Part shown: positions 1 through 64,000 of the stretch, piece after piece
Numbering within the stretch: the first letter of the stretch is position 1
Layout of the letters: every line of letters begins with the position of its first letter
NCBI GenBank assembly: GCA_021201135.1
Contig: JAJQGT010000006.1
Location: forward strand, 124,001 to 188,000
DNA length: 64,000 nucleotides
Source: Oscillospiraceae bacterium
GTDB taxonomy: Bacteria > Bacillota > Clostridia > Oscillospirales > Ruminococcaceae
Direction: 5' to 3'
Notes under the pieces: generated by a model
The model's input: only the letters and a program-made list of their open reading frames with translations
What the model was told of the DNA's origin: nothing
Database searches by the model: none
Translations under genes and position numbers: made by a program

Positions 1-702
1 TATTCCAAGCCTGTGAGAATGGCGGCAGGAGCCTTTATCGGCGGCTTTTCGGCTCTTATAATCATAATCCCTGAGAGTATAGGCGTCATATTTCTGAAAA
101 TACTTTCTTTTGCGATAATAATAGCTGTGACTTTTCTGCAAAGGGGTATGGGCAAGCAGAGATCCCTGATTCTTTGTGCCGAGTTTTTCGGAGTGAATAT
201 AATCTTCGGCGGAACTGTTTATCTTCTTCAATCTTTGATTGGGACGGATATTATCTACATAAACAACGCTTCTTTCTATTTCGATATATCGCTCGGAACG
301 CTCATATTCTTCACGGCTATGATTTACGTCCTGACAGTGATTATCTCCGGCTTTCTTTCAAGAAAAGCCGACAAGAATCATGCTTATCGGGTGATGTTTG
401 ACTATGGTGGAAGCAGTTACAGCTTTGACGGCGTTGCTGATACCGGAAACACCGTTACCGATTTATTCAGCGGAAAACCGGTTATAATTTGTACAGGTTC
501 TGGTGATAAACCGAATTTGGAACGCTTCTCGGCTGTGCCGTACTCAACAATAGATGGCGAAGGGCTTCTTTATGCCTTTTCTCCCGATGAATTATACATA
601 GAAGATGAAACAGGAAAAAAGAAAAACGTAAATGCTCTTCTTGCGTTTACGGAAAGCGGAGAACGAAGAGCGGTATTTAATCCCGCAATTTTACATGAAT
701 GA
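1..702 (+). CDS. spoIIGA: SpoIIGA, sigma-E processing peptidase (5' end cut by window edge)
   Basis: This is the membrane aspartic protease that removes the pro-peptide from pro-sigma-E in the mother cell. The reading frame is open to base 1 (codons tat tcc aag cct precede the first GTG at 13), so the N-terminus lies outside the window. Hydrophobic membrane segments fill roughly the first 110 visible residues. They are followed by a soluble domain with the motif ADTGN, the expected catalytic Asp-Thr-Gly of this family. The stop is 13 nt before the sigE start, the standard spoIIG operon order. The family is recognised from the DTG motif, the topology and the sigE neighbour. Confidence 0.93.
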
Positions 703-715
703 AAGGACTTTAGCA

Positions 716-1429
716 ATGGAAAAGCCGAAACTTTTGAGAGAAATCAGGATAAGAATTCTTAAGCTTTTAGGAATAGCTTCGCCAGTCGACTATATCAATG
801 GCTCTGACACTCTTCCGCCACCATTAAAAGGTGAGGAAGAAAAGCGAGTTTTTGAAATGCTCACAACTAATCCCAAAAAGGCAAGAGAGATTCTGATTAC
901 TCATAATCTTCGGCTTGTCGTCTACATATCGAAAAAGTTTGAGTCCACAGGAATAGGGGTTGAAGACTTAATCTCAATCGGTACGATAGGACTTATAAAA
1001 GCAGTCAATACTTTCAATCCGGAAAAGAACATCAAGCTTGCAACCTACGCCTCAAGGTGCATCGAAAACGAGATACTGATGTACCTGAGGAAAACCAACC
1101 AACAGAAGAATGAAGTTTCTATAGATGAACCCCTCAATATCGACTGGGACGGAAACGAGCTTCTTCTTTCGGATGTAATCGGTACCGAGCCCGACGAGGT
1201 TTACCAGAAGCTTGAAGGCGAGACAGAAGTACAGCTTCTCATAAAAGCCGTTGATTCTCTTAACGGCAGGGAAAAGCTCATAATGCAGATGCGCTTTGGA
1301 TTGAACGGCGGCAGAGAGATGACCCAGAAGGAAGTTGCGGATGTTGTGGGAATATCTCAGTCATATATTTCGAGACTCGAAAAGAGAATTTTAAAAGAAC
1401 TGAAAAAAGAGTTGGAGGCTATATGCTGA
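716..1429 (+). CDS. sigE: RNA polymerase sigma-E (pro-sigma-E)
   Basis: Early mother-cell sigma factor of sporulation, 237 aa, close to the 239 aa of the Bacillus protein. I chose ATG 716 because AAAGGA lies just upstream and the protein then starts with the expected basic amphipathic pro-sequence ([19 protein letters not shown]). The processing region follows around [13 protein letters not shown]. Region 2 ([39 protein letters not shown]) and region 4.2 with its helix-turn-helix ([16 protein letters not shown]) are intact. It is co-transcribed with spoIIGA, which cleaves it. Transcription may read on into sigG, where a hairpin appears to block translation. Confidence 0.97.
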
Positions 1430-1463
1430 GCATGATTTCCAGATAATGCCGAAGACTTTTCTT

Positions 1464-1493
1464 GAATAGTAAATATACACTCCGGCAATAATG
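1464..1493 (+). promoter_or_regulatory. Putative forespore (sigma-F/sigma-G type) promoter of sigG
   Basis: GAATA at 1464-1468, a 15-nt spacer, and GGCAATAATG at 1484-1493. The -10 fits the Bacillus sigma-F/G pattern GGnnAnAnTR, and the -35 resembles GHATA. Transcription would start near 1500, so the transcript would lack the left arm of the hairpin at 1474-1495. The match is by eye and the start point is inferred. Confidence 0.6.
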
Positions 1494-1542
1494 ATATAAG
1501 ATTTTCCGTTTGGAAAGAATCAATCATTATCCGGAGTGTATA
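1474..1542 (+). promoter_or_regulatory. Hairpin sequestering the sigG ribosome-binding site
   Basis: Bases 1474-1485 pair perfectly with 1531-1542 (12 bp). After a 2-nt bulge (1486-1487), 1488-1495 pair with 1523-1530 (8 bp). The loop is about 27 nt. The right arm contains the CCGGAG Shine-Dalgarno sequence of sigG (1531-1536). No T-run follows, so this is not a terminator. Only RNA that starts upstream of 1474, such as sigE read-through, can form the full stem. Confidence 0.8.
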
Positions 1543-1547
1543 CTTAT

Positions 1548-2318
1548 ATGCAATACTGTAAGGTTGAGATAAGCGGCGTCAACACAAGAGACTTGAAAGT
1601 CCTGAGTGAGGACAAAAAGATGGAGCTATTGGTAAAAGTAAAACAGGGTGACAAAAAGGCGAGGGACGAGCTGATTCAAGGAAACCTTCGCCTTGTTTTA
1701 AGCGTGATTCAGAAGTTTATGTCGAGAGGAACGCCTCCTGACGATTTATTTCAGGTCGGCGTTGTAGGTCTTATCAAGGCGATAGACAACTTCAACATAA
1801 ATCTCGATGTGAAGTTTTCAACATACGCCGTACCGATGATAACAGGCGAGCTGAGAAGATATCTTCGAGACGACAATGCGATAAGAGTGTCACGTTCAAC
1901 GAGGGATTTGGCATATCGGGCAATGCAGGCTAAAGAAAGGCTGACTGCATCAAGCGATACCGAGCCAACTGCAAGAGATATAGCAAAAGAACTGGATGTG
2001 AAAGAATCGGAGGTCGTCTTTGCTCTCGAATCAATCAGCGACCCGGTTTCGATATATGAGCCGGTATATTCGAGTACAGGTGATACTCTTTATGTCCTCG
2101 ATCAACTCGGCGACAGTTCCAGCGATGAGGGTTGGATAGATGAGCTATTGCTCCGTGAAGCGATAAAAATGCTCTCGGACAGAGAGAAAAATATACTGTA
2201 CCTTAGATTTTATCAGGGCAAGACACAGGTCGAGGTAGCAAACGAAATCGGCATTTCTCAGGCGCAGGTATCAAGAGTCGAAAAAAGTGCGTTGTCAAGG
2301 ATAAAATCCAAAGTATAG
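1548..2318 (+). CDS. sigG: RNA polymerase sigma-G
   Basis: Late forespore sigma factor, 256 aa from ATG 1548. It follows the Bacillus SigG pattern: short N-terminus KVEISGVNT, NLRLVLSVIQKF, DDLFQVGVVGLIKAID, KFSTYAVPMITGE and the region 4 helix-turn-helix EIGISQAQVSRVEK. A GTG at 1536 is also in frame but overlaps the Shine-Dalgarno GGAG (1533-1536), so ATG 1548, 11 nt downstream of it, is preferred. It follows sigE as in most spore formers. Expression is probably set by the sigma-F-like promoter at 1464-1493 and by the hairpin that hides its start on longer transcripts. Confidence 0.96.
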   Translation: MQYCKVEISGVNTRDLKVLSEDKKMELLVKVKQGDKKARDELIQGNLRLVLSVIQKFMSRGTPPDDLFQVGVVGLIKAIDNFNINLDVKFSTYAVPMITGELRRYLRDDNAIRVSRSTRDLAYRAMQAKERLTASSDTEPTARDIAKELDVKESEVVFALESISDPVSIYEPVYSSTGDTLYVLDQLGDSSSDEGWIDELLLREAIKMLSDREKNILYLRFYQGKTQVEVANEIGISQAQVSRVEKSALSRIKSKV

Positions 2319-2321
2319 CCC

Positions 2322-2350
2322 TTGACAAATTTAATTTCCCGTGTTAAAAT
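2322..2350 (+). promoter_or_regulatory. Sigma-A promoter of tyrS
   Basis: TTGACA at 2322-2327, a 17-nt spacer and TAAAAT at 2345-2350, a near-consensus housekeeping promoter that begins 4 nt after the sigG stop. The leader to the tyrS ATG is only about 33 nt, too short for a T-box riboswitch. Confidence 0.85.
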
Positions 2351-2389
2351 GGTTTATCTACCACAAAGAGATGAAACGAGGAAATTTAA

Positions 2390-3589
2390 ATGCAGATTTA
2401 CGAAGAACTCAAGGCAAGAGGGCTTATAGCTCAGGTCACCGATGAAGAAGAGATCAGAGATCTTATCAACAACGGCAAGGCAACGTTCTATATCGGATTT
2501 GATCCGACAGCAGATTCCTTGCATGTAGGACACTTTATGGCTCTTTGCCTTATGAAGAGACTCCAGATGGCAGGAAATCGCCCTGTCGTACTTATCGGCG
2601 GAGGTACCGGTTATATCGGCGACCCTTCCGGCAGAACCGATATGCGCTCGATGATGACTGCTGAAACTATTCAGCACAACTGCGATTGCTTTAAGAAGCA
2701 GATGGAGCGTTTCATCGAGTTCGGCGACGACAAGGCCATAATGGTCAATAATGCCGACTGGCTTTTGAATCTTAATTATATCGAGCTTTTAAGAGAGGTC
2801 GGACCTTGCTTTTCTGTAAACAATATGCTTCGTGCTGAGTGCTACAAGCAGAGAATGGAAAAAGGGCTTTCCTTCCTTGAATTCAACTACATGATTATGC
2901 AGTCTTATGACTTCTACTATCTGTATCAGCATTACAGTTGCAATATGCAGTTCGGCGGAGACGACCAGTGGTCGAATATGCTCGGCGGTACAGAGCTTAT
3001 AAGAAAGAAGCTTGGCAAGGATGCCTATGCCATGACCATAACTCTTCTTCTTAACTCTGAAGGCAAGAAGATGGGCAAGACCCAGAGCGGTGCAGTATGG
3101 CTCGACCCGAACAAGACCTCTCCTTATGACTTCTTCCAGTATTGGAGAAATGTCGGCGATGCCGATGTTATGAAGTGCATAAGGATGCTTACGTTCCTGC
3201 CTCTTGAGCAAATCGACGTAATGGATTCGTGGGAGGGAAGCGAGCTTAACAAAGCAAAAGAGATTCTCGCATATGAGCTCACAAAGCTTGTTCACGGTGA
3301 GGAAGAAGCCGACAAGGCTCTTGCCGCGGCGAGAGCGGTGTTTGGTGGCTCTGGCTCCAATGAGAACATGCCCACTTTTGAGTTTGAAACTGATTTTATT
3401 GGTATTCTCGATGCCATGGTGGCGACAAAGCTTGCGCCGAGTAAAGGAGAGGCAAGAAGGCTCATCCAGCAAGGCGGAGTTACTCTCAATGACGAGAAGG
3501 TCACTGATGTTTCACTTGACGTTGACCTTTTTTCTGAAGTAATTCTCAAGAGAGGCAAAAAGCAGGTTGTAAGGCTTGTTAAGAAATAA
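2390..3589 (+). CDS. tyrS: Tyrosyl-tRNA synthetase
   Basis: Class I aminoacyl-tRNA synthetase that charges tRNA-Tyr, 399 aa. The HIGH-type signature is HVGH (residues 45-48) and the KMSKS-type loop is KMGKT (227-231). The C-terminal ~60 residues form an S4 RNA-binding domain ([17 protein letters not shown]). It starts at ATG 2390, with GAGGAA upstream. It is a single-gene unit with its own sigma-A promoter and an intrinsic terminator. The KMGKT form, rather than KMSKS, occurs in the TyrS branch often called TyrZ/type 2, but I cannot assign the branch without an alignment. Confidence 0.97.
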
Positions 3590-3603
3590 TCAGGCACAAT
3601 AAT

Positions 3604-3634
3604 AGCCGTCTCCGTAAATCGGAGGCGGCTTTTT
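3604..3634 (+). terminator. Intrinsic terminator of tyrS
   Basis: GCCGTCTCCG (3605-3614) pairs with CGGAGGCGGC (3620-3629), with one G-U pair, followed by TTTTT. It lies between convergent tyrS and the minus-strand hydrolase gene. Confidence 0.9.
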
Positions 3635-3643
3635 AGTGTAGTG

Positions 3644-4621
3644 TCATTCACAGCGTTCCCAGAACGACTTTATTTCTGCTTCATAGCCGGTCTTATTCAT
3701 GAAGTAGTTCATGCAGTGTCCTGCACCATTGACAGCATATAGTTTTTTCAGAGCGGAGCAGGAGTTGTAGTTCTCGTAAGCCATTTCGATTGGAACTATA
3801 TCATCCTCAGTTCCATGTATCAGAAGAACCGGAATATTACAGCTCTCAAGAGCTTCCGAAACTGTGTAGGAGGTATCGGTGTGGAGCTTCTTGTCGGCTG
3901 TGGTGTTGAAGACGGTTTCAACTCTGGTGTACGGAATACGGGAATTCTTTTCAAAGACGTGTTGCCAGATTTCTCTTGCGGATGAATATGCACTGTCGGC
4001 GATGACGCCTTTTACGTTTTCGGGAGGATTCAATCCGGTTGCCATAAGTACGGTCGATGCTCCCATTGAAAGACCATAGAGGTAGATGAGAAGTTTATTT
4101 CCGCATCTTTCATTTACCCATGAAATCCAGTCAAGGCAATCATACCTTTCCAAGAGCCCGAAGCCGGTGTATTTTCCTTCACTGTTTCCGTGTGCTCTTT
4201 GCTCTACGAAAAGGATATTGCAGTCATTGTCGTGCAAAAAGTCTGCCGAAAGACCGAAATCCAAATCCCATGTGACGTGCCAACCGTGGAAACAGATAAC
4301 GGTTCTTTTTGCATTTTCACACTGCCACCAATGTCCGATGAGCTTCAAATCATCCTGGCTTGTTATGCTGACTTCTTCGAGATTTTGCGCGTTCAGCTTT
4401 TCGGCGGCAAGCTTCTTTTCTTCCTCGAATTTGTCGAAAACCGATTGTTCCAAATTCTCGTCTTTCTGACGTTTAGTGATTTTGTGTAACTTCGGCTTTT
4501 CTCTTTTCAGAGCCGTATCCGCAACCATCTGAAGCATAAGATATGCTGAAGCCGCTGTCAATGTACACGCCGCGGCAACAGATGCGCCAACTATTATTTT
4601 CTTTTTCGTATTCTTGTTCAT
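3644..4621 (-). CDS. Membrane-anchored alpha/beta hydrolase
   Basis: A 325-aa serine hydrolase of the alpha/beta fold; substrate unknown. An N-terminal basic stretch and one hydrophobic helix (about residues 9-32) anchor it to the membrane, with a charged linker before the catalytic domain. The nucleophile elbow is GLSMGAS, the oxyanion region FHGWH, and the acid and base are in HGTEDDIVP and GAGHCMNY. ATG 4621 is preceded by GGAG. It is a monocistronic minus-strand gene between two terminators, with an extended -10 promoter. It resembles the FrsA/YqkD-like hydrolases of Firmicutes. Esterase activity is plausible but no substrate can be named. Confidence 0.85.
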   Translation of the reverse strand: MNKNTKKKIIVGASVAAACTLTAASAYLMLQMVADTALKREKPKLHKITKRQKDENLEQSVFDKFEEEKKLAAEKLNAQNLEEVSITSQDDLKLIGHWWQCENAKRTVICFHGWHVTWDLDFGLSADFLHDNDCNILFVEQRAHGNSEGKYTGFGLLERYDCLDWISWVNERCGNKLLIYLYGLSMGASTVLMATGLNPPENVKGVIADSAYSSAREIWQHVFEKNSRIPYTRVETVFNTTADKKLHTDTSYTVSEALESCNIPVLLIHGTEDDIVPIEMAYENYNSCSALKKLYAVNGAGHCMNYFMNKTGYEAEIKSFWERCE

Positions 4622-4671
4622 GATATCATCTCCGTTATGTGAATACGTTTGTCCTTGAATTTGTTGTTTAT

Positions 4672-4680
4672 ATTATAGCA
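4672..4680 (-). promoter_or_regulatory. Extended -10 promoter of the hydrolase gene
   Basis: Minus strand reads TGCTATAAT, an extended -10 with TATAAT at 4677-4672. No good -35 lies 17 nt upstream, where the dnaC-operon terminator sits. The start codon is about 50 nt downstream. Confidence 0.55.
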
Positions 4681-4689
4681 CCTTGATGT

Positions 4690-4730
4690 CAAAAAAGCAT
4701 TAGACAAACCGGAAAGCTTGTCTAATGCTT
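4690..4730 (-). terminator. Intrinsic terminator of the dnaD-dnaC operon
   Basis: A 13-bp perfect inverted repeat, AAGCATTAGACAA (4695-4707) and its complement (4718-4730), followed on the minus strand by a run of Ts (complement of 4691-4696). It closes the minus-strand operon that ends at 4763. Confidence 0.9.
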
Positions 4731-4762
4731 GGTGAACACTTCAGGAAAAGTGTGGGAATATA

Positions 4763-5776
4763 TCAGCTGAAGATGCCTTCACGCCTCTTGATCTGACGAA
4801 TATCCTCGCCGATAAATCGGAGCGTGTGGTAATTTCCTATGAGACGAGATATGATTCTGTCGTCATATCTTTCGGAAAGCTCGTTGATGGATAAGTTAGA
4901 CGACACAATAGTCGGCTTGCCCATATTGCATCTTGAATTGATGAGATTATAGATAGTGGCAGAATTGAAGGATGACTTGAATTCGCATCCCAAATCGTCC
5001 AAGATCAAAAGCTCGGCATTCAGAAGAAGCTCCAGAGTGTCGCCTTCGGCACGTCCGAAATGTTCGTTTTCAATATATCTGAGATAATTCTGGATAGAGT
5101 CGAAAGCAACGCTTATGCCCTTTCGTACAAGCTCGTTTGCGATGCAGGAGGACAAGAAAGTTTTTCCGAGTCCGGTTTTACCGAGCATGAAAAGGCTTTG
5201 CGATTGCTCTGAGAATCCGTTTGCATAGCCAATGCAGAAATTGAGTATTTCAGCCATTCTGTTTCTGCAATCGTAAGCAGTTCCGTTATACTGATATGTT
5301 TCGGGATAGAAGCTAAGACCGAACTCCGAAAAGTTGTGAAGCTTGATTTTGCACTGCTCATTGAGCTTTGAAATTGTGAAAGATGTCATGAGTTCTTCGG
5401 CACACTTGCACCTGTTTCCGAGATGAATGCCAGTATCTCCGCAGATGGGGCAGGTATAGTTTACAGTCAGATAATCCTCTGGATAGCCAAAAGCAGTGAG
5501 AGCGTTTTTTAGTTTTTCCTGATCCTCTAAGTTTTCGTTTTTGATTTTTTCGACTGCTTCGGAAACGTTGACGGCAGGCTTGCCGTTCTGATCTTTCGAA
5601 AAAATAACCTTGGCGAGCTTTGACGAAGTCTTGGAAATATTAAGAAATATCTCATATATCTCGGGATGATTCTTTTTTATGCTCTGAACATGAGCATCAT
5701 ATGTATTCAAGGCATCCTGGCGTCTTGCTTCGATGACCGAATAGGCGGCGTTTACCGCTTCCTGAGTGTATTTCAT
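4763..5776 (-). CDS. dnaC: DnaC/DnaI-type replicative helicase loader ATPase
   Basis: AAA+ ATPase that loads replicative helicase, 337 aa. A Zn-binding Cys cluster (CPICGDTG ... CKC) separates the N-terminal helicase-binding part from the ATPase. Walker A is GKTGLGKT, Walker B LLILDDLG, and a sensor segment reads IVSSNLS. A GGAGG sequence precedes the ATG. It lies 14 nt downstream of a DnaD-like gene, so the two probably form the primosome pair (Bacillus DnaB/DnaD plus DnaI). The symbol follows common annotation of this family; dnaI would be the Bacillus name. Confidence 0.9.
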   Translation of the reverse strand: MKYTQEAVNAAYSVIEARRQDALNTYDAHVQSIKKNHPEIYEIFLNISKTSSKLAKVIFSKDQNGKPAVNVSEAVEKIKNENLEDQEKLKNALTAFGYPEDYLTVNYTCPICGDTGIHLGNRCKCAEELMTSFTISKLNEQCKIKLHNFSEFGLSFYPETYQYNGTAYDCRNRMAEILNFCIGYANGFSEQSQSLFMLGKTGLGKTFLSSCIANELVRKGISVAFDSIQNYLRYIENEHFGRAEGDTLELLLNAELLILDDLGCEFKSSFNSATIYNLINSRCNMGKPTIVSSNLSINELSERYDDRIISRLIGNYHTLRFIGEDIRQIKRREGIFS

Positions 5777-5790
5777 TATGGTAACCTCCG

Positions 5791-6771
5791 CTATTTGTTT
5801 GAATGTGATTGAGAAAGCGTGAAGCTGTCGAATTCGTTTAAGTCGAATGAGCTGTTGCTGGATTTTCTTTCAATCTGCGTTGCTGCCGGCTTTGTCCTGC
5901 TGGCTTCATCTGCTTCAAGCATTTCACGGGTAAAGATCCTTTTTTTAGCCCAAGACTGCAATATTTTATTTATGTACGGGAAGGAAAGCTTGTTGGTCTG
6001 ATTTACGCATCTTTCGCGTGCTTCGCTTATCATCTCGATGCCGAATCCCATCTCACGCCACGATGAAATATACTGCGATTGCTTTGCCGTTGGCTTAGTT
6101 TCGATAAACAGTGCGCGTCTGACTTCGTTTTCGAAGGAGTTGTATTCCGTTCTTCGCTTGATTTCGGCGTCAATCTCAAAGAATCCGGTAATGCCGTTCT
6201 GGAACAGTTCTGTCGCGAAGCTTTCAATACTTTTGGCGGAAGTCTTTCCGCAGTCACGGCAATACTCGAGCATCAATATAATCGACTGGGTGTCGAATCC
6301 GTAGTAATCCCGAAGATTGATCAAGAGCTCCTGTTCTGTGTGCTTCAAGAGTCGTCCGACGGTTTTCTCGGCTTCTGAGAATAGCTCTCTTAAGGGCTCG
6401 TCAGTATCAATCATATCTGAAATGCTCTTAGGTGAGTAATTCAAACGAACCTTTGCGTTTGAAACAGGAGCAGGGGAGGCTACCGTGGGGGCTTTTGTTA
6501 TGACCGGAGTAACAGTTACACTCCCAGATTCAATAACGCCCATCTCTTTCCAGAAGATAACCGCATCGTCAAACGCACTCTCTTTAATACCTAATTTCTT
6601 GCAAACTTCCGACTTATCAATCTCGTCCGACTCGTCGCACATAAGATACAAAATAAGCTTTATTGCCGATTCGTCTGCAAGCCTTATGTAGTCGTCGACG
6701 AGTGCGCATGGCACGGAAAAGAACCTTTTCCACTTGGAATTATTGAGTTTCAGTGATACCTTTTCCGCCAT
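5791..6771 (-). CDS. DnaD/DnaB-family primosome protein
   Basis: A 326-aa protein of the DnaD/DnaB (DDBH) superfamily, which remodels DNA and recruits the helicase loader in Firmicutes. The N-terminal ~95 residues look like a winged helix (VPCALVDDYIRLADESAIKLILYLM). A Pro/Ala-rich linker follows, then two DnaD-type domains: one around TEQELLINLRDYYGFDTQSI and a second around SSWREMGFGIEMISEARE with INKILQSWAKK. The order winged helix, then two DDBH2 repeats, and the adjacent loader fit replication initiation or restart. The start ATG has GAGGCG upstream and a strong sigma-A promoter. Confidence 0.85.
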   Translation of the reverse strand: MAEKVSLKLNNSKWKRFFSVPCALVDDYIRLADESAIKLILYLMCDESDEIDKSEVCKKLGIKESAFDDAVIFWKEMGVIESGSVTVTPVITKAPTVASPAPVSNAKVRLNYSPKSISDMIDTDEPLRELFSEAEKTVGRLLKHTEQELLINLRDYYGFDTQSIILMLEYCRDCGKTSAKSIESFATELFQNGITGFFEIDAEIKRRTEYNSFENEVRRALFIETKPTAKQSQYISSWREMGFGIEMISEARERCVNQTNKLSFPYINKILQSWAKKRIFTREMLEADEASRTKPAATQIERKSSNSSFDLNEFDSFTLSQSHSNK

Positions 6772-6806
6772 AATTACGCCTCATTCGACTTAAGATTGAT
6801 AGTGAT

Positions 6807-6835
6807 ATTATATCACTCTTTCGACTCGAAATCAA
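6807..6835 (-). promoter_or_regulatory. Sigma-A promoter of the dnaD-dnaC operon
   Basis: Minus strand: TTGATT (6835-6830), a 17-nt spacer, TATAAT (6812-6807). The -10 lies within the short palindrome GTGATATAATATCAC. The start codon is about 36 nt downstream of the -10. Confidence 0.8.
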
Positions 6836-6913
6836 CTACGACAAGAGTATATTTTCTTGAGCGTTGGTTTTTATCATTCTATAGTCAAAAATATAGTACT
6901 GTTACCGCGACAA

Positions 6914-6942
6914 TTTACTTTCACGAAAGTATATGTTAAAAT
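6914..6942 (+). promoter_or_regulatory. Promoter of the GH30 gene pair
   Basis: TTTACT at 6914-6919, a 17-nt spacer, TAAAAT at 6937-6942, giving a leader of roughly 28 nt to the ATG at 6977. A palindrome occupies 6916-6931, inside the promoter. Confidence 0.7.
6916..6931. promoter_or_regulatory. Palindromic operator candidate in the GH30 promoter
   Basis: TACTTTC, AC, GAAAGTA: perfect 7-bp arms around a 2-bp centre, overlapping the 3' part of the -35 and the first half of the spacer. This is the usual position for a repressor site. No regulator gene lies nearby, so the binding protein is unknown. Confidence 0.5.
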
Positions 6943-6976
6943 AAACATAAGTCGCTTGAAAGGACGAACACATATT

Positions 6977-8644
6977 ATGAAATTTTACAATCGCCTTGCG
7001 GCTTTGATCACCGCTTTCGTTATGACTGTTACAATGTTTGCCGGATGCGCAAGTACGGCGAGTGAGGATTCAGTTCCGAAACCATCAATCGTTACTTCAG
7101 ATATCCCGACAACAGAAGAAATTACAGTTTCAACCACTACCGAAGAAGTTACAACCTCAGAGGTTATGACTTCCGAAGTAACAACAACTGTGACTACAAC
7201 CACGGAGGCTACGACAACTACCGAGGCTACAACCACTGTAGTAACAACGACAACTGAAACGACTACTACGCCTACTACTACAACTGTTGCCACGACCACC
7301 ACAGTAACTACTACAGCAGCAACCACGACATCAGCAACAACCGCTGCAACTACTGCCGCCACAACTGCGGCAACTACGGCTTCGACATCCGACGATGATA
7401 TACGCAACGACGAGCTTTACACACCGAATTACAGCGGCACTACATCATCCAAAACCGTTACAATATCTGCGGGCACCGAATACCAGGCTATTATCGGCTT
7501 TGGCGGAATGAACTATCCCGCATGGAATGCCGCCGGTGACCTTACCGCATCGGAAAGAGAAACCGTTTTCGGAAACGATGAAGACGATTTGGGCTTTACG
7601 ATTTTGAGAATACACATAGATCCTGTCAAGAGCAACTGGTCAAAAGAGGTTGCAACCGCAAAGGCGGCTTATGAAAGCGGGGCGCTTGTCATTGCTTCCG
7701 TGTGGAGTGCGCCTTCAAGTATGCTTGAGAATTTCACAAAGTCAGGTGATTCCGATGCTTTGAGAGTCAAGCATTCATGCTATGCCGAGTATGCCGAGTA
7801 TATTAACGATTTTGTCGAGTATATGTCGGGCAAGGGCGTGGAAATATATGCCGTTTCGTTCCAAAATGAGCCTGATTATGCTTATGATTGGGTATGGTGG
7901 ACAACTGACGAGATTATCGACTTTATAGTCAATTATTCCGATGCTATAGACTGTAAGCTGATGACTCCGGAATCGTTCCAGTATAAAAAAGAATTTTACA
8001 ACGCCATTCTTAACAATTCCACAGCCCTGAACAAAATTGACATCTTTGCAACGCATTTGTACGGAACTTCACTTTCCGATTACAGCTATTCGCTCTTCGA
8101 GAGCAAGGGCACCGGCAAGGAGCTGTGGATGACAGAAATTATTGACCCCTCAGGTACCAACGGTGATCAATATGATGCAAATGATTGGGATTATGCCATA
8201 GGTGTTGCCCAAAGCGTGCATAATTCTCTTGTGAAGGGGAATTTTCAGGCGTATCTGTGGTGGTACATAAAAAGGTTCTATGGACCGCTTGGCGAAGATG
8301 GCGAGATTACCAAACGAGGCTACTGCATGGCACAGTACTCCAAATTTGTTCGCCCCGGATATGTAAGAGTATCGGCAACCGAAACGCCTGCTACCGGAGT
8401 GAGCGTGTCAGCCTACAAGAGTGACGGGAAGCTGGTTATTGTAGCTATTAACGATTCGGGCAAGAAGTACGCTCAGACGTTTGATATAAACAGTCTGGAC
8501 TTTGATATAGGCTATATCGAGGCGTATACTACCGATGAAAATGTAAGCCTTGAGAGGACAGGAAACATTGCATACGATGATGACAGCTTTGGATATGTTC
8601 TCGGTGCTTACAGTGTTACAACATTCGTGATTTCGGAATACTGA
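6977..8644 (+). CDS. GH30 family glycosidase, lipoprotein with Thr-rich linker
   Basis: Surface-anchored glycoside hydrolase, 555 aa, probably acting on xylan or glucuronoxylan. I chose ATG 6977 over the upstream frame start because it begins a lipoprotein signal peptide with the lipobox FAGC (lipidated Cys24). Residues ~45-140 form a Thr/Ala/Val-rich linker. The catalytic barrel then starts near residue 165 (IIGFGGMNYPAW). GH30 catalytic residues are the acid/base E298 (SFQNEPD) and the nucleophile E387 (LWMTEI). A C-terminal beta domain (VSVSAYKSDGKLVIVAIND) completes the usual GH30 architecture. It is followed after 18 nt by a close paralogue without the linker. Subfamily 8 glucuronoxylanase is likely but not proved. 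Confidence 0.88.
   Translation: MKFYNRLAALITAFVMTVTMFAGCASTASEDSVPKPSIVTSDIPTTEEITVSTTTEEVTTSEVMTSEVTTTVTTTTEATTTTEATTTVVTTTTETTTTPTTTTVATTTTVTTTAATTTSATTAATTAATTAATTASTSDDDIRNDELYTPNYSGTTSSKTVTISAGTEYQAIIGFGGMNYPAWNAAGDLTASERETVFGNDEDDLGFTILRIHIDPVKSNWSKEVATAKAAYESGALVIASVWSAPSSMLENFTKSGDSDALRVKHSCYAEYAEYINDFVEYMSGKGVEIYAVSFQNEPDYAYDWVWWTTDEIIDFIVNYSDAIDCKLMTPESFQYKKEFYNAILNNSTALNKIDIFATHLYGTSLSDYSYSLFESKGTGKELWMTEIIDPSGTNGDQYDANDWDYAIGVAQSVHNSLVKGNFQAYLWWYIKRFYGPLGEDGEITKRGYCMAQYSKFVRPGYVRVSATETPATGVSVSAYKSDGKLVIVAINDSGKKYAQTFDINSLDFDIGYIEAYTTDENVSLERTGNIAYDDDSFGYVLGAYSVTTFVISEY
7126..7389 (+). repeat. Low-complexity Thr-codon repeat encoding the linker
   Basis: Degenerate repeats of ACA/ACT/ACG with GCN and GTN codons encode the Thr-rich linker of the first GH30 protein. 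Units such as ACTGCCGCCACA recur near the 3' end. Such tracts can expand or contract and may be O-glycosylated. Confidence 0.75.
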
Positions 8645-8662
8645 TTTATCTTGGAGGATATT

Positions 8663-9994
8663 ATGAAGCAAATACTTAAAAAGGCTTTGTCTTTGATTCT
8701 TGCAGTACTGATGCTTTTGCCGCTTGTTGCCTGCGCGAGCACAGAGGTTGAAGAAGAGACGAAGATTCGTGACGACGAACTTTTCACACCGGATTACACC
8801 GATACGGCTGAATCGGAAGTTATTGAGGTTTCTGCGGGTACAGAATACCAGACGATAATCGGCTTCGGCGGAACGAGCTTCCCTGTCTGGATAGGGGATC
8901 TGACCGAGGAAGAGAGACAGCTTGCTTTTGGCAACGGAGGGGATGAGCTCGGATTCACAATTCTGAGACTTCACATTGACCCTGACAGCGACAGATGGGC
9001 GGAAGATCTCGACACCGCCAAGGCGGCGCAGGATAACGGTGCCATCATCATTGCTTCTCCGTGGACCGCGCCCGACGACATGATGGAAAGCTATGAAAAA
9101 GCCGGAGAGGACAATCCTATCCGCATCAAGCATGACAAGTATGCGGAGTATGCCGAGCATCTTAATAACTATGTCACCTATATGAAGGAAAACGGCATAG
9201 AGATTTATGCGATATCATTCCAGAACGAGCCGGACTTATCAAATTCAGGTTGGGTTTCCTGGACTACGGAAGAGATTAAGGACTTCATTCTTAATTACTC
9301 AGACATAATTGATTGCAAGCTGATGACTCCGGAATCGTATAACTATGACAAAGAGTATTATGATGCGATTTTGAATGACGAAGAAGCTCTTGAGAAGATA
9401 GATATCTTTGCAACACATCTTTATGGCACGAAGGTATCGGATTTTGAATATCCGTTGTTTGAAGAGCTGGGCGAAGGCAAGGAGCTTTGGATAACCGAGA
9501 TGATATACCCGAATTCAACGTCAATCGCCGATATGTGGCCCGAAGCATTGGAAACCGCGGAGCATATCTCCGATGTCCTGACAGTCGGCAATATGCAGGC
9601 TTATGTCTGGTGGTATATCCGAAGATTCTACGGGCCTATTGACGAATACGGAGATATCACCAAGCGTGGCTATTGCATGGCGCAGTATTCGAAATTTGTT
9701 CGCCCGGGATATGTAAGAATCGACGCAACGGAAGAGCCCGCCGATGGCATAAGTGTCTCTGCTTTTAAATCCGATGATGAGATCGTTATAGTTGTAATCA
9801 ATAATTCCGAGAACGACTATGAGCAGCATTTCAATCTAAGCAATCTGGGCTTTGATATCGGCTATATTGAAGCCTATACGACAAGCAAAACCCAGAGTCT
9901 CGCGAGAACAGGCAACATTTCCTACAGCGAAAATACCTTCGGATATGTTCTCGATTCCTACAGTATCACGACATTTGTAATCTCGGAAAGTTAA
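8663..9994 (+). CDS. GH30 family glycosidase, lipoprotein (second copy)
   Basis: Paralogue of the upstream gene, 443 aa. The start is ATG 8663 because GGAGG lies just before it; the in-frame TTG at 8651 would overlap that site. The lipoprotein signal has the lipobox LVAC (Cys24). It lacks the Thr linker and goes straight to the catalytic domain (TIIGFGGTSFPVW). The acid/base is E189 (SFQNEPD) and the nucleophile E279 (LWITEM), so both copies look active. Both share the segment GYCMAQYSKFVRPGYVR before the C-terminal beta domain. Same operon and promoter as the first copy. A tandem duplication with divergence is the simplest origin. Confidence 0.88.
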   Translation: MKQILKKALSLILAVLMLLPLVACASTEVEEETKIRDDELFTPDYTDTAESEVIEVSAGTEYQTIIGFGGTSFPVWIGDLTEEERQLAFGNGGDELGFTILRLHIDPDSDRWAEDLDTAKAAQDNGAIIIASPWTAPDDMMESYEKAGEDNPIRIKHDKYAEYAEHLNNYVTYMKENGIEIYAISFQNEPDLSNSGWVSWTTEEIKDFILNYSDIIDCKLMTPESYNYDKEYYDAILNDEEALEKIDIFATHLYGTKVSDFEYPLFEELGEGKELWITEMIYPNSTSIADMWPEALETAEHISDVLTVGNMQAYVWWYIRRFYGPIDEYGDITKRGYCMAQYSKFVRPGYVRIDATEEPADGISVSAFKSDDEIVIVVINNSENDYEQHFNLSNLGFDIGYIEAYTTSKTQSLARTGNISYSENTFGYVLDSYSITTFVISES

Positions 9995-10012
9995 AAATTT
10001 CGTGATTTATGA

Positions 10013-10041
10013 TTGACCTTCGGCTCGGAATGTGCTATTAT
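10013..10041 (+). promoter_or_regulatory. Sigma-A promoter of galE
   Basis: TTGACC at 10013-10018, a 17-nt spacer ending in TGTGC (extended -10), TATTAT at 10036-10041. A GGAGG precedes the galE ATG about 46 nt further on. Confidence 0.8.
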
Positions 10042-10087
10042 AGCAGTAGTGCAAAAACACAATTACGAGTATGGAGGTCAATTTTCT

Positions 10088-11116
10088 ATGTCGATTTTGG
10101 TTTCTGGTGGAGCCGGATATATAGGCTCGCACACCGTTCTGACCCTTTTGGAGAAGGGTTATGACGTTGTTGTATTTGATAATCTCGCAAATTCGAGCGA
10201 GGAATCCCTGAAAAGAGTAGAAAAGATAACCGGTAAGTCAGTAAAATTCTATAAGGCGGATATGCTTGATCGTACAGCGATGGATAAAATCCTGGATGAG
10301 AATCCCGATATCACGGCTCTTATTCACTTTGCCGGACTCAAGGCGGTAGGAGAGTCTGTTGAAAAGCCGCTTGAATACTATAAGAACAATATCGGCGGAA
10401 CCCTTACACTTCTTGAGGCGATGAAGGCTCACGGTGTCAAAAATATAATTTTCAGCTCTTCCGCAACGGTTTACGGCGTTCCCGAAAGAGTTCCGATAAC
10501 TGAGGATTGCCCGAAGGGAACCTGCACGAATCCATACGGTTGGACAAAGAGCATGATCGAGCAGATTCTTACCGATGTTCATACGGCCGACAGCGAGTGG
10601 AATGTGGTTTTGCTCAGATATTTCAATCCCATAGGAGCGCATCCTTCGGGACTGATAGGTGAGGACCCGCAGGGAATTCCTAATAATCTTGTTCCATATA
10701 TTGCACAGGTTGCTGTCGGAAGAAGAGAACACCTCAATGTTTGGGGCAACGACTATAAGACTCATGACGGAACCGGCGTTCGCGATTATATCCATGTTTG
10801 CGACTTGGCAGACGGTCACGTCAGAGCTCTTGAAAAGATAGATGAGTCCAAGAACGGCGGAGTTTACATATACAATCTCGGAACAGGAATCGGATATTCT
10901 GTTCTTGACGTCGTCAAGGCTTATGAGAAGGCATGCGGCAAGGAAATTCCTTATGTCATCGGTCCGAGACGCGCCGGAGACCTTGACGAAAATTACTCAG
11001 ACCCGACACTTGCCGAGAAGGAGCTTCACTGGAAGGCAGTTTACGGAATCGACGACATGTGCAGAGATTCCTGGAACTGGCAGAAGAATAACCCATACGG
11101 TTATAATGCCGGTTGA
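10088..11116 (+). CDS. galE: UDP-glucose 4-epimerase
   Basis: Interconverts UDP-glucose and UDP-galactose for the Leloir pathway and cell-surface polysaccharide synthesis; 342 aa, a normal GalE length. The N-terminal NAD-binding motif is GGAGYIGSH (G7, G10, G13). The catalytic Y150-xxx-K154 (YGWTK) and the Ser/Thr of SSSATVYG are present. ATG 10088 is preceded by GGAGG; the longer frame from 10013 would run through the promoter. It is a single-gene unit downstream of the GH30 genes. A functional link to them is possible but not shown. Confidence 0.95.
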
Positions 11117-11259
11117 TGGGGCATAATAGACATTCGTGAGATATTCGGTGATTTTATTGTGAATATATTCATGAAATCGTTACATTTGGTATGCAATATT
11201 TTTGCGATTTTTGCATAACGCCGATTTTGGGGCTTTTTGAGAAAAAAAGATTGTATAAA

Positions 11260-11295
11260 TTGGCAATAGTAAATCCCGCGAAAATAATGTATAAT
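11260..11295 (+). promoter_or_regulatory. Promoter region of the NPTTG micro-protein
   Basis: TTGGCA (11260-11265), 17 nt, AATAAT (11283-11288) is one option; a TATAAT at 11290-11295 without a good -35 is another. A strong AAAGGAGG follows, about 9 nt before the ATG. Upstream, the 11117-11259 stretch is AT-rich and holds only a small inverted repeat (TATGCAA 11190-11196 with TTGCATA 11211-11217). No clear galE terminator is visible. Confidence 0.55.
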
Positions 11296-11339
11296 ATAAC
11301 TACTAAGCGGTTTGCTTAACAAAAAGGAGGTTTTTCATT

Positions 11340-11573
11340 ATGAAAAAAATTGTTGCACTTCTTCTCTCCCTCGTCATGGTTCTTTCCATGTTGACTGTTG
11401 CTGCTTTCGCAGAGGACACCAACTCTGAGACCGAGCCGGACGAGACCATCGATGTCAATGATGCCGATGAGACCGAAGAGCCCACCGATTCCAACCCCAC
11501 CACAGGTATTGCACTTGCTGTACTTCCTATGGTAGTTGCTGCTGCCGGTGTTGTTGCTTCCAAGAAGCACTAA
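11340..11573 (+). CDS. Minute secreted protein with NPTTG sortase-type anchor
   Basis: A 77-aa protein built almost entirely of targeting signals. Residues 1-24 form a signal peptide ending AAFA. Residues 25-51 are very acidic (13 Asp/Glu of 27). NPTTG (52-56) is followed by a hydrophobic stretch (57-73) and the basic tail KKH, the layout of a sortase cell-wall sorting signal. If processed at both ends, the exposed product would be only about 30 residues. It has its own promoter, a strong ribosome-binding site and a strong terminator, so it looks like a highly expressed single gene. Function unknown; a remnant of a larger surface protein is the main alternative. Confidence 0.75.
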   Translation: MKKIVALLLSLVMVLSMLTVAAFAEDTNSETEPDETIDVNDADETEEPTDSNPTTGIALAVLPMVVAAAGVVASKKH

Positions 11574-11596
11574 TCTTCATCCAAGAAGTATGTAAC

Positions 11597-11626
11597 GAAA
11601 ACGCCCCGAATTTCGGGGCGTTTTCT
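11597..11626 (+). terminator. Strong intrinsic terminator
   Basis: A perfect 13-bp inverted repeat, AAAACGCCCCGAA with TTCGGGGCGTTTT, ending in a T-run. It ends the NPTTG micro-protein transcript; A and T runs on both sides would let it work in either direction. Confidence 0.93.
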
Positions 11627-11691
11627 TGTCTTCATATAGTTTTACGAAAAATTTTTTGTAAGCATACATACCGCAAATTGAGTCTGATGAC

Positions 11692-11720
11692 TTGTATTTT
11701 ACAAGGGGTTGTGGTATAAT
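11692..11720 (+). promoter_or_regulatory. Sigma-A promoter of the ylbF-mutSL operon
   Basis: TTGTAT at 11692-11697, a 17-nt spacer, TATAAT at 11715-11720. The leader to the ATG at 11804 is about 77 nt and contains several TTGCA/TGCAA segments but no convincing hairpin. Confidence 0.75.
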
Positions 11721-11803
11721 ACTAAGGTGCAATCTATGGGTTGCATAGCGTTGCATGCTTCTGAATTTTAATCTGTAAAAATGATATATAAGGAGAATTT
11801 AAA

Positions 11804-12211
11804 ATGGATGTTATTCAACTGACAAGAGAACTCGGCAAGGCAATTCAGGCTGACGAGAGATATTCAACCTATATAAGAGCCCGTGTTGCCAACGACAACG
11901 ACACCGAGCTTCAGAAAATGATAGAGGAGTTCAATCGCGGGAGAACCGTCCTCAATAACGAGGTTTCCAAGACTACAGGACGGGATGAAAATAAGGTTGA
12001 GGAGCTTAAAACAAGCGTCGGCGAGCTCTACTCAAAGATTATGAAGAACGAGAATATGTCTGCCTATAACGACGCAAAGAATGCTATGGATGAGCTTCTT
12101 CGCCAGATAACGACCATTATCAGCATGTCCGCAAACGGCGAGGACCCCGAAACCTGCGACATGAACTATGGTTGCACCGGCAACTGTGCCTCCTGCGGCG
12201 GTTGCCACTGA
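11804..12211 (+). CDS. YlbF/YmcA family protein with Cys-rich tail
   Basis: A 135-aa mostly helical protein of the YlbF/YmcA (RicF/RicA) family. In Bacillus these form a complex with YaaT (RicT) that binds Fe-S clusters and assists RNase Y in mRNA maturation. Helical segments cover residues ~1-110. The tail has five cysteines (118, 124, 128, 131, 134) in NYGCTGNCASCGGCH, suited to bind Fe-S or zinc. AGGAG precedes the ATG. It is the first gene of a run with mutS, mutL and miaA. The family call rests on overall pattern and the Cys tail. No yaaT or ymcA lies in the window. Confidence 0.75.
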   Translation: MDVIQLTRELGKAIQADERYSTYIRARVANDNDTELQKMIEEFNRGRTVLNNEVSKTTGRDENKVEELKTSVGELYSKIMKNENMSAYNDAKNAMDELLRQITTIISMSANGEDPETCDMNYGCTGNCASCGGCH

Positions 12212-12253
12212 TTGAACTTTAAGTAAAACAAGTATGAGAAAGGATGAAGAAAT

Positions 12254-14863
12254 ATGCCGCTTTTACTCAAGGACATTGATATAAATTCTCTGTCGAAGGG
12301 AATGAGGCAATATGTTGAGATAAAGCTCGAGCATATGGACAGCATCCTTTTCTTCAGGCTTGGAGATTTTTATGAAATGTTCTTTGATGATGCTATTGTC
12401 GCATCAAAGGAGCTTGAGCTTGCATTGACCTCAAAAGACTGTGGGCTTTCGGAGCGCGCTCCGATGTGCGGAGTTCCGCATCATGCCTGCGACAGCTATA
12501 TCAAGAGGCTGATAGACAAGGGCTACAGTGTCGTCATCTGCGAGCAGATGGAGGACCCTGCAACCGCAAAGGGCATAGTCAAGCGTGACGTCATAAGAAT
12601 AGTCACTCCCGGAACGCTTACCGACAGCAGTATGCTTGACGAGGGCAACAATAACTGGCTTTCATCTATTTATCTCGAAGCCGGTACTGTCGCGGTTTGC
12701 TTCGCCGATATGTCGACAGGTGAGGCGCATCTCTACAAATCCTCCGAAGGGGATTTACAGGCGTTTCTTATCAACAAGCTTTCAAGATATTCGCCGGTCG
12801 AGATTCTTTGTCAGGCAAAATTCCCAACAGACAGCGACGTTGCGAAATTTATCTCGGACAAGCTTAAGGCGGGAATTAAGACGCTTGATGAGAGCTCATT
12901 TGATTTTTCCAGGAATCGTCAGGTGGTTTTGGACCAGTTTTCAAACGATTCGTTCCAGAAGCTCGAGCTCACAGAAAAAGATGCTGAGGCTAAAGCTGTT
13001 TCCGCACTGTTTTGCTATATAGCCGATACCCAGCGAGGAAGCGTTGCGAGATTCTCATCAATCGAGAGACATTCCGACGAGCAGATTATGGCGCTCGGCT
13101 ACACCGCAAGAACGAATCTGGAGCTTACCAAGACTCTTCGTAGCGGCGAGAAAAAGGGCTCGCTTCTATGGGTTCTCGATATGACAAGGACCTCGATGGG
13201 AAAGAGAATGCTGAAATCATGGATTGAGCAGCCTCTCTGTAATCCGACGCGTATCATTAAAAGGCTTGATGCAGTTGAAGCACTTTATCGCAATTCCGCG
13301 CTTCTTTCGAGTCTGGAGGACGAGCTCAGCGGCGTTTATGACCTCGAAAGGCTCATGACGAAGGTTATCTATAAAACCGCCACGCCAAGGGATTTAAAGG
13401 CTCTTGCAAGCACTTCGTCAAGGCTCCCGGAAATCAAGAGAATTTTGGGTGAGCTTAACTCGGATCTGGTTAAAACTCTGAATGACGATATTTCTACACT
13501 CGAGGATATTGCAACTCTTATTGACAATGCAATTCCCGACGATCTTCCTGCGACGTTCAAAAACGGCGGAATGATAAAAGAGGGCTTCAATGATGAGCTC
13601 GATAATCTAAGAAAGATTGCGTCTGACGGCAAGGGTGTTATTGAGGAAATAGTCGCCAAAGAGCGTGAAAAGACAGGAATCAAGAATCTCAAATCCGGCT
13701 ATAATCACGTTTACGGCTACTATATGGAAGTCACACGTTCGTTTATAGAACAGGTTCCCGATTACTTCATCAGAAAGCAAACTCTCGTCAATGCTGAGCG
13801 TTACATAACCGAAGAGCTCAAGAACACCGAGGATATGATTTCCGGTGCATCCGAGCACATTCTTGCACTTGAAAATGAGATATTCGGCGAAGTAAGGGAT
13901 TATGTTGCAAATAAGCTTTCCGATGTTCAGAAAACTGCAGTTGCGGTTGCCACAATAGATGTACTGGCTTCGTTTGCCTCGGTTGCTATCAAGAACAATT
14001 ACACCAAGCCTGAAATCGCCATTGACGGAATTATAGACATAAGAAACGGCAGACATCCTGTTGTCGAGCTTATGCTTAAAGACGAGCTATTTGTCCCGAA
14101 CGACACTTATCTTGATTTAACCGATAATCGGATGTCGATAATCACCGGTCCGAATATGTCCGGCAAGTCTACATATATGAGACAGGTTGCGCTTATTACT
14201 CTTATGGCTCAGATAGGCTCATTTGTGCCTGCCGATTATGCAAAGATTTCAATCTGTGACCAGATATTCACCCGTGTCGGAGCATCCGACGACCTGACGG
14301 CAGGTCAGTCAACTTTCATGGTTGAGATGAGCGAAGTTGCGGATATCGTCAAGAACGCAACCCGTGACAGCCTTGTTATACTTGATGAGGTCGGCAGAGG
14401 TACTTCAACCTATGACGGTTTGAGCATCGCCAAAAGCGTCGCGGAGTACATATCCAACCCGAGAAAGGTCGGTTGCAAAACGCTCTTTGCAACGCATTAT
14501 CACGAGCTTATTTCTCTCGAAAACGAAAAGCCCGGAATCAAGAACTATAGCGTAGCCGTGAAGAAGGGCTCCGACGGTATCAGGTTCTTAAGAAAGATTG
14601 TCCGTGGCGGTGTTGATGAATCCTACGGAATAGAAGTTGCGAAGCTTGCGGGTCTTCCCGAATCTATCTTAAGACGTTCGAGAGAAATCCTTAAAGAGCT
14701 TGAGGTCAAGCCGGCTGTGCAGGCTGAACCGGAGAGCGACCAGATGTCATTTGAGGGTATTAACGAAAAAGCAGTCATAAACATGCTCAGAAAGACTAAT
14801 ATCGACGAACTGTCGGATAAGGAGCTCAGAGAGCTCATCTCGGATATTGTGCGTTATATTTAA
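12254..14863 (+). CDS. mutS: DNA mismatch repair protein MutS
   Basis: Recognises mismatches and signals to MutL; 869 aa, normal for MutS1. The mismatch-reading Phe-x-Glu motif is F39-Y40-E41 in RLGDFYEMF. Connector, lever and clamp regions fill the middle. Walker A is GPNMSGKST (632-640), Walker B LVILDEVGRGTS, and the composite-site segment GASDDLTAGQSTF is intact. The ATG at 12254 is 42 nt after ylbF, with AAGGA upstream. mutL follows after 22 nt, so both repair partners are made together. Confidence 0.97.
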   Translation: MPLLLKDIDINSLSKGMRQYVEIKLEHMDSILFFRLGDFYEMFFDDAIVASKELELALTSKDCGLSERAPMCGVPHHACDSYIKRLIDKGYSVVICEQMEDPATAKGIVKRDVIRIVTPGTLTDSSMLDEGNNNWLSSIYLEAGTVAVCFADMSTGEAHLYKSSEGDLQAFLINKLSRYSPVEILCQAKFPTDSDVAKFISDKLKAGIKTLDESSFDFSRNRQVVLDQFSNDSFQKLELTEKDAEAKAVSALFCYIADTQRGSVARFSSIERHSDEQIMALGYTARTNLELTKTLRSGEKKGSLLWVLDMTRTSMGKRMLKSWIEQPLCNPTRIIKRLDAVEALYRNSALLSSLEDELSGVYDLERLMTKVIYKTATPRDLKALASTSSRLPEIKRILGELNSDLVKTLNDDISTLEDIATLIDNAIPDDLPATFKNGGMIKEGFNDELDNLRKIASDGKGVIEEIVAKEREKTGIKNLKSGYNHVYGYYMEVTRSFIEQVPDYFIRKQTLVNAERYITEELKNTEDMISGASEHILALENEIFGEVRDYVANKLSDVQKTAVAVATIDVLASFASVAIKNNYTKPEIAIDGIIDIRNGRHPVVELMLKDELFVPNDTYLDLTDNRMSIITGPNMSGKSTYMRQVALITLMAQIGSFVPADYAKISICDQIFTRVGASDDLTAGQSTFMVEMSEVADIVKNATRDSLVILDEVGRGTSTYDGLSIAKSVAEYISNPRKVGCKTLFATHYHELISLENEKPGIKNYSVAVKKGSDGIRFLRKIVRGGVDESYGIEVAKLAGLPESILRRSREILKELEVKPAVQAEPESDQMSFEGINEKAVINMLRKTNIDELSDKELRELISDIVRYI

Positions 14864-14885
14864 AACCATCTAAGGAGGCGGCAAA

Positions 14886-16805
14886 GTGAACAGAATTCAT
14901 CTTTTGGATAAATCGGTATATGAGCTTATAGCCGCCGGAGAAGTGGTTGACAGACCTGCTTCAACAGTGAAGGAGCTCGTCGAAAATTCGATAGATGCGG
15001 ATGCCGACAATATAGTTGTCGAGATTAAAAACGGCGGAAAGACCTATTTGCGAGTTACCGACAACGGTTGCGGTATGTCTGGGGAGGATGTGCCTCTGGC
15101 GTTTGTAAGACATGCTACAAGCAAGATTTCCGCCAAAGAAGATCTCGATTCAATAGGAACCCTCGGATTCAGAGGTGAAGCTCTTGCGTCCGTTTGCGCA
15201 GTCTCGAAAGTTCAGCTTCTGACCAAAAGGCGTGAAGACGAACTCGGACTCAAGTACGAAATAGAAGGCGGCATCGAGATTTCATCCGAGCCTGCCGGGT
15301 GTCCCGACGGTACAACCATAATCGTAAGAGACTTGTTTTATAATGTTCCCGCAAGGCAGAAGTTCCTGAAAAAGGATACTCCCGAGGGCAATTCGGTTGC
15401 CACAATAGTCCAGAAGATAGCTCTTTCTCACCCGGAAATATCAATCAAGTTCATAAGAGACAATAAGGTTGAATTTGTCACTTCAGGTGACGGTAAGCCT
15501 TTGTCTGCTATCTATACAATACTCGGTAAAGAGTTTTACGACGGCTGTATACCGGTTGATTACAAATATATGTATGTGACTGTCAAAGGCTATGTTACAA
15601 AGCCTCTTGCGGCAAGGACTACGAGAGCATTTCAGAATTTCTTTGTCAATTCAAGATATATCAAGAGTACAACAATAGCGTTGGCACTCGAAGAAGCCTA
15701 TACCGACAAGATGATGGTCGGCAAGCACCCCGGGTGTGTTCTCAATATTTCAATGCCGGCTGATACAGTCGACGTAAACGCTCATCCTACCAAGCTTGAA
15801 GTGAGATTTCAGGATAACAACACCGTTTACAGTGCGGTTTACTACGCTGTAAAGGATGCACTTCTGAAATCCGATTCTCCCGAGGAGATTAATGCGGACG
15901 GCTCGAGGACATCGGCTAATAGCTCCATAACTCACAGACAGTTGTATACGGGAGCTACTACAGTTGTCGATAGCGGTGAGCAAATGTCATTTGGTTCGAC
16001 GCAAACCGCATGGCGAAAGACAACAGTGCCGGCAAGTGACTTCATAAATACATTCATGAAAGACTATAAGGCGCCATACAAGATCGATGAGAGTGTAGAT
16101 AAAACTCCCACATTTGTCGCCGAGTCAAGAGCTGATGAGCCTTCAGGTACGGATAAAACCGAAAGTACATACACATACATAAACGAGCAGTCACTGTCAA
16201 AAGCGGTTCCCACTGAACCTGTTACAGAAAGTGTACCGCTTGAAATCAGAGTAATAGGTGAGGCGTTCAAGACCTATATTGTGGCTCAATGCGGTGACGA
16301 TATTCTTCTTGTCGACAAGCATGCCGCTCATGAAAGACTGATTTATGAAGGGCTCAAGCGCAATGTGACCGAGCTCGATTCGCAGATGCTTCTGAATCCT
16401 GTTCGTGTTACTTTCACCTATGAACAGTTCGATGCACTTCATGAAAATCAGGATGTTTGTCGCAGGCTTGGAATCGGTGTTGAGTTTAAAGATGCTCCCG
16501 AGATAGTCATTACAGGTTCTCCGATGATAGCACAGGATATGGACCCGATTGATGTTGTTATGCAGGTTGCCGACAGCATAGTTGAAGGCAAGAAGAGTAA
16601 GGGCACAGATATTTTCGATGATTTGTATCATACGTTTGCCTGCAAGGCGGCAATCAAAGCTAACAGCGATACTAACGTTATTGAGCTTGAAAGGCTTATG
16701 GAGCTTATAACCGAGGAGGATATCAGGTATTGTCCTCACGGAAGACCTATTCTTGTGAAGCTCTCAAAGAAGGAAATCGAGAAGATGTTCCGAAGGATAG
16801 TATAG
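14886..16805 (+). CDS. mutL: DNA mismatch repair protein MutL
   Basis: GHKL ATPase and nicking endonuclease of mismatch repair, 639 aa. It starts at GTG 14886 behind GGAGGCGG. The N-terminal ATPase motifs are ELVENSIDAD, DNGCGM and GFRGEALAS. The C-terminal dimer/endonuclease domain has DKHAAHERLIYE, the CKAAIKA segment and CPHGRPI, the metal-binding set found in MutL proteins with nicking activity (organisms lacking MutH). The middle ~130 residues are a low-conservation linker. miaA starts 4 nt after the stop codon. Confidence 0.97.
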   Translation: MNRIHLLDKSVYELIAAGEVVDRPASTVKELVENSIDADADNIVVEIKNGGKTYLRVTDNGCGMSGEDVPLAFVRHATSKISAKEDLDSIGTLGFRGEALASVCAVSKVQLLTKRREDELGLKYEIEGGIEISSEPAGCPDGTTIIVRDLFYNVPARQKFLKKDTPEGNSVATIVQKIALSHPEISIKFIRDNKVEFVTSGDGKPLSAIYTILGKEFYDGCIPVDYKYMYVTVKGYVTKPLAARTTRAFQNFFVNSRYIKSTTIALALEEAYTDKMMVGKHPGCVLNISMPADTVDVNAHPTKLEVRFQDNNTVYSAVYYAVKDALLKSDSPEEINADGSRTSANSSITHRQLYTGATTVVDSGEQMSFGSTQTAWRKTTVPASDFINTFMKDYKAPYKIDESVDKTPTFVAESRADEPSGTDKTESTYTYINEQSLSKAVPTEPVTESVPLEIRVIGEAFKTYIVAQCGDDILLVDKHAAHERLIYEGLKRNVTELDSQMLLNPVRVTFTYEQFDALHENQDVCRRLGIGVEFKDAPEIVITGSPMIAQDMDPIDVVMQVADSIVEGKKSKGTDIFDDLYHTFACKAAIKANSDTNVIELERLMELITEEDIRYCPHGRPILVKLSKKEIEKMFRRIV

Positions 16806-16808
16806 CCG

Positions 16809-17753
16809 ATGAAGCAGAAGTTGATTGTTATATGCGGTCCTACGGCTTCCGGAAAAACGGAGCTTTCGGTGTCGCTCGCCGAGCGTTTTGATGGAGAGAT
16901 TGTCTCTGCCGATTCCATGCAGATTTACAAGGATATAAGCGTTGCAACCGCAAAGCCAACGCCGGAAGAGATGCGTGGAATCAGGCATCATATGATTGAT
17001 TTCCTCAGCCTTTCGGAAGAGTTTTCCGTTGCCGATTATGTGAGGCTTGCCGGTGAGCGTATTAAAGGCATAGCAGACAGGGGAAAGGTGCCTATAGTGT
17101 GCGGCGGTACCGGACTTTATATATCTTCTCTGATAAACGGCATAAGCTTTGACGAAACCTGCTCATCAACAGAGCTGAGAGAAGAGCTTTCCAGGCTTGC
17201 AGAAGAAAAGGGTGGGGAATATCTTTTGGATATTCTGAGAGAATTTGACCCTGAGTCTGCAAACAGGCTTCATCCGAATAACCTCATGAGAATAATAAGA
17301 GCCATTGAAGTTTACAAAATCTCCGGTGTTACGATGACTGAGGCAAATAAACTTTCCCAAAAAGAAAGCCCGTATGACCCTATTATGATAGGACTCAATT
17401 ATTCGGACAGAGAGTTATTGTACGAAAGAGTCAATCTCAGAGTCGACAGGATGCTTGAAATGGGGCTCTTGGACGAGGCAAAAATGGTTTTGTCTATGGA
17501 GAATGTAGCAACAGCCGGACAGGCTATCGGATATAAAGAGTTCAAACCGTATTTTGCTGGTGAGAAATCGCTTGAAGAATGCGTGGAAAGTGTCAAGCAG
17601 GATTCGAGAAGATACGCCAAAAGACAACTCACATGGTTCCGGCGTGACGAGAGAATAAACTGGATTTACAGAGATTTGCTTTCGGATGATGAGAGTGAAT
17701 TTGAAATTGCATCGGAAATAATCAGAAGAAACGGTAACGTCGAGAAATACTGA
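16809..17753 (+). CDS. miaA: tRNA dimethylallyltransferase MiaA
   Basis: Adds dimethylallyl to A37 of tRNAs that read UNN codons; 314 aa, standard length. P-loop GPTASGKT (10-17), substrate motifs SADSMQIYK and CGGTGLYI, and the C-terminal KRQLTWFRRDERINW are all typical. The ATG lies 4 nt after mutL, so translation is probably coupled; mutS-mutL-miaA is a common Firmicute order. The hfq gene that often follows miaA is not here. Confidence 0.97.
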   Translation: MKQKLIVICGPTASGKTELSVSLAERFDGEIVSADSMQIYKDISVATAKPTPEEMRGIRHHMIDFLSLSEEFSVADYVRLAGERIKGIADRGKVPIVCGGTGLYISSLINGISFDETCSSTELREELSRLAEEKGGEYLLDILREFDPESANRLHPNNLMRIIRAIEVYKISGVTMTEANKLSQKESPYDPIMIGLNYSDRELLYERVNLRVDRMLEMGLLDEAKMVLSMENVATAGQAIGYKEFKPYFAGEKSLEECVESVKQDSRRYAKRQLTWFRRDERINWIYRDLLSDDESEFEIASEIIRRNGNVEKY

Positions 17754-17767
17754 AAGGCGGATAACAA

Positions 17768-19063
17768 GTGAGATTCAGAAGACTTAGAGACTTCTTGATA
17801 TATGTTGTAATCTTCGGTTGTATATTTGCGATAGTTTTGTCGCAGATATATCTCACCATGTCCGCAGATTCCGACACTGAGGATGCAACGCTCTTCACAA
17901 CCAGTAAAACACTCAGCTTCACAGGCGTCATAGTACGCGATGAATCCTTGGTATACACGAGCTATCTCGGAGATGGCGTGCTTACATACGATATCGGTGA
18001 CGGAAGCCGTGTCTCAAACGGCTCTTCTATAGCCAAGATATATAATTCTTATACGCAGATATACAACAGGCATGAGATTGAAAAGCTTGAAGAAGAGATA
18101 GAAGCGCTTGAAAAAGCGCAGGATAACGGCACGACCGATTATGTCCAGCCGGAGTTTATTTCAACACAGATTTCCGAGCAGTACAAGGAAATAATCGCCG
18201 ATATAAAAACTCAGAATTTCGAAGGCCTGAATTCCGAAAGGGTCGATCTTTTAAAATTGATGTGCATTCTTAATGTCTCATCCAATGTTGAAGAAGACTA
18301 TACCGACAGAATAAGCGTTCTGACAGAAAGGCTGAATTCTTTGGAGGTTTCGCTTGTGAACGCAGTAGCGACCGTTACCGCCTCATCCTCCGGATATTTC
18401 ACGTCGGTTGTGGATGGTTACGAGTCGGATCTGACAACCGACGGAATATCTGACCTGACTGTTGATGATATCAAAAGTATAATTGCTTCTCCTCAGAAAG
18501 ATACGACAATAAGCTCAAACGTTATCGGAAAGCTTTTCTCTGATTATAAATGGAGCATGGTCGGAGTGATTTATACCGACGACAGATATTTTGTGAACGA
18601 GAGTTTTGAGCTTACATTTACTTCTGTCGGAAAAACTTACGACGTAACGGTTGAGTCGATAACCGCTACGGGAAACGGCAATGAGGCAATAATTGTTCTG
18701 TCCTGCGACCAGATGGACGAGACCGTTGCCGCTTCAAGGGTGGTAGATGTTGAAATACTCTTCGGCACATATTCGGGCATCAAGGTTTCGAGAAGTGCTA
18801 TCAGATTTCAGAATGGTCAGAAGGGTGTGTATGTCGTAAGCGGCGGGCAGACGGAGTTCAGACTCATAGATGTAATCTATGAGGGCGACGATTACGTTTT
18901 GTCTGCGGTCACTACAGAGGATGGTTACCTGACCCTATATGACAGCGTTCTACTGGACCCTGTTTCGACGACAGAAGGGCAGAGTACATCCGAATCATCC
19001 GAGGAGGATTCAGAAGAGGAAGTATCTGAAAGCGAGGATTCGGAGTCGGAAGATACTGCATAG
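17768..19063 (+). CDS. HlyD-like membrane-fusion protein of unknown role, beside sepF
   Basis: A 431-aa protein starting at GTG 17768 (AAAGGCGG upstream), with one N-terminal membrane segment (about residues 10-30). A lipoyl/barrel-sandwich-like part (GVIVRDESLVYTS, GSRVSNGSSIAKIY), a coiled coil around EIEKLEEEIEALEKAQ, a second hairpin region and C-terminal beta domains (SRSAIRFQNGQKGVYVV) follow. The end is strongly acidic Ser/Glu repeats. This is the layout of HlyD/RND adaptor proteins, but no transporter is nearby. Similar genes sit next to sepF in other Clostridia, so a role in the cell envelope or division is inferred only from position. Confidence 0.7.
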   Translation: MRFRRLRDFLIYVVIFGCIFAIVLSQIYLTMSADSDTEDATLFTTSKTLSFTGVIVRDESLVYTSYLGDGVLTYDIGDGSRVSNGSSIAKIYNSYTQIYNRHEIEKLEEEIEALEKAQDNGTTDYVQPEFISTQISEQYKEIIADIKTQNFEGLNSERVDLLKLMCILNVSSNVEEDYTDRISVLTERLNSLEVSLVNAVATVTASSSGYFTSVVDGYESDLTTDGISDLTVDDIKSIIASPQKDTTISSNVIGKLFSDYKWSMVGVIYTDDRYFVNESFELTFTSVGKTYDVTVESITATGNGNEAIIVLSCDQMDETVAASRVVDVEILFGTYSGIKVSRSAIRFQNGQKGVYVVSGGQTEFRLIDVIYEGDDYVLSAVTTEDGYLTLYDSVLLDPVSTTEGQSTSESSEEDSEEEVSESEDSESEDTA

Positions 19064-19117
19064 GAGACTGAAGGTAGCTATTGACAGTCCGAACGTATCA
19101 TTTTTTCATATTTTGTC

Positions 19118-19146
19118 TTGACATTTGCGCCGAAATATATGATAAT
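19118..19146 (+). promoter_or_regulatory. Sigma-A promoter of the sepF cluster
   Basis: TTGACA at 19118-19123, a 17-nt spacer, GATAAT at 19141-19146. It lies in the 141-nt gap between the HlyD-like gene and sepF, so the division genes have their own start. Confidence 0.8.
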
Positions 19147-19204
19147 AGAAGGGTATAGATATATTTGTTTTTTATCGCTATATAAATAAATGCGGAGGTA
19201 CATT

Positions 19205-19630
19205 ATGAGTGTGTTAGATTCTATCAAGAACTTCTTAATCGGGGAAGAGGAAGGCGAGGATTACGAGCCTCTTGTCGATGAAGAAAACGAAGTTGAAACA
19301 GTCGATGTCGCTCAGGAAAGAAGAAACAGAGAGGTTAAGATTAATACAACTGCAACCGTGCAGATTGTTCTCTCTCGTCCTACCGATTTTTCTGAGGTTA
19401 AGTCCATCGGCGACGACCTGAACCATCAGAAGACGGTTCTTCTTAACCTTGAGCAGGTCAAGGCGGAGGATGCAAAGCGCATTATGGACTTTCTTTCGGG
19501 AGTCGCATATGCAAATGGCGCTTCTATCAAAATGACCGCTTCAAAGACATTTGTCATCATGCCGAAGAATGTCGGTTTCAGCGGCGTTGACTTGATGAGC
19601 GAGCTTGAGAATAACGGTTACAGCTTCTGA
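19205..19630 (+). CDS. sepF: Cell division protein SepF
   Basis: FtsZ-binding protein that anchors the Z ring to the membrane and shapes the septum; 141 aa. ATG 19205 follows GGAGG and begins with a short amphipathic helix (MSVLDSIKNFLIGEE) that would bind membrane. An acidic linker and the SepF globular domain follow (IVLSRPTDFSEVKSIGDDL, KTVLLNLEQVKAEDAKRIMDFLSG). It heads sepF-ylmH-divIVA. The ylmD, ylmE and ylmG genes that accompany sepF in Bacillus are absent from this stretch. Confidence 0.94.
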   Translation: MSVLDSIKNFLIGEEEGEDYEPLVDEENEVETVDVAQERRNREVKINTTATVQIVLSRPTDFSEVKSIGDDLNHQKTVLLNLEQVKAEDAKRIMDFLSGVAYANGASIKMTASKTFVIMPKNVGFSGVDLMSELENNGYSF

Positions 19631-19632
19631 TA

Positions 19633-20418
19633 ATGGAGAATGACTGCCACAGGCAAAGACTTTTGTCGTCGGTAAATGACGATGAGAGGGTTCTGATACG
19701 GCATATTATCGATCTCGGTCGTGCGAGCTTTGCGTCGGGACTTTCAAGGTCATGTTGCTTTTTGGACGAAAGGCAGCTTGCTCTTTGTAACCTGTCGCTC
19801 GGACAATATGCCCACGATAGCGGAGATTTGCCTGACTATGAGTTCCTTGGTGGGTATGATGCGGCAGAAAGACGAGTGATTATCTTTTCAGGATATGGGC
19901 GTACTGTGCCTTTTTCTCCTGTTGTTTTCAGCGGAAGAGATATCGGCTCGCTTACTCATCGCGATTTTCTCGGGACACTTATGTCTTTGAATATCAAGCG
20001 CGAGATGCTCGGCGATATTCTGGTGGGCGAAAAGCGCACCGTGGTGTTCGTCATGAACTCTGTTCTTCCGATTGTTGAAGAAGTTTCCAAGGTCGGCGGA
20101 GTCGGTGTGACGATAAGTCATGATTTTTCCGAAGCGGATATTCCGGAAAAAATATTCGAAGCCATAAATGCGACAGTCAAGTCTCTGAGAATTGATGCCG
20201 TTCTGTCAGATGCGATCGGACTTTCGCGTGAGAAAACGCAGGCACTTATTCGCTCCGAAGGAGTGCTGCTGAATCACCTTATGATTTTCGACCCTAGTGA
20301 AAAGGTCAACGAGGGTGATGTGTTCTCACTGCGCGGGAAGGGGAAGTTTGTCCTGAATCGTGTCGGCGGTATGTCTAAGAAAGACAGAATTTTCATTACA
20401 ATATATAAGTTCAAATAA
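19633..20418 (+). CDS. ylmH: YlmH, S4-domain RNA-binding protein
   Basis: A 261-aa protein with the YlmH layout: an N-terminal alpha/beta region with the segment GYDAAERRVIIFSGYG and a C-terminal S4 RNA-binding domain (LSDAIGLSREKTQALIRSEGVLLNH). YlmH of Bacillus binds ribosomes and has been linked to rescue of stalled 50S subunits (ribosome quality control), related to RqcP. The gene starts 2 nt after sepF and is followed by divIVA, the conserved order in Firmicutes. Confidence 0.9.
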   Translation: MENDCHRQRLLSSVNDDERVLIRHIIDLGRASFASGLSRSCCFLDERQLALCNLSLGQYAHDSGDLPDYEFLGGYDAAERRVIIFSGYGRTVPFSPVVFSGRDIGSLTHRDFLGTLMSLNIKREMLGDILVGEKRTVVFVMNSVLPIVEEVSKVGGVGVTISHDFSEADIPEKIFEAINATVKSLRIDAVLSDAIGLSREKTQALIRSEGVLLNHLMIFDPSEKVNEGDVFSLRGKGKFVLNRVGGMSKKDRIFITIYKFK

Positions 20419-20428
20419 GGAGGACAAT

Positions 20429-21241
20429 ATGAACGCCAAAGACATTGCCACAAAGAAGTTCGAAAAAGCAACCTTCGGCTATAAGCCAGAAGAAGTCGAC
20501 GAGTATCTTAAGGATGTTGCCATAGCTCTTTCAAACGCGACTAAGGAAAAGGAAGAGAGCGAGGCAAAGATTATCAAGCTCGTCGAGCGAATTAACGAAT
20601 ACAGAAATGATGAGGATGCCATCAGAGATGCTATCTTGGTTTCTCAGAAGCAGGGAAATAAGATTATAGCTGATGCCCGTGCAGAAGCCGATAAGATAAT
20701 AGCCGATGCTCAGGCACAGAGAGATGCTCTTCTTGCTGATATTTCCAATGACTGCGAAGCCTTAAAGCGCTCGGAGGTTGAAAAGATTGCTGTTGCAATC
20801 AAGGAAGAAAACGACAAGATGAATGCTGTCGTGGCCGCTTCGAAGACCCAGACCGAGATGCAGACCGAAAAGTTGAACAATCTTAAAGTCGAAATCTCCG
20901 ATTTCAAGAAAAAGATTTTGCTCGTCCTTAATGAGCAGATTAGGGTTGTTTCTAACCTTCCTGAGCTTTCCGATGAGGAAATATCGAAGATTGTGTCCGG
21001 TCAGGTAAAGCCTGCCGCTCAAGCTCCTGCACAGTCCGCTGAGAAGCCCACTGAAACTGCATCTGCCGCTCCCGAAGCTGCGACCAAAGCCACGGCTAAC
21101 GTTACGGAGAGGCCCGCTCAACAGACCAAGCCGGCAACTGATAAGCGTAGGGCATTCGGATTCGACGAATCCATGTACAAAAAGCAGGAGTTTTCGTCCG
21201 AAGAATTGAAATTCGGTCATAATTCGCCTAACAAGAAATAA
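20429..21241 (+). CDS. divIVA: DivIVA-like cell division/polarity protein
   Basis: Coiled-coil protein that marks curved membrane at septa and poles; 270 aa. ATG 20429 follows AAGGAGG; the upstream frame start at 20360 lies in ylmH. The N-terminus has the DivIVA signature IATKKFEKATFGYKPEEVDEYL in contact with membrane. A long coiled coil follows (about residues 30-190), then an Ala/Pro/Thr-rich tail (about 200-240) and a short conserved end with RRAFGFDESMYKK. The tail is longer than in the Bacillus protein. Position after ylmH supports the call. Confidence 0.9.
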   Translation: MNAKDIATKKFEKATFGYKPEEVDEYLKDVAIALSNATKEKEESEAKIIKLVERINEYRNDEDAIRDAILVSQKQGNKIIADARAEADKIIADAQAQRDALLADISNDCEALKRSEVEKIAVAIKEENDKMNAVVAASKTQTEMQTEKLNNLKVEISDFKKKILLVLNEQIRVVSNLPELSDEEISKIVSGQVKPAAQAPAQSAEKPTETASAAPEAATKATANVTERPAQQTKPATDKRRAFGFDESMYKKQEFSSEELKFGHNSPNKK

Positions 21242-21267
21242 TATCATTACTAAGGGGTAAAAAGGAT

Positions 21268-24069
21268 ATGGACTATAACAAGACCTTGAATCTCCCGGAG
21301 ACCGACTATCCCATGAGGGGTAATCTGGCGACAAAAGAGCCGCCGATGGTCGAAAATTGGGACAAAGAAGGCTTATACAAGAAGATACTCAAAAAGAATG
21401 AGGGGCGTCCCTCGTATATTCTTCACGATGGACCGCCATATGCAAATGGTGATATCCATCTGGGAACCGCTCTTAACAAGGTTCTCAAGGATATAATCGT
21501 CAAGCAGAAGAATATGAGCGGCTATTGCGCCAATTATGTTCCCGGTTGGGACACCCACGGTCTCCCGATTGAGCTTAAGGCGATGAAGAAGATTGGCGTT
21601 GAAAACGGTGCAATCCCTCCGCTTGAGCTCAGAAAGCATTGCCGCGAGTTTGCGATGACCTATGTCGATACCCAGAGAACTCAGTTCAAGAGACTCGGCG
21701 TTCTCGGCGATTTTGACGACCCGTATCTCACTTTGAAGCCCGAATTCGAGGCAAGACAGGTCGAGGTCTTCGGCGAGATGGCTAAGAAGGGCTATATCTA
21801 CAAGGGCTTAAAGCCGGTTTATTGGTGTCCCGAGTGCCAGACTGCACTTGCAGAGGCTGAAATCGAGTATCAGGATGACCCGTGTCTTTCCATCTATGTC
21901 AAGTTCAAGGTTGTCGATGACAAGGGGCTCTTCACGTCTCTTGGTCTGAGCCTTGATAACACCTATTTCGTAATCTGGACTACCACTACTTGGACTCTTC
22001 CGGGTAACCTGGCAATATGTTTGGGTCCCGAGTATGAGTACACTATCGTTCAGGCAAACGGCGAGAATTATGTAATGGCTCGTGAGCTTATTGAGCCTAC
22101 TCTTGCCGCCGCAGGAATTACCGAATACACGACAATCGGCTCGTTCACCGGTAAGGAGCTCGAATATTGCACCGCTCAGCATCCGTTCATGGACAGGTTA
22201 TCACTTGTTATTGTCGGCGACCATGTAACACTTGACAGTGGTACAGGTTGCGTTCACACCGCTCCCGGCTATGGTGTTGACGACTTTGAGATTGCGAAGA
22301 AGTATGATGAGGTCGGAATAATCGTTGCTGTTGACGGCAAGGGTGTTCTCACTGAGGAAGCAGGACAGTTCGCAGGGCTCACTACAGACGAAGCTAACAA
22401 GGCAATTTCCAAACACCTTATCGAAACCGGTGCAATGTTTGCATCGAGCAAGATTGTGCACCAGTATCCTCACTGCTGGAGATGCAAATCTCCTATCTTG
22501 TTCAGAGCTACCGAGCAGTGGTTCTGCTCAGTCGAGGATTATAAGAAAGAGACTGTAAAGGCTATAGAGGATGTTCAGTGGATTCCCGCATGGGGCGAGG
22601 ACAGAATCAAAGGGATGGTAATGGACCGTTCTGACTGGTGCATTTCCCGTCAGCGCACATGGGGCGTTCCAATTCCTATTGTATACTGCAAGGATTGCGG
22701 TAAGCCGATTATAAACGACGAAACCATAAAGGCTATTTCCGATCTGTTCAGACGTGAAGGCTCTGACGGTTGGTATAAGCACGAAGCAAGCGAATTTATT
22801 CCCGCAAGCGTCAAGTGCGAGTGCGGATGTGGCGAGTTCACCAAGGAAACCGACATCATGGATGTCTGGTTCGACTCGGGTGTAACTCATACGGCGGTTC
22901 TCGACCAGAGAGAAGGACTTTCTTCTCCCGCAGACCTCTATCTCGAGGGCGCAGACCAGTACAGAGGATGGTTCCAGTCTTCGCTTCTTACCTCTGTTGT
23001 AGTAAACGGCAAGGCTCCTTATAAGGCTGTCTGCACGCACGGCTGGGTTGTTGATGGCGAAGGCAAGGCGATGCACAAGTCTCTCGGCAACGGTATTGAG
23101 CCTCACGAGATTTATGACAAGAACGGTGCCGATATCCTGAGACTTTGGGCGGCTTCGAGCGATTATCATGCGGATATAAGAATCTCAAAGGAAATTCTCG
23201 GTCAGCTTTCCGATTCTTATAAGAAGATAAGAAATACCGCACGATTCATCTTGGGCAATATATCCAATCAGGGTGGCTTTGACTTTGATACTCAGGCAGT
23301 AGCGCTCGAAGACCTTGAAGAGATTGATAAGTGGGCTATTATGAAGCTCGACAATCTTATCCCCAAGGTTGACGAAGCATACAATGCGTTTGATTTCCAC
23401 ATTGTAGTTCACTCAATCCACAACTTCTGCGTTGTCGACATGAGTAACTTCTACCTCGATATCATTAAGGACAGGCTTTATTGCGAAGCTGTGGATTCAA
23501 AGGCGAGACGTTCGGCTCAGACTGCAATGTATATGATTCTCTCCGCTCTGGCACGTCTCCTTGCTCCGATTCTTTCGTTCACCGCCGATGAAATCTGGTC
23601 CTACATGAAGCACTCTTCATCCGAAAATCCTGAGAGCGTATTCCTCAACGATATGCCCAAGGTTTCGGGACTCACCTTCGACAGCGATTTTACCGACAAG
23701 TGGGATTATATCTATAATCTCAGAGTTGACGCAAAGAAGGCGCTCGAGCTTAAGAGAGCAGAGAAGGTAATCGGTTCTTCACTTGAGGCGAGCGTTACTA
23801 TCACAGCAGGTGACAGCTACGATAAACTCGAGGCTGTCAAGGATTTGCTTCCGACTGTTCTTATCGTTTCTAGGGTTGATATTGAGCGTGATGGCACTCC
23901 CGAATTCACCGGCGAGACAACCGGACTTGGCTTTACTGTCAGGAAGGCGGAAGGTGAGAAGTGCGAACGTTGCTGGATTTACTCCGATGAAGTCGGATGC
24001 TCGCATGAACATCCCACACTCTGCAAGCGTTGCGCTGAGACGGTATCCAATATGTCCGCAGAAGTGTAA
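21268..24069 (+). CDS. ileS: Isoleucyl-tRNA synthetase
   Basis: Class I synthetase charging tRNA-Ile, 933 aa. The HIGH-type motif is HLGT (64-67) in PYANGDIHLGTALNK. The KMSKS loop is AMHKS (601-605), a variant that keeps only the second Lys. The editing domain (TTTTWTLPGNLAI) and anticodon-binding domain are present. The C-terminal zinc site is CERCWIYSDEVG ... CKRC. Only 26 nt separate it from divIVA, so there is no T-box leader. The position between divIVA and lspA is conserved in Firmicutes. Confidence 0.97.
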   Translation: MDYNKTLNLPETDYPMRGNLATKEPPMVENWDKEGLYKKILKKNEGRPSYILHDGPPYANGDIHLGTALNKVLKDIIVKQKNMSGYCANYVPGWDTHGLPIELKAMKKIGVENGAIPPLELRKHCREFAMTYVDTQRTQFKRLGVLGDFDDPYLTLKPEFEARQVEVFGEMAKKGYIYKGLKPVYWCPECQTALAEAEIEYQDDPCLSIYVKFKVVDDKGLFTSLGLSLDNTYFVIWTTTTWTLPGNLAICLGPEYEYTIVQANGENYVMARELIEPTLAAAGITEYTTIGSFTGKELEYCTAQHPFMDRLSLVIVGDHVTLDSGTGCVHTAPGYGVDDFEIAKKYDEVGIIVAVDGKGVLTEEAGQFAGLTTDEANKAISKHLIETGAMFASSKIVHQYPHCWRCKSPILFRATEQWFCSVEDYKKETVKAIEDVQWIPAWGEDRIKGMVMDRSDWCISRQRTWGVPIPIVYCKDCGKPIINDETIKAISDLFRREGSDGWYKHEASEFIPASVKCECGCGEFTKETDIMDVWFDSGVTHTAVLDQREGLSSPADLYLEGADQYRGWFQSSLLTSVVVNGKAPYKAVCTHGWVVDGEGKAMHKSLGNGIEPHEIYDKNGADILRLWAASSDYHADIRISKEILGQLSDSYKKIRNTARFILGNISNQGGFDFDTQAVALEDLEEIDKWAIMKLDNLIPKVDEAYNAFDFHIVVHSIHNFCVVDMSNFYLDIIKDRLYCEAVDSKARRSAQTAMYMILSALARLLAPILSFTADEIWSYMKHSSSENPESVFLNDMPKVSGLTFDSDFTDKWDYIYNLRVDAKKALELKRAEKVIGSSLEASVTITAGDSYDKLEAVKDLLPTVLIVSRVDIERDGTPEFTGETTGLGFTVRKAEGEKCERCWIYSDEVGCSHEHPTLCKRCAETVSNMSAEV

Positions 24070-24090
24070 AGTGAAATAACTTGTTCGGCT

Positions 24091-24110
24091 GCTGCCGTTA
24101 TAGCGGCAGC
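24091..24110 (+). other. GC-rich hairpin between ileS and lspA
   Basis: GCTGCCG (24091-24097) pairs with CGGCAGC (24104-24110) around a 6-nt loop. No T-run follows, so it is at most a weak terminator or a processing and stability element that lowers lspA expression relative to ileS. Confidence 0.45.
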
Positions 24111-24138
24111 CGGTCATTGTAGTTAAGGATGTGTTTAT

Positions 24139-24717
24139 TTGCTGATTCTCTCGTTAATCCTCGCAGGATTGCTCGTTGTGCTTGACCAGCTTCTGAAGCT
24201 TTATGTATCCACGAATTTTGAACTGTGCACATCTGTTATCCACAGATATTGGACTTTCTCAATAGGAAACTTCGATATGTTCAGCATTACCCACATTCGC
24301 AATGACGGCGCCGGCTGGAGCATTCTCGGTGGTCAGACAATCTTCCTGATTGCATTTACTTCGATTGTGTTGATAGGCATACTTATATATATGGTTATCA
24401 AGCGCAAGAAAATAGGAACTTTTGAGTATCTTGCACTTTCGCTGGTTATCGGTGGCGGTGTCGGAAACCTGATAGACAGATTCAGAATGCTTATAGATTC
24501 CGAATTTTCAGGCGTTATCGACTATATTGCCTTGGATTTTATTGATTTCCCGGTGTTCAACTTCGCGGATATGTGTGTTGTTGTCGGGGGAATCGGTCTC
24601 TGCCTGATTTACATCTGGCAGGAATCAAAGGAATCCAAAGCGACGAAGCTTGCAAAGGCTGACGAGGTTGCAGAGATCAACGAAAACGAAGAATTATCTC
24701 AGGGTGAAGATAAGTGA
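24139..24717 (+). CDS. lspA: Lipoprotein signal peptidase (signal peptidase II)
   Basis: Membrane aspartic protease that cuts signal peptides of prolipoproteins, which would include the two GH30 lipoproteins of this window; 192 aa. Four membrane helices are visible. The two catalytic Asp residues are in GNLIDRF and FNFADMC. It starts at TTG 24139 with AAGGATG upstream; no ATG option gives a full first helix. A charged ~35-residue C-terminal tail extends beyond the usual family end. The stop overlaps the GTG of the next gene. Confidence 0.93.
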   Translation: MLILSLILAGLLVVLDQLLKLYVSTNFELCTSVIHRYWTFSIGNFDMFSITHIRNDGAGWSILGGQTIFLIAFTSIVLIGILIYMVIKRKKIGTFEYLALSLVIGGGVGNLIDRFRMLIDSEFSGVIDYIALDFIDFPVFNFADMCVVVGGIGLCLIYIWQESKESKATKLAKADEVAEINENEELSQGEDK

Positions 24718-25649
24718 CCCGATACGATTTAGTCGTTGACAGCAGCTGTGAAGGCAAACGGCTTGACACATGGCTCGCTTCACAGGATGATGTTGATATA
24801 ACACGTTCCTTTGCGGCAAAGCTGATTGAGGACGGCAGTGTACTTGTGAACGGCAAGGTTGCTTCAAAGAGCACTAGGCTGAATGCAGGGGATGAGGTTA
24901 CGCTGACTGTTCCCGAACCGGTCGGTCTATCGGTTGAGCCGGAGGACATCCCGCTTGACATAGTTTACGAGGATGCTGACTTGCTGGTTGTCAATAAGCC
25001 GAAGGGCATGGTTGTACACCCTGCCGCGGGGAACTATCAGGGGACACTAGTAAATGCACTTCTCTGGCACTGCAAAGGCGAGCTATCGGGCATTAACGGA
25101 GTTATCCGTCCGGGAATCGTTCACAGAATAGATAAGAACACGAGCGGTCTTCTAATCGTCGCCAAGACTGACAAAGCACATCTTGGGCTTGCGGATCAGA
25201 TTAAAGAACACAGTTTTACGAGAGAGTATGAAGCTATCTGCATCGGTGGAAGATTTAAGGAGCCAACGGGTACGATTAATGCTCCTATCGGTCGCGATAA
25301 AAACAACCGCAAGCGTATGTGCGTGACTGAATCGAATTCAAGACCTGCAATAACTCACTACACCGTTTTAGAGGAACTGCATGAGCATACGCTTGGAATA
25401 TGTTCTTATGTGAATTTCCGATTGGAAACCGGCAGAACCCATCAGATAAGAGTACATTCCGCTTATATCGGGCATCCGATTCTGGGCGATGATGTTTACG
25501 GAAAACCGTATAAAGGCTGTGAAGGACAATGCCTTCACGCAAGAAAGATAGGATTTATTCATCCTGTCACAGGGGAATATCTTGAATTTACAAGTAAGCT
25601 TCCGGAATACTTTTCGAAGTTCCTTGAGAAAATGAGAGACAGTATATGA
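24714..25649 (+). CDS. RluD-type 23S rRNA pseudouridine synthase
   Basis: RluA/RluD-family pseudouridine synthase, 311 aa, starting at GTG 24714 that overlaps the lspA stop (GTGA). An N-terminal S4 domain (KRLDTWLASQDDVDITRSFAAKLIEDGSV would be its span, residues ~11-39) precedes the catalytic domain with HRIDKNTSGLL, whose Asp is the catalytic residue. The segment RTHQIRVH is also typical. lspA followed by an rluD-like gene is conserved in Firmicutes (ylyB in Bacillus). The exact rRNA target cannot be told from sequence alone. Confidence 0.93.
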   Translation: MTRYDLVVDSSCEGKRLDTWLASQDDVDITRSFAAKLIEDGSVLVNGKVASKSTRLNAGDEVTLTVPEPVGLSVEPEDIPLDIVYEDADLLVVNKPKGMVVHPAAGNYQGTLVNALLWHCKGELSGINGVIRPGIVHRIDKNTSGLLIVAKTDKAHLGLADQIKEHSFTREYEAICIGGRFKEPTGTINAPIGRDKNNRKRMCVTESNSRPAITHYTVLEELHEHTLGICSYVNFRLETGRTHQIRVHSAYIGHPILGDDVYGKPYKGCEGQCLHARKIGFIHPVTGEYLEFTSKLPEYFSKFLEKMRDSI

Positions 25650-26455
25650 TAGAACTTGACAAGACTATTTTTGTAACGGATATGGACGGGACTCTTCTGG
25701 CGCCTGATAAAACAGTGTCGGAAGGGAACTTAAGAGCTATTTCCGATTACAGAAATGCCGGCGGTCTCTTTGGAGTCGCAACCGGCAGACCCATCCACAC
25801 AATGAGAAAGTATCTGAGCATTCTGGATATTGACCTTCCGTTGATACTTTACAATGGTTGTATTGTTTATGATTATCATCAAGATAAGATTCTTTCTTCT
25901 ACATATCTGCCTGATTGTGCAAGAGATATTCTCAAGGATATCTTTTCGACATTTCCTGGCATCGCTCCTGAGATATTCACTTTTGAAGGACAGTACTATC
26001 TTAATCTCAATGATGCTGAAAAGTGGCATCACGAGATTCTTCAGGTCAGTTATATAAAGAAGGCATCGGGCGACGAAGTTACCGAGCCCTGGTGTAAGCT
26101 ACTTTTTGCCGACAGTGTTGAGGTCATTGACAAACTCATGAAGTACGTTAAGAAGTTTGATGGCATGGGAGTAAGATTTGTAAGAAGCTGTCCCTACTTT
26201 CTGGAACTATTGCCTGAGAATGTGTCAAAGGGAAGTGCTCTTAAGAAAATGTGTCAAGTAATATCGCTTGACAATAAATCAATTATCTCCGCAGGAGATT
26301 ATGACAATGATATTGAGATGCTCAAAGCATCTGATATAAGCTTTTGCCCATCAGATTCACAGCCTGCTGTGAAGGAAGCGGCGGATTACGTCTTGAAATC
26401 CACCTGCTCCGAGGATACTATGGCAGAAGCGCTCGCTATATTGGCAACATTATAA
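25646..26455 (+). CDS. HAD superfamily Cof-type phosphatase
   Basis: A 269-aa hydrolase of the Cof/type IIB HAD family, usually acting on sugar phosphates or cofactors. Motif I is TDMDGTLL (nucleophile D12, acid D14). The substrate-binding cap lies between residues ~85 and 190. Motif III/IV is SAGDYDNDIEML. The ATG overlaps the stop of the pseudouridine synthase gene, and a transketolase pair follows after 15 nt. Substrate unknown; neighbouring pentose phosphate genes make a sugar phosphate plausible but not shown. Confidence 0.88.
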   Translation: MIELDKTIFVTDMDGTLLAPDKTVSEGNLRAISDYRNAGGLFGVATGRPIHTMRKYLSILDIDLPLILYNGCIVYDYHQDKILSSTYLPDCARDILKDIFSTFPGIAPEIFTFEGQYYLNLNDAEKWHHEILQVSYIKKASGDEVTEPWCKLLFADSVEVIDKLMKYVKKFDGMGVRFVRSCPYFLELLPENVSKGSALKKMCQVISLDNKSIISAGDYDNDIEMLKASDISFCPSDSQPAVKEAADYVLKSTCSEDTMAEALAILATL

Positions 26456-26470
26456 TTTGGAGGTTTTTCT

Positions 26471-27319
26471 ATGGACGAATTACTAAAGAAACAGCTCAGT
26501 ATAACTGCTTGCAAAGTTAGAATGGGCATAATCGAGGGTGTTTACAATGCCAAGAGCGGTCACCCGGGGGGCTCTTTATCTATTGCTGACCTTCTTACTT
26601 ATCTTTACTTTGCAAAGATGAATGTGTATCCCGACAAGCCGGACCTTCCTGACAGAGACCGTTTTGTCCTTTCCAAGGGACACACTGCTCCCGCTCTTTA
26701 CTCAACCTTGGCTAACAGAGGATATTTTGATGTTGAGGAGCTCAAGGGCTTAAGACACATCGGTTCAATGCTTCAGGGTCATCCCGACATGAAGCATATC
26801 CCGGGTGTTGATATGTCCTCCGGCTCTCTTGGTCAGGGAATATCCGCTGCTTGCGGAATGGCTCTTTCCGCAAAGCTCACAAACGATACTTATCATGTAT
26901 ACTGTGTTTTAGGCGATGGTGAAATCGAAGAGGGTCAGGTCTGGGAAGCCGCTATGTTCGCGGCTCAGCAGAAGCTTGACAATCTTGTTGCTATCGTTGA
27001 TAACAACGGTCTGCAGATTGACGGCAAGATTTCTGATGTTTGCTCTCCTTATCCGATTACTGATAAGTTCTCCGCATTTGGCTGGCATGTAATCGCTATG
27101 GATGCTCACGACTTCGACAGCATGGATGCCGCATTCAAGGAAGCCGAAACGGTTGTCAATCAGCCTGTGATGATAGTTATGTCCAGTGTCAAGGGTAAGG
27201 GCGTTTCGTTCATGGAGAATCAGGTTTCATGGCACGGAACAGCACCGAACAAGGAACAGTATGAACAGGCTATGAGTGAACTCAAGGCTCAGCTTGCTGA
27301 ATTGGAAACGGAGGAATAA
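26471..27319 (+). CDS. Transketolase, N-terminal (TPP-binding) subunit
   Basis: First half of a split transketolase, 282 aa, carrying the thiamine diphosphate motif GDGEIEEGQVWEAAMF and the substrate segment SGHPGGSLSIADLL. With the next gene it transfers two-carbon units in the non-oxidative pentose phosphate pathway, needed for pentoses released from xylan. GGAGG lies 5-6 nt upstream of the ATG. The two subunits lie 3 nt apart. Split transketolases are common in Clostridia. Confidence 0.95.
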   Translation: MDELLKKQLSITACKVRMGIIEGVYNAKSGHPGGSLSIADLLTYLYFAKMNVYPDKPDLPDRDRFVLSKGHTAPALYSTLANRGYFDVEELKGLRHIGSMLQGHPDMKHIPGVDMSSGSLGQGISAACGMALSAKLTNDTYHVYCVLGDGEIEEGQVWEAAMFAAQQKLDNLVAIVDNNGLQIDGKISDVCSPYPITDKFSAFGWHVIAMDAHDFDSMDAAFKEAETVVNQPVMIVMSSVKGKGVSFMENQVSWHGTAPNKEQYEQAMSELKAQLAELETEE

Positions 27320-27322
27320 GAA

Positions 27323-28270
27323 ATGGCAGAACTTATAAAAAAGGCCACCCGAGAGAGCTATGGCGAAACCTTGGCTGAACTCGGCGATAAGTACGAAAAT
27401 CTCTACGTTTTGGATGCCGACCTCGCCGCCGCAACCAAGACAGGTATATTCAAGAGGAAGTTCCCTGACAGGCACATTGATTGCGGAATTCAGGAAGCAA
27501 ACATGATGGGCGTTGCCGCGGGTCTTGCCGCAACAGGAAAGATTCCTTTCGCCTCATCGTTCGCAATGTTCGCCGCCGGAAGAGCTTATGAGATTGTAAG
27601 AAACTCTATCGGTTACCCGCATCTTAATGTCAAGATTGGTGCCACTCATGCCGGCATTTCTGTAGGTGAAGACGGTGCTACACATCAGTGCAACGAGGAC
27701 ATAGCTCTTATGCGCACAATCCCCGGTATGACCGTTATCAATCCCGCTGATGATGTAGAGGCAAGAGCGGCTATCGAGGCGGCTATCCAGTATGTCGGAC
27801 CGGTTTATATGCGCTTCGGCAGACTTGCGACTCCCGTTTTCAATGATAAGGAAACCTATAAATTCGAGCTTGGCAAGGGCGTTCAGCTCACAGAAGGAAA
27901 CGATGTAACTATCGTTGCAACCGGACTTCTTGTGTATGAGGCACTTGTCGCCGCAGAACAGCTCAAGAACGACGGCATCAGCGCAAGAGTAATCAACATC
28001 CACACCATAAAGCCCTTGGATGAGGAAATCATCGTCAAGGCGGCTCGTGAGACAGGACTCGTTGTCACTGCCGAAGAGCACAGCGTTATCGGCGGTCTCG
28101 GCTCTGCTGTATGCGATACACTTTCCGCTAACTGCCCGACCAAAGTCGTAAAGATTGGCGTAAACGATGTATTCGGCTATTCAGGTCCCGCAGTTCAGCT
28201 TCTCAAGGAATTCGGACTCTGCTCCGAGAATATTGTGGCTACCGTAAAGGAAGCCATGAGAAGCAAATAA
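27323..28270 (+). CDS. Transketolase, C-terminal subunit
   Basis: Second half of the split transketolase, 315 aa, with the pyrimidine-binding domain (DCGIQEANMMGVAAGLAA, FAAGRAYEIVRNS, GATHAGISVGEDGATHQ) and the C-terminal transketolase domain (VTAEEHSVIGGLGSAV). It needs the preceding subunit for activity. The arrangement resembles DXS and pyruvate dehydrogenase E1 beta, but the pair as a whole fits transketolase. A hairpin without a T-run follows. Confidence 0.95.
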   Translation: MAELIKKATRESYGETLAELGDKYENLYVLDADLAAATKTGIFKRKFPDRHIDCGIQEANMMGVAAGLAATGKIPFASSFAMFAAGRAYEIVRNSIGYPHLNVKIGATHAGISVGEDGATHQCNEDIALMRTIPGMTVINPADDVEARAAIEAAIQYVGPVYMRFGRLATPVFNDKETYKFELGKGVQLTEGNDVTIVATGLLVYEALVAAEQLKNDGISARVINIHTIKPLDEEIIVKAARETGLVVTAEEHSVIGGLGSAVCDTLSANCPTKVVKIGVNDVFGYSGPAVQLLKEFGLCSENIVATVKEAMRSK

Positions 28271-28291
28271 TTTTCAAGAAATATTCAGTTT

Positions 28292-28328
28292 CCCGTTCCG
28301 AAAGCATAGTATGTCTTATCGGGACGGG
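28292..28328 (+). other. Hairpin upstream of yunB
   Basis: CCCGTTCCG (28292-28300) pairs with CGGGACGGG (28320-28328), with one G-U pair and a 19-nt loop. The GGGAGGCG ribosome-binding site of yunB begins at its foot. There is no T-run, so it may modulate yunB translation on read-through transcripts or act as a weak terminator for the transketolase genes. Confidence 0.5.
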
Positions 28329-28338
28329 AGGCGATATT

Positions 28339-28977
28339 TTGCAGAGACGTAGGCACAGAATTAAGAAAGATAACGGCAATACGGGAATGGCAGTAATGCT
28401 GATTCTGATTGCTGTTGTTGTCCTGTTGTTTATAAACGCCGCACTGAAGCCTGTTATCATGAACATGGCGGAATCGTATGGAAAGATGTCGGTTGCAAAG
28501 GCGGTTGACGAAGCGGTCATTGAGCTTTTTGAAAACGAAGACATCGGCTATTCCGATATAGTCAAGCTTACTTTCAGCGATTCCGGATTTGTGACGGCTG
28601 TCGAATATAATTCAGCGGAGATAAACAGAATCAAGCTCTCATTGAGCAATAGCTTGGTTTCGGGTCTTGAGAAGCTCAGAGCCTCAAAGATTAAAGTTCC
28701 TATAGGTAGCTTAACCGGAAATGCTTATTTAAGTGGAAGGGGACTGAGCCTAAGGCTTCGGATAATGCAGTCATCGGTGCCGGTTATCGAAGTGATTTCA
28801 TCCTTCGAGAGCGAAGGTATAAATACCGTTTTGCATCGCATTATAATAAGAATCACTGTTGAGACTGAGGCGTATCTTCCTCCGAGAAGAGCAAGCTTTA
28901 CTCTCACACAGGATTTTGTAATAGCACAGACAATAATTGTCGGTGATATTCCGTCGGGATACGCCGATATTGGATAA
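28339..28977 (+). CDS. yunB: Sporulation protein YunB
   Basis: A 212-aa protein with one N-terminal membrane helix (about residues 17-37) and an extracytoplasmic domain. Segments such as NAALKPVIMNMAE, KIKVPIGSLTGNAYLSGRG and FTLTQDFVIAQTIIVGDIP match the YunB family, a sigma-E-controlled protein needed for normal spore formation in Bacillus. It starts at TTG 28339, preceded by GGGAGGCG. The molecular role is unknown. It sits between transketolase and ligA. Confidence 0.88.
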   Translation: MQRRRHRIKKDNGNTGMAVMLILIAVVVLLFINAALKPVIMNMAESYGKMSVAKAVDEAVIELFENEDIGYSDIVKLTFSDSGFVTAVEYNSAEINRIKLSLSNSLVSGLEKLRASKIKVPIGSLTGNAYLSGRGLSLRLRIMQSSVPVIEVISSFESEGINTVLHRIIIRITVETEAYLPPRRASFTLTQDFVIAQTIIVGDIPSGYADIG

Positions 28978-30972
<1,995 letters not shown>

Positions 30973-31002
30973 CATAATAAAGATGAAAGAAAGGCGGACG
31001 AA

Positions 31003-31284
31003 ATGGCAAATAATCCGAATATAGATATCAAGCACGTTGCGAAGCTTGCAAGAATCAGGATTTCCGATGATGAGCTTCCGAGATATTCAGAGGAAATGAA
31101 CAACATCATCAAGATGGTCGAGGCTATGCCGGAGATTGACGACGAGCTATTGGTCGACGAGAGTAACGTTATGAAATTAAGAGACGACAAGCTTTCTGAC
31201 AGTAAGCTTTCCCGTGATGAAATTCTTAAGAATGCTCCAAAGGTCGTTGCCGGCTGTGTAGTCGTGCCGAAGACTGTTGAATAG
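31003..31284 (+). CDS. gatC: Glutamyl-/aspartyl-tRNA amidotransferase subunit C
   Basis: Small subunit of the GatCAB complex that converts Glu-tRNA-Gln (and Asp-tRNA-Asn) to the amidated form; 93 aa. The N-terminal helix [15 protein letters not shown] and the following FxxxxxxII-like segment are typical. A GGCGG precedes the ATG. gatC, gatA and gatB lie in order with 11-nt and overlapping junctions. Confidence 0.95.
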
Positions 31285-31295
31285 GGGGAAGCGAA

Positions 31296-32774
31296 TTGGA
31301 ACTTTATGAATATAAAGCGAGTGAACTGAGCGAAATGCTCGGCAAGGGTGAGATATCATCCAAGGAGCTCACTGAATCTGTGTTTGACAGAATCGAAAAG
31401 ACCGAGCCTGCTATTGGCGCATATCTGACGCTAAATCGTGAGTCGGCACTTGCAGAGGCTGAGAAAATAGACGAAAGAAGAGCATCCGGTGAGGATTTAT
31501 CTCCTCTTGCGGGAATTCCGATAGGAATCAAAGACAATATCTCGACAACAGGAATCAGAACAACCTGTGCCTCAAGAATGCTCGAGAATTATACTCCCGT
31601 TTTTGATGCGACAGTTGTCACTAAGCTAAAAAATGCCGGCGCAATTATAACCGGTAAGCTAAATATGGATGAGTTCGCGATGGGCTCGTCGACCGAAACG
31701 TCCTACTTCCAGCCAACCAAGAATCCGTTTGACACTTCTTGTGTTCCCGGTGGTTCTTCCGGCGGATCTGCGGCGGCTGTAGCTTCTATGGAGGCTGTAA
31801 TGGCTCTCGGTTCAGATACCGGCGGTTCAATCCGTCAGCCGTCTTCTTTATGCGGCGTTGTCGGGCTCAAGCCTACATACGGCAGTGTTTCGAGATATGG
31901 CTTGGTTGCCTTTGCGTCGTCGTTAGACCAGATTGGTCCTATCACAAGAAGTGTCAAGGACTCGGCAATGCTTTTTGATGCCATTTGCGGGCATGATTCT
32001 ATGGATGCCACCAGTGCAAGAAGAGATTATGCTCCCATAAGCGGAACCCTTGACGGTGATGTCCGTGGACTTAAGATAGGCATTCCGAAGGAATACTTCG
32101 GCGACGGTATCAAGCCGGAAGTAAAAGAGGCTGTTATGAGCTCTGTCAAGGCTCTTGAGAGTATGGGAGCAACTGTAAAACAGATTTCTCTTCCTTCGAC
32201 CGATTATGCTCTTTCCGCTTACTATATAATTGCCTGTGCCGAGGCTTCATCAAATCTTGCAAGATTTGACGGCGTAAAGTACGGTTATCGTTGCGAAAAT
32301 CCCGAAAATCTCATGGATATGTATGAGAGAACGAGAAGCGAAGGCTTCGGAAGAGAAGTCAAGAGAAGAATAATACTCGGTACTTTTGTACTCAGTTCAG
32401 GATACTATGATGCCTATTACAAAAAAGCAAAGCTCTTGCAGAAGAGAATTCGCTCTGAATTTGACAGTGCGTTTAACGATGTAGACGTGATTATTACTCC
32501 CACGTCCCCGTTTGAAGCTTTCAAGTTTGGCGACAAGATGGATGACCCGCTAGCTATGTATTCGGCAGATATCTGCACTGTTACCGTTAATATTGCAGGG
32601 CTTCCCGCAGTCAGCGTGCCTTGCGGCTATTCCGAAACCGGTTTGCCCTATGGTATGCAGATAATCGGCAGAAGCTTTGACGAGAGAACAATTCTCAACA
32701 CAGCTTATGCTCACGAGTGCGGTTTTGGCGGTTTCAGAGCGCCAGTAATTGCGAGTAAGGGGGTAGAGCTATGA
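31296..32774 (+). CDS. gatA: Glutamyl-/aspartyl-tRNA amidotransferase subunit A
   Basis: Amidase-signature subunit that releases ammonia from glutamine; 492 aa. It starts at TTG 31296, 11 nt after gatC, with GGGGGAAG upstream. The catalytic triad is Lys79 (GIPIGIKDN), cis-Ser154 (GGSSGGS) and Ser178 (DTGGSIRQP). The stop overlaps the gatB ATG by four bases, a tight translational coupling. Confidence 0.97.
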
Positions 32775-34204
32775 TAAGAGGCTATGAAGTTGTTGTCGGT
32801 CTGGAGGTTCATGCTGAGCTCAACACCGCAACTAAGATTTATTGCAACTGCAAAAACTCCTTCGGGCTCGAGGTCAACACTCAGGTTTGCCCGATTTGCC
32901 TTGGAATGCCCGGAACTCTCCCTACTCTCAACGAAAAGGTCGTAGAATATGCTATAAAGATGGGTCATGCTCTTAACTGCGGCATCAACAGAATCTGCAA
33001 GCAGGACAGAAAGAACTATTTTTATCCCGACCTTCCGAAGTCCTATCAGATTTCTCAGGCTGATATTCCGCTGTGCCATGATGGTTACTTAGATATTATT
33101 GTTGACGGTGAGACAAAGAGAATCGGCGTTGAGCGTATTCACATCGAGGAGGATGCAGGAAAGCTTCTTCACTCGGATAAGTTTGACGGTTCTCTCGTGG
33201 ACTTCAACCGTTGCGGAGTTCCGCTTATCGAGATTGTCTCAAGACCTGATATGAGAAGCTCTGACGAAGCTAAGGCTTACCTTGAAACTATCCGTTCAAT
33301 CCTCAGATATATCGACATTTCCGACTGCAAGATGCAGGAGGGCTCAATCAGATGCGATGTCAATGTTTCCGTTCACAAACCGGGTGAACCTCTCGGCACG
33401 AGATGCGAAATGAAGAACGTCAACAGCTTTTCAGCGGTCGTTCACGGCATAGATTATGAAGCCAACCGCCAGATTGAAGTGCTTGAAGCCGGTGGTACGA
33501 TAACTCAGGAAACAAGGAGATGGGACGACGCCAAGGGCGAAAGCGTCTCGATGCGTTCCAAGGAGGATGCTCAGGACTACAGATATTTCCCCGAGCCTGA
33601 CCTTGGAACAATAGTAGTTTCCGAAGAGAAGGTGCAGTACCTGAAGGATACTCTCCCAGAGCTTCCTAACGCCAGAATAATGAGATACATCGACACTTGC
33701 GGGCTTTCATATAACGATGCCGCAATGATTGTCGACGTTCCCGAAAAGGCTGAGTTGTTTGATAAGACGCTCGAAGCAGGTTGCAAGTCGGGCAAGCTCC
33801 TTTCAAACTGGATTCTTGGCGAGATTTCGAAGCTTATGAACGATGGAACTGACATTCACGAGACGAATCTTACTCCCGAAAAGCTTGCAAAGATTGTCAA
33901 CTATATTGACTCCGGCAAGATTTCCACCGCCGCAGGCAAGAAGGTCTTCGACGCCGTTATGAGTGACAACGCCGATATTGATGAGTTCATCGAGAAGAAT
34001 TCTCTGTCGCAGATATCGGATGTTTCGTCTCTTGAGAAGATTGCCGCCGAGGTTGTTTCTCAGAACGAAAAGTCTGTATCAGATTACAAGAACGGCAAGA
34101 CGAATGCTCTCGGCTATCTCGTAGGTCAGTGCATGAAGGCTTCCAAAGGCAAGGCAAATCCCGCTGTTATGAAGGAGCTTGTTCTGAAGCTTCTTGAAGA
34201 ATAA
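32771..34204 (+). CDS. gatB: Glutamyl-/aspartyl-tRNA amidotransferase subunit B
   Basis: Kinase and tRNA-binding subunit of GatCAB, 477 aa. It contains the GatB signature ([36 protein letters not shown]), the zinc-site cysteines, and the C-terminal YqeY-like tail domain. It ends 18 nt before a terminator hairpin shared with the 3' end of the convergent ylbJ-like gene. Confidence 0.97.
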
Positions 34205-34221
34205 TCAAATTTAAAGACTAA

Positions 34222-34250
34222 AGCGACTGCTGTTTCAGCGGTCGCTTTTT
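34222..34250 (+). terminator. Terminator of gatCAB, overlapping the ylbJ stop
   Basis: AGCGACTGCTG (34222-34232) pairs with CAGCGGTCGCT (34236-34246), with one G-U pair, followed by TTTT. On the opposite strand the same bases encode the last residues and TGA stop (34237-34235) of the ylbJ-like gene. Confidence 0.88.
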
Positions 34251-35227
34251 CTATATGTCAGAGCGATTAAAACCATTCCGGAAACACATATAAACGGAAT
34301 GATGTTTTCTGTACTCGAAAATTCAATGCTGTTGGTTGCACCTGTTTCAATGCTTATATGATTCTGTACGATGATATAGCCGAGAGAGGAGAATAGAGCG
34401 GTTAATAACAACTGAATCGGTCTGGTGATATAAAACCACTTGAAGCTATAGCTTCCACCTGAAAGACATATAATTTGCATGTGCACACATAATCCGCCGA
34501 ATGACAACAGTACTGTAGTCAATACAAAGAATAGCATTCCATCTCCTTCAAGCGAAGCTATATTTGATATTTCGAGGATGGCAGATAAAATGGAATTCAG
34601 TGACGGCAAGAGTGAAAGGAGTGCTGAAAAGAACATTATTGCTGAAAATATCGAAATCATAGAATTGGCAGAAGAGCCTATAGATTCCATTACAGTGTCT
34701 GTAAGTAAAATGCCTTTACAGATGATATTAACATTAGATTTGAATTTAAATTTGACTGTACAAATCATATATAAAAGCATATTTGATAAAAATATCGAAA
34801 TAAACGCTGTGAAGCCTAAAAGCTTGCTGTGAAATAAGGCTGTACTAACTATTCCCAAAATATATGCCGGACCGGAAGCAAATGAAAAACAGATTGCAAT
34901 TTCTGCTTGTTCTGATGTAATTGTATTTTCCTTTACGAGGTCACTGAGTATCTTTGCGCCTATCGGATATCCGCAAATATTTCCGAGGAGAAATGTAAGA
35001 AATATCCCGTAATTTGCATATGAAATTTTCTTTGGCTTAAATGCTCCCGAGCATTTTATCAGTACACCTGAAAGAACGCTGTTGAGGAAGAGCGAAGGCA
35101 CTATGTTTATAACACAGTTCTCTATAGATGTGATGATGCCGTCTTTTACTTCATCAATATGTACCAATGATAATACGAGAACCGCAATTACTAACGCTAC
35201 AAACAGCCCGTTCAAAACATTTTTCAT
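34235..35227 (-). CDS. ylbJ: YlbJ-like sporulation integral membrane protein
   Basis: A 330-aa protein with about 8-10 membrane helices. The segments NICGYPIGAKILSDL, FASGPAYILG and FGGLCVHMQI match the YlbJ family, which carries a nucleoside-recognition/Gate fold and is needed for sporulation in Bacillus (a sigma-E gene). ATG 35227 has a GAAGG sequence upstream, and a good sigma-E-type promoter lies at 35283-35255. The gene is divergent from yqfC-yqfD, also sporulation genes. Transported or bound ligand unknown. Its last codons lie inside the gatB terminator. Confidence 0.8.
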   Translation of the reverse strand: MKNVLNGLFVALVIAVLVLSLVHIDEVKDGIITSIENCVINIVPSLFLNSVLSGVLIKCSGAFKPKKISYANYGIFLTFLLGNICGYPIGAKILSDLVKENTITSEQAEIAICFSFASGPAYILGIVSTALFHSKLLGFTAFISIFLSNMLLYMICTVKFKFKSNVNIICKGILLTDTVMESIGSSANSMISIFSAIMFFSALLSLLPSLNSILSAILEISNIASLEGDGMLFFVLTTVLLSFGGLCVHMQIICLSGGSYSFKWFYITRPIQLLLTALFSSLGYIIVQNHISIETGATNSIEFSSTENIIPFICVSGMVLIALTYRKSDR

Positions 35228-35254
35228 AGCTTGACCTTCTTTTCCGTTTTTACA

Positions 35255-35283
35255 ATTCTATGCTTGGATTTTCGGCAGTATAA
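35255..35283 (-). promoter_or_regulatory. Sigma-E-type promoter of ylbJ
   Basis: Minus strand: TTATACT (35283-35277), a 14-nt spacer, CATAGAAT (35262-35255). This is close to the Bacillus sigma-E pattern (ATAnT, 14 nt, CATACAnT; 7 of 8 at the -10). It lies just upstream of a gene whose Bacillus counterpart is sigma-E dependent. Confidence 0.6.
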
Positions 35284-35301
35284 TTGAAGGGAGTGATTCT
35301 A

Positions 35302-35583
35302 TTGAATATTAAATCCATACTGCCTGAGCTTAAAAATCGGGCGAGAAAATATGCTTATTATGAATCATATGTCACTGTATCGGGCGATGATGAGGCTTTG
35401 ATTGAAAATGTTACCGATGTTTTGGAGTGCAACGAAATCATGGTAAGGGTTAAAGCCGGGACAAACGAAGTGGTAGTCTGGGGAGAGAATCTGAAAATAT
35501 CCGCATATACCGACCGTTCGGTTATGCTTACCGGTAAAATTACATCCGTAGAAATTTCAAAAGGCGGTGCAAAGATACTATGA
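35302..35583 (+). CDS. yqfC: Sporulation protein YqfC
   Basis: A 93-aa protein of the YqfC/YabP family, made under sigma-E in Bacillus; function not known in detail. I chose TTG 35302 because AAGGGAGTG (35288-35296) precedes it at good distance; the upstream TTG 35284 would overlap that site. Its segments YYESYVTVSGDDEALIENV and VWGENLKISAYTDRSVMLTGKI match the family. It overlaps yqfD by 4 nt, the conserved pair. Confidence 0.88.
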   Translation: MNIKSILPELKNRARKYAYYESYVTVSGDDEALIENVTDVLECNEIMVRVKAGTNEVVVWGENLKISAYTDRSVMLTGKITSVEISKGGAKIL

Positions 35584-36749
35584 ACCTTCTTTTTATGCAC
35601 TTGATTGGAATTATTACTGTCAGAGTTGATGGCTTTGATATGGGAACTGTCATAAATCGCTTGAGAAAAGAATGCAAAGTGATTTCGCTTGACACTGAAG
35701 GCGATACGGTTTATACTACGCTTCCGTTTTATTATGAAAAGAAGCTTGAAGATATTTCATATCAAAACAACTGTGTTCTGGAGATTACCTCTCGCAAGGG
35801 CGTCTATTTTCATCTCCGTAAATATCGGAAGAGATATGGCTTTGCTCTCGGTGTTCTTGTTTCTATCCTTCTTTCTTTTTGCCTGTCTAATATTGTTTTC
35901 AGCATCAGAATTGTCGGAACGGATGACGAAAGCGTCGTTTATGAAGTAAGAGAAATTCTCGAAGAAGAAGGGCTGAAGGCGGGTGCATTCATCCCGAATC
36001 TAAACTTTTTAAAGCTTCAGACTAAACTCTTTGAGATTGACGACGATATCTCTTGGGTATCAATCGGCAACAGCGGTTCCGTTGTGACGGTAAATCTGAG
36101 GACAGCTGTCGAGAAGGCAGAGACCGACGAAGGCAGGATTCCATGCAATATAATCGCCGCTGAGGATGCACAGATAGTGGATATCAATGTTCTTGTCGGG
36201 CATCTTGAAATTTTGATAGGTGATGCCGTTGCGAAAGGAGATTTGCTTGTAAGCGGATATGTTGAAAGGGGAAGCGGCAGGACTTATTACTATCATTCTA
36301 TTGCAAACATCACCGCTGTTTTTGAAAGAACTGTCACGTTCGAGCAGAGCATATACGACAGAAAAGTTATCGATGGTGAGACTTACTACGCTAAAAGTCT
36401 GAGCATATTTGATATTGATATACCGATTCCGAACTTAAATGTGCTCAGTGGTTCTTATATCACGGATACATATAGGGCTAATCTCAGTCTTCTCGGAATT
36501 GAACTGCCTATTGGAATCACTACAACCGAATATACCGAGCAGATATATAAGCTGAACATCTACACACTGGACGAAGCGGAAGAAATCGTTTATGAAAGGC
36601 TTGAGAACTACGAAGAGAATCTGATAGGAGATTATGAGATTATGAATAAGGACGTAGCGGTTGAGAAAACAGACAGTTCGGTTGTTCTTACTTGTACCTA
36701 TACTTTGAAGGGTGATATCGGCATAGAGAGCCCGATATTTGCGAAATAA
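35580..36749 (+). CDS. yqfD: Sporulation protein YqfD
   Basis: A 389-aa sporulation membrane protein. An N-terminal soluble part (GIITVRVDGFDMGTVINRL) precedes one membrane helix (about residues 88-108), and a large extracytoplasmic domain follows (REILEEEGLKAGAFIPNL, ISWVSIGNSGSVVTVNLR). YqfD is a sigma-E-dependent protein in Bacillus. yqfC-yqfD-phoH-ybeY-era is a conserved string. The ATG overlaps the stop of yqfC. A terminator directly after the gene separates it from phoH. Confidence 0.9.
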   Translation: MNLLFMHLIGIITVRVDGFDMGTVINRLRKECKVISLDTEGDTVYTTLPFYYEKKLEDISYQNNCVLEITSRKGVYFHLRKYRKRYGFALGVLVSILLSFCLSNIVFSIRIVGTDDESVVYEVREILEEEGLKAGAFIPNLNFLKLQTKLFEIDDDISWVSIGNSGSVVTVNLRTAVEKAETDEGRIPCNIIAAEDAQIVDINVLVGHLEILIGDAVAKGDLLVSGYVERGSGRTYYYHSIANITAVFERTVTFEQSIYDRKVIDGETYYAKSLSIFDIDIPIPNLNVLSGSYITDTYRANLSLLGIELPIGITTTEYTEQIYKLNIYTLDEAEEIVYERLENYEENLIGDYEIMNKDVAVEKTDSSVVLTCTYTLKGDIGIESPIFAK

Positions 36750-36765
36750 TTGATTTATATTGACG

Positions 36766-36790
36766 GCGGGATATTGAAATATCCCGCTTT
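36766..36790 (+). terminator. Terminator of yqfCD, fused with the phoH promoter
   Basis: GCGGGATATT (36766-36775) pairs with AATATCCCGC (36778-36787), followed by TTT. The -35 of the phoH promoter lies inside its loop and right arm. Confidence 0.7.
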
Positions 36791-36802
36791 ATCTGGTATA
36801 AT
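36774..36802 (+). promoter_or_regulatory. Sigma-A promoter of phoH
   Basis: TTGAAA at 36774-36779, a 17-nt spacer, TATAAT at 36797-36802. The phoH ATG is 44 nt downstream of the -10. It gives phoH-ybeY-era vegetative expression separate from the sporulation genes upstream. Confidence 0.8.
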
Positions 36803-36845
36803 AATAGTGGAAAGGGAAGTGCATTTCAAGGAAGGATGTGTATAT

Positions 36846-37826
36846 ATGGAGAAATCTCTGGCTGTAACAAATGTCGGTCTGATACAGGGGCTTTTCGGAA
36901 GTCAGGACGAAAATATCCGCCTGATTCAGGATGAACTCGGAGTTAATATCGTCACAAGGGGCGGCAATATCAAGGTTATCGGTCTTGATAACGAAGTCGA
37001 GAAAGCCTATAAGTGCATAGTTGCTTTGCTTAAAATATTGGAAAACGGTGATGAAATTTCTCCTCAGCAGGTCAGGTATGTTCTGTCTATGGGTGATGAA
37101 ACCTCGGCGGATGAAATCGCGAAGCTTTCCGACGGCGGAATTTGCGTCACTGCCACTGGCAAAACAATCAAGCCCAAGACTCTTGGTCAGAAGAAATATA
37201 TTGATGCCATAGATTCAAATACAATCACATTCGGAGTAGGTCCTGCCGGAACCGGAAAAACATATCTCGCTGTTTCAATGGCTGTAAGAGCATTCAAGTC
37301 TCACAGCATAAATAAGATTATTCTAACTCGTCCTGCCGTTGAAGCAGGGGAGAAGCTTGGCTTTCTTCCGGGAGACCTGCAGACAAAGGTTGACCCATAC
37401 TTAAGACCGCTTTATGATGCGCTTTTCGAAATGCTCGGAGCAGAATCGTTCGCCAAGTATCAGGAAAGAGGAAATATTGAGGTCGCGCCTCTTGCTTATA
37501 TGAGAGGCAGAACCCTTGACGAAGCGTTTGTAATTCTGGATGAAGCGCAGAACACGTCGCCGGAACAGATGAAGATGTTCTTAACCCGTCTCGGTTTCAA
37601 CAGCAAGATGGTTATCACCGGAGATGTAACCCAGATTGATTTGCCTGACCCAAGGAAATCGGGATTAATAGAGGCTGTCAAGGTTCTGAAGAATGTTCCT
37701 GACATAGGGATAATTCACTTTTCCGAAAAGGATGTCGTAAGACACAAGCTTGTTCAGGATATTGTCAAGGCGTATGAGCAATATAACAACAGAGAAAGGA
37801 TGAAAAAGACTCGTGAGAAGGCTTAG
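36846..37826 (+). CDS. PhoH-like ATPase (PhoL type)
   Basis: A 326-aa P-loop ATPase, a putative RNA helicase or RNase partner, as PhoH-like genes nearly always sit beside ybeY. ATG 36846 (AAGGATG upstream) removes an unsupported N-terminal extension that would cross the promoter. An N-terminal KH-like region (residues ~1-70) precedes Walker A GPAGTGKT (132-139) and Walker B AFVILDEAQN. The stop lies within the start region of ybeY, so translation is probably coupled. Confidence 0.92.
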   Translation: MEKSLAVTNVGLIQGLFGSQDENIRLIQDELGVNIVTRGGNIKVIGLDNEVEKAYKCIVALLKILENGDEISPQQVRYVLSMGDETSADEIAKLSDGGICVTATGKTIKPKTLGQKKYIDAIDSNTITFGVGPAGTGKTYLAVSMAVRAFKSHSINKIILTRPAVEAGEKLGFLPGDLQTKVDPYLRPLYDALFEMLGAESFAKYQERGNIEVAPLAYMRGRTLDEAFVILDEAQNTSPEQMKMFLTRLGFNSKMVITGDVTQIDLPDPRKSGLIEAVKVLKNVPDIGIIHFSEKDVVRHKLVQDIVKAYEQYNNRERMKKTREKA

Positions 37827-38358
37827 AGTTGCGTTTAATAACGAGCAGAAGTATATACCGATAACAAAGGAATTCAGAAAGCTGTTGCGCTCTTGTTGCA
37901 AGTGTTCTCTTTGCTGTGTGGGCTTTGATGAGAACTGCGAGATAAGCATTTCATTTGTCACAAATGATGTTATAAAAGAGTTGAACGCTCAGTATCGCAA
38001 TATAGATGCGCCTACGGATGTTTTGTCTTTCCCGCTTGCCGACAACTGCGAGTTTGATCTGAATCCCGACAGCGATTGTTATATGCTCGGAGACATAATT
38101 ATTTCCACGGAAAAGGCTGCTGAACAGGCGGTAGATAATAATCATTCTACGGAAAGAGAAATAGCATTCCTGGTTGTCCATTCTATGCTTCATCTGTTGG
38201 GATACGACCATCCCGACGAGGACGGACCGGAAACCAAGGAGATGCGCTTAAAAGAAAAAGAAATTATGCGTTCACTTGGATATGAAAGCGGAGAAATACT
38301 TTTGCATCCTGTTCATTCCAAGGACGATTTACAATCAGTGGAGGAAGAAGCTAAGTGA
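37813..38358 (+). CDS. ybeY: Endoribonuclease YbeY (rRNA maturation factor)
   Basis: Zinc-dependent RNase needed for 16S rRNA 3' maturation and 70S quality control; 181 aa. The metal site HSMLHLLGYDH (H-x3-H-x5-H) is intact. It starts at GTG 37813, overlapping phoH by 14 nt; AAAGGATG lies just upstream. An N-terminal Cys-rich stretch (CCKCSLCC, residues ~28-35) is unusual for the family and may bind metal. era follows with a 4-nt overlap; the dgkA and cdd genes often between ybeY and era are missing. Confidence 0.94.
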   Translation: MRRLRVAFNNEQKYIPITKEFRKLLRSCCKCSLCCVGFDENCEISISFVTNDVIKELNAQYRNIDAPTDVLSFPLADNCEFDLNPDSDCYMLGDIIISTEKAAEQAVDNNHSTEREIAFLVVHSMLHLLGYDHPDEDGPETKEMRLKEKEIMRSLGYESGEILLHPVHSKDDLQSVEEEAK

Positions 38359-39254
38359 CAGAAAATTCATTTGTAACAATCGTCGGAAGACCGAATGCGG
38401 GAAAATCATCACTCATAAACGCCCTCGTCGGCGAGAAGATAGCGGCAGTAAGCTCGAAGCCTCAGACTACGAGAACCAAGATTACAGGCGTTCTCACAAG
38501 AGGAGATATTCAGTATGTCTTCATGGATACTCCGGGAATGCACCGCTCAAGGGACAAGCTTTCCGAATACATGCTTAAGGCTATTGATAACTCAGTAAGC
38601 TCGGTAGATTGCGCTTTGCTGGTTGTTGATTCAACGAAAAAGTCGGGAGAAGCCGAGAAAACGCTTTTAGCGTCACTTCAGGCGTCCAAGACTCCCGTTA
38701 TTCTTGTCATCAATAAAGTCGACCTGTTTGAGAATAAAGAGGATCTGATTCCTGTCATTGCCGAATATGCGGCACTCTATGATTTCGATTCCGTTGTCCC
38801 GATAAGTGCTATTAACTCGGACGGGCTCGATATTATACTTGATGCTATTTCAAAACACACGGTAAAGGGACCGCACTATTTCCCGGATGACAAATTTACC
38901 GACCAGCCGGAGCGTGTAATAATCTCTGAAATGATAAGAGAAAAGCTTCTTGAATTGCTTTCCGATGAGGTTCCGCACGGAATCGCGGTAAGCGTCGAGA
39001 GCTTGCAGGAAAGAGACACCCGTTCGGGTGAGAGCATAATGGATGTAGTAGCAACTATATACTGCGAAAAAGAGTCTCACAAAGGCATCATCATCGGCAA
39101 AAACGGAGCTATGCTCAAGAAAGTCGGTCAGCTTGCAAGAGAGGATATCGAGCGGTTCTTCATGATAAAAACGAACCTCAAGCTCTGGGTAAAGGTCAAG
39201 GAAAATTGGCGTAACAGAGACGCTTTGATTAAAAACTTCGGTCTCGGCGACTGA
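38355..39254 (+). CDS. era: GTPase Era
   Basis: Essential GTPase in 30S assembly, 299 aa, starting at GTG 38355. G1 is GRPNAGKSS, G3 MDTPGM, G4 NKVD. The C-terminal KH domain (HKGIIIGKNGAMLKKVGQLARED as its core, residues ~236-258) binds the 3' end of 16S rRNA, the same region that YbeY processes. The two genes are translationally coupled here. Confidence 0.97.
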   Translation: MTENSFVTIVGRPNAGKSSLINALVGEKIAAVSSKPQTTRTKITGVLTRGDIQYVFMDTPGMHRSRDKLSEYMLKAIDNSVSSVDCALLVVDSTKKSGEAEKTLLASLQASKTPVILVINKVDLFENKEDLIPVIAEYAALYDFDSVVPISAINSDGLDIILDAISKHTVKGPHYFPDDKFTDQPERVIISEMIREKLLELLSDEVPHGIAVSVESLQERDTRSGESIMDVVATIYCEKESHKGIIIGKNGAMLKKVGQLAREDIERFFMIKTNLKLWVKVKENWRNRDALIKNFGLGD

Positions 39255-39314
39255 TTTTACCATTCATAAATCCTCCCGGTCTGCTAAAGCTAAAGACAAG
39301 TGGCAGGTGATGAT

Positions 39315-39455
39315 ATGGACAAGCTCTGGCAGATATTTTATTCGAGCGGCAAGATTGCCGACTATCTGATATACAAACATAAACTGATACAAGGCGGAAA
39401 TAAGAATGCTGACAGTGAAGGGTCTTGTGATAAGAGAGCGACAGTACGGCGATAA
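39315..39455 (+). CDS. yqzL: YqzL-like micro-protein between era and recO
   Basis: A 46-aa frame, ATG 39315 preceded by GGCAGGTGAT. The N-terminal half, LWQIFYSSGKIADYLIYK, matches the YqzL pattern W-x2-F-x2-(T/S)-G-x-I-x2-YL-x-YK, and in Bacillus yqzL also lies between era and recO. The C-terminal half is basic and overlaps the first 50 nt of recO in another frame. Function unknown in any species as far as I know. The call rests on position, spacing and the short motif. Confidence 0.65.
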   Translation: MDKLWQIFYSSGKIADYLIYKHKLIQGGNKNADSEGSCDKRATVRR

Positions 39456-40173
39456 CGACAAGTTTTTGAGTATACTTACCGACTCAAATGGCTTGCTTGA
39501 CGTGTACGCCAAGGGCGTCAAGAAGCAAAACGCAAAGAATGCTTCTGTTGCGCAGACCTTTTGCTATGCCAATTTCTGCTTTTCTGAAGGGAAAAACGGC
39601 GGGTATATCCTGAATTCTGCGGAACCGATAAGGCTGTTTTACGATATTCGGCTTGACGTTTCGCGATTTTCTCTTGCAAGCTATTTTTGTGAGATGATAC
39701 TGTATACCTGCGTCAGCGAACAGCCGAGCGGGGAAGTACTGAGACTTATGCTGAATGCTCTGCATTTTCTGTCAACAGGTGAGAAGAGGGAAGCTCTCGT
39801 CAAGTCGGTATTTGAACTGAGGCTCCTTTGCGAGCTCGGACTGACGCCGAATTTAATCGGCTGTTGCAAGTGCTATAAATACTCCGATGTACAGATGCAG
39901 TTCGATTTGAGTGAGGGAAAGCTCTACTGCGAAAACTGCTGCGGGAAGCGTGATTTAAGCGTATGCGAGATTGTCGACATGACAACGCTTCATGCAATCA
40001 GGCATATAGCTCTTTCCGAGCAGGACAAGATTTTCAGCTTCAGAATTCCCGATGAATATCTGCCGGTGCTTTCGAACATAACCGAAAGATACGCCGAAAT
40101 TCAGCTCGGGCATAGCTTTCTGACGCTTGATTTTTACAAATCCCTTCAAAATGACAATATGGGTGAAAAATAA
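39406..40173 (+). CDS. recO: DNA repair protein RecO
   Basis: Mediator of RecA loading in gap repair, 255 aa. The N-terminal OB fold (VKGLVIRERQYGDNDKFLSILT) and a C-terminal helical domain with a four-Cys zinc site (CCKCYKYSD ... CENCCGKR) are present. GGCGG lies upstream of ATG 39406. Its first 50 nt overlap the yqzL-like frame. The mutS2 ATG overlaps its stop, an unusual but clear coupling. Confidence 0.95.
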   Translation: MLTVKGLVIRERQYGDNDKFLSILTDSNGLLDVYAKGVKKQNAKNASVAQTFCYANFCFSEGKNGGYILNSAEPIRLFYDIRLDVSRFSLASYFCEMILYTCVSEQPSGEVLRLMLNALHFLSTGEKREALVKSVFELRLLCELGLTPNLIGCCKCYKYSDVQMQFDLSEGKLYCENCCGKRDLSVCEIVDMTTLHAIRHIALSEQDKIFSFRIPDEYLPVLSNITERYAEIQLGHSFLTLDFYKSLQNDNMGEK

Positions 40174-42566
40174 TGAGAGAAGAATACAAAACACTTGAAT
40201 TACATAAAATTCTCGAGATGCTGTCGGATGAATGCTCAAATGATGCTTCAAAGAATATGGCACTTGATACTGAGCCGTTGAACGATTTGGAAACTGTACA
40301 AACCGAGGTCAAAAAGACCTTTGACGCTTTTAACGCTTCCGTAAGATTCGGAAGTCCTAATTTTATCAGATTTCCTGACATTTCGGTTATCGCAAAAAGA
40401 GCGCAGAGCGGCGCAACGCTTTCACTAAGAGAACTTCTTGATGTTTCAAGGATGCTTTCCCAGACGGAGATTCTTTTGTCGTGGCGACAGCAGTTTTCCG
40501 ATGAGGAGTTCAGCCTCGATTATCTCTTTGAGTGCTTATTCTCTAACAGAGAGCTTAATTACAAGATAACCAATGCGGTTGTCAGCGAAGAGGAAATAGC
40601 GGATAATGCAAGCCCCGAGCTTGCTTCTATAAGAAGAAAGATTCTGTCTGCAGGCTCTAAAATTCGCGATACACTTGACAAGATGATTAAGTCAGCCGAT
40701 ACTCAAACGTATTTGCAGGATAATCTCATAACAATGCGTGACGGCAGATATGTCCTGCCGGTGAAGTCCGAGGCTAAAAACAGCATCCCAGGACTTGTTC
40801 ATGACACTTCAGCAAGCGGTCAGACCTATTTTATCGAGCCGATGGCTGTTGTCGAAGCGAACAATGAAATTAGAATCCTCAAAGGCAAGGAGCAGGACGA
40901 GATTCACAGAATCATTGCGGAGCTTTCGAGTGACTGTGCCGCTTTTGCAGAACAGCTTATTTCGGATTATAACTCCGCGGTAATGCTTGACTTGTACTTT
41001 GCAAAATCAGATTTGGGTGCGAAGATGTCAGCCGCCATGCCGACAATTTCCGATGACGGTGAGGTCATTCTCAAGAAAGCACGCCATCCGCTTATTGATA
41101 AGGATAAGGTGGTGCCGATTGATTTTGCTATCGGAAACGGTTACGATGCCTTGATTATCACAGGACCGAATACCGGTGGTAAGACTGTAATTCTTAAAAC
41201 TGTCGGGCTTCTGACGCTTATGACAATGTGCGGACTTCTGATTCCCGTTGCCGACGGAAGCAAGATAACCGTTTTCAGCGATATTCTTGTTGATATCGGC
41301 GACAAGCAGTCTATCGAGGAAAGCCTTTCGACATTCTCGTCCCACATGACAGATATTGTTGATATTTTGAACAGAGTCAGCTATAGTTCATTGCTACTTA
41401 TTGATGAGCTCGGTTCTGGAACAGACCCTGTCGAAGGTGCGGCACTGGCGGTCGCTATTATCGAGAGAATCAAGATGACCGGTGCAAAGCTTGTCACCAC
41501 AACTCACTATCAGGAGCTTAAAATGTATGCTCTTGAAACCGAGGGCGTCGAGAACGCTTCTTGTGAGTTTGACATCAAGACCTTGCAACCCACTTATAGA
41601 CTTATAATCGGTTCTCCCGGCAAATCTAACGCCTTCGCGATTTCCAAGCGATTGGGAATTGATGACGGGATTATTTCTCGTGCCGAAGGACTTATGTCTG
41701 CAGAAGCTCAGAAATTTGAGGATACTATCGAACGACTTGAAGCCGCTCGTCAGGATTACGAGGAGAAGGCGGCGCTTGCCGAAAAATACGAAAGGGAAGT
41801 GCAGACGCTTCGTGATGAGCTTAAGAGCGAACACGAAAAGTATCAATCTGAAAAAGATAAAGAACTGCTCAAGGTCAAAAAAGAGGCACGGGAGCTCGTT
41901 GAGCGGGTTAATATGCAGTCGCGCAGGCTTATGAATGAGCTCGAGGATATCAAGAAGTTGAAAGATAAAGAAGACTTCTCTCAGAGAGTTCAGCAGGAGA
42001 GACAGAAGTATAAGTCCGAAATCGACAGCATGTATAACGAGGCTTCAAAGCTCGGCGAGCTTTCGGATGAGGACTATGTTCCATCGAGACCGTTCAAGAA
42101 GGGCGACGATGTTATCATAAGAGATGGTAACAAAACGGGAATTCTCATGTCGCTTCCTGACGCTTCCGGCAACTGCGTTGTTCAGATGGGAATTATGAAA
42201 ACAAAAGTTCATATTTCACTTCTGAGGCTTGCTGAAAAAGAAATTACTTTCAATAATAAATCAATAAAGAGAAAGCAACAGGGAAGTGTATCTAATTCAA
42301 CAGAGAGCCGTGCAACGAGAAAAGCCGAGACCGAGCTCGATATCAGAGGTTATACGGTAGACGAGGGACTCTATGAGCTTGATTCGTTTATAGACAAGGC
42401 TATCATGAGCGGTAACAAAACCGTTATGATAATCCACGGTAAAGGTACCGGAGCTTTGAAGACAGCTGTAAGAAATCACTTAAGAAAGCATCCGTCTGTT
42501 GAGTCTATGAGAAAAGGCGTATACGGCGAAGGCGAAGATGGAGTTACGGTTGTAGAGCTCAAATAG
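40173..42566 (+). CDS. mutS2: MutS2 (RqcU-type) ATPase/nuclease
   Basis: MutS-like protein lacking the mismatch-binding domain; 797 aa. Walker A is GPNTGGKT, Walker B LLLIDELGSGTDP. A long coiled coil (about residues 500-620) and a KOW-like segment (FKKGDDVIIRDGNKTG) precede the C-terminal Smr nuclease domain (ELDIRGYTVDEGL ... IIHGKGTGALKTAV). In Bacillus this protein splits collided ribosomes and restricts recombination. The start ATG overlaps the recO stop. No terminator is evident before the recombinase gene 200 nt downstream. Confidence 0.95.
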   Translation: MREEYKTLELHKILEMLSDECSNDASKNMALDTEPLNDLETVQTEVKKTFDAFNASVRFGSPNFIRFPDISVIAKRAQSGATLSLRELLDVSRMLSQTEILLSWRQQFSDEEFSLDYLFECLFSNRELNYKITNAVVSEEEIADNASPELASIRRKILSAGSKIRDTLDKMIKSADTQTYLQDNLITMRDGRYVLPVKSEAKNSIPGLVHDTSASGQTYFIEPMAVVEANNEIRILKGKEQDEIHRIIAELSSDCAAFAEQLISDYNSAVMLDLYFAKSDLGAKMSAAMPTISDDGEVILKKARHPLIDKDKVVPIDFAIGNGYDALIITGPNTGGKTVILKTVGLLTLMTMCGLLIPVADGSKITVFSDILVDIGDKQSIEESLSTFSSHMTDIVDILNRVSYSSLLLIDELGSGTDPVEGAALAVAIIERIKMTGAKLVTTTHYQELKMYALETEGVENASCEFDIKTLQPTYRLIIGSPGKSNAFAISKRLGIDDGIISRAEGLMSAEAQKFEDTIERLEAARQDYEEKAALAEKYEREVQTLRDELKSEHEKYQSEKDKELLKVKKEARELVERVNMQSRRLMNELEDIKKLKDKEDFSQRVQQERQKYKSEIDSMYNEASKLGELSDEDYVPSRPFKKGDDVIIRDGNKTGILMSLPDASGNCVVQMGIMKTKVHISLLRLAEKEITFNNKSIKRKQQGSVSNSTESRATRKAETELDIRGYTVDEGLYELDSFIDKAIMSGNKTVMIIHGKGTGALKTAVRNHLRKHPSVESMRKGVYGEGEDGVTVVELK

Positions 42567-42685
42567 TTATCAGTGATTAGTAGCCGACGTGTAAAAGTGA
42601 TCATGGGGAAGTGCTTTTTTGGGCTTGCATATTGTGTCTTTGAGAATAATAAATTCGTAAAGTAGTGCAGAATAAAATATATGCC

Positions 42686-42749
42686 GATGTGCGTTAAATC
42701 GAAATTTAGCGCACATCAGGGGACGGAAAAACGGCTTTTCAGCCGCTTT
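42686..42749 (+). promoter_or_regulatory. Two-hairpin leader of the XerC/D-like gene
   Basis: A 14-bp stem (42686-42699 with 42704-42717, CGAA tetraloop, one T-G pair) is followed by AGGGGA (42718-42723) and then a small stem CGGCT/AGCCG (42732-42736 with 42741-42745) that ends in CTTTT. The second stem could be a weak terminator. The first may be an mRNA 5' element. The rest of the 202-nt gap shows only a weak promoter candidate (TTGCAT 42625, TAATAA 42647). Confidence 0.5.
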
Positions 42750-42768
42750 TATAAGTGTGGTGTTTATA

Positions 42769-43830
42769 ATGCGTGAAGAATACAGAAAAGATTGCCCTGC
42801 ATATCTCAGCGGCTATCTTACATATGCCGGTTCCGTTGTCGGTCGTACCGATAGAACCGTTGAAGCCTACTATGTTGATATCCGTACTTTTCTAAGATAT
42901 TTGGTTGCGGTCAAACACAGTGATGTCAATCTCGAAGAAACTCCCTTTGAGAAAATTCCAATTAAGAACGTTCCTTTTTCTTATGTCAAAGAATTCACGT
43001 TGATGGATGCTTACGAGTACATGAACTATCTTATAAATGAACGCAATAACTCAAATAAGACCCGTGCCAGAAAAACGTCGTCCCTGCGTAGATTTTATGA
43101 TTTCTTAGCTTCGTATAGATCTCCGGAGATATATAGGCTCGAAACAAATCCTCTTGACAAGCTGGAACTTCCGAGACCGGAAAAGACGCTTCCTAAGTAT
43201 CTTGAGCTTGACCAAAGCAAAGAACTTTTGGATGATGTAAAGAGCGAAAATTATCTCCGTGATTACTGTATATTAACTATATTTCTTAATTGCGGTTTGC
43301 GACTCAGCGAGCTTGCCGGATTGGATATTGATGATTACAGCGAAAGCGCAAGAACGCTCAGGGTTTTCGGAAAAGGTCGGAAGGAACGGATTGTTTATCT
43401 GAATGATGCTTGTATTTCGGCATTGAACGCTTATTTGGAGGTCAGACCAAAGTCTTTGGTGGATCCCGATGCCATCTTTTTGTCGTCATATCATGACCAT
43501 CGGCGGCTTTCAAATCGTAGGATTCAGCGGATTGTTGAGGACCAACTTGAAATAGCCGGTCTCGGAAACCTTGGAATTTCTCCGCATAAGCTAAGACACA
43601 CCGCCGCAACTCTGATGTATGAATACGGCGATGTTGACCCGATAGTTTTGAAGGACGTTTTGGGACATGTCAGCGTTGCTACAACCGAAATTTACACCCA
43701 CTTATCGAATAAGGACAGGAAAATGGCTGTTGAAAGCTCCCCTCTTGCAGATATGAAGGCGAATGGTAACGCAGGGAAGCTGTCTGAGAAGTCGGAAGAT
43801 GATACGGAGAACTCCCCTACTGATAATTAA
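42769..43830 (+). CDS. XerC/XerD-type tyrosine recombinase
   Basis: A 353-aa tyrosine recombinase with every catalytic residue: R178 (GLRLSEL), K202 (GKGRKER), H273 and R276 (HKLRHT), H300 (GHVS) and nucleophile Y309 (EIYTH). The N-terminal SAM-like domain covers residues ~5-140. A ~40-residue acidic/polar tail beyond the Tyr is extra. Housekeeping neighbours and no att-like repeats suggest a chromosomal Xer protein for dimer resolution, not a phage integrase. Start uncertain: ATG 42769 and GTG 42757 both lack a clear Shine-Dalgarno. A terminator follows. Confidence 0.85.
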   Translation: MREEYRKDCPAYLSGYLTYAGSVVGRTDRTVEAYYVDIRTFLRYLVAVKHSDVNLEETPFEKIPIKNVPFSYVKEFTLMDAYEYMNYLINERNNSNKTRARKTSSLRRFYDFLASYRSPEIYRLETNPLDKLELPRPEKTLPKYLELDQSKELLDDVKSENYLRDYCILTIFLNCGLRLSELAGLDIDDYSESARTLRVFGKGRKERIVYLNDACISALNAYLEVRPKSLVDPDAIFLSSYHDHRRLSNRRIQRIVEDQLEIAGLGNLGISPHKLRHTAATLMYEYGDVDPIVLKDVLGHVSVATTEIYTHLSNKDRKMAVESSPLADMKANGNAGKLSEKSEDDTENSPTDN

Positions 43831-43859
43831 TTATCTTTAGTTACAATATTGTGAGGCAT

Positions 43860-43894
43860 AAAAAATCCCCAAGCTGAATGCTTGAGGATTTTTT
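43860..43894. terminator. Bidirectional terminator
   Basis: AAAAAATCCCCAAGC (43860-43874) faces GCTTGAGGATTTTTT (43880-43894), one mismatch. A-run and T-run on either side let it serve both the recombinase gene (plus) and the Gly-rich protein gene (minus). Confidence 0.9.
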
Positions 43895-43911
43895 GGTAAG
43901 TTAAAGCAGGA

Positions 43912-44196
43912 TTATTGCTTCTTCTTCCTTGCTGATCTGACGCCAACTGTGCCTAACGTAAGAGCAGAAATCGCGCCGACAACGCTCATGACATAAGGCA
44001 TGCAACAGCTACCGCCACAGCCGCGTCTCATTGGTCTTCTTCTCGGCGGGGGCATCATGCCACCTCTCGGTCCCATTCCGCCGCCTCTTGGTCCGCCTCC
44101 GAAGCCGCCACCGGGTCCGCCGGGTCCACGACCGCCGCCTGGTCCACGACCGCCGCCTGGTCCACGACCTCCGCCGGGTCCACCTGGTCCGGGCAT
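43912..44196 (-). CDS. Gly/Arg/Pro-rich small membrane protein with GGRGPG repeats
   Basis: A 94-aa protein of unknown function. ATG 44196 has AAAGGAG at correct spacing; an in-frame start 12 codons earlier would span this site. Residues 1-50 are Gly/Pro/Arg repeats (GGRGPG three times), 51-58 a basic PRRRPMRR stretch, then Cys60, 64 and 65. A hydrophobic helix follows (~67-86) with the basic end RSARKKKQ. The disordered RGG-like part could bind RNA, polyanions or membrane surfaces. It has a strong promoter and its own terminator. No family recognised. Confidence 0.65.
   Translation of the reverse strand: MPGPGGPGGGRGPGGGRGPGGGRGPGGPGGGFGGGPRGGGMGPRGGMMPPPRRRPMRRGCGGSCCMPYVMSVVGAISALTLGTVGVRSARKKKQ
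44123..44176. repeat. 18-bp tandem repeat (3 units) in the Gly-rich gene
   Basis: Units at 44123-44140 and 44141-44158 are identical (GGTCCACGACCGCCGCCT on the plus strand). The third (44159-44176) differs at two positions. They encode the GGRGPG repeats, and copy number could vary between strains. Confidence 0.85.
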
Positions 44197-44222
44197 TCCG
44201 ATCACTCCTTTCTTACATAGTG

Positions 44223-44238
44223 CTTGATTCAAATCAAG
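44223..44238. promoter_or_regulatory. Palindrome CTTGATT-CA-AATCAAG downstream of the promoter
   Basis: Perfect 7-bp arms around a 2-bp centre, between the -10 and the ribosome-binding site of the Gly-rich gene. The half-site CTTGATT recurs at 44252-44258 and, on the minus strand, across the -35 (complement of 44284-44290), so several copies flank the promoter. An operator role is inferred. Confidence 0.5.
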
Positions 44239-44260
44239 TCTGGCAAATCGCCTTGATTTT

Positions 44261-44289
44261 ATTATACCTTAATGTCTTATAAAAATCAA
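44261..44289 (-). promoter_or_regulatory. Sigma-A promoter of the Gly-rich protein gene
   Basis: Minus strand: TTGATT (44289-44284), a 17-nt spacer, TATAAT (44266-44261). The start codon is about 65 nt downstream. Confidence 0.8.
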
Positions 44290-44356
44290 GCATTGTATTG
44301 TGAAAGAAGTGGGATATTTTGCTGTAAATTTGCACAGTTTTCTTCTTTTGAGGATT

Positions 44357-45451
44357 TCAAATCTCAGCGTTCGTTCTGATTCTTTCTATGAGTCTTTCGC
44401 AAGTCAGATTGACTTTTTCAAAGTCCATAGCCTTGATATAGTAGCTTTCGAGCTCGTCGTGAATATCTTTGGCTGTTTTAAGAGCTGAAATCATCTCATC
44501 CGTGAGTTCATTCACAATGCCTTCGTCAAACATAAGCCTTTTGTGTTTATCTCTTAGGATGTCTTTGTCATAGAATCTCATTGAATTAATCTTGGTGCCA
44601 CTGAGAGAGTCGCTGAAATTTCCCGATACAAAAGCGGTCTCTATCTCTGGGATAATCATGTGCTGATATACACTTCCAGAGAGGAATACGTTTTTACTTA
44701 TCAGAACGTCGTATCCGTTATTCTTTGCATATTGCGCAAGCTGTTTCAGAAGCTTATCAGTCACCGCAAAGCAGTCGTCTTCAATTCTATATACATTCAG
44801 GTGTTCAAACAGATTGGTAAAAGTCTTCACGCCTTCCGGCGTAAACGACGTCATCTGTCTGAATTTTATTTTGCCTTCGCCTTCGAAAGCTTTCTTCTTC
44901 GGAAGAAGTCTTGCACACAGGCGCTCAAGATATGCGTCCAATTTTGAGCTGTCCAATGCTGAGTCGCCGACAGACATAATATCTTCGTTTACGGATATTA
45001 TCGCACTGAGATATTTTTTGGCGAGCGCGTGATATTTCTGATTTCTGTTGGTCGAGTCGATAATTCCGTCTTTATTTGATGACAGTGATTCGAGATTCCA
45101 GCATTCGCCGAGATCGACCAGAACTTCTCGTGCACCGGGATATGTCGGTTCGATAACATGAGGAGCCGTACCGTCTGCGATTATAACCTTCAGGTTATCA
45201 AACAAAACCGCATCGAGAGAATTCGGGTCGGATGAGCAATAGTAAATTTCAGGTTCATCCAACTCGGAAAGCTCCGAAGCGATTTTTTTCATCAGCGAAG
45301 ACTTTCCCGTTCCGGGTCCGCCTTTGATGATGTAAGTAGTGAATTCTCCCGATTCGATATCATCTTTCAGATGAGTTACAAAACCTGTGGGCGTTGAATA
45401 GCCCATGAAGTACGTCTTTTTGAAGTCGATATTACATTCAGTATTAGCCAT
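44357..45451 (-). CDS. P-loop ATPase of the PRK06851-like family, function unknown
   Basis: A 364-aa NTPase with Walker A GGPGTGKS (44-51) and the family-like segments YCSSDPNSLDAV, VIIADGTAPHVIEPTYPGA and VDLGECWN. These recall a conserved but uncharacterised Firmicute family known to me as PRK06851. The C-terminal half looks like a degenerate second nucleotide-binding domain without a second P-loop. GGAGG lies upstream of ATG 45451. It is a single gene between the Gly-rich gene and manA, all on the minus strand. The biological role is not known and I do not assign one. Confidence 0.75.
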   Translation of the reverse strand: MANTECNIDFKKTYFMGYSTPTGFVTHLKDDIESGEFTTYIIKGGPGTGKSSLMKKIASELSELDEPEIYYCSSDPNSLDAVLFDNLKVIIADGTAPHVIEPTYPGAREVLVDLGECWNLESLSSNKDGIIDSTNRNQKYHALAKKYLSAIISVNEDIMSVGDSALDSSKLDAYLERLCARLLPKKKAFEGEGKIKFRQMTSFTPEGVKTFTNLFEHLNVYRIEDDCFAVTDKLLKQLAQYAKNNGYDVLISKNVFLSGSVYQHMIIPEIETAFVSGNFSDSLSGTKINSMRFYDKDILRDKHKRLMFDEGIVNELTDEMISALKTAKDIHDELESYYIKAMDFEKVNLTCERLIERIRTNAEI

Positions 45452-45528
45452 AAAGCTGTGCCTCCATTACTTTTACTTTTAGCATAGTATGGAAAACAGC
45501 TTATTCGGGTTACAAATTTGAAATTAAC

Positions 45529-46500
45529 TCAGACGGATGCAGATAGAATCTGAGCGGCGCCATTGAGGACGAATTCGATTCCGCACGGAACAAACACACT
45601 CTCGCCTTTTTTGAGGGTATAACTCCCCTGCACTGATCTGAGCTCGGCTTCACCATCAATCACGACAAGCGAGACAAAGCTTTCTGTGTTCCTTATTCCA
45701 TAACTACCATCCAGATTTATAAGTTTAGCATCAAAGTACTTACACTTTGCGAGATTGCGAACGGTAGCGTTTTCATAAACAGTGACCTTTCCCACATTTC
45801 CATAGAGGTCCAGCGGAGGATTCGTGTCGGATACAGCAATAGCCTTCTCAACATGTAGCTCTCTCGGCTTGCCATCGGCTCCGAGTCTTCCGTAATCGGA
45901 TACACGGTAGGTAACGTTTGAATTTTGCTGAATCTCCGCAATGAGTATTCCCTTCCCTATTGCGTGAACAGTTCCGGAAGGAATGAAGAAAATATCGCCC
46001 TTGTGGACATCCACATAGTTCAGAACGTCATCAAGCGTATTTGACTCGATTCTCTCTTTGAACTCTTCTTTTCCGATGCTGTGCTTGAAGCCATAGATAA
46101 GCTGTGCACCTTCGTCGCAGTCGATAACATACCACATCTCGGTTTTGCCGTTGTCGCCTTCGTTGGCTCTTGCGTATTCGTCACTCGGATGAACCTGAAT
46201 TGAAAGTTTGTCCTTGGCGTCAATGAGCTTGACGAGAATCGGAAATCTGTCAAAGTCTTTGCAGGCGTCACCGAGAGCATCTGCACCCAGTATCTCTATA
46301 GCTTCTTCAAGAGTCTTGCCTGCAAGACTGCCGTTTGAAACAACACTCGGACCGTCCTTGTGGCAGGAAACAACCCAAGCCTCAGCGACTTTATCAAGAT
46401 CGCTCTTGAATCCGAAATCGGTTTTAAGTCTTGTTCCGCCCCAAAGGTAGTCCTTGAGAGGAGCTTTTAGTATCAGCGGATAGAAATTGGAAATAGTCAT
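45529..46500 (-). CDS. manA: Mannose-6-phosphate isomerase, class I
   Basis: Zinc enzyme interconverting mannose-6-phosphate and fructose-6-phosphate; 323 aa, the short Firmicute form. Start chosen at ATG 46500 (AAGGG upstream) rather than the GTG three codons earlier. Zinc ligands are in SIQVHPSDEYA and KTEMWYVID, with a third His in PSGTVHAIGKG. The C-terminal beta domain is present. It is 24 nt downstream of the U32 gene and may share its transcript. Confidence 0.93.
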   Translation of the reverse strand: MTISNFYPLILKAPLKDYLWGGTRLKTDFGFKSDLDKVAEAWVVSCHKDGPSVVSNGSLAGKTLEEAIEILGADALGDACKDFDRFPILVKLIDAKDKLSIQVHPSDEYARANEGDNGKTEMWYVIDCDEGAQLIYGFKHSIGKEEFKERIESNTLDDVLNYVDVHKGDIFFIPSGTVHAIGKGILIAEIQQNSNVTYRVSDYGRLGADGKPRELHVEKAIAVSDTNPPLDLYGNVGKVTVYENATVRNLAKCKYFDAKLINLDGSYGIRNTESFVSLVVIDGEAELRSVQGSYTLKKGESVFVPCGIEFVLNGAAQILSASV

Positions 46501-46524
46501 GAAACACACACCCTTATATTAATT

Positions 46525-47763
46525 TTATATCTTTTCTGCACGGTCGTTTGTGATTTCTTTTCTTATTATGGAACCGGCGGGAACTTTATGTTCAAACGGG
46601 ATTGAAAGCTTCATCGTTGCTTTGTTGGCGTTCTGAACCCGTTCGCCAAGCTCGTCGTAAATCTCGTTTGCGGTGAACTTTATCGGCTCGCTGTCCGGAA
46701 TGAGAAGCTCCAGATTGTCGCCCTCAAAGAATCTGTTTCTTTGCGAGCATCTGAGCATTCCGTTGTCGTAGCTTTCGACAACCGCTACAATATCGCAAAT
46801 CCGCTCATATCCGCTTGTGGGATAATACTGGCAGTCATTAGGATGACCGAAGTAGAATCCGGTGCAGTATTTGCGGTGAGAGACCTTGAAGACTTCTTCC
46901 TTAATCCATTCGGGAAGCTGATAATCGTCGGGATTTTCAAGAAGTATCTCTTTTGCTTTTTTATAAGCGTTGGTTACAACCGAAACGTAGTACGCCGATT
47001 TTGCTCTGCCTTCGATTTTGAAGCTTGTTACGCCGGCTTTTGCAAGCTTGTCAAGGTGCTCAATCATGCAGAGATCTTTGGCGTTAAGAATATAGCTACC
47101 CTTCTCATCTTCCGAAATCGCATAGTACTCATTGGGTCTGGTTTCTTCGACGAGACTGTAGCTCCAACGGCAAGGTTGAGCACATTCGCCTCTGTTTGCG
47201 TTTCTGCCGGTCAGATATTGTGACAAGAGGCATCTACCCGAGAATGAGACGCACATCGCACCGTGAACGAAGCATTCTATCTCCAGATCGCTCGGAGTTT
47301 TAGCTCTGATTTCGGCAATTTCATCAAGCGAAAGCTCCCTTGCGAGGACAACCCGCTTTGCTCCCATATCGTAAAATGTTCTTGCTGTGAGGTAATTCAC
47401 AACTCCTGCTTGAGTCGAAACGTGAAGTGCCAAATCGGGAACAGCTTTTCTTATCAGAGCAAACGAGCCTATATCACTCACTATTGCGGCATCTATTCCG
47501 CAAGCATAAGCCTTTTTAATATAACCTTCGAGCATATCCGCTTCGGAGTTGTTGGGAAGAATATTTACGGTGAGATAAACTTTCTTCCCAAGAGCGTGAG
47601 CCTTGTTGCAGGCAGATTTCAACTGTTCGAGTGTGAAGTTAGCCGGTGAGCCTCGCATGCCGTAGCTCTTTCCGGCGAGATATACCGCGTCTGCGCCGAA
47701 AAGCAACGCCGCATCGAGTCGTTCTTCATCTCCGGCAGGAGAAAGGATTTCAATCTGAGACAT
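46525..47763 (-). CDS. U32 family protein (TrhP/YegQ-like tRNA hydroxylation factor)
   Basis: A 412-aa U32 family member. The N-terminal barrel (ILSPAGDEERLDAALLFGADAVYLAG) and the Cys-bearing motif FVHGAMCVSFSGRCLLSQ ... NRGECAQPCRW, typical of the family's iron-sulfur binding region, are present. YegQ/TrhP proteins hydroxylate U34 of certain tRNAs using prephenate-derived chemistry; older labels call them peptidases or collagenases. The gene lies 11 nt after mltG, as yrrL-yrrN-yrrO do in Bacillus, which supports the tRNA assignment. Only one copy is here; Bacillus has two. Confidence 0.85.
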   Translation of the reverse strand: MSQIEILSPAGDEERLDAALLFGADAVYLAGKSYGMRGSPANFTLEQLKSACNKAHALGKKVYLTVNILPNNSEADMLEGYIKKAYACGIDAAIVSDIGSFALIRKAVPDLALHVSTQAGVVNYLTARTFYDMGAKRVVLARELSLDEIAEIRAKTPSDLEIECFVHGAMCVSFSGRCLLSQYLTGRNANRGECAQPCRWSYSLVEETRPNEYYAISEDEKGSYILNAKDLCMIEHLDKLAKAGVTSFKIEGRAKSAYYVSVVTNAYKKAKEILLENPDDYQLPEWIKEEVFKVSHRKYCTGFYFGHPNDCQYYPTSGYERICDIVAVVESYDNGMLRCSQRNRFFEGDNLELLIPDSEPIKFTANEIYDELGERVQNANKATMKLSIPFEHKVPAGSIIRKEITNDRAEKI

Positions 47764-47774
47764 GTCTGTTCACC

Positions 47775-49175
47775 TCACATAATGCCCAAAAGCTCGCAGT
47801 TTGCGACATGCTCATCATAGGTCGAAGCAAAGTATGCAACGCCGGTTTCGGGGTCTGTGCAGAAGTAATAGTAATCGGTCTCATCCGCGTAAAGAACAGC
47901 ATTTATTGCATCCTCTCCGGGGTTACAGATAGCTCCGACAGGAAGCCCCAGGCATGTATATGTGTCATAAGCGTCGCATATGCTCTGCGATGAAACGGTC
48001 ATCACCTGAGTTATGATATTGTCGATATATGCAGTAGTTGCGTCAGATTGAAGTCTCGGATACTGTTCAGGGTTGTTCAGTCTGTTTATAAATACGGATG
48101 CTACAGATGGCATATCCGAAACACTTCCGGCTTCTTTCTGGACTATTGAAGCGAGAATTACAACTTCTTCGAGTGAATATCCGATCTCCTCTGCTCTGGC
48201 GATAACACCGGATGTGAGAATATTGTCTGTTCTCTCTCTTATCTTCTTAGCTACATTGTAAGCTGTGTCCCCGACATAGAATTCGTAGGTATCAGGGAAC
48301 AGGAAGCCCTCGTACTTATAAAGCTTCAGGCTTTCAGATGATACATACTGCTCGTAATCATAGCCGAATGCCGTTGAGTTGAAGGTATAGATAAACTCAT
48401 CTGCATCGCATACGCCGTTATCTTCAAGAAGCTGTGCGGCTTCGTAAAGAGTGATGCCTTCGATAAACGTAATGGTCACGGTTTCTTTCGATTCTCTGGC
48501 TTCCATCAGGTCGTCTATAATGTCGGCGTAACTCATGTTATACGCAACATCGAGGTCACCGGGATACATATTTCCGTCAGCACCCATAATTCTGGCAAAG
48601 GCAACGAATACCTCTTTGTACTGGATAACGCCCTCGTCATAGAGCTGTTCGGCAATATCCCACGTCGAAGAGCCCTCTTCTACATAGATGGTAAACTGAT
48701 TGTCATTGTCTTCTATTCCCAGTACATCTCTTATAACAACTATTATGAAAAGAGATATCAGTATTGAGGCACACAAAACAAACGTAGCCAAGACTATGCC
48801 ACCATAAGCGGTATAATTTCTTTTTCTGCGTTTTTTCTTCTTTTTCTTATGAGGCTTTTCCGCTTTTTTTACAGGTGTCTCCTGCTGTTCTTCTTCGTCG
48901 TCGGATACCAGTGCGGTTCTGCCGTTCTGAGATTGAAACGTTCCGAAATTGAAAACATTCGTCTGACCGGAAACACTGTCCGAATCAATTTCGTCGTCTA
49001 TCTTCACAGCGCGACTCATTACCGAGGTTTTCGACAAGTCCTCCGAAGCGGTTTTCACTTCCTCGGAAGCAACAGCCTGCTCGGTGGTCGCGTTTTGTGC
49101 CTGAGATGAACGTGTCTCATTCAGTATTGAGGAAAGAAGCTCATCAATATTTTCGTAGTTATTATTATCGCTCAT
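47775..49175 (-). CDS. mltG: Endolytic murein transglycosylase MltG
   Basis: Cuts nascent glycan strands at the membrane; 466 aa. A long acidic/polar cytoplasmic part (~1-105), a basic Lys/Arg block (~108-119) and one membrane helix (~122-148) precede the YceG domain. The catalytic Glu is E348 in IVQKEAGS. The segments NRLNNPEQYPRLQSDAT and GLPVGAICNPG are family hallmarks. The N-terminal extension is longer than in E. coli MltG. It is followed by the U32 gene, a conserved neighbour. Confidence 0.93.
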   Translation of the reverse strand: MSDNNNYENIDELLSSILNETRSSQAQNATTEQAVASEEVKTASEDLSKTSVMSRAVKIDDEIDSDSVSGQTNVFNFGTFQSQNGRTALVSDDEEEQQETPVKKAEKPHKKKKKKRRKRNYTAYGGIVLATFVLCASILISLFIIVVIRDVLGIEDNDNQFTIYVEEGSSTWDIAEQLYDEGVIQYKEVFVAFARIMGADGNMYPGDLDVAYNMSYADIIDDLMEARESKETVTITFIEGITLYEAAQLLEDNGVCDADEFIYTFNSTAFGYDYEQYVSSESLKLYKYEGFLFPDTYEFYVGDTAYNVAKKIRERTDNILTSGVIARAEEIGYSLEEVVILASIVQKEAGSVSDMPSVASVFINRLNNPEQYPRLQSDATTAYIDNIITQVMTVSSQSICDAYDTYTCLGLPVGAICNPGEDAINAVLYADETDYYYFCTDPETGVAYFASTYDEHVANCELLGIM

Positions 49176-49206
49176 ATTTCACCTTTATGTCGGAATTCTT
49201 TATAGG

Positions 49207-49776
49207 TTAAATTTCAATATCAATCTTGCGCTGTCTTACGTTGAGAGAATCCATTAGCTCGTCGGCCTTTTCTTTTGAAATCAGCTTTGAAACTATCGCA
49301 TATGAAAATTCAAGTGCCGTGCCCATTCCGCAACCGGTGATGATATTTCCGTCGACGGCAACTGCGGTGTCAAGAACCTCGGCACCGATAAGCTCCTTCT
49401 CAAAACCTGTATAGCAAACGGCTTTCTTGCCCTTAAGAAGTCCCCTGTGTCCGAGAATTGAAGGAGCGGCGCATATTGCGGCGATTGGAAGATTCTTCGT
49501 CATGCAGATATCTATCGCCTGCTTTACGAGGACGCTTTTTTCAAGATTATCGGTTCCTGTCTTTCCGCCGGGAAGAATAATCATTTCGATATCGTCGGAC
49601 AGGTAGTAGTCGATGTCGGCAATATCAGCCTTTACAGTGACGGCATGAGAGCCATGAATCTGAGTCTTACCACCTATGCCTATAGTTTTAACTTCCTTTT
49701 TGCATCTCCTGAGGCAATCTATAGGAGTCAGAGCCTCAACTTCTTCAAAGCCGTCTGCAAGAAAACAAAGTATCAT
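49207..49776 (-). CDS. DJ-1/PfpI family protein
   Basis: A 189-aa protein of the DJ-1/YajL/ThiJ group. The nucleophilic elbow Cys is C102 (AAICAAPS) and the partner Glu is in GFEEVEA (about residue 14). Such proteins act as redox-sensitive chaperones or glyoxal-repair enzymes; which applies here is open. Only 2 nt separate it from recN, so it is co-transcribed with a DNA repair gene. This place is commonly taken by spoIVB-spo0A in other Clostridia. Confidence 0.88.
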   Translation of the reverse strand: MILCFLADGFEEVEALTPIDCLRRCKKEVKTIGIGGKTQIHGSHAVTVKADIADIDYYLSDDIEMIILPGGKTGTDNLEKSVLVKQAIDICMTKNLPIAAICAAPSILGHRGLLKGKKAVCYTGFEKELIGAEVLDTAVAVDGNIITGCGMGTALEFSYAIVSKLISKEKADELMDSLNVRQRKIDIEI

Positions 49777-49778
49777 AG

Positions 49779-51449
49779 TTATTCACCTTTCGTAGCATTT
49801 TTAAGTTGTTCTTCGGCATCCTTAAGCACTGTTTCAGTAATATTGTCGCCGCCCAATATTCGTGCTATTTCGTATTTACGTTCATCGAAATCGAGATGAG
49901 TTACATCAGTAACCGTCCTCTCTCCCGATTCATGCTTTTCAATTAACATATGGTCGTCCGCCATAATCGCAATCTGCGCCAGGTGTGTTACGCATATGAC
50001 CTGATGCTTGCGTGATATTTCCTTAAGCTTGATTCCGATTTTCTGGGCCGCTCTGCCACTGACGCCTGAATCTATTTCGTCGAATATGAGGGTCGGAATT
50101 GAGTCTCTGTCGGCAAGAACAGTCTTGAGAGCAAGCATGATTCTCGAAAGCTCACCACCGGAAGCAATCTTTGCAAGGGGCTTCGGGGATTCGCCCTTGT
50201 TGGCGGAAATCAGAAACTCAATAGAGTCCATTCCGCTTAGGGTCAGCTTGCCCTTTGAGCTTCTGACTTCAAGCTTTACATTTGGCATGTTTAAGAACGA
50301 GAGCTCTTCCGCAACTTGTTTCGAGAATCTTTCCGAGGCTTCCTCACGATGATTCGAAAGCTCTTCAGCTTTCTTCGTGACTTCAATCAGAAGCTGAGAC
50401 TTCTTTTCCTCAAGCTCCGAAATCTTATCATCGAACGAAGCAAGCCCCTGCGATTCTTGAACAGCGTCCTCATAGACTTTTATAACTTCGTCCAAAGATG
50501 TGCCGTATCTGCGTTTAATGCGCTTCAAATCGTTTCTTCTTTGGGTAAGTGAAGCATATTCGCTGTCGTCGATTTCGAGGCTGTCGCGGAGCTTTGTAAG
50601 TTCTGCGGCTATATCTTCAAGCTCAATTCCGATAGCAGACAGACGTTCATTTAAGGGCTTCAAAACAGGAAGAATGTCTTCGTTTGATTCAAGCTCACTG
50701 TAGGCTTGAGATATCAAATCCCCTGCACTGTTATCCGATTCAGTTTCGGAAAGGCAGGCGGTCGCTGCCGTAAGGGCATTTTTCAGAGATACGGCATTGT
50801 CAAGAAGTCTGAACCGCTCTTCTATTTTCTCGTCTTCTCCGACGGTGATTTCAAGTGAGCCTATATCTTCTATTATTTCCGCAAGGTACTCTTCGCGCCT
50901 TGCATTCTGACTCTTTTCGGTTTTCAGCTTGTTGAGCTCCCGCGCGGTTGATTGAAGCTCCCTGAAGGATTTCTGGTAGCTTAAAAGCAATTCATCCGAA
51001 CGGGCATAGCTGTCGAGAATATCAAGATGCTTTGATTGGTCGAGCAGGTTCTGACTGTCGTGCTGACCGTGGATATTGACGAGCAGGTCGCCTATTTCAT
51101 GGAGTGCCGAAATTGTAACCGGTCGTGAGTTAATTCTGGCGGTGCTTCTGCCGTCTGAATTGATTTCCCTTGAAATAATCAGCTCGTTGTCGCAATCAAG
51201 TCCAAGCTCGCTCAGTTTGTCCGAAACCGCTTGCGGGCAGTCCGTGAAGACTGCACTGACATAAGCTTTGTCTGTTCCCTCTCTTATTATGTCCTTATAA
51301 ACGCGTTGTCCGAGTATTGCATTGATTCCGCCGATAAGGATTGATTTTCCTGCTCCGGTTTCGCCGGTAAAGACATTGAAATGCTCTCCGAAGCGAATCG
51401 TTGCGTTTTCGATTACAGCGAGGTTTTCAATATGAAGTTCGTAGAGCAC
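49779..51449 (-). CDS. recN: DNA repair protein RecN
   Basis: SMC-like ATPase in double-strand break repair, 556 aa. It starts at GTG 51449 with GGAGGCG upstream. Walker A is GETGAGKS (29-36), the coiled-coil arms span roughly residues 150-370, the ABC signature is ASGGELSRIMLA, and Walker B is TLIFDEIDSGVSG. argR-recN is the conserved order in Firmicutes. The DJ-1 gene follows after 2 nt. Confidence 0.96.
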   Translation of the reverse strand: MLYELHIENLAVIENATIRFGEHFNVFTGETGAGKSILIGGINAILGQRVYKDIIREGTDKAYVSAVFTDCPQAVSDKLSELGLDCDNELIISREINSDGRSTARINSRPVTISALHEIGDLLVNIHGQHDSQNLLDQSKHLDILDSYARSDELLLSYQKSFRELQSTARELNKLKTEKSQNARREEYLAEIIEDIGSLEITVGEDEKIEERFRLLDNAVSLKNALTAATACLSETESDNSAGDLISQAYSELESNEDILPVLKPLNERLSAIGIELEDIAAELTKLRDSLEIDDSEYASLTQRRNDLKRIKRRYGTSLDEVIKVYEDAVQESQGLASFDDKISELEEKKSQLLIEVTKKAEELSNHREEASERFSKQVAEELSFLNMPNVKLEVRSSKGKLTLSGMDSIEFLISANKGESPKPLAKIASGGELSRIMLALKTVLADRDSIPTLIFDEIDSGVSGRAAQKIGIKLKEISRKHQVICVTHLAQIAIMADDHMLIEKHESGERTVTDVTHLDFDERKYEIARILGGDNITETVLKDAEEQLKNATKGE

Positions 51450-51485
51450 CGATTAATCGCCTCCAAAGAGAAATTTCCCAAATAA

Positions 51486-51935
51486 TTAGAGCATGCCGCC
51501 GAGCTCGTCCATCAAGGCTTTTGCATCACTTTCTTCACGCATTAGAACGAATATGGTATCGTCCCCTGCAAGAGTACCAACAACGCCGCTGTAAGCCGCC
51601 GCGTCGAGCTTCGAGCAGACAGCGTTTGCCATTCCCGCATAGCATTTGATGACTACGATATTTATTGCACGGTCTATCGAAATTACGGAATCGGTATACA
51701 GAGATTTGAATGACAGTCTTGCACTCGTTTCCTGTGGTTTCGGCGGAACCGTATACTTGTAACTGCCGTTCGGACCCATAGTTTTCAGTAGCGCCAACTG
51801 TTTTATGTCTCTTGAAACTGTGGCTTGCGTTACGTTGAAGCCTCGCTCAAGAAGCAACGCCTGTAGTGTTTCCTGAGTGTCGACCTCATAGTTGGAAACT
51901 ATATCGAGAATGGCTTTTTTTCGGTCATTTTTCAT
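51486..51935 (-). CDS. argR: Arginine repressor ArgR
   Basis: Hexameric regulator of arginine metabolism, 149 aa. The N-terminal winged helix has the ArgR signature NVTQATVSRDIKQL. The C-terminal oligomerisation and arginine-binding domain has GTLAGDDTIFVLMR (the GTIAGDDT motif). The ATG overlaps the nadK stop. No arginine biosynthesis genes are in the window. Placement beside recN and nadK is the common Firmicute pattern. Confidence 0.96.
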   Translation of the reverse strand: MKNDRKKAILDIVSNYEVDTQETLQALLLERGFNVTQATVSRDIKQLALLKTMGPNGSYKYTVPPKPQETSARLSFKSLYTDSVISIDRAINIVVIKCYAGMANAVCSKLDAAAYSGVVGTLAGDDTIFVLMREESDAKALMDELGGML

Positions 51936-52807
51936 CTGTCGTAAGCCTCCTCGACTTCCTTTGCGTTGTTCATAAGCTTGGTTGAAACCGACTTAAAGTA
52001 GTTGTCGCCGTGAATGTCGATTACCGAAAGGCTTAACGGAGACTTTTTAATATAGACACTGTCGTCGGATGTAATCGAAATTGCCTCTCCACCGTCTGCA
52101 CGCATAGCTATGGAGCCGGAGGCTCTTGTTCTAACTTCGATAACTTTATTCGGGTCGAATATCATTGCTCTTGCGGAAAGCGAATGGGGGCAGATATGGG
52201 TAAATTCTATGCAGTCCATGGAAGGTTCGATAAGCGGTCCGCCGGCGGAAAGAGCATATGCTGATGCACCCGTAGGAGTCGAGAAGATAAGACCGTCGGC
52301 CCTTAAATGCGATACCGCAATGCCGTCGGCAAGAACCGTGAAGTCGTTGAGGCTTTCCTTGAAGTCGTGAGTTATGACAACGTCATTCAGGACTGTTTCT
52401 GTGAGACATTTGCCGTTACCGAATCTGACGGTCACATCAAGCATCATTCTTTGCTCGGTTTTGTAATCTCCCGTGCAGAGATTTTTAAGGCAACCAAGCT
52501 CGCCTCTTTCGAGTGAAGCCATAAATCCGAGCCTGCCGCAGTTGATGCCAAGGAGCTTTTTCTTATGTTGTGCCGCAAGAGAAGCAATCTTGAGAATTGT
52601 TCCGTCACCGCCGATTGTTATGACAATATCGCACCTTGAAACGGCATCGCTGATTGTAGGCTCTTCAATCGCCTTATTTCCGAAAACACGGTTTGTCTCG
52701 GGAGTCATCAGAACCGTAACTCCGAGAGACTTAAGAATTTCTATAACCTGTTCGGTGCATTCCTCTGAATGAAGCTTTTCAAGATTTGGATATATGAATA
52801 CCGTCAT
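51932..52807 (-). CDS. nadK: NAD kinase
   Basis: Phosphorylates NAD to NADP, 291 aa. The kinase motif GGDGT lies at 66-70, and the segment GLIFSTPTGASAYALSAGGPL, split over ~176-196, is the family hallmark. The stop overlaps the argR start. tlyA lies 26 nt upstream. Confidence 0.96.
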   Translation of the reverse strand: MTVFIYPNLEKLHSEECTEQVIEILKSLGVTVLMTPETNRVFGNKAIEEPTISDAVSRCDIVITIGGDGTILKIASLAAQHKKKLLGINCGRLGFMASLERGELGCLKNLCTGDYKTEQRMMLDVTVRFGNGKCLTETVLNDVVITHDFKESLNDFTVLADGIAVSHLRADGLIFSTPTGASAYALSAGGPLIEPSMDCIEFTHICPHSLSARAMIFDPNKVIEVRTRASGSIAMRADGGEAISITSDDSVYIKKSPLSLSVIDIHGDNYFKSVSTKLMNNAKEVEEAYDR

Positions 52808-52833
52808 GACCGTGACCGTCCTTTGATGAGATT

Positions 52834-53622
52834 TTATGCTTGTGAAAATGCGCTATTTACGATTTCATTGAAATCCGGTGCTACGTTGCTTTCGGAGTCT
52901 CTTGTGCAGTACGCAAGATACTCGATATTTCCGTCTCCGCCCTTTATCGGCGATGGAATTATGCCGATTACATTAAAACCGTTTGAGAGAAGATAATAGT
53001 AAATATCCTGTAAAACTCTTATGTGAACCGATTTGCTTTTCACGATGCCACCTTTTCCGATTGCCTCTTTTCCTGCTTCGAACTGTGGCTTTATCAGGAA
53101 TACGGCTCTGCCATCAGCTTTCAGTATTTTTACAGCGGCTGAGATGGCAAATTTAACGGATATAAACGACAGATCGGCAGTTACGAAATCTACTGTCTCG
53201 CCTGTTGTACTTATAGCAACGTCTTTGACATTAACGCCTTCGATGTTTACGACTCTGCTATCGTTGAGGAGCTTTTCGGCGAGTTGTCCGTGACCGACAT
53301 CTATTGAGTAGACCTTTTTGGCACCGTTCTGTAGCATACAGTCGGTAAACCCGCCGGTAGATGCTCCCAAATCGGCACAAGTTAGTTCATCAAGCTCTAT
53401 GTTAAAAGCGCCTATAGCCGCTTCGAGCTTCAATCCGCCACGACCAACATACTTAAGCTGAGCGCCTGTGAAACTGACGACGTCGTTGTCTGAGACCTCA
53501 AGAGCAGGCTTACGGCACACTTTTCCGTTCACGGTTACTTCGTCGTTTTTGATTGCTTCTTTAGCCCGCTCACGGCTTGAGAAATAGCCATTTGATGTGA
53601 GATAGTAATCAAGCCTCGGCAT
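52834..53622 (-). CDS. tlyA: TlyA family rRNA 2'-O-methyltransferase
   Basis: A 262-aa protein with an N-terminal S4 domain (RLDYYLTSNGYFSSRERAKEAI) and an FtsJ-like SAM-dependent methyltransferase domain (DLGASTGGFTDCML, YSIDVGHGQLA, LIKPQFEAG). Homologues methylate ribose in 16S and 23S rRNA and affect capreomycin susceptibility; some act as haemolysins. It overlaps the 3' end of dxs by 14 nt and precedes nadK, the standard order. Confidence 0.93.
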   Translation of the reverse strand: MPRLDYYLTSNGYFSSRERAKEAIKNDEVTVNGKVCRKPALEVSDNDVVSFTGAQLKYVGRGGLKLEAAIGAFNIELDELTCADLGASTGGFTDCMLQNGAKKVYSIDVGHGQLAEKLLNDSRVVNIEGVNVKDVAISTTGETVDFVTADLSFISVKFAISAAVKILKADGRAVFLIKPQFEAGKEAIGKGGIVKSKSVHIRVLQDIYYYLLSNGFNVIGIIPSPIKGGDGNIEYLAYCTRDSESNVAPDFNEIVNSAFSQA

Positions 53623-55429
53623 CGGTTTGCTCTTTCCTGACAGTGAGCTCTATCTGATGTTCGGAAAGCCTGTAAAGCTCAATAGCTTCACACACCTTCA
53701 TATGAGGCACAAAGCCGTTAATTGCGTGAGCTTCAACATTTGGGCAGACAGATTTTAGCTTCTGCCCTATTGAGCCCTCATATTCACATTCTTCGAAGAT
53801 ATAAGCTTTGTTATATCCGGATATAATGTTTTCGAGTTCACCATTTAGTGGGAACACCTTGACAAGCTTAATGAAATCGCAACCGAGCTTTTCAGCGGCT
53901 TTTTCCGCTTCTCCTGCTTCCCTGCCGTAGGAAATGATGAGAGTGTCGCTATTTCTTTCGGTAACCGCATAATCGCTTTCACAGACAGTTTCCGAAGCCT
54001 CACCCGATTTCGGATATCTGACAACTGCCATGCCTGTGTCATCAAAAATCGCTTTTTCGAGGCAGGTTTCGAGCTCTTTATAGTTTGAGGGAGAGTAAAT
54101 TGTGATATTTGGAATAGTAGTCAGAAACGGGATATCGAAGGTTCCCTGATGGGTTCTGCCGTCCGAGCCGACAATTCCCGCGTGGTCGATGCCGATTACC
54201 ATATGGACATTGCCTATTGCGGCATCGTGAATAAGTTCGTCATAACTTCTCTGGAGGAATGATGAATAGACCGCAAATACAGGTATCATGCCCATTTCGG
54301 CAAGTCCTGCCGCAAAGGTCACGGCATGTCCTTCGGCAATTCCTACGTCAAAATATCTTTCGGGGTGCTTTTTCTTAAAGTATTGCAGACCAGTTCCGTA
54401 TTTCATGGATGCGGTAATGGCACAGATTCTGTCATCTTTATCGGCGAGCCTTGTAAGAGCTTGCCCGAAAGCGTCCGTGAAATCATATTTATGTTCCGGC
54501 AGAAGACCGGTCTTAACATCGAATCCTGCAACACCGTGATAGTTTCCGGGGTTCTTTTCTGCGGGCTTATAGCCTTTGCCCTTCTTTGTGTTTATCTGAA
54601 TCAGTACAGGTCCGCCGAGAGACTTTGCATATGAAAGCGCATCTTCGAGCTCACCAAGGTCGTGTCCGTCAACCGGTCCGACAAACTGGAAGCCGAGGTC
54701 CTCAAACATCGTACTGTGGAGCATCTTTTCCCTGACTACGTCCTTTGAGTCGCTGAGAAAATCAGAAACCGGCTTACCTACCAACGGCACTGCGGAGATA
54801 ATTCCCCTTGTGGTGTTTTTGATTGTGCGATAGGATTTTTTGATTCGAAGCTTTGAGAGATATTCCGCCAAGCCGCCGATATTTTTGGAGATGGACATTT
54901 CGTTATAATTAAGGATAACGATAATATTTGCTCCGCTTCTTCCAGCATTGTTGAGACCTTCGTATGAAAGCCCGCCGGTCATTGCACCATCGCCGATAAC
55001 GGCGATAGCGTGATGATTGTCTCCCTTCAGCTTCATAGCTTCGGCAATTCCGAGAGCAGATGAGATGGAAGTTGAGCTGTGACCGCTTATGACCGGGTCA
55101 TGAACAGATTCTTCGGGATTTGAAAAGCCGGAAAGCCCACCTTTCTGACGAATCGTATCAAATTCGTCGAGTCGACCGGTAAGAAGCTTATGGGCATAGC
55201 ATTGATGCCCGACATCGAAAACTATTTTGTCCTTCGGGGATTCAAAAACTTTATGTATCGCAACGGTGAGCTCGACAACTCCCAGATTTGACGACAAATG
55301 TCCGCCGTTTTTGGCAACGGTATTGATTATTTTACCGCGTATTTCTGCGCAAAGCTCCTGTTCTTCTTCCAAGCTGAGCTTTTTCAGATCCTCGGGTAGA
55401 GTAAGGCTCTCAAGCAGGTTGTTCTTCAA
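53609..55429 (-). CDS. dxs: 1-deoxy-D-xylulose-5-phosphate synthase
   Basis: First enzyme of the MEP isoprenoid pathway, joining pyruvate and glyceraldehyde-3-phosphate; 606 aa. The thiamine diphosphate motif is GDGAMTGGLSYEGLNNAG, with HSSTSISSALG and the transketolase-like C-terminal part (GIDHAGIVGSDGRTHQGTFD). It begins at TTG 55429; no ATG is near the expected N-terminus (LPEDLKKLSLEE). ispA lies just upstream, so both ends of the early isoprenoid pathway are on one transcript. Confidence 0.95.
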   Translation of the reverse strand: MKNNLLESLTLPEDLKKLSLEEEQELCAEIRGKIINTVAKNGGHLSSNLGVVELTVAIHKVFESPKDKIVFDVGHQCYAHKLLTGRLDEFDTIRQKGGLSGFSNPEESVHDPVISGHSSTSISSALGIAEAMKLKGDNHHAIAVIGDGAMTGGLSYEGLNNAGRSGANIIVILNYNEMSISKNIGGLAEYLSKLRIKKSYRTIKNTTRGIISAVPLVGKPVSDFLSDSKDVVREKMLHSTMFEDLGFQFVGPVDGHDLGELEDALSYAKSLGGPVLIQINTKKGKGYKPAEKNPGNYHGVAGFDVKTGLLPEHKYDFTDAFGQALTRLADKDDRICAITASMKYGTGLQYFKKKHPERYFDVGIAEGHAVTFAAGLAEMGMIPVFAVYSSFLQRSYDELIHDAAIGNVHMVIGIDHAGIVGSDGRTHQGTFDIPFLTTIPNITIYSPSNYKELETCLEKAIFDDTGMAVVRYPKSGEASETVCESDYAVTERNSDTLIISYGREAGEAEKAAEKLGCDFIKLVKVFPLNGELENIISGYNKAYIFEECEYEGSIGQKLKSVCPNVEAHAINGFVPHMKVCEAIELYRLSEHQIELTVRKEQTDAEA

Positions 55430-55450
55430 ATCTATCTCTCTTTTCGTATG

Positions 55451-56347
55451 TTAATGTCTTCTGTCAAGCAGGTCATATGCAAGCTCGCATAACAGCTCCG
55501 AGCTGTCTATGTTCGAAATTGCTGCAACTGCAGTTTCCGTATAGCGTTTAGCCTCGTTGTATGCCGCATCTACACCCATAACAGTGGCGTAGGTGTCTTT
55601 GCTTCGCTTTTCATCGCTTCCGATTGGCTTTCCGAGCTCGCTTTCGCTCCCCGTAATATCCAGAATATCGTCAATTATCTGGAATGCAAGTCCGAAGTTC
55701 TCCGCATATTCGGCGGCTTTCATTATGTTTTTATCATCGGCACCGGCGAGTATTGCTCCGAATTGCGCAGATGCACTTAGGATACAACCGGTTTTGAGGG
55801 ACGACATTCTTTTTAAGAATTCCAAGTCGATTTTCTCGTTTTCCGAAATGAGGTCAAGCCTCTGCCCCATTATCATCCCTTGGTTCCCTGCCGCTTTTGA
55901 AAGGCAGTTTATGAGCCTGACTGCGGTTTTAGGTGATATGTCCCCACTCAGAGCTTTATCTGAGATAATCTCAAACGGCAGTATCGCAAGACCATCGCCG
56001 GCTAAAAGCGCAGTATCGACACCGTATGCACAGTGGACGGATGGCTTGCCCCTTCGCATATCGTCATTGTCCATTTCCGGCATGTCATCGTGTATGAGAG
56101 AAAACGTGTGCATCAGTTCAAGGCAGGATGCAATTTCCGTTACATCCCCTTTTCCACCGAAAAGCTTGTAAAACTCAATACAAAGGACCGGTCTTATCCG
56201 CTTACCGCCCGCTGTCAGAGCGTAAAACTCGGCATCTATTACTCTATTTTCATTGTCGTCAGACTTAGAAATATATCCATTGCTTAAAAGATATGAGTCA
56301 ACCGCTTCTACATCACGCTGAAATACAGCTTTAAGCTCAGGCTTCAT
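55451..56347 (-). CDS. ispA: Farnesyl diphosphate synthase family prenyltransferase
   Basis: Head-to-tail prenyl synthase that supplies C15 precursors for undecaprenyl phosphate and quinones; 298 aa from ATG 56347. An in-frame ATG at 56368 is also possible but lies deeper in xseB; the chosen start has AAGGCG upstream. The first Asp-rich motif is HDDMPEMDND and the second DDILD; GGKRIRP near residue 48 binds pyrophosphate. Chain length (C15 or C20) is not certain from sequence. It overlaps xseB slightly. Confidence 0.92.
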   Translation of the reverse strand: MKPELKAVFQRDVEAVDSYLLSNGYISKSDDNENRVIDAEFYALTAGGKRIRPVLCIEFYKLFGGKGDVTEIASCLELMHTFSLIHDDMPEMDNDDMRRGKPSVHCAYGVDTALLAGDGLAILPFEIISDKALSGDISPKTAVRLINCLSKAAGNQGMIMGQRLDLISENEKIDLEFLKRMSSLKTGCILSASAQFGAILAGADDKNIMKAAEYAENFGLAFQIIDDILDITGSESELGKPIGSDEKRSKDTYATVMGVDAAYNEAKRYTETAVAAISNIDSSELLCELAYDLLDRRH

Positions 56348-56525
56348 TTTTGTCGCCTTCGCTTTCATTCAGCTCGCTTCTTATATCGTTTATACGCTTC
56401 AAGCACTCTTCGGAGAGAGCCATGCCCTCCTTATAAAGAGCAACGGTCTCCTCGAGGGATGTCTTATCATCGTTAAGCTTCGCACATATTTCTTTCAGTC
56501 TTTTTATTGACTCGTCAAAGTTCAT
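56337..56525 (-). CDS. xseB: Exodeoxyribonuclease VII small subunit
   Basis: A 62-aa helical protein with the XseB core FDESIKRLKEICAKL and ETVALYKEGMALSEEC. It coats the large subunit of exonuclease VII. The ATG overlaps the xseA stop by 4 nt. xseA-xseB-ispA is the usual order. Confidence 0.94.
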   Translation of the reverse strand: MNFDESIKRLKEICAKLNDDKTSLEETVALYKEGMALSEECLKRINDIRSELNESEGDKNEA

Positions 56526-57718
56526 ATCTGTTCCTCATTTTCCTGTAAAACTTCTGCCTCGGCTTGTCCGTCTTTCATAACGATTTGTATTCTGCCGCTT
56601 AGTTCTGAACTTTCTGTTACAAGGTGTGAATCCTTGTAAATCAAAGCATAGCCTTTGCCAAGTATATTCATCGGGTCAGCGGCGGACAACGTGTTGATAC
56701 AGCCCGATAGTTGTGCTTCGTACAGTCTCAGCCTGTGAGAAATTGAAGTCTTCATAGACTCTCGCATCGTGCCAAGCTGATACTCTGTTCTTGTAAGCTT
56801 ATTCACCGGTGATAACGCATCAATTATTGATTTGTAGCTTGAAATCGAATTTGAAAGAGCATAGAGCTTTCTGTCTGTCAATCTTGTAATCTCCTGCTTA
56901 AGTCTCGAAATTTCCGAGGAAATAGCCGACATATCGGGAGTGCAAAGCTCTGCCGCAGCGGTAGGGGTTGCGGCTCTTACATCTGCCACGAGGTCCGATA
57001 AAGTCAGGTCAACCTCGTGCCCGATAGCGGAAACAACCGGAGTTATACAAGCGTAAACCGCCATAACAACGGCTTTTGTATTGAAGCAGGATAAATCGTC
57101 ATCCGAGCCGCCACCTCTTGTGAGTATAATAACATCGGATTCGCTTTTATCCGCAAGTGAAAGTGCATTTGAAATGCTCGCCGGAGCTTCAAGCCCCTGA
57201 ACCGTTGCCGAAAAAAGCTTAACCTCTGCAAGAGGATATCTCCTTGAAACGGTGCTCATAACATCGTGTATTGCCGCTCCCGACGGTGATGTGACGACCG
57301 CAATTCTTGAAGGATACTGCGGGAGTGACTTTTTGGGCTTTGAGAATATGCCCTCTTTGGAGAGTTGTTCTTTAAGCTGTGCGAGGGCTATATATTCAGT
57401 GCCCTTTCCGTCAGGAACAAGCTGAGTGCAGTTGAGCTGATAAACCCCGTTTCGTTCGTATACGTCGACTCCGCCAAAGGCTATTACAGCCTGTCCTGTT
57501 TCAGGATAAAAGCTGAGTCTCGAGGCGTTTTGCGAAAACATTACAGCTCTTATATTTGAGCTTCCGTCTGTCAGGGTAAAGAATATGTGCCCCGACGTGT
57601 GATTGATTGATATATCGGAAATCTCGCCCTTTACGGCGATGCCCTTAAGCTTCGGGTCGTTTTTAAGCTTGAATGAAATATAAGTATTGAGTGCCGAAAC
57701 CGAAAGTATTGAATTCAA
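56522..57718 (-). CDS. xseA: Exodeoxyribonuclease VII large subunit
   Basis: Single-strand exonuclease subunit, 398 aa. The N-terminal OB fold (VKGEISDISINHTSGHIFFTL) and the catalytic region (VVTSPSGAAIHDVMSTVSRRYP, ILTRGGGSDDDLSCFN, SAIGHEVDLTLSDLVADVRAATPTAAAE in part) are present, then coiled coil and a short C-terminal beta segment (LGKGYALIYKD). It starts at TTG 57718, overlapping the stop of the preceding gene. Confidence 0.95.
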   Translation of the reverse strand: MNSILSVSALNTYISFKLKNDPKLKGIAVKGEISDISINHTSGHIFFTLTDGSSNIRAVMFSQNASRLSFYPETGQAVIAFGGVDVYERNGVYQLNCTQLVPDGKGTEYIALAQLKEQLSKEGIFSKPKKSLPQYPSRIAVVTSPSGAAIHDVMSTVSRRYPLAEVKLFSATVQGLEAPASISNALSLADKSESDVIILTRGGGSDDDLSCFNTKAVVMAVYACITPVVSAIGHEVDLTLSDLVADVRAATPTAAAELCTPDMSAISSEISRLKQEITRLTDRKLYALSNSISSYKSIIDALSPVNKLTRTEYQLGTMRESMKTSISHRLRLYEAQLSGCINTLSAADPMNILGKGYALIYKDSHLVTESSELSGRIQIVMKDGQAEAEVLQENEEQI

Positions 57719-58662
57719 AGTTTACACCCATCCTTTATTGCTGAGAATATTACAACTCCGACGGCATTGTCTTGTGAGAAAGCAGGTTCCGCGAAATAAG
57801 AATCAAAATCTTTTTCAAGTCTTACCCGTATCAACTTGTCCGACATGACGCCTCCGGCGTACACTATCGGAAGCGAGCCGAATTTATTTATAGCGCATAC
57901 GGTCATTTCATATACAGCCGCTTCGACAGATTTCAGTGCATATAAGGCTATATCGCACTTTTCTGCGCCTTTGTCAAACATGTCTCTGCATTGATTTTCT
58001 ATGCCAGAAATACAACAGCTTCCGTCTTTTATTGCTGCTCTCGGCTTGAATTCAGCAGTCGATTCGCTTGCGAGCTTTTCCAATTCTTTTCCGCAAGGAA
58101 ATCCGAGACCGAGCATTACACCGACTCTGTCTATAAGCTGACCGGCTTTTAAATCAAGTGAAGATGAGATCTCTGTTGCCTTGATTACTTCCTCTTTATC
58201 CGCTTTTACGAGCAGGCAATCGGTTGTACCTCCGCTGACGTGAAACGCAATAAACGGCTTGTCGCTTTCTATCAGATCAAGCCTTTGGCATGAATAAAGT
58301 GCCGCCAAGACGTGCCCTACCTGATGAGAGGTTTCATAAAGGGGGATATTCCCTATCGCTGAAATGCTTTTTGCAACCGTCTCCCCTACCATAAAACACG
58401 GCATATACGAGCCTTCTATGCTTCTCGGACGCGAGGAAACGCCTATAGCCGTTATACTCTCGCCCTTTCCTGTAAGACCGTCTATAACATCGGGAAGCTG
58501 TTTTACATGCTGGAATACCGCTTCTGACTGTCTAAGCCCTACTTCACCGGATTTTACACTTAAGAGCTTCTTATTCTGACGTACCGAACGACTTTCGGAA
58601 TCATATACTGCGGCAGAGGTTGTATAATTGCTGGTATCAATACCCAAGTAGAGCTTGCTCAT
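57715..58662 (-). CDS. TsaD/Kae1-like protein (M22 family), probable paralogue of TsaD
   Basis: A 315-aa ASKHA-fold protein of the TsaD/Kae1/YeaZ superfamily. The N-terminal phosphate-binding loop is GIDTSNYTTS. The likely metal ligands of TsaD are kept (H113 and H117 in SHQVGHV, D298 in SQDNAVG), but the Glu of the usual HxEGH motif is Val115. The length and the positions of GGTTDCLLV and YAGGVMSDKLIR fit the family. It lies between nusB and xseA with overlapping ends, a context seen in Clostridia but not that of tsaD. True TsaD makes t6A in tRNA; what this protein does is unknown. Confidence 0.75.
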   Translation of the reverse strand: MSKLYLGIDTSNYTTSAAVYDSESRSVRQNKKLLSVKSGEVGLRQSEAVFQHVKQLPDVIDGLTGKGESITAIGVSSRPRSIEGSYMPCFMVGETVAKSISAIGNIPLYETSHQVGHVLAALYSCQRLDLIESDKPFIAFHVSGGTTDCLLVKADKEEVIKATEISSSLDLKAGQLIDRVGVMLGLGFPCGKELEKLASESTAEFKPRAAIKDGSCCISGIENQCRDMFDKGAEKCDIALYALKSVEAAVYEMTVCAINKFGSLPIVYAGGVMSDKLIRVRLEKDFDSYFAEPAFSQDNAVGVVIFSAIKDGCKL

Positions 58663-59063
58663 GAAAGACTTCTTGAGTATGCGCCAAGAACCCCGTTTAC
58701 AAAAGTAACGTCAGATTCCTGAGCGTATTTGTTGACGAGATCGACGGCTTCGTTTATCGAAACCTTGACAGGTATCCTGTCCGAAAGGTATTTGATTTCG
58801 TATACTGCGAGTCTGAGTGCCGCAAGATTAATTTTTGGGATTCTGTCGATGCTTCTTTTTGTGCTGAACTGGGATATTATCTCGTCTATTTCTTCAAGAT
58901 GTTCATAAACGCCTTCAACCGTAGAGATAACTTCTTCATTAACAGTGACCGCTTCGTTATCTTTGGAGATTTCTATCAGCTCTGCCGGCGATTCGTCGCG
59001 GAACGCTTTTTCGAAGATAAAGATAAACTCCGATTCTCTTATATCATGCCTTGTAATGCCCAT
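58659..59063 (-). CDS. nusB: Transcription antitermination factor NusB
   Basis: All-helical RNA-binding protein that acts with NusE in rRNA antitermination; 134 aa. N-terminal ESEFIFIFEKAFRDE and C-terminal PVKVSINEAVDLVNKYAQES ... FVNGVLGAY are typical. The ATG follows an AGGCAGG sequence. asp23 lies upstream with a hairpin in between. Its stop overlaps the next ATG. Confidence 0.94.
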   Translation of the reverse strand: MGITRHDIRESEFIFIFEKAFRDESPAELIEISKDNEAVTVNEEVISTVEGVYEHLEEIDEIISQFSTKRSIDRIPKINLAALRLAVYEIKYLSDRIPVKVSINEAVDLVNKYAQESDVTFVNGVLGAYSRSLS

Positions 59064-59105
59064 TTAAACTTCCTGCCTATTTTAGAAATGATTTTAATGC
59101 ACGGA

Positions 59106-59131
59106 AACCAAGCCGTTTTATCAGCTTGGTT
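59106..59131. other. Hairpin between asp23 and nusB
   Basis: AACCAAGC (59106-59113) pairs perfectly with GCTTGGTT (59124-59131), 10-nt loop; CGGA/TCCG can extend it with a bulge. TTTTT follows on the plus strand, so it looks like a terminator for antisense transcription. On the minus strand it may only modulate the asp23/nusB ratio. Confidence 0.5.
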
Positions 59132-59141
59132 ATATCCGTTT

Positions 59142-59504
59142 TTATTTGTACTGACTCTCGGAAAAATCAACATCGACTACCGAGACATTAACCTTCGACA
59201 CGGTCACGCCTGTCATCGACTGAACTGCGGCTTTGACCTTATCCTGAATCTGCGTGCATACGTTGGTTACTTTATAGCCGCTGTATACGATTATCGAAAT
59301 AGATATTTTTGCAACGCCGTCGAGCATAGTAACTCTTATTGCGGTGTTATCCATCTTGCTCGAAAACATCTTAAGTATATCAAACGGGCGAACCGAAATC
59401 TTTGAAACGCCGCTTACTTCCAAAGCCGCATTCTTGGCAATCTGGATGATGACATTCTCGGATACTCTGAGAGTTCCCTTTCTTTTCTTTTCTGTGACTT
59501 CCAT
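59142..59504 (-). CDS. Asp23/Gls24 family protein
   Basis: A 120-aa protein of the Asp23/Gls24 (YqhY) family with KGTLRVSENVIIQIAKNAALEV, the segment GVAKISISIIVYSGYKV and VSKVNVSVVDVDF. In Bacillus yqhY lies near the acc genes and has been linked to control of fatty acid synthesis and envelope stress. Here it follows spoIIIAH directly, without accB or accC between them. AGGAGG precedes ATG 59504, and a sigma-A promoter lies just upstream. Confidence 0.9.
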   Translation of the reverse strand: MEVTEKKRKGTLRVSENVIIQIAKNAALEVSGVSKISVRPFDILKMFSSKMDNTAIRVTMLDGVAKISISIIVYSGYKVTNVCTQIQDKVKAAVQSMTGVTVSKVNVSVVDVDFSESQYK

Positions 59505-59569
59505 TAATTTGTCCTCCTATATTCGTCCTGGGATACGGAAGCGTCTGCTTCGCATAAATATACAAATAC

Positions 59570-59598
59570 AGTATAGCACAAATCGGTCGCCGAAACAA
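59570..59598 (-). promoter_or_regulatory. Sigma-A promoter of the asp23-nusB operon
   Basis: Minus strand: TTGTTT (59598-59593), a 17-nt spacer ending in TGTGC (extended -10), TATACT (59575-59570). It begins immediately after the spoIIIAH stop, so housekeeping genes downstream do not depend on the sporulation promoter. Confidence 0.78.
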
Positions 59599-60180
59599 CT
59601 ACTTTACCTCAAAAATTCTGATATTTTCATTCTGAACATCCACTTCCGATAGCAAAATGTCTTTGATTTGTGCCGCTTGTGCACTTGTCAAGCCCTCAGA
59701 CTTTACAACGATATTTGCGTTTTCTCCGTCAAGATAGCATACACAGTCTTCAAAGCCTGCGGCGATAACCAGATTTTCGATTATTGTTTCACTCTCAATA
59801 AGCGATGAAAGCGCTACTGCTTCTTCTGTGTAGGAGGAAAGCTCTTCATCGGAAATGTCTCCGCCGTCGAGCATCATCTTAAGAGTTTCTACCGCCTCGT
59901 CTCTTGATGTGAGTTTTTCGAGCCTTGCCTGTGCGAAGTAGTCATCTGACGAATAGTCGACTATCTCGGTGCCGTTTACATAAGTTATTTCGCCGTAAAC
60001 ATCGCTCATATCAAGACTTGTAACGACATCGGTCGCCTTTAGGTCGGTGTTTGTGAGCTCGTAATTCGCATAAACGGCTATTCCCAGAAGCAAGACAAGA
60101 CATGTGATGATTATCTGTCTCTTGGACACTCTTGGATTAAATCTGAATTTTCTGTTTTTCTTTGCCATTGCAGTTGCCAT
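59599..60180 (-). CDS. spoIIIAH: Stage III sporulation protein AH
   Basis: Mother-cell membrane protein whose outer domain binds SpoIIQ across the intermembrane space; 193 aa. A basic N-terminus, one membrane helix (about residues 25-42) and a C-terminal EscJ/ring-building domain (TIIENLVIAAGFEDCVCYLDG, LTSAQAAQIKDILLSE) are seen. Last gene of the spoIIIA operon, 12 nt after spoIIIAG. The SpoIIQ partner is not in the window. Confidence 0.93.
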   Translation of the reverse strand: MATAMAKKNRKFRFNPRVSKRQIIITCLVLLLGIAVYANYELTNTDLKATDVVTSLDMSDVYGEITYVNGTEIVDYSSDDYFAQARLEKLTSRDEAVETLKMMLDGGDISDEELSSYTEEAVALSSLIESETIIENLVIAAGFEDCVCYLDGENANIVVKSEGLTSAQAAQIKDILLSEVDVQNENIRIFEVK

Positions 60181-60192
60181 TGAAATCTCTCC

Positions 60193-60687
60193 TTAGTTGC
60201 TTTTTGCTACATAAACCTTGTTTGACGGTATATCCAAAACGGTAGAAACCGCTTTTATAACCTGTTCTTGAATTACTGCCCTATCGCCTCCTGTACAGAC
60301 TACAAGTACTCCGCTTACTTGCGGATTATCTATTCTTTCAATCAACGCCTCCTTATTCCCTATAATTACTGTTTCGGTTTTTGTTTCGAGCTCATCTTTC
60401 TCGATATCTGTTGTGTAGACATAAGAAGCAGAGCTCTCTATCGTCAGCATGACCGTAACGTCACCTACGCCGTCAATCTTTGAAATAATCTTTTCGAGCT
60501 GAAGCTTGAGCTCTTCGGTATATTCTGAGCTCACGTCGGGAATAGTTTCCGAATCGGATGTATCTTCATCATCGCTTTCAAAGCTGTTCAGTGCCAGAAT
60601 GAGAATAACAGATAACACAGCTACTGCAAGATATATGATTTGTTTGCCGGAAAGCCTGAACTTTTCTTTAAGTCTGTCAAGAATCAT
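60193..60687 (-). CDS. spoIIIAG: Stage III sporulation protein AG
   Basis: Forms the large ring of the feeding-tube/channel at the engulfed forespore; 164 aa. A short cytoplasmic part and one membrane helix (about residues 15-33) precede an acidic linker and the ring domain (LEKIISKIDGVGDVTVMLTI, VSGVLVVCTGGDRAVIQEQVIKA). It overlaps spoIIIAF by 11 nt. Confidence 0.93.
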   Translation of the reverse strand: MILDRLKEKFRLSGKQIIYLAVAVLSVILILALNSFESDDEDTSDSETIPDVSSEYTEELKLQLEKIISKIDGVGDVTVMLTIESSASYVYTTDIEKDELETKTETVIIGNKEALIERIDNPQVSGVLVVCTGGDRAVIQEQVIKAVSTVLDIPSNKVYVAKSN

Positions 60688-61153
60688 TTACGTCCTCCGA
60701 AAAGCTGATATCAAGGGTTACTTCCCCGATTTTGTCACCGGTTACCTTGCGGATTTTGCTTTCGTACGCTTCACTGCTTCCCGGGATTGTCAGGCTTATT
60801 TTACTAATAGATATGCCGTTATCCTCGTCAATATTAGTTTCCACTGAGATTTTTTCTACCGGTATGCCGTTCTCCTCATATATCAGAAGAATGCTTTCGG
60901 CAAGACGTTCCTCGAGCTCGCTTATAACCAAGTCGTTATAGCTGTAATCTGATTCGTAAAGCAAATCTGCGTCTATAGACTCATCGAAGGTGAAATCAAG
61001 ATTTAAAACCGCTCCGGCTATTGTGAGAGCTGTTAGAATTGATATGACCGTTTTCATTTTCTGTTTGTAGCTATCCGGGGTCAGCATCATGACGAGCATA
61101 TATACAAGTGATAATATACATACCGTCAAGGTGATATTCTTTACAGATGTCAT
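60677..61153 (-). CDS. spoIIIAF: Stage III sporulation protein AF
   Basis: A 158-aa mother-cell membrane protein with two N-terminal membrane helices (about residues 6-24 and 34-52), then a soluble domain with a ring-building-motif-like pattern (VISELEERLAESILLIYEENG). Sequence is weakly conserved in the family, so the call leans on order between spoIIIAE and spoIIIAG and on topology. It overlaps spoIIIAE by 4 nt. Confidence 0.9.
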   Translation of the reverse strand: MTSVKNITLTVCILSLVYMLVMMLTPDSYKQKMKTVISILTALTIAGAVLNLDFTFDESIDADLLYESDYSYNDLVISELEERLAESILLIYEENGIPVEKISVETNIDEDNGISISKISLTIPGSSEAYESKIRKVTGDKIGEVTLDISFSEDVNDS

Positions 61154-62238
61154 ACATATGCCTCACTGCCTATAAGCATTATCATTCCGGTTGAAATCAG
61201 AAACATCAGGGCGTATATAATGAGAAGTGTTACGCCGAGAGAATATACATCGCCTATTCCCCTCATAAGCGCGCTGAGTCTGTAGGAGCCGGTAATACTG
61301 CAAGTCCAGTCGAGGATTATAAACGTGATTCTGTAAACACACATAGTGATAATCGGAACTGCGAGAATTAGGACTATTATTACGATTCCAAGTGCACCGA
61401 CTGCCGAACGAAGGGTTCCAAGGCTTTGGCTTACAGCCTGATATGATTCGGATAATGACATTCCTACCAGAGGCACAAAGCTCGATACTAGGTATCTGCC
61501 TGCTCGCAGGAGAATGCTGTTGCCTGCCCTTCCTACTGTAGTCTGAAGCCCGATAACTCCCACAAATACTGTCATGATAACGCCGACGATATAGGTCAAA
61601 GCTCTTTTGAGTGTGCCTGTGAGATTCGGTAAATCGGGATTTATCGCCTGAGTGCAGGACATCACGAGCATACATACCAGAATGGGTTTCAGAACCTGTC
61701 CGGCAATCAGGGAGACGGCTTCGGAAGCATAGAGCACAAGAGCGTTATATGCGCCTGCTCCCGATGTGTTTCCCGATGCGGCGGTTATTGTGGCAAAAAT
61801 CGGTATATATGACGCCATAAATGTCTCCTGCGACTTCATGACGCTTAGCATATCGGAAAAAGATGAGATTATCATCGGAGTGATACACAAAAAGCATATG
61901 AGGGTGAAGACTTCACCATATATTCCCGAACGTTGAGAGATTGACATGACCACTTCGCTTACGAGCGATATAACCAACACGCAAATGAAGACACTTGCCG
62001 GCTTTTTCAGCGCAGATTTGAACGCCAAAGCGAAATAGTTGAGGATTAAACCTGCGGAGATATTTGAAATCGTTTCCGGGTTGGAAACGTCAACAGAGTT
62101 ATCTTCCAGAAAATCACCGGCACTATCTGTTTCTATCTCACTGAAATCTATTCCGAGCTCATTTTCATAATCGGTTGCGGTCACATTGATCGTCAGCAAT
62201 ATTAACATCAGTATAAACAGAATGATTTTTCTTTCCAT
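61150..62238 (-). CDS. spoIIIAE: Stage III sporulation protein AE
   Basis: A 362-aa polytopic membrane protein, the predicted transporter-like core of the SpoIIIA complex. An N-terminal signal-like helix, a short acidic loop and about seven to eight membrane helices are visible. Segments SFSDMLSVMKSQETFMASYIPIF and SSFVPLVGMSLSESYQ are typical. It lies between spoIIIAD and spoIIIAF. Confidence 0.94.
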   Translation of the reverse strand: MERKIILFILMLILLTINVTATDYENELGIDFSEIETDSAGDFLEDNSVDVSNPETISNISAGLILNYFALAFKSALKKPASVFICVLVISLVSEVVMSISQRSGIYGEVFTLICFLCITPMIISSFSDMLSVMKSQETFMASYIPIFATITAASGNTSGAGAYNALVLYASEAVSLIAGQVLKPILVCMLVMSCTQAINPDLPNLTGTLKRALTYIVGVIMTVFVGVIGLQTTVGRAGNSILLRAGRYLVSSFVPLVGMSLSESYQAVSQSLGTLRSAVGALGIVIIVLILAVPIITMCVYRITFIILDWTCSITGSYRLSALMRGIGDVYSLGVTLLIIYALMFLISTGMIMLIGSEAYV

Positions 62239-62241
62239 GCT

Positions 62242-62634
62242 TTATCCTAACTCCAGTATACTTTCAACAGCCTCTATGAAGCTTTTTATCAGCGGCAAAC
62301 AGATAACCGAAACAGCAACCCTGCCGGCGATGTCTATGACACTTGCGAGAGCACTTTCTCCGCAATCACGGCAACAGGAGGACGATATTTCGCAGACATA
62401 GCATATCCCCAGTACCCGAAAGACTATTGAGATATAGGAGCCGCTGACTTCGGAAATGCCGGCTAAGTTCCGAACCTCGTAAAGCACGTCCGAGATTGTG
62501 CCGATAATCGAAAACGCCACTGCCGCAACTCCGGCAATCGTAATGACGAGCGCTATATCCTGATTTGTAGGCTGAATTGTCTTCGCAATTATGGCAGTAA
62601 CTATACACAAAGCCGCTATAGCAAGAATGTCCAC
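62242..62634 (-). CDS. spoIIIAD: Stage III sporulation protein AD
   Basis: A 130-aa membrane protein, paralogous to SpoIIIAC in its N-terminal half (AALCIVTAIIAKTIQPTNQDIALVI). Three to four helices are predicted. The C-terminal end (SLICLPLIKS-like, then VESILELG) is typical. The start is 20 nt after spoIIIAC; the stop is 3 nt before spoIIIAE. Confidence 0.92.
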   Translation of the reverse strand: MDILAIAALCIVTAIIAKTIQPTNQDIALVITIAGVAAVAFSIIGTISDVLYEVRNLAGISEVSGSYISIVFRVLGICYVCEISSSCCRDCGESALASVIDIAGRVAVSVICLPLIKSFIEAVESILELG

Positions 62635-62654
62635 GTCCGTTGTCCGTTTCCAAG

Positions 62655-62849
62655 CTAAAATCCGAACGTGCTCTTGACCGTATCGAACAGCTCCGCAATT
62701 TCGCTTACGAGCATAAGCATTACAACGACCAATCCTGCGATTGTAATCATCAGAGCCTGCTCATCGCGCTCTGAACGCTTCATAAGCTGACTGAGCACTG
62801 CTACGATTATTCCTACTCCCGCAATCTTGAATATCAAATCAACATCCAT
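62655..62849 (-). CDS. spoIIIAC: Stage III sporulation protein AC
   Basis: A 64-aa protein with two membrane helices (DLIFKIAGVGIIVAVLSQLM and ALMITIAGLVVVMLMLVSEI), joined by the charged loop KRSERDEQ. Size and sequence match SpoIIIAC exactly in layout. It lies between spoIIIAB and spoIIIAD. Confidence 0.94.
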   Translation of the reverse strand: MDVDLIFKIAGVGIIVAVLSQLMKRSERDEQALMITIAGLVVVMLMLVSEIAELFDTVKSTFGF

Positions 62850-62858
62850 AAGCTACCC

Positions 62859-63347
62859 TCACATCAATACCAAACATATAACAATCCCTGAGAACGCTCC
62901 AAGGCAGAGATAAAGCTTTCTTTTGCCTGCAAGCTCATTTTCCATGACGATTCTGTCGCTTTTTATTTCGCCAAGTATGGTCTCAAGTCCCGATATCTGC
63001 GTTTCCGATTCGTACATTCCGAGAAATTCGGAGATTTTCATAAATGCGGATTCTGTGCTTTCACTCGCATTGCAAAGCGATTTCTTACAGGCTTTCAGGA
63101 AGCTTTCCGAAAAGCTGTCCGTAATCTTTGTAAAACCACTCGCATCAAATGCAGTGATATCCGAAAAGCATTTTTCGCAGAGCTGATAGACATCATAGGA
63201 ACCGTATTTAAGAAGTGCTTCCATTTGAAAAATTACGTCTTCAAGCTCTTTTGCAATCCGAATTTTTCGTCTTTCGCGATTGAGCTGTTCGTTGGAAATC
63301 AGAAAGCATGAGATTACGACAGCTGAATATAACAGAAGCCTAATCAA
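62859..63347 (-). CDS. spoIIIAB: Stage III sporulation protein AB
   Basis: A 162-aa protein related to GspF/T4P inner-membrane components. An N-terminal membrane helix, a helical soluble centre (ELEDVIFQMEALLKYGSYDVYQLC) and a C-terminal helix (LYLCLGAFSGIVICLVLM) fit SpoIIIAB. It overlaps spoIIIAA by 8 nt. Weakly conserved family; position makes the call firm. Confidence 0.92.
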   Translation of the reverse strand: MIRLLLYSAVVISCFLISNEQLNRERRKIRIAKELEDVIFQMEALLKYGSYDVYQLCEKCFSDITAFDASGFTKITDSFSESFLKACKKSLCNASESTESAFMKISEFLGMYESETQISGLETILGEIKSDRIVMENELAGKRKLYLCLGAFSGIVICLVLM

Positions 63348-64000
63348 TCTTTATAATCTCGTATTCGTAATTTCTTCCGAGAACTGCCGCATACTGAAAA
63401 GCATTTTCAGAAATAAGAGCCTTGACTATCCGCTTCTTCTTTGCTTCTTCAAGGCTTTCCGAATGTACGGCGGTAATCAGAGTAACTCCTGAGTGTAAAG
63501 CGAATTCAAGAGCCTGTAGCTCTTCTTCTGAGCCTATCTCATCTACGACTATCACATCAGGAGACATCACCCTTACCGCCGTCGAGATGCCGATATACTT
63601 GGGATAACCAACAAATACATCTGTAAGCTCTCCAATGTCGTTCTGGGCTATGTCCCTGTGGGTTGCCGAGATTTCGTTTTGCTCGTCTATGAGGGAAACT
63701 CTGTATCGGGAGCCTAAAATTCTTGTGGTGTCCCGAAGAAGCGTTGTTTTGCCGGTTGCAGGCGCCCCTATAATCAGAACCCCTGACGGCTTTGAACTCA
63801 CGCACATGTTTATAAGCTTCTCAGCAAAGCCTCTTTTTTCTCTTGCTATTCTTATATTAATCGAAGAGACATATTTGATTGTTTCGACGCTTCGTAAGTC
63901 GCTTACGTTTGTTACCGCGGTTCCGCAGATTCCTACTCTGTTGCCGCTTCCGACGGTTATGTAACCCATACACAGCTCTTTTGAGTAGCTGTGCAGAGAG
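63340..64000 (-). CDS. spoIIIAA: Stage III sporulation protein AA (N-terminus beyond window)
   Basis: Secretion-type ATPase thought to power the SpoIIIA-SpoIIQ channel. The frame is open to the window edge (SLHSYSKELC precedes the first visible Met at 63969), so about 220 residues are seen and the N-terminus is missing. Walker A is GAPATGKTTLLRD, an Asp-rich box follows (SLIDEQNEI), and Walker B is VIVVDEIGSEEE. The substrate segment GYITVGSGNRVGICG is typical. First gene of the operon; its sigma-E promoter lies outside. Confidence 0.95.
   Translation of the reverse strand, partial: SLHSYSKELCMGYITVGSGNRVGICGTAVTNVSDLRSVETIKYVSSINIRIAREKRGFAEKLINMCVSSKPSGVLIIGAPATGKTTLLRDTTRILGSRYRVSLIDEQNEISATHRDIAQNDIGELTDVFVGYPKYIGISTAVRVMSPDVIVVDEIGSEEELQALEFALHSGVTLITAVHSESLEEAKKKRIVKALISENAFQYAAVLGRNYEYEIIKID

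Follow-up and report, generated by a model that had tools for sequence, protein, structure and literature searches.

A stem joining the sigG promoter to the sigG Shine-Dalgarno sequence in an Oscillospiraceae bacterium and its relatives: a probable lock against translation of read-through mRNA

In the window, which is the whole stretch of 64,000 nucleotides analysed from an Oscillospiraceae bacterium, an inverted repeat lies between sigE and sigG and covers both part of the putative sigG promoter and the sigG Shine-Dalgarno (SD) sequence. This raises the question of whether the repeat keeps sigma-G from being translated from mRNA that continues from sigE. The gene order is a probable spoIIGA, sigE and sigG (Table 1). 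sigE is on the same strand as sigG, with an intervening gap of 118 nt. The spoIIGA match to TIGR02854 is weak and under the cut-off of 209.6 bits. The SigG of the window scores 372.5 bits against TIGR02850, under the cut-off of 457, which was reached by none of the 147 genomes searched in the order of the window. The named records matching the sigG alignment (80 listed) are mostly from Oscillospiraceae, Ruminococcus and unclassified Clostridia. Among the matches listed, where nearer ones are possibly omitted, the highest identity to sigG is 69%. A spoIIGA-sigE-sigG transcript is reported for C. acetobutylicum and B. subtilis in PMC3789822, and by Northern analysis for C. acetobutylicum in PMC2530871.

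Table 1. Features of the spoIIGA-sigE-sigG region of the window.
Feature	Position	Strand	Basis and remarks
Probable spoIIGA, sigma-E processing protease	13..702	+	TIGR02854, 63.7 bits, and place ahead of sigE; 5' end beyond the window
sigE, mother-cell sigma factor, supposed source of read-through	716..1429	+	NF006158, 366 bits (cut-off 339)
-35-like element GAATA	1464..1468	+	Sequence; GNATA in the loci of the genus
Left arm, 12 bp + CA bulge + 8 bp	1474..1495	+	Sequence and folds; anti-SD CTCC in the promoter spacer; overlaps the -10-like element
Left arm, outer segment TATACACTCCGG	1474-1485	+	Read from sequence
CA bulge, 2 nt	1486-1487	+	Read from sequence
Left arm, inner segment ATAATGAT	1488-1495	+	Read from sequence
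-10-like element GGCAATAATG, 15 nt past the -35-like element	1484..1493	+	Sequence; retained in relatives
Loop, with predicted local start at ~1500 and a small inner hairpin	1496..1522	+	Folds
Right arm, covering the sigG SD	1523..1542	+	Sequence and folds
Right arm, inner segment ATCATTAT	1523-1530	+	Read from sequence
Right arm, outer segment CCGGAGTGTATA	1531-1542	+	Read from sequence
sigG SD GGAG, 11 nt ahead of the ATG	1533..1536	+	Sequence
sigG, forespore sigma factor, ATG start	1548..2318	+	NF006071, 383 bits (cut-off 372)

A sequence-only reading of this DNA had described a stem of 12 + 8 bp with a 2-nt bulge, with the sigG SD in its right arm, and a sigma-F/G-like promoter overlapped by its left arm and starting near 1500 in the loop. 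The stem, the place of the SD and the promoter motif are all as described, and the start is predicted. The promoter-like elements are of the sigma-F/G type, and the left arm occupies the spacer between them and the -10-like element itself. A distance of 7 nt from the last base of the -10-like element to the start, which we assume as a rule, places the start at 1500, inside the loop. With this predicted start, the RNA of the local promoter does not contain the left arm. No Rfam family matches within the window at the gathering score.

The predicted structure depends on the bases before 1500. The fold of 1440-1580 (141 nt) has z = -5.6, and none of 200 shuffles is equally stable. The fold of 1464-1580 has z = -4.4 (1/200 shuffles equally stable) vs z = -0.7 (47/200) for the local form, 1500-1580; the sequence-only reading had proposed a comparison of this kind, and the outcome is the expected one. 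Occlusion was then defined as the predicted energy needed to free the stretch from the SD to the start codon, in read-through RNA reaching 150 nt upstream or in local-promoter RNA cut at the predicted start. The opening for sigG costs 21.0 kcal/mol in the read-through RNA vs 7.0 in the local-promoter RNA, a computed difference that supports the proposal that the former hides the sigG start and the latter cannot. The SD alone opens at 0.9 kcal/mol in the local RNA. Among 303 SD-bearing starts (mean 6.2, sd 3.3), the occlusion at sigG ranks first, and so does its relief by truncation 48 nt ahead of the start codon (14.0 kcal/mol); these starts were called mechanically across 384 kb of the contig that carries the window (the window and 16 other stretches), and some are probably wrong, such as one seemingly inside a frame that we take to be dnaE-like. 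Exact 12-bp inverted repeats with a loop of up to 70 nt occur at 17 places in the 384 kb, one of them an artefact of an N-run.

The best explanation of the stem is, with good probability, a lock on sigG against read-through. The stem, the difference in accessibility of the SD and start codon, the presence in relatives and the co-evolution of the arms are computed. From these we infer a mechanism, which includes read-through at this locus, use of the promoter by sigma-F and sigma-G, its start site and the consequence for translation. RNA polymerase continuing from the spoIIGA-sigE unit would make mRNA with both arms, in which the 20-bp stem would hide the sigG SD, and little sigma-G would be made. 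RNA polymerase with sigma-F, and later with sigma-G, would start at ~1500, beyond the 3' end of the left arm. In that mRNA the stem would be impossible, and sigG would be translated. The anti-SD arm, being promoter spacer plus -10, would be present in every upstream transcript and never in the local one, and the spacer may be the nearest such site that is free of sigma contacts. The promoter motif and the analogy with B. subtilis suggest that the promoter is used in the forespore and that the device may act as a cell-type lock. This model is thermodynamic and based on minimum energies; folding during transcription, ribosomes that finish sigE and RNA-binding proteins are outside it.

The genus of the window provided 30 loci from 31 genomes searched; G022 yielded no sigG locus. 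In all 30 loci, GNATA is followed after 14-15 nt by GGYAATAAT, and the promoter region is joined to the SD and start codon by 11-24 predicted pairs. The sequence-only reading had named loss of pairing in relatives as evidence against itself, and the pairing is kept throughout the genus. Two registers were observed. The subclade of the window and a few others carry the anti-SD within the promoter spacer. Most members of the sister clade use the -10 and the adjoining 3' bases, which pair with the SD and the nucleotides preceding the ATG. The read-through cost is at least 5 kcal/mol above the local cost in 28/30 loci, and in 24/30 at most one of 40 upstream shuffles per locus reaches the observed value. 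L009 is weak by the energy measure, and L012 is not locked by it (7.6 vs 8.7 kcal/mol), though 16 pairs are predicted there. The sigE-sigG gap of L012 is 228 nt, 108-145 nt longer than in the other loci of the genus, and its leader is 129 nt, compared with 20-49 nt. A strong hairpin without a U-run lies directly behind its sigE.

Pairing is present in 94.5% of cells in the nearest subclade, vs 25-43% when the partner is slid. Compensatory changes had been sought in the stem of the closest relatives, and no double change was observed among the 10 distinct nearest sequences. Their stem changes are one-sided only (to or from G-U), together with losses. Since two-sided changes are absent from this subclade, the evidence for co-evolution rests on the wider comparison.

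In the wider comparison, the sigG promoter arms of other species (-60 to -1) were placed before each species' own leader. If the pairing were a by-product of promoter and SD sequence, the own arm should do no better than the foreign ones. A locus passes this arm test when its cognate arm beats at least 95% of the foreign promoter arms (5% level). The first set gave 40 passes in 104 loci (5.2 expected), and the window beats all 103 foreign arms. A larger set, obtained by looser dereplication and the fetching of 60 more loci (230 eligible before dereplication), gave 75 passes in 186 dereplicated loci (9.3 expected). Two later sets are also above chance: 10/42 in set 2, whose loci belong to the 186, and 11/34 in set 3, whose loci lie outside them. 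Promoter scores under 9 were excluded from the arm tests. In set 2, 5 of 60 loci were lost to start or promoter score and more as redundant, leaving 42; in set 3, 2 of 58 were lost likewise and 22 were redundant, leaving 34. An energy survey covered 154/170 loci, the other 16 having no found start or being too short, and one further batch covered 56/60. The sole controls for kinship were dereplication and one count by family.

The passes are 10/13 in the genus of the window, 14/24 in other loci of the order, 22/44 in the nearest named records (order unchecked) and 29/105 in the rest of the phylum. Thus, the arms co-evolve, and the trait is genuine but patchy beyond the genus. The word "conserved" in the sequence-only reading is too strong in view of this patchiness; that interpretation as a whole is partly supported and for the most part right. 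In the 75 passing loci, the arm is concentrated at -35 to -16, that is, in the promoter spacer, and is sparser at -15 to -1. Therefore, proximity to the SD alone is insufficient as an explanation. At least 80% of the arm lies within -36 to -1 in 59 of these loci. L063, whose SigG we take to be Bacillus-like, shows 14.0 vs 2.7 kcal/mol, which agrees with the hairpin published for B. subtilis.

A chance or neutral inverted repeat would agree with the lack of double compensatory changes in the nearest relatives. It is very improbable in view of the first rank of sigG for occlusion among 303 gene starts and the excess of cognate over foreign arms in three successive sets. The repeat might otherwise act as an operator in the DNA, bound by a dimer that regulates the sigG promoter, since it forms a near-perfect palindrome across that promoter; according to PMC3738446, SpoVT of B. 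subtilis inhibits transcription of sigG. However, the arm sequences vary by lineage and the arm spacing shifts, whereas the complementarity and the overlap with the SD persist. On this ground the operator reading is disfavoured, and we regard it as unlikely.

The strong stem behind sigE could also be an intrinsic terminator of the sigE unit, with the hiding of the SD as a by-product. There is no terminator-like site in 1300-1700, a second finder likewise shows none in the window, and the stem of the window is not followed by a U-run. A terminator at this stem was rejected because neither finder reports a site. Among the 75 lock loci, 6 have a terminator-like site between promoter and start codon, as this reading would predict, but 69 lack one, and no-lock loci show an equal rate (9/111). 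It is thus improbable that termination explains the stem.

The lock against read-through, which remains the preferred reading, can be compared between loci with and without an upstream sigE. For most named records, and for most of the order's loci beyond the genus, the search for a nearby sigE upstream of sigG found nothing; it used the SigE of the window only, and very divergent copies could be missed. Of 82 loci that have 1000 nt or more of available upstream sequence and no sigE in the nearest 700 nt, 33 pass the arm test. Because the signal is also present in such loci, the lock is not solely a guard against sigE read-through. The same lock may mainly target any stray upstream transcription, chiefly in vegetative cells, where self-activating sigma-G would be toxic, rather than sigE read-through. 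This is compatible with the best explanation, and we give it a somewhat less than even chance. Passes among sigE-less loci of the order (9/18) and of the named records (21/38) favour such a general guard, and some lock loci lie behind an rmuC-like gene or beside opposite-strand frames. The argument of Mearls 2018 (PMC5942855) that sigG controls mainly protect vegetative cells points the same way. In the rest of the phylum, only 3/26 sigE-less loci pass vs 25/78 sigE-adjacent ones, which favours a link of the lock to sigE, and in the window itself sigE is directly upstream on the same strand.

In five loci among the named records (L108, L116, L124, L127 and L136), sigG lies on the same strand behind a gene that we take from its motif to be rmuC-like, with no sigE near, and at most 1/40 shuffles reaches the lock signal in each. 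In some sigE-less loci, sigG adjoins open frames on the opposite strand.

The lock is related to the length of the sigE-sigG gap, being found in 39/70 loci with gaps of up to 150 nt and 10/53 with longer gaps; for set 3 alone, the counts are 6/13 and 4/10. In the first set, terminator-like sites were found in the gap of 1/20 sigE-adjacent lock loci vs 24/34 no-lock loci (Fisher 2e-6), and with looser dereplication in 2/30 vs 26/41. Counting the first locus of each of 51 families, the numbers are 2/16 vs 25/35 (p 1.6e-4); random picks give a median p of 8e-4 and a worst of 0.017. Set 2 shows 3/9 vs 14/20 (p 0.11), or 2/6 vs 4/7 (p 0.59) under stricter dereplication, and set 3 shows 5/10 vs 8/13 (p 0.69). 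Sets 2 and 3 together give 8/19 vs 22/33 (two-sided p 0.14, one-sided 0.076). The pooled counts are 10/49 vs 48/74 (p 1.3e-6), in a pool that includes the set that prompted the idea. The association is confounded because gap length tracks it: in gaps above 150 nt there is no difference (8/10 lock vs 37/43 no-lock), and in gaps of up to 150 nt the counts are 2/39 vs 11/31. Loci without sigE upstream show no difference in terminators (9/33 lock vs 19/50 no-lock). The replacement of lock and sigE terminator by each other is therefore strong as an exploratory result, with later sets in the same direction, and is not confirmed. Some distant genomes, L338, L339 and L343 among others, have both a lock and a terminator-like site behind sigE. 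L339 belongs to family f101, as does the Bacillus-like L063.

The kind of device is already known. For B. subtilis, a hairpin of 20+ bp was proposed in read-through sigG RNA and is impossible in PsigG RNA (Mearls 2018, PMC5942855); this is the inverted repeat of Bacillus spoIIIG to which the sequence-only reading had correctly referred. Mearls 2018 credits it to Masuda 1988 and Sun 1991 (PMC5942855). The B. subtilis locus and the window share sigE upstream, a forespore promoter (in the window, a motif of this type) in the gap, and a stem of ~20 bp that is proposed to hide the sigG ribosome-binding site (RBS) in read-through RNA only (PMC5942855). In the window, the left arm lies outside the predicted local RNA. 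The start codon is ATG in the window and GTG in B. subtilis sigG, and the promoter spacer is 15 nt in the window and shortened in B. subtilis, at 14 bp in 14/15 Bacilli (PMC5942855). Other registers occur in the sister species of the window, and in part of its order the lock is kept where sigG has left sigE. The small RBS hairpin studied by Mearls 2018 is distinct from the large one. It hides the same SD as the stem of the window, but it has 5 bp, forms in PsigG RNA and damps translation 2-4-fold (PMC5942855). Such an extra hairpin is not evident in the window, as judged from the low cost of opening the SD alone in local RNA.

In the leaders of T4 gene e and I-TevI, early read-through RNA likewise hides the RBS, and late-promoter RNA, which is missing the 5' portion of the structure, is translated (PMC3014915, PMC2988022). 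In the window, too, a promoter motif is nested in the left arm of a stem that hides the SD. The T4 leaders belong to phage genes under phage late transcription, and the likeness is one of mechanism, not of membership or common descent. The survey in Mearls 2018 covered the promoter spacing and the small hairpin of 15 Bacilli and 13 Clostridia, and the available text of that paper gives no survey of the large hairpin (PMC5942855). A literature search by title and abstract start found no such survey either, which is weak evidence of absence as subscription journals were mostly uncovered. What is new is the spread of the lock, the anti-SD in the promoter spacer, the co-evolution of the arms and the persistence where sigG no longer follows sigE.

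A similar design was observed at another gene of the window. At galE (UDP-glucose 4-epimerase; 10013-10090, + strand), the promoter is sigma-A-like; its -35 TTGACC and the next bases pair with the SD region GGAGGTCAA, and opening the SD and start codon costs 14.6 vs 7.4 kcal/mol. galE of this genome and its relatives also provided a second gene with which to compare sigG. Of 30 galE loci fetched, 4 had no usable start and 26 were analysed. At most 1/40 shuffles reaches the observed value in 6/26, namely the window and its five nearest relatives, and the design is absent in the 20 other loci analysed.

Across the phylum, we see an even chance that the sigG promoter spacer is selected as an anti-SD, with both arms rewritten together, that the lock outlasts separation from sigE in part of the order and protects against transcription of this toxic and self-activating sigma factor from upstream, and that lineages lacking the lock may use a sigE terminator. 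Sigma-G activates itself, and slight leaked translation could activate it at the wrong moment or in the wrong cell (Mearls 2018, PMC5942855). The device proposed for B. subtilis in 1988-1991 is now found in many lineages with co-evolving arms, and the otherwise free promoter spacer would serve as the key of the lock. In a C. difficile sigF mutant, sigma-G is at wild-type levels, according to PMC3738446. The lock provides a testable rule by which sigG leaders can be interpreted, for instance in cases of sigma-G being present without sigma-F.
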